DNA of 11,883 nt from Brevundimonas sp. GTDB lineage: Bacteria > Pseudomonadota > Alphaproteobacteria > Caulobacterales > Caulobacteraceae. The stretch spans positions 1-11,883 of the forward strand of contig JANJTI010000332.1 in assembly GCA_024711185.1 (NCBI GenBank), in the 5' to 3' direction. Shown one piece after another: positions 1-11,883 of the stretch; the stretch's first letter is position 1; each line of letters starts with the position of its first letter. The position numbers were made by a program, and so were the translations under genes. Under the pieces are notes generated by a model, which was not told the origin of the DNA, ran no database searches, and saw only the letters and a list, made by a program, of their open reading frames with translations.

Positions 1-704
1 CCTTCGCCGCCGCCGTCGCCATCGTGCTGGGGCTCGCGGCCGTTCCCGGCGCCGGTGAGACCTCGGCGCTGGCCGGCGCCGCCGCCGCCGGCGGCATGCT
101 GGTGCTGTTCTCGGCGCGGGTCCGGTCTCCGGAGGCGCTGATCCTGTTCGGCGTGGCCCTCTCCAGCTTCGCGGGCGCCGCCACCGCCCTGATCTTCAAC
201 CTGTCGCCGTCGCCGATCGCCAGCGCCGAGGTCATGGGCTGGCTCCTCGGCTCGGTGCAGAACCGCAGCTGGATCGACGTCGCCTGGGTCGCCCCGGCCG
301 CGCTGTTCGCCGCCGGTCTCGCCCGTCTCGCGGCGCCCGGCCTGCGCATGCTCAGCCTCGGCGAGGAGACGGCCCGCACCTCCGGCCTGCCGATGGGACG
401 GCTTCGCGTCCTCGCCCTGCTCGGGACTTCTCTCGCCGCGGGCGCCGCCGTGGCCGTGGCGGGGGTGATCGGCTTCGTCGGCCTCGCCGCGCCACATCTG
501 GTGCGCAGCGCCGTACGCGGCGATCCGGGCCGTCTGCTGTGGCCCTCGGCCCTGGCCGGCGCCCTGATGCTGGTCGTCGCAGACCTGCTGGCGCGCATCG
601 TTCCCACCGACCAGGAGCTCAAGCTCGGCGTCTTCACCGCCCTCGTCGGCGCCCCCCTGTTCGCACTGATCGCGTGGCGGGCGGCGCGGGAGTGGCGGCT
701 GTGA
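1..704 (+). CDS. FecCD/BtuC-type ABC transporter permease (5' end outside window)
   Basis: Inner-membrane permease of a type II ABC importer for an iron-siderophore, heme or cobalamin. The reading frame is open from base 3 and runs off the left edge, leaving about 233 visible residues. BtuC-type permeases have about 320-350, so roughly the first 90-110 residues are missing; the GTG at 24 is internal. The visible part is a series of Ala/Leu/Val-rich membrane helices. It carries family hallmarks: a GSVQNRSW segment after a helix, the IGFVGLAAPHLVR motif of the cytoplasmic coupling loop, and a final LKLGVFTALVGAPLFALI helix before a short basic tail. The TGA stop overlaps the GTG start of the ATPase gene by four bases, so the two are almost certainly co-translated. 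A periplasmic binding-protein gene is expected upstream but not visible. Substrate cannot be read from the permease alone. Confidence 0.92.
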   Translation, partial: FAAAVAIVLGLAAVPGAGETSALAGAAAAGGMLVLFSARVRSPEALILFGVALSSFAGAATALIFNLSPSPIASAEVMGWLLGSVQNRSWIDVAWVAPAALFAAGLARLAAPGLRMLSLGEETARTSGLPMGRLRVLALLGTSLAAGAAVAVAGVIGFVGLAAPHLVRSAVRGDPGRLLWPSALAGALMLVVADLLARIVPTDQELKLGVFTALVGAPLFALIAWRAAREWRL

Positions 705-1507
705 GCGCCCTGCAGCTGATCGCGGCCACGGCCCGGCTGGGCGGGCGGGCCGTGCTCGACGGCGTCGGCCTCGCGGTCGCGCCCGGCGAGGTGGTGGCCC
801 TGGTCGGCCCCAACGGCGCCGGCAAGTCCAGCGTCATCCGGGCCCTCGCCGGCCTCCTGCCGGTGACCGGCGGCGCGGCGCGGCTGGCGGGAGCCGACGT
901 CGCCGCCCTGTCGCCGCGCCAGCGCGCCGCCCGCGTCGCCTACCTGCCCCAGGAACGGCGCATCGCGTGGAATCTGCCGGCGCTGGAAGTCGCCGCCCTC
1001 GGCGCCCCCTTCCTCGCCGGCGCGGAAGCCGCCGCCGCCGCGCACCGGGCGCTCTCCCAGGTCGAAGCCGCGCACCTTGCCGATCGGGGCGTGGCCGAGA
1101 TGTCCGGGGGCGAGCGCGCTCGCGTCCTGCTGGCCCGGGCGCTGGCCGCCGACGCGGCCGCCCTCATGGCCGACGAGCCGATCGCCGGTCTCGATCCGGA
1201 CGCCCAGCTGATGGTGCTGGATCTGCTCCGCGCCCGGGCCCGGAGCGGGCAGGCGGTGCTGGTCAGTCTGCATGACCTGACCCTCGCCGCCCGGCATGCC
1301 GACCGCGTCGTGGTGCTCGACGGCGGGCGGGTGGCGGCCGAGGGAGCGCCGCTGTCCGCGCTGACGCCCGAAGTCTTGGCGCGGGTCTTCGCCCTTTCCG
1401 GCCGCTGGATCGAAACGCCCGAGGGACCGCTGCTCTCCGGCGTCCGCTACTCCGACGGATCGCCCGCCGGGGCCCGGAGGTCGGGCTCGCCCTCGAACCC
1501 GGTATAG
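701..1507 (+). CDS. ABC transporter ATP-binding protein (iron-siderophore/heme/cobalamin type)
   Basis: ATPase partner of the upstream permease, 268 residues, cytoplasmic and docked on the permease. Motifs are complete: Walker A GPNGAGKS at 36-43, Q-loop glutamine Q84 (YLPQE), signature MSGGERARVLLARAL at 134-148, Walker B ending in D158-E159, D-loop GLDP, and switch histidine H191 (SLHD). Start chosen: GTG at 701. It is preceded by GGGAG with 8 bases spacing and forms a GTGA overlap with the permease stop; an ATG upstream at 539 lies inside the permease gene and adds a non-homologous arginine-rich leader. The ARVLLARALA signature style resembles alphaproteobacterial cobalamin/iron-chelate ATPases, but this is an impression. 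The last 20 residues lie in the 61 bp that also encode the end of the convergent lytic transglycosylase gene. Confidence 0.93.
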   Translation: MSALQLIAATARLGGRAVLDGVGLAVAPGEVVALVGPNGAGKSSVIRALAGLLPVTGGAARLAGADVAALSPRQRAARVAYLPQERRIAWNLPALEVAALGAPFLAGAEAAAAAHRALSQVEAAHLADRGVAEMSGGERARVLLARALAADAAALMADEPIAGLDPDAQLMVLDLLRARARSGQAVLVSLHDLTLAARHADRVVVLDGGRVAAEGAPLSALTPEVLARVFALSGRWIETPEGPLLSGVRYSDGSPAGARRSGSPSNPV

Positions 1508-3558
1508 GGCCGGGGCCCCTGGGCGGCGCCCAGCCGCAGGTCCTGCGACAGCGTCAGCGGCGCCGAACCGCCGTTCAGCCGGGCCTTGTAGATGCTCAGG
1601 TTCTCCATCACCCGCATCATGTAGTTGCGGGTCTCGGTGAAGGGCGCGCACTCGATGAAGTCGACCGGATCGGTCTGGCCGCCCCGCGGATCGCCGCAGC
1701 GCGAGATCCACTGCGGCGGACGCGCCGGCCCGGCGTTGTAGCCGACCGTGGTCAGCAGCATCGAACCGCCGAAGCGGCCCATCAGTTCGCCGAGGTGATA
1801 GCTGCCCAGCGTCATGTTGTAGTCGGGCTCCCACAGCCGCTCGGCGGACCAGGGCATGCCGAGGCGGCGGGCCACGCCGGCCGCGGTCGACGGCAGGAAC
1901 TGCATCATGCCGCGCGCGTCGGCGCTGGAGCGGGCGCGCGGATCGAAGCTCGACTCCTGCCGGGTGATGGCGAGGGTGAAGGGCAGGGGGGCCGCGCCCG
2001 CCACCGCGGGCGGAACGCGCACGGGGTACTGCCGCTCCGGCATCAGGAAGCCGCGCTGGCTGGCGGCCCGGCCGATCATCATGGCGGTGAAGCCCTCGCC
2101 ATAGCCGCGCGCCGCGTCCATCAGCAGGGCCAGCTGCTCCGGCCCCGGCAGGTCGTCGTCCAGCTGGTAGGCGAACACCCGGAACAGGCTGGCTTCGCCT
2201 GTCTCGCCGAGGATGCGCAGGGCGCGGACCCGTTCGTTCGCCTCGAAGGCGGCGCGGTCGGCGGCCGACGGAACCGGCTCCGGCGGCAGCGTCAACGTCG
2301 TGATCCCGGCCTTCTCGGCCGCCAGCTGGCCGTAGAAGCTCTGGATATGCACGGCGCCGGCCCGGTAGTGATCCACCGCCGCCGGCGTATTCCCGCGCGC
2401 CTCCGCCGCCCGGCCCAGCCAGTAGAGGGCCCGCCCCTGGGTGATCGGCGTCGACGAGGCCTGGCGGAGAACTTCGAAATGCCCCGCCGCGCGCGCCGGG
2501 TCGTTCAGCTTCACCAGCGCCACCCAGCCGGCGAAGAACTCCGCGTCGACCTTGCGCTCGCCCGACAGGAAGCCGTGGCCGGCCATGGCGTCGTAGGCCG
2601 CCTGCCAGTTGCGGCGCTCCAGCGCGTCGAGGAAGTAGTTGCGCCGTTCCGACCACAGGGTGTTCTGCGCCTCGGTCGAAGACGTCCCCGCCGGCGGGAG
2701 GGCCGACAGCAGGGCGAAGCCCTCGGATTGCCGGCCCGCCGACCGCAGGATGCGGACACGCTCCAGGGCCACGGCCGGATCGCGCGCCTGCGCCGGCGTC
2801 AGGCCGGCGACCACGGCGTCGGGACTGTAGGCGGTGCGCAGCGCCATGGCCGCCTCCGCCACCGCCCGGCGACCGGGCGAAACCAGCTGCGTCATGGCCC
2901 GCGTCGCCGGTCCGTGCGGCCCCGGCAGCAGCAGGTTCAGGCGCGTCTCGTGGTCGGCCGTGGTCAGCGCCGCGCCCCATCGCGCCAGGATCCGGTTCTG
3001 GCTGGCCTCCTCGAACGAGCGCGTCGTCCACCACTCGCGGATCAGGCGTCGCGCCTCGTCGCCCCGGCCGCGCTGCTCCAGCGCGTCGGCGAGGGCGATG
3101 GCGCCCTCCACCGTGGTCGGCGACGAGCGGGCGAACAGCGCCAGCGCCGCGTCGGGGCCGGCGTAGCCGCGCTCCAGCGCCTTCTCGACGGCGGCGCGGC
3201 GGCTCTCGGCCCGCGGCCAGCCGGCGAAACGGGCCTCGACGTCGGCCAGCTCCGACCACGACATCCGCTCGGCGGAGGTGTCGAGCAGGGCCCATTCGAC
3301 CAGCTTGCGCGCGGCCGGATCGCCAATGCGGGCCATCGCCGCCCGCGTGCCCGTCACGTCGCGGGCCCGGGCCAGGGTCAGGGCCTCGCGGAACAGGGCG
3401 GCGTCCTGGTCGCCCAGCACGCGCGGCTGATTCCCCACCGGACCCTGGGCGACCGAGGCGTAGGGGACCTGGGGTGCAACCAGGCTTTCCGGCGCGGGGG
3501 CGAAGAGGGCCAGCGCGGCCGCGAGACTGGTTCCGATCATGCCGTGTGCGATCCCCAT
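1447..3558 (-). CDS. Soluble lytic murein transglycosylase (Slt70-like)
   Basis: Periplasmic muramidase-like enzyme that cleaves the MurNAc-GlcNAc bond of peptidoglycan, leaving a 1,6-anhydro-MurNAc end. It has 703 residues (E. coli Slt70 has about 645). The N-terminus ([19 protein letters not shown] from residue 7) looks like a Sec signal peptide. Residues about 50-500 are Ala/Arg/Leu-rich helical repeats matching the doughnut-shaped superhelical U-domain. The catalytic SLT domain spans about 520-650: general acid E535 in ITRQESSFD, then [10 protein letters not shown], the YNAGP substrate loop, and [18 protein letters not shown] hydrophilic tail of about 45 residues follows. Start ATG at 3558 has AGGA four bases upstream; the ATG at residue 7 is an alternative and would give a more standard signal peptide. 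It is divergent from dapA and converges on the ATPase gene with a 61-bp overlap. Confidence 0.95.
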
Positions 3559-3567
3559 TACGTCCTG

Positions 3568-3596
3568 TTGCGGTCGGCCTGTCGGCGACCTACCCT
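3568..3596 (+). promoter_or_regulatory. Candidate sigma-70-type promoter for dapA-smpB
   Basis: The 92-base region between the divergent transglycosylase and dapA start codons contains TTGCGG (3568-3573), a 17-base spacer and TACCCT (3591-3596). This would start transcription near 3603, about 48 bases before the dapA ATG. The -35 is a 4 or 5 of 6 match and the -10 is weak, so this is only a candidate. I found no comparable pair on the minus strand for the transglycosylase. Confidence 0.25.
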
Positions 3597-3650
3597 TTGC
3601 GGTCCGTCCGGCGACCGCCGCCCAACCTTCCGTCCAGGATCATCGTTCCC

Positions 3651-4538
3651 ATGACCGCCCCCTTGTTCAAGGGCGTGATCACCGCCCTGATCACACCACT
3701 TCGTGACGGAAAGGTGGACGAGGCCGCCTTCCGCGCCCTGGTCGAACGCCAGATCGCGGCCGGGGTTCATGGTCTCGTGCCGATGGGCACGACCGGCGAG
3801 AGCGCGACCCTGCACCCGGACGAGCACCGCCGCGTCGTCGAGCTCTGCGTCGAGATCGCCGCCGGGCGGGTGCGGGTCATCGCCGGCGCCGGCGCCTCGG
3901 CCACCGACAAGGCCATCGACCTGGTGCGTCACGCCAAGGCCGTCGGGGCCGACGGGGCGCTGGTGGTCACCCCCTACTACAACCGCCCGTCCCAGGCCGG
4001 TCTCGCCGCCCACTTCGAGGCCATCGCCGAGGCGGTCCAGCTGCCGGTCCTGCTGTACAACGTGCCCGGGCGCACCGGCGTGGACCTGGCCAACGAGACC
4101 GTGGCGCGGCTGGCCGTGCATCCCAACATCGTCGGCATCAAGGACGCCACCGGCGACCTGTCGCGCGTCAGCTGGATGCGCGCCAACATCGTCGGCCAGC
4201 AATTCGACCTGATCTCGGGCGACGACCCCAGCTACCTCGGCTACCACGCCCAGGGCGGCGTCGGCGTCATCTCGGTCACCTCCAACGTCGCGCCCGAGGC
4301 GATGGTCGCCCTGCACGAGGCCGCCGCCGCCGGCGACTACGCCACGGCCCGCGACTGGCAGGACCGCCTGATCGGCCTCCACAAGGGCCTGTTCCTCGAC
4401 AGCTCTCCGTCGCCGGCCAAGTATGCCCTGTCGCGGCTCGGCCTGTGCAGCGAGGAGGTGCGCCTGCCGCTGGTCCCGACCTCGGATGCCGTGAAACCGG
4501 CCATCGACAGCGCCATCGCCGACGCGGGCCTGGGCTGA
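3651..4538 (+). CDS. dapA: 4-hydroxy-tetrahydrodipicolinate synthase
   Basis: Condenses pyruvate with L-aspartate-4-semialdehyde, the first committed step of the diaminopimelate/lysine branch; cytoplasmic. It has 295 residues, close to E. coli DapA (292). It is a single TIM-barrel with all active-site parts: TTGE at 47-50, Y136 in [10 protein letters not shown] (the tyrosine of the catalytic triad) and Schiff-base lysine K164 in GIKDATGD. The SGDD loop and late [11 protein letters not shown] segment are also typical. Start ATG at 3651 gives the usual [11 protein letters not shown] beginning, with AGGA at 3636-3639 as ribosome binding site. The frame stays open upstream to about 3474, but that part overlaps the transglycosylase gene and is not DapA-like. 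The TGA stop shares its A with the smpB ATG, so dapA and smpB are probably one transcript. Confidence 0.97.
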
Positions 4539-5008
4539 TGGCGTCGGACAAGCCGAAGACGAAGGTGATCGCCGAGAACCGGCGCGCGCGCTTCGACTAC
4601 TTCCTCGAGGATTTCACCGAGGCGGGGATTCAGCTGCTCGGCACCGAGATCAAGGCCCTGCGCGACGGACGGGCCAACATCGCCGAATCCTACGTCGCCC
4701 CCGAGGGCCGCGAACTGGTGCTGATCAACGCCGACATCCCGCCTTACAAGCAGGCCAACCGCTTCAATCACGAGCCGCGCCGGCACCGGAAGCTGCTGCT
4801 CCACCGCCGTCAGATCGACCGCATGATCGGCGCGGTCCAGCGCGAGGGCCGGACCATCGTGCCGGTGAAGCTCTACCTGAACGAGGCCGGCAAGGCGAAG
4901 ATCGAGATCGCCCTGGCCAAGGGCAAGAAGGTTCACGACAAGCGTGAAGCCTCGGCCGAGCGCGACTGGCAGCGCGACAAGGCGCGCCTCCTCAAGGAAC
5001 GCGGCTGA
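4538..5008 (+). CDS. smpB: SsrA (tmRNA)-binding protein SmpB
   Basis: Binds the tRNA-like domain of tmRNA and brings it to stalled ribosomes for trans-translation. It has 156 residues, normal for the family. The OB-fold core is visible from [25 protein letters not shown] through [19 protein letters not shown] (about 9-53), then the [21 protein letters not shown] strand pair. The C-terminal basic tail ([20 protein letters not shown]) is the part that enters the mRNA channel of the ribosome. Start ATG at 4538 overlaps the dapA stop by one base; the Shine-Dalgarno is weak, so translation is probably coupled to dapA. No tmRNA gene is visible nearby, which is common. The stop codon directly abuts the stop of the convergent small gene at 5009. 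Confidence 0.97.
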
Positions 5009-5014
5009 TCAGCC
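5003..5014. repeat. 12-bp perfect palindrome holding two convergent stop codons
   Basis: The sequence GGCTGATCAGCC is its own reverse complement. Its left half is the last glycine codon and TGA of smpB, and its right half is the same on the minus strand for the small membrane protein gene. As RNA it could form a 4-bp stem with a GATC loop. There is no T-run, so it is not a convincing intrinsic terminator. Confidence 0.6.
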
Positions 5015-5200
5015 CTGCAGCGGCTGCGCCTCGAGAACACCCGGCGGCGGGGCGGACACATAGGCGTCCATTCCGCCGAGGGATGGCTGGGTGAACTGCT
5101 GCACCAGCGTCCCGCTCGCCGCGATCAGCGCGGCTCCGACCAGCGCCAGCAGCGCGATCCTTCTCTCCCGGGGCGAGAACGCCCCGTTACCCCTGTGCAT
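5009..5200 (-). CDS. Small single-pass membrane protein, unknown function
   Basis: This 63-residue protein is not one I recognise. Its N-terminus MHRGNGAFSPRERR is basic and soluble. Residues about 15-33 (IALLALVGAALIAASGTLV) form one hydrophobic helix. The C-terminal 30 residues are polar and Pro/Gly-rich (PSLGGMDAYVSAPPPG). The positive-inside rule suggests the N-terminus stays in the cytoplasm and the tail lies in the periplasm. ATG at 5200 is chosen because GGAGG lies six bases upstream. The frame extends to a GTG at 5302, giving 97 residues, but that extension is arginine-rich and lacks a comparable ribosome binding site. It follows the uracil-DNA glycosylase gene after 128 bases on the same strand and may be separately transcribed. 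Its stop abuts that of smpB. The helix and strong ribosome site favour a real gene; conservation would settle it. Confidence 0.6.
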   Translation of the reverse strand: MHRGNGAFSPRERRIALLALVGAALIAASGTLVQQFTQPSLGGMDAYVSAPPPGVLEAQPLQG

Positions 5201-5219
5201 GACAGCCTCCAAAGCTGTC
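5201..5219 (-). promoter_or_regulatory. Hairpin presenting the Shine-Dalgarno of the small membrane protein gene
   Basis: On the minus strand the 19 bases directly before the ATG at 5200 read GACAGC-TTTGGAG-GCTGTC. This is a perfect 6-bp inverted repeat whose 7-base loop holds most of the GGAGG ribosome binding site. The stem ends at the base before the start codon. It could control or expose the ribosome site; no regulator is known to me. Confidence 0.5.
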
Positions 5220-5230
5220 GGGTCAACGCC

Positions 5231-5251
5231 CCGGACGAGGCGTCGTTCCGG
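5231..5251 (-). other. GC-rich bulged hairpin in the 5201-5328 intergenic gap
   Basis: The left arm CCGGACGA (5231-5238) pairs with TCG plus TCCGG (5243-5251, one bulged T at 5246) around a GGCG loop. It lies between the uracil-DNA glycosylase stop and the small membrane protein start on the minus strand. Without a U-tract it is not a standard terminator, but it may stabilise an mRNA end or slow polymerase. The remainder of this gap shows nothing I can name. Confidence 0.3.
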
Positions 5252-5328
5252 CCCCTGCAGGCTACACCCGATCGCCTCCGAATCGCGTGTCGCGCGAGCC
5301 ACATCCCCGATGGATCGAACGCCGTTGT

Positions 5329-5970
5329 TCAGTCGTCCAGCAAGGCGCGCGCGCGGAGGAACACGGCTTCGAACATCCCGGCGGTGAGCCGACCGGTGTT
5401 CGTGTTCAGCCGCGAGCAGTGGTAGCTGTTCAGCAGCACATAGGGCCCGACCCGCCCCTCGGCCCCATGACCCGCCGGCATCGCCGAGGCCGGGCGCCCG
5501 AGCGCCCGCAACACGTTCCGGCGCGACACGTCGCCGAGGGTCACGATCACCTTCAGCCGGGGCAGGGCCTCCAGCCGCGCCTGCAGGAAAGGACGGCAGG
5601 TCGCCTCCTCGACCGGCAATGGCTTGTTGCCGGGCGGGGCGCAGCGCACGGCGTTGGTGATCATACAGTCGACCAGCACCAGCGAGTCGTTACCATCAGG
5701 ATCGTAGCCGCCGCGCGCGAAGCCGGTGCGCTGCAGGGTTTCGTAGAGCAGCCAGCCGGCGTGGTCGCCGGTGAACGGGCGGCCCGTCCGGTTGGCGCCC
5801 GTGCGGCCCGGCGCCAGCCCGGCCACCAGCAGCCGCGCCTGCGGATCGCCAAACGAAGCCACGGCGCCGTTGAACCAGCCCGGCGTGCGCTGCTCGTTCT
5901 CGCGCCGGTACTCGACCAGCCGCGGACATAGCGGGCAATCGCGCGGCGCTTCGGGTGGCGCAGCGCTCAC
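5329..5970 (-). CDS. Uracil-DNA glycosylase, family 5 (UDGb-like), iron-sulfur type
   Basis: Base-excision-repair enzyme removing uracil (and, in family 5, often other deaminated bases) from DNA. It has 213 residues. Motif I GLAPGRTGANRTGRPFTGD spans 51-69 and motif II YHCSRLNTNTGRLT spans 183-196. Both are typical of family 5 in alphaproteobacteria and unlike the Asp/HPS pattern of classical Ung. Four cysteines, C12 and C15 (CPLC), C110 and C125, fit the [4Fe-4S] ligands known in families 4 and 5. Start is GTG at 5970; a stop codon lies three codons upstream in frame and no better start exists. The GTG overlaps the TGA of the preceding NYN gene (GTGA on the minus strand), so the two are very probably translationally coupled. 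No classical ung is visible here. Confidence 0.92.
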   Translation of the reverse strand: MSAAPPEAPRDCPLCPRLVEYRRENEQRTPGWFNGAVASFGDPQARLLVAGLAPGRTGANRTGRPFTGDHAGWLLYETLQRTGFARGGYDPDGNDSLVLVDCMITNAVRCAPPGNKPLPVEEATCRPFLQARLEALPRLKVIVTLGDVSRRNVLRALGRPASAMPAGHGAEGRVGPYVLLNSYHCSRLNTNTGRLTAGMFEAVFLRARALLDD

Positions 5971-6536
5971 GATCGCTCATCCCGCGGCAGCCCGACGCCG
6001 CCTGTGGTCCGCGGCCGTCCGATCTCCTGCAGCAGCTCCTGCAACTCCACGAAATCGTCCGCCTGGCGGCGCAGTTCGTCGGCGATTTGCGGCGGCTGGC
6101 TCTTCAGGGTCGAGACCACGGTGACGCGAACGCCCTTCGCCTGCACCGCCTGCACCAGCCGTCGGAAGTCGCCATCCCCAGAGAACAGCACCGCGTGGTC
6201 CAGCCGCGGGGCCAGTTCCAGCATGTCCACGGCGATCTCGATATCCATATTGCCCTTGGTGCGTGACCGTCCCTCGGCGTCGGTGAACCGTTTCACCGGC
6301 TTGGTCACGACCGAAAATCCATTGTAGTCGAGCCAGTCGACGAGGGGCTTCAGCGGCGAGAACTCTTCGCCCTCGACCACGGCCGTGTAGTAATAGGCGC
6401 GGACCAGACGACCCTCGGCCCGGTAGAGGTCGAGCAGCTTGCGAAAGTCGAGATCGGCGTTGAGGGCGCGGGCCGCGGAGTAGAGATTGGCTCCGTCGAC
6501 GAAGAGGGCGACCCGTTCGCCAGGAACAGACGTCAT
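5967..6536 (-). CDS. NYN domain protein, LabA/DUF88-like
   Basis: A 189-residue protein of the NYN (PIN-like) nuclease superfamily, in the LabA/DUF88 group. Visible landmarks are VALFVDGANLY (D14), KGNMDIEIAVDMLELA (D98, D104) and LFSGDGDFRRLV (D121, D123). These acidic residues sit where NYN domains place their metal-binding site, so nuclease activity, probably on RNA, is expected from the fold; the substrate is unknown. A charged 40-residue tail follows the domain. Start is ATG at 6536, with GGAG nine bases upstream; the frame stays open upstream to 6890, but only by running antisense through folK. The start codon shares CATG with the divergent folK start. Its stop overlaps the GTG of the uracil-DNA glycosylase, suggesting a nucleic-acid-processing pair. 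Confidence 0.9.
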   Translation of the reverse strand: MTSVPGERVALFVDGANLYSAARALNADLDFRKLLDLYRAEGRLVRAYYYTAVVEGEEFSPLKPLVDWLDYNGFSVVTKPVKRFTDAEGRSRTKGNMDIEIAVDMLELAPRLDHAVLFSGDGDFRRLVQAVQAKGVRVTVVSTLKSQPPQIADELRRQADDFVELQELLQEIGRPRTTGGVGLPRDERS

Positions 6537-7092
6537 GGAAAAGGGCTCCGAAAAATCCGAGGCGGTCCGGCCGGACGTCGGAATAGACGCCGACCTCGAT
6601 CTGGACTCCGCCGTCATCGTCGCGCTGGGCTGCAATGACAAGGGGGCGTGGGCCGACTGCCGCGAGGCGCTGGAGGCGGCGCTCGCCCGGTTTCGCTGCG
6701 AGGGGATCGATGTCGTGGCCCGATCCTCCTGGTGGCGTTCGGCCGCCTGGCCAGATCCCGACGATCCGCCCTTCCTGAATGGGGTCGTGATCGTGCGCAC
6801 CGAACTGGGTCCGCACGAGCTGATGGCCGCGCTGGGCCGTATCGAGGAAGCCTTCGGCCGCCAGCGCACCCGCCTGAACGCGCCGCGCACCCTCGACCTC
6901 GACCTGATCGCCTATGGGCGCATGAGCGGCGATCTCGACGGTCTGATCCTGCCGCACCCCCGCGCGGCCGAACGGTTGTTCGTCATGGGCCCGTTGGCGG
7001 AAATCACGCCGGAATGGGAGCATCCGGCGGGAGGATCCGCGGGGCAACTTGCGCGGAAGGCAAGGGTCGGCAGCGACGCGGCGCCGCTATGA
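6535..7092 (+). CDS. folK: 6-hydroxymethyl-7,8-dihydropterin pyrophosphokinase (HPPK)
   Basis: Transfers pyrophosphate from ATP to 6-hydroxymethyl-dihydropterin in folate synthesis; cytoplasmic. It has 185 residues, compared with 159 in E. coli. The difference is mostly a 25-residue acidic N-terminal extension before the core strand VIVALGCN (27-34). The signature RTLDLDLIAYG starts at R118, and D121 and D123 correspond to the two magnesium-binding aspartates. FLNGVVIVRT and LPHPRAAERLFVMGPLAEI are also typical. Start is ATG at 6535 with AGGAA at 6522-6526; no other start lies between it and the conserved core. The stop overlaps the next gene as ATGA. The promoter must lie inside the divergent NYN gene; I see no strong one. 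folP and folB are not in the window. Confidence 0.95.
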   Translation: MEKGSEKSEAVRPDVGIDADLDLDSAVIVALGCNDKGAWADCREALEAALARFRCEGIDVVARSSWWRSAAWPDPDDPPFLNGVVIVRTELGPHELMAALGRIEEAFGRQRTRLNAPRTLDLDLIAYGRMSGDLDGLILPHPRAAERLFVMGPLAEITPEWEHPAGGSAGQLARKARVGSDAAPL

Positions 7093-7451
7093 GCGCTCTG
7101 GCTGCGATCCTGAGCGCCGCGCTTGCCCAGGACGCGGCGCCACGCGATCCGCGGGAATGGGCGTCGCCGGATCCGAATGTGCGATTCGCCGAAGGCAGCG
7201 CGCTCACCGACGTTCCACCCCGGGGGCGATGGTCGGGCCGTGCCAGTGTGCATGTCCGATGCGTTGTCGCGGCGGATGGTCAACTCCGGGAGTGCGAGGT
7301 CGTTCGGGAGACTCCGCGGGGAGCCATCTCGCCGCGGGACGCGCGACGAGCGTTCCGCAATGCGCGGCTTGAGATGACCGAGGACGGACCGCAGCCGGGC
7401 GACGCCGTGACGTTCGAGATCGTGGTGACCCAGCGACTGGCCTTCCGCTGA
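7089..7451 (+). CDS. Exported TonB C-terminal-like domain protein
   Basis: A 120-residue protein with a short hydrophobic N-terminus ([14 protein letters not shown]) that looks like a cleavable Sec signal with an ALA-Q site. The segment [25 protein letters not shown] (54-78) matches the first strands of the TonB C-terminal fold as seen in 'energy transducer TonB' proteins of Caulobacterales. It is followed by a helix (DARRAFRNA) and a final strand ([11 protein letters not shown]). C58 and C69 could form a disulfide in the periplasm. It lacks both the proline-rich linker and, if the signal is cleaved, the membrane anchor of a working TonB. ATGA overlap with folK indicates co-translation. Its codons (more CGA, GAT, GTT) look less optimised than those of its neighbours. 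The domain call is by pattern only; function unknown. Confidence 0.75.
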
Positions 7452-7475
7452 CGCCTCATTCCCGCCCATGCGGCG

Positions 7476-7504
7476 TTGCACAATCGGCTGCAAATCTCTA
7501 TTTT
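7476..7504 (+). promoter_or_regulatory. rpoZ: Promoter-like sequence for the rpoZ-RSH operon
   Basis: TTGCAC (7476-7481), a 17-base spacer and TATTTT (7499-7504) make the best sigma-70-type match in the window, in the 85-base gap before rpoZ. Transcription would start near 7511, giving a 5' leader of about 26 bases. A 5-bp inverted repeat, TTGCA (7476-7480) and TGCAA (7489-7493), overlaps the -35 element. Confidence 0.55.
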
Positions 7505-7536
7505 CCGCGGTTCTCCCCCGCCGCCCGAGGATTTTC

Positions 7537-7896
7537 ATGGCTCGCGTCACTGTCGAAGACTGCATCGAGAAGGTGCCGAACCGTTTCGGTCTGGTCCTGC
7601 TGGCCGGTCACCGCGCCCGCAATATCGCCAACGGCGCGCCGCTGACGCTCGACCGCGACAACGACAAGAACCCGGTCGTGGCCCTCCGCGAACTGGCCGA
7701 GGACACCGTCACGCCGGCGGACCTGCAGGAAAACATCATCACCACCCTGCAACGCGTCGACGAGCGCACCGAAGCCGAGGACGAGGCCGAGACCGTCGCC
7801 CTGCTGGCCGAGCCGCAGCACATGAACATGGCCGAGGCCGAGCTGATCCGCGCGCTGCAGAGCGACCGCGACGGCGGGCAGGAGGAGCGGTACTGA
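7537..7896 (+). CDS. rpoZ: DNA-directed RNA polymerase subunit omega
   Basis: Omega subunit of RNA polymerase, which helps fold and hold beta-prime. It has 119 residues, normal for alphaproteobacteria. The N-terminus [30 protein letters not shown] and [20 protein letters not shown] are diagnostic; the acidic C-terminal tail ([18 protein letters not shown]) is variable. Residues 2-4 after the initiator Met are A-R-V, the MAR-type motif that contributes to ppGpp site 1 in E. coli, so this polymerase may use the same site. Start ATG at 7537 has GAGGA five bases upstream (7527-7531). The frame is open upstream to 7468, but those residues precede the conserved start and overlap the promoter. The TGA stop overlaps the CTG codon that begins the RSH protein. 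Confidence 0.97.
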
Positions 7897-10187
7897 CGGC
7901 GGACCCCGCCAGCGGTGTCACCATCCTGCCGGCGCGACAGCCCGCGCCGACCCCCAAAGCTGCCAACCTGAACGAGCCGGACGGCGCTGCGCCGCCGCCG
8001 GCCGCGCCCGAACACGCGGGGCGCAGCAAGGTCCTGCGCCAGTTCGAACTGGTCGAGGCCGTCAAGGCCTACGATCCGACCGCCGACGAGGCCCTTCTCA
8101 ACCGGGCCTATGTCTATGCGATGAAGATGCACGGCTCGCAGCTGCGGGCCTCGGGCGATCCCTATTTCGCCCATCCGATCCAGGTCGCCGGCATCCTGAC
8201 CGACTACCGGCTCGATACGGCGACCATCGTCACCGCCCTGTTGCACGACGTCGTCGAGGACACCTCGGCGACCCGCGACGACATCGCCGACATGTTCGGC
8301 GAGGAGGTCGCCCAGCTGGTCGAGGGCGTCACCAAGCTCTCCCGGCTGGAGTTGCAGGCCGAGCACACGCGCCAGGCCGAGAACCTGCGCAAGTTCATTC
8401 TCGCCATCTCGAAGGACGTGCGGGTCCTGCTGGTCAAGCTGGCCGACCGCCTGCACAACATGCGCACCCTGCGCTACGTCAAGCCGGAGAAGCGCGAGCG
8501 CATCTCGCGCGAGACGCTGGAAGTCTACGCGCCGCTGGGCCGCTCGATCGGCATCCACTCGATCGCCTCCGAGCTTGAGGAGCTGGCCTTCGAGCACCTC
8601 AACCCCACGGCCCGCACCGCCATCGAGCGACGGCTCGAGGCGCTGAAGCTCGAGCACGGCCGCGCCATCGGCGGGGTGTCGCGCGAGATCGAGCGGGTGC
8701 TGGAGGAGGCGGGCGTCAAGGCCCGGGTGCTGGGCCGCGAGAAGACGCCCTATTCGATCTGGCGCAAGCTGCAGCGCAAGTCCGTCGGCTTCTCGTCCCT
8801 GTCCGACATCTACGGCTTCCGCGTCATCGTCGAGGCCGAGGACGACTGCTACCGCGCCCTCGGGGTCATCCACCGCGCCTGGCCCGTGGTGCCGGAGCGG
8901 TTCAAGGACTTCATCTCGACGCCCAAGTCGAACAACTACCGTTCGCTGCACACCACGGTCGTGGGGCCGTCGGGCCTGCGCATCGAGATGCAGATCCGCA
9001 CCGAGGCCATGGACCGGGTGGCCGAGGACGGGGTGGCGGCGCACTGGGCCTACAAGAACCACGCCTACGGTTTCGACCGCGAGGCCATGGCGGCCCAGGG
9101 CGGTCGCGACCCGCTGCAGAACCTGCGCCACCTCGTGCAGGTCATCGAGCACGGCGAAGGCGGCGAGGACTGGGTCGAGCACGCCAAGCTCGAGATGTAT
9201 CTCGACCAGGTGTTCGTTTTCACGCCCAAGGGGGCGCTGATCACCCTGCCGCGCGGCGGCATGCCGCTGGACTTCGCCTACGCCGTCCACACCGAGGTCG
9301 GCGATTCCGCCGTGGGGGTGAAGATCAACGGCGAGCTGAAGCCGATGCGCACCCAGCTGCAGAACGGCGACGTGGTCGAGATCATCCGCGGGGCCAAGCG
9401 CGAGATCCCGTCGGACTGGCGCTCCCTGACCATCACCGGCCGCGCCCGCTCGGCCATCCGCCGCCATATCCGCAGTTCCGAGCGCGAGGAGTTCCAGAAG
9501 CTGGGCCGCGCCACCCTCGACCAGACCCTCGCCCGCGCCGGCAAGGCCCTCTCCGAGGTGTCTCTCAAGCCGGCCCTCGAGACGCTGGCGATGGCGACCG
9601 AGGACGATCTGTTCGAATCCATCGGCCGCGGCCGCATGTCCGCCGCCAAGGTCGGCGAGACCCTGTTCCCAAGCCTGAAGGGCCGCCTCAAGGCCGGGCC
9701 GGACCGCAAGCGAATCGGCGATGACCAGGCGCGCCTTTTCGTCCGCGGCGGCGGCCTGACCCCGGGGGTCAGCGTCCACTTCGGCCACTGCTGCTCGCCG
9801 GTCCCGGGCGACCGCATCGTCGGCATCCTCGAGCCGGACGTCGGCCTGACCGTGCACACCATCGACTGCCAGCGGCTCGCCGACTTCGCCGACGACGATT
9901 CCGTCTGGCAGGACCTGCAGTGGACGCCGCAGGCGGAGCAGGGCGCCGTCGCCGCGGCTCGCCTGCGCGCCACCATCAAGAACGCGCCGGGCGTGCTCGG
10001 CCAGGTGGCCACCATCATCGGCGAGGCCGGCGGCAACATCCTCAATCTCGTCATGACCCACCGCCAGCAGGACTTCTTCGACGTCGACATCGACGTCGAG
10101 GTCGAGGACGCCCGCCACGCCACCACCATCATGGCCGCGCTCCGCGCCAATCCCTCCGTGGACACCGTCGAGCGGGCGCGCGGGTGA
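7893..10187 (+). CDS. spoT: Bifunctional (p)ppGpp synthetase/hydrolase (RSH; apparent CTG start)
   Basis: Long RSH protein that makes and degrades the alarmone (p)ppGpp; 764 residues from the proposed start. The hydrolase HD site is intact: H94, H118-D119, E122-D123, D185 and N189. The synthetase keeps [19 protein letters not shown] (336-354) and E365/Q367 in EMQIRT. Then come the TGS domain ([33 protein letters not shown]), a zinc-finger-type domain with C633-C634, H655 and C659, and a C-terminal ACT domain (about 690-764). Both activities are predicted. No ATG, GTG or TTG occurs in frame between the TTG at 7476 and the ATG at 8121, which lies inside the HD domain. CTG at 7893 has AGGAGG seven bases upstream and forms CTGA with the rpoZ stop. 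The first 46 residues are an Ala/Pro-rich extension. Also called rsh or rel. Confidence 0.95.
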
Positions 10188-11005
10188 GCGAGGACGCCGG
10201 CCCCGGCAACGCCGCCCAGATGGCCTCGCCTTCCTACCGGCTGGCGGCGCTGGACCAGGACTTCCTGCTCGGCGACTCCATGCGCGGCGTGCGCTTCCTG
10301 ATGGAGTACGCCAAGGCCGAGGAGGCGCTGCGCGCCTGGGGCGTGCGCTCCACCATCGTCGTGTTCGGCAGCGCCCGGACCGAGGAGAACGGCGACCCCC
10401 TGCACCGGCGCTGGTACGGCGCCGCCCGCGACTTCGGCCGCATCGCCTCGGAGCGCGGCGGGGCCCTGCGCGCCACCCCCGGCGAGCCGCGCGACAACGT
10501 CATCGCCACCGGCGGCGGCCCCGGCGTCATGGGCGCGGCCAACCGGGGCGCCTACGACATCGGCGCCCCGTCCATCGGCTTCAACATCACCCTGCCGCAC
10601 GAGCAGGAGCCGAACCCCTGGTCGACCCCCGAGCTGACCTTCCGTTTCCACTACTTCGCCATGCGCAAGATGCACCTGGCGATGCGCGCCAACGCCCTGG
10701 TGGTCTTCCCCGGCGGCTTCGGCACCTTCGACGAGTTGTTCGAGATCCTCACCCTGCGCCAGACGCAGAAGGCTCCCGACATCCCCGTGGTGCTGTTCGA
10801 CGAGACCTACTGGCGGTCCGTCATCGGCTTCGACCATCTGGTCCAGCACGGCATGATCGCCGCCCGCGACCTCGACCTGATCAGCTTCGCCGAGGACGCC
10901 GAAGGGCTGTGGGCCGAGCTGCTCCGTCGTGGCCTGCGGCCGGGCCATCCCTCGGTCCCCGATCCGCGGCAGCCCGCCCTTCAAAGCCGGAGCGTGACGG
11001 GGTAG
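10184..11005 (+). CDS. LOG-family (TIGR00730-type) nucleotide phosphoribohydrolase
   Basis: Rossmann-fold protein of the LOG ('lysine decarboxylase-like') family. Characterised members hydrolyse nucleoside 5'-monophosphates or cytokinin nucleotides to base plus ribose-5-phosphate; none is known as a lysine decarboxylase. It has 273 residues. Diagnostic motifs are GGGPGVM at 110-116 and PGGFGTFDE at 176-184, with E184 in the catalytic position; the [23 protein letters not shown] segment is typical of the longer bacterial members. Start is taken as GTG at 10184 because it overlaps the RSH stop as GTGA; ATG at 10220 (261 residues) is a possible alternative, and neither has a strong Shine-Dalgarno. 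It lies 11 bases before pyrE. The true substrate cannot be read from sequence; the name 'cytokinin riboside phosphoribohydrolase' would be over-specific. Confidence 0.92.
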
Positions 11006-11016
11006 GGGAGGTCCCC

Positions 11017-11610
11017 ATGACCGCCATGACCTCCGACGACGTCCTCGACGAGTTCCGCGCCGCCGGCGCCCTGCGCGAGGGTCACTTCGTGCTCTCCTCC
11101 GGCCTGCACAGCCCCGTCTTCCTGCAGAAGAACCTCGTGTTCATGCACGCCGACCGCTGCGCCCGCCTGTGCAAGGCGCTGGCGGAGAAGATCGTCGCCG
11201 CCGTCGGCCCCGTCGACGTCGCCATCTCGCCCGCCGTCGGCGGCATCATCCCCGGTTACGAGACCGCCCGCTGGCTGGGCGTGCCCTCGATGTACGTCGA
11301 GCGCGAGGGCGGCGCCTTCAAGCTCCGCCGCGGGTTCCACGTCGAGCCCGGCCAGCGCGTGGTGATGGTCGAGGACATCGTCACCACGGGCCTGTCCAGC
11401 CGGGAATGCATCCAGGCCATCCGCGACGCCGGCGGCGACGTGGTCGCCGCCGCCTGCATCGTCGACCGCTCGGGCGGGCGCGCCGACGTGGGCGTGCCGC
11501 TGGTGGCGCTGGCCACCCTCGACGTCCCGGCGTACCCCGCCGACGCCCTGCCGCCCGAACTGTCCGCCCTGCCGGTGGAGGATCCGGGCAGCCGCCGGCT
11601 GGCGAAATAG
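11017..11610 (+). CDS. pyrE: Orotate phosphoribosyltransferase
   Basis: Joins orotate to PRPP to make orotidine 5'-phosphate in pyrimidine synthesis; cytoplasmic. It has 197 residues. The type I phosphoribosyltransferase fold is clear: the PRPP-binding signature [14 protein letters not shown] with E119-D120, the substrate region [15 protein letters not shown] near the N-terminus, and the flexible loop [15 protein letters not shown] around 90. Start ATG at 11017 has GGAGG five bases upstream (11007-11011); an upstream open frame to 10909 overlaps the LOG gene and is not part of the family. It lies 11 bases after the LOG gene and 9 before pdxJ, so all are probably on one transcript. GGGG and CCCC flank AGGT right before the ATG and could form a short hairpin over the ribosome site. 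Confidence 0.97.
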
Positions 11611-11618
11611 GAGCTCCT
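11609..11618. repeat. 10-bp palindrome over the pdxJ ribosome binding site
   Basis: AGGAGCTCCT is its own reverse complement and contains the pdxJ Shine-Dalgarno (AGGAG, 11609-11613). The complementary CTCCT lies between it and the ATG at 11620. As a single hairpin the loop would be too tight for full pairing, so any effect would be weak or through RNA-RNA pairing. Confidence 0.4.
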
Positions 11619-11619
11619 C

Positions 11620-11883
11620 ATGCGCGCCCGCGTCCGCCTCGGCGTCAACATCGACCACGTCGCCACCGTGCGGAACGCCCGCGGCGGCGGTCATCCCGAC
11701 CCCGTGCGCGCCGCACGCGAGGCCCTCGCCGCGGGCGCGGACGGCATCACCGCCCACCTGCGCGAGGATCGCCGCCACATCACCGACCCCGACATCGCCG
11801 CCCTCAGCGACCTGTGCGCAGAAGCCGGCAAGCCGCTCAACCTCGAGATGGCGGTCACCGACGAGATGCTGGCCATCGCCCTG
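11620..11883 (+). CDS. pdxJ: Pyridoxine 5'-phosphate synthase (3' end outside window)
   Basis: Last ring-closing enzyme of the DXP-dependent vitamin B6 pathway; it condenses 3-amino-2-oxopropyl phosphate with 1-deoxy-D-xylulose 5-phosphate. The first 88 residues are visible and the frame is open to the window edge; full-length proteins have about 240-250 residues. The PdxJ signature is clear: [17 protein letters not shown] at 8-24, [16 protein letters not shown] at 39-54 with the H-L-R-E-D-R-R-H-I motif, and [13 protein letters not shown] near 71. Start ATG at 11620 has AGGAG six bases upstream, nine bases after the pyrE stop. In related genomes acpS, lepB and rnc often follow, but that lies outside the window. 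Confidence 0.96.

Follow-up and report, generated by a model that had tools for sequence, protein, structure and literature searches.

A CUG codon within the rpoZ stop codon as the probable start of the RelA/SpoT homologue in Caulobacteraceae

In Escherichia coli the rpoZ gene, which encodes the omega subunit of RNA polymerase, is followed by spoT. Another E. coli gene, infC (initiation factor IF3), combines an AUU start with mRNA structure and translational coupling, and its rare start codon serves the autoregulation of IF3. Four-nucleotide stop-start overlaps associated with termination-reinitiation have been described (PMC6728339, PMC10666635), with the NTGA form, a Shine-Dalgarno (SD) sequence inside the upstream gene and both genes on the same strand. 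Structure of the mRNA at the stop codon is also thought to govern re-initiation: stable structure just after stop codons, the ribosome termination structure (RTS), was reported in 2020 to be scarce at junctions that profit from re-initiation and frequent at those where it acts as an insulator (PMC7518266). Natural CUG starts are known in bacteria (PMC4117421, PMC5622118, PMC11497404): CTG accounts for 0.7% of the identified starts in Caulobacter crescentus (PMC4117421), only 2 switches from an ancestral AUG to CUG were counted among 61,358 across 36 triplets of related genomes (PMC5622118), and AUG, GUG and UUG all give more stable initiation complexes than CUG does (PMC11497404).

Here we analyse the junction of rpoZ with the gene of a RelA/SpoT homologue (RSH) in Brevundimonas sp. 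(assembly GCA_024711185.1, contig JANJTI010000332.1) and in its relatives. The window, i.e. the whole stretch of 11,883 nt that was analysed, is contig 129 of a fragmented MAG (374 contigs, 78% complete). The features relevant to the junction are the following:

7537..7896, + strand: rpoZ, omega subunit of RNA polymerase, 119 aa, with the C-terminus GGQEERY followed by the stop codon TGA (PF01192, TIGR00690)
7880..7885, + strand: AGGAGG, Shine-Dalgarno-like, within the final rpoZ codons, 7 nt 5' of CTG
7893..7895, + strand: CTG, very probable start codon of RSH (by comparison); its C doubles as the wobble base of the final rpoZ codon (TAC)
7893..7896, + strand: CTGA, 4-nt stop-start overlap of rpoZ and RSH
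7893..10187, + strand: RSH, putative RelA/SpoT-type alarmone (ppGpp) synthetase/hydrolase, 764 aa counted from CTG (domain matches)
7893..8030, + strand: N-terminal extension of RSH, 46 residues, a LTAEPANGITILPAR-like start conserved in most of the genus and then a variable Ala/Pro-rich linker
7877..7930, + strand: predicted mRNA hairpin (fold prediction and synonymous randomisation)
8121..8123, + strand: ATG, first canonical in-frame codon 3' of CTG (codon 77), which would truncate RSH if used
10184..11005, + strand: next reading frame after RSH, whose GTG start and the RSH stop overlap as GTGA; its product presumably belongs to the LOG/lysine-decarboxylase-like family

The letters at 7876-7896, i.e. 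the junction in the window, read GGGCAGGAGGAGCGGTACTGA, and the RSH gene lies in the -1 frame relative to rpoZ. With the domain order HD_4, RelA_SpoT, TGS, RelA_AH_RIS, ACT_4 and a TIGR00691 score of 658 bits (cut-off 499), the product is a long RSH, putatively both a synthetase and a hydrolase. A preliminary description of the window had proposed the CTG at 7893 as the RSH start, and both the AGGAGG (7880-7885), 7 nt ahead of C7893, and the CTGA overlap with the rpoZ TGA on which it drew are indeed present. Elsewhere in the window, for which it mentioned similar junctions, there is a GTGA at 10184-10187, and on the minus strand two genes overlap by 4 nt (5967-5970), an NYN-domain gene that ends at 5967 and a gene of the uracil-DNA-glycosylase superfamily that starts at 5970.

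The likeness of this locus to infC lies in the conserved non-canonical start of a central gene; what sets infC apart is that its codon is tied to the autoregulation of IF3. With the described overlaps (PMC6728339, PMC10666635) it shares the NTGA form, the SD inside the upstream gene and the co-directed genes. Those papers treat ATGA and TGATG, whereas the putative RSH start is a CUG that most of the family has fixed, that folding predictions place in a hairpin stem, and whose coupling to rpoZ we infer; the available text of PMC6728339 contains neither CTGA nor CUG, and that of PMC10666635 neither CTG nor CUG. The common element with the RTS (PMC7518266) is mRNA structure at a stop codon thought to govern re-initiation, but the RTS sits just downstream of the stop, whereas the stem predicted here includes the overlapping start codon. 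A natural CUG start is shared with the cases in PMC4117421, PMC5622118 and PMC11497404, and against the rarity of AUG to CUG switches (PMC5622118) stands one RSH CUG held in 20 of the 22 genera examined. CUG starts and stop-start overlaps are both known, while a CUG overlap fixed family-wide is unusual.

The RSH frame of the window contains no ATG, GTG or TTG from the TTG at 7476 to the ATG at 8121; these two, 139 codons 5' of CTG and at codon 77, respectively, are the nearest canonical codons, in agreement with the preliminary description. As it had also pointed out, initiation at ATG 8121 would sacrifice a conserved stretch of 28 residues and part of the HD domain, namely five residues at the beginning of the HD_4 match (residue 72 onwards). 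Among 165 loci with CTGA (see below), 150 lack any canonical codon in the stretch from the upstream in-frame stop to CTG (one of them is bounded by the contig end instead of a stop), and in the other 15 the nearest upstream canonical codon is at least 111 codons away. On the downstream side, the first canonical codon lies past the RQxEL pattern of the conserved core in 70 of 164 loci, including the window, and the conserved N-terminus of RSH is there beyond the reach of any canonical start. In the remaining loci it falls into the linker (67/164), at most two codons before RQ, i.e. at the MLRQ position (25/164), or within eight codons of CTG (2/164); downstream starts may be possible in those species where it lies in the linker or at the MLRQ position. 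Codon 47 is GTG in the close relatives L007 and L008 and GTC in the window, hence that GTG is not a conserved start.

The stretch following CTG is, by its substitution pattern, evolving as protein in the RSH frame. Within the genus, pN/pS for codons 2-15 is 0.67 in this frame versus 1.18 and 1.38 in the other two, and for codons 2-9 in the other genera it is 0.76 versus 0.99 and 1.01; differences in linker length preserve the frame in all 165 loci but one (L144). In this single g11 locus CTGA is present and the RSH core follows the linker in another frame, owing either to an erroneous indel or to a start that has genuinely changed. A protein search with the N-terminus alone returned the query as the sole match.

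The database gene models mostly place the start elsewhere. In 236 of 240 listed database proteins (two lists of 120, one for the window RSH and one for a Caulobacter query) RSH begins at a position other than CTG. Among the 120 matches listed for the window RSH, whose gene models omit the 46-residue extension, a motif check found none beginning at CTG, while 4 of the 120 listed for the Caulobacter query do so (P0148 with V, P0153, P0166 and P0193 with M as the first residue). P0166 is the NCBI model of the RSH from Phenylobacterium soli and is identical to the translation from CTG at every residue after the first; the CTG start of RSH has therefore been annotated at least once. In P0148, P0153 and P0193 the first V or M stands at apparently the same position, as judged from the protein only. 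Many of the listed proteins begin one or two residues ahead of RQ (38/120 for the window query and 63/120 in the second list), and this, together with the lack of CTG starts in the first list, is what one would expect if RSH started further downstream, at the GTG or ATG of MLRQFEL or at another codon, and the conserved stretch after CTG were untranslated or had a role only as RNA. We regard this as quite improbable, since the database starts are scattered (16 distances plus 13 proteins that lack a match to the RQxEL pattern, in the window-query list), 70 of the 164 genomes, the window included, offer no canonical codon before RQxEL, and the stretch evolves as protein in a frame that the linker indels respect. 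On these three grounds a downstream canonical codon was rejected as the general start of RSH. The CTG at 7893 is the only plausible RSH start in the window and very probably the actual one, as the preliminary description had proposed: the in-frame CTGA is conserved, the coding signal follows it directly and no canonical codon would be workable. As for the published record, the start codon is not mentioned (0 occurrences) in the available text of two papers on Caulobacter spoT (PMC4848567, PMC12186491), and we found no published Caulobacter spoT start or rpoZ-spoT coupling in a literature consisting mostly of papers outside subscription, without supplements.

RSH was found in 100 of the 101 genus genomes and in 118 of the 119 that make up the family sample. 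The junction DNA was parsed for part of the genomes, yielding 175 loci, of which 174 have the RSH core and 172 have both the core and rpoZ. CTGA occurs at 165 of these 172 junctions and in 20 of 22 genera (genera assigned by our own mapping, with L144, the sole g11 locus, counted though it is out of frame). The seven junctions devoid of CTGA are those of all six Asticcacaulis (g14) genomes and of one distant genome (L158, g16). In a pattern search, the rpoZ end GGNCARGARGANCGNTACTGA (TAC-TGA) was matched in 349 of 390 family genomes, while the same end with T, A or G instead of C (the TADTGA form) was found in none of the 390; the pattern leaves RSH unchecked, and in the g14 genome G215, which counts among the 349, the ATG of RSH is located further downstream. 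The 41 genomes lacking a match comprise 24 from g14, four from g13, g16 and g17, and 13 scattered over g1, g2, g6 and g22. Among 80 loci with titled records, an in-frame CTGA was found in 40, including Brevundimonas, Caulobacter and Phenylobacterium, the remaining 40 being mostly from outside the family; seven more of the 80 have a CTGA out of the RSH frame (six outside the family and one from Hyphomonadaceae).

Chance is excluded as the origin of the junction because it is conserved (349/390 with TAC-TGA and 0/390 with T, A or G). The same counts dispose of the main alternative named in the preliminary description, a sequencing error that turned A or G into C, and likewise of such an error in assembly. 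The fragmented state of the window genome (374 contigs, 78% complete) might have suggested such an error, but a comparison of the junction across relatives, of the kind proposed there as a check, gave C in 349 of 390 family genomes, single-contig genomes included, and another base in none; CTGA stands at 165 of the 172 junctions parsed, and 40 of the 80 loci with titled records have it in frame. The error was therefore rejected, its probability being practically nil.

The omega to RSH order is the same as in E. coli and extends to the outgroup families, where a same-strand rpoZ match was found 5' of RSH in 42 of 43 loci (some of the matches being weak). An in-frame CTGA was not observed in the 43 outgroup loci, drawn from four other families of the order, and many of them have an ATG or GTG a few bases past the rpoZ stop. 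In Asticcacaulis rpoZ and RSH are apart, with no overlap, and RSH starts with ATG; the junction of A. benevestitus (L318) is the same as that of the g14 genome G209 (L188). The N-terminus of the Asticcacaulis RSH, MSAEG or similar, resembles by eye the LSPEG/LTAEP of the CTG-started proteins. The Asticcacaulis loci (L149-L154, L187-L211) have a long spacer between rpoZ and RSH, and the N-terminal linker contains Pro-rich repeats (ETPPxDPP-like) in several genomes.

RSH might also be made as a -1 frameshift fusion with omega, and the RSH frame is indeed open upstream through rpoZ in some genomes, including the window, with an SD-like sequence before the junction. An in-frame stop is nevertheless encountered at a median of 43 codons upstream (minimum 7), and the last 20 rpoZ codons of the 165 loci contain zero in-frame -1 slippery heptamers. 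This candidate was rejected on the latter ground, and we consider it very improbable.

The overlap restricts the first base of RSH. The last residue of omega in the 165 overlapping loci is Tyr (TAC) in all but two, which have Phe (TTC). An A or G at the first base of RSH would turn the last Tyr codon into a stop, hence only CUG or UUG are left if omega is not to be shortened. A T at this wobble position would be silent for omega and would give a TTG start; none was seen. The terminal Tyr site shows 0 inferred changes in 129 taxa, compared to a median of 8 over 14 two-fold pyrimidine sites, among which it is the sole site with none, and Tyr codons elsewhere in the sampled rpoZ/RSH stretches are TAT (449) more often than TAC (243). 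In the outgroup family f3 the last wobble base of omega is C in 6 and T in 6 of 12 loci. On the other hand, all 24 matched Asticcacaulis genomes (22 of them with confirmed rpoZ), which lack the overlap, retain TAC, so the C may have a reason other than the CUG start. Selection for C over T at the wobble position may thus be at work, with the lack of changes in the overlapping taxa speaking for it and the Asticcacaulis TAC against it. The Glu codon at rpoZ position -4, which forms part of the SD, reads GAG in 127 of the 131 taxa that have the overlap, and 23 of 24 Asticcacaulis use GAA; this codon shows 4 inferred changes versus a median of 19 across 19 two-fold purine sites, three of which have at most 4. 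By this comparison, the SD tracks the overlap. All codon-change counts were made on those loci whose rpoZ is free of gaps, which are 134 of 155 and include 131 with the overlap.

The junction is predicted to fold into a hairpin in which positions 7889-7895 (GGUACUG, including the CUG) pair with 7913-7919, an outer stem joins 7877-7885, i.e. most of the SD, to 7921-7922/7924-7930, and an inner stem joins 7898-7902 to 7906-7910. The overall fold stability in the window is ordinary (z -0.89). Over 54 loci (every third), the predicted openness is 0.33 for the SD and 0.20 for the start, versus 0.46 in SD-offset control windows. We compared the pairing of the start with downstream bases in the native sequences and in synonymous randomisations, in which RSH codons 2-17 were redrawn according to the codon usage of the group. 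In Brevundimonas the predicted CUG pairing is 0.77 for native sequences versus 0.40 for the randoms, with 40 of 86 loci in the top 5%, and in the other genera it is 0.85 versus 0.46, with 28 of 62 loci in the top 5%; native pairing exceeds random in 18 of 19 genera, g3 being the exception. When every second overlap locus was taken, the start was in the top 5% for 22/48 (genus) and 12/33 (others), while six control codon positions reached this level in 0-7 of 33-50 loci. In the same test the SD pairing is ordinary in both sets, and the total energy is ordinary in the other genera and slightly unusual in the genus. The ATG starts of Asticcacaulis show no excess (0.35 versus 0.35 random, 1/15 in the top 5%; 15 distinct loci of 31), and the outgroup ATG starts show a milder one (0.47 versus 0.34, 5/20; 20 hand-picked loci of 43).

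At the wobble position of RSH codon 6, the genera other than Brevundimonas have A in 47 of 65 loci versus 1.9 expected, third-base A being rare in these genera (5.7%), and it gives a CAG opposite the CUG. Among the 16 distinct loci lacking this A, 13 still pair the start above random (mean 0.70 versus 0.37).

The column-wise covariation is weak. RNAalifold and the covariation scores were run on subsets selected for collinear N-termini, which favours structure (64 of 81 genus and 44 of 63 other sequences; the genus list itself had been pre-filtered by motif, with 93 loci kept). The consensus helix from RNAalifold leaves out the start codon. The covariation score is equalled by shuffled 3' letters in 48/500 and 54/500 cases, the 5' arm being nearly invariant, and sliding the partner by +1 column outscores the proposed structure (0.068 versus 0.058; 0.117 versus 0.047). 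In an arm-swap test, the predicted start pairing in the family set is 0.85 for native, 0.82 for same-class and 0.73 for different-class arms, a small effect, and in the genus set it is 0.77, 0.75 and 0.75, respectively. A search of Rfam 15 with positions 7400-8200 gave 0 matches at E-values up to 1. RSH codons 13-15 of Brevundimonas (CCG GCG CGG, window 7929-7937) have G as the third base in 99, 97 and 83 of 99 loci; RNAalifold pairs them with rpoZ bases further upstream, and they may form the outer arm of a longer helix.

The weak covariation and the ordinary stability would agree with a hairpin that is a side effect of the coding sequence and of base composition, without any function, RSH starting at CTG and any coupling being due to the overlap and the SD only. 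This is a possibility to be kept in mind, but an unlikely one, given the excess over synonymous randoms, the wobble A of codon 6 and the disappearance of the signal where the overlap is gone. What is new here is the suggestion, from modelled folds, that the choice of synonymous codons keeps the CUG paired in a predicted hairpin, a feature absent from Asticcacaulis. The preliminary description had made no mention of a hairpin.

The data show the position of the start by genome comparison, its conservation, the SD and a predicted CUG pairing beyond synonymous expectation, and we think it likely that RSH in the window and in nearly all Caulobacteraceae examined starts at a CUG within the rpoZ stop (CUGA) and is translationally coupled to rpoZ. 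We envisage that the hairpin would hold the CUG paired and that free initiation would be poor, the codon being both weak and base-paired. A ribosome terminating rpoZ at UGA would cover the AGGAGG, its passage would have melted the hairpin, and it could restart at the CUG one base back. Most of the RSH would then come from ribosomes that have only just terminated on rpoZ, presumably at a low output, and the amount of the alarmone enzyme would be tied to that of omega. The preliminary description had conjectured that the weak start keeps the RSH level low and might make it sensitive to IF3 proofreading. Omega binds ppGpp in E. coli (PMC5811629), and by analogy the coupling may serve to connect the alarmone enzyme with one component of the machinery it targets.

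The depletion of RTS where re-initiation is useful (PMC7518266) implies that the hairpin could damp re-initiation, which speaks against coupling. The CTG would then still be the start, with the hairpin acting as an insulator that reduces re-initiation by ribosomes coming from rpoZ and RSH being begun at a low rate by fresh ribosomes; the reported insulating role of structure just past stop codons (PMC7518266) and the strong SD are compatible with this. We find it improbable, as the pairing occurs together with the 4-nt overlap and is absent in Asticcacaulis, where the genes are apart, and as coupled pairs usually combine an overlap of this size with an SD (PMC6728339). The CUG itself may have been selected as a weak codon locked with its complement (CUG-CAG), making RSH strictly dependent on ribosomes from rpoZ and fixing a low RSH:omega ratio, and the codon may also sense the status of initiation factors. 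We put this forward tentatively and regard it as rather doubtful; in its support, no UUG was encountered, although it would leave omega just as unchanged and TAT is the commoner Tyr codon elsewhere.

Caulobacter SpoT has been studied for its role in regulating growth and the cell cycle. If the CUG start is true, the N-terminus is wrong in 236 of the 240 listed database proteins, and fusions, complementation constructs and residue numbers derived from such entries would miss dozens of residues along with the native start region. The CUG held across 20 of 22 genera, together with the counter-example of Asticcacaulis, would make this family a natural system in which to ask under what conditions bacteria deliberately retain a poor start codon.
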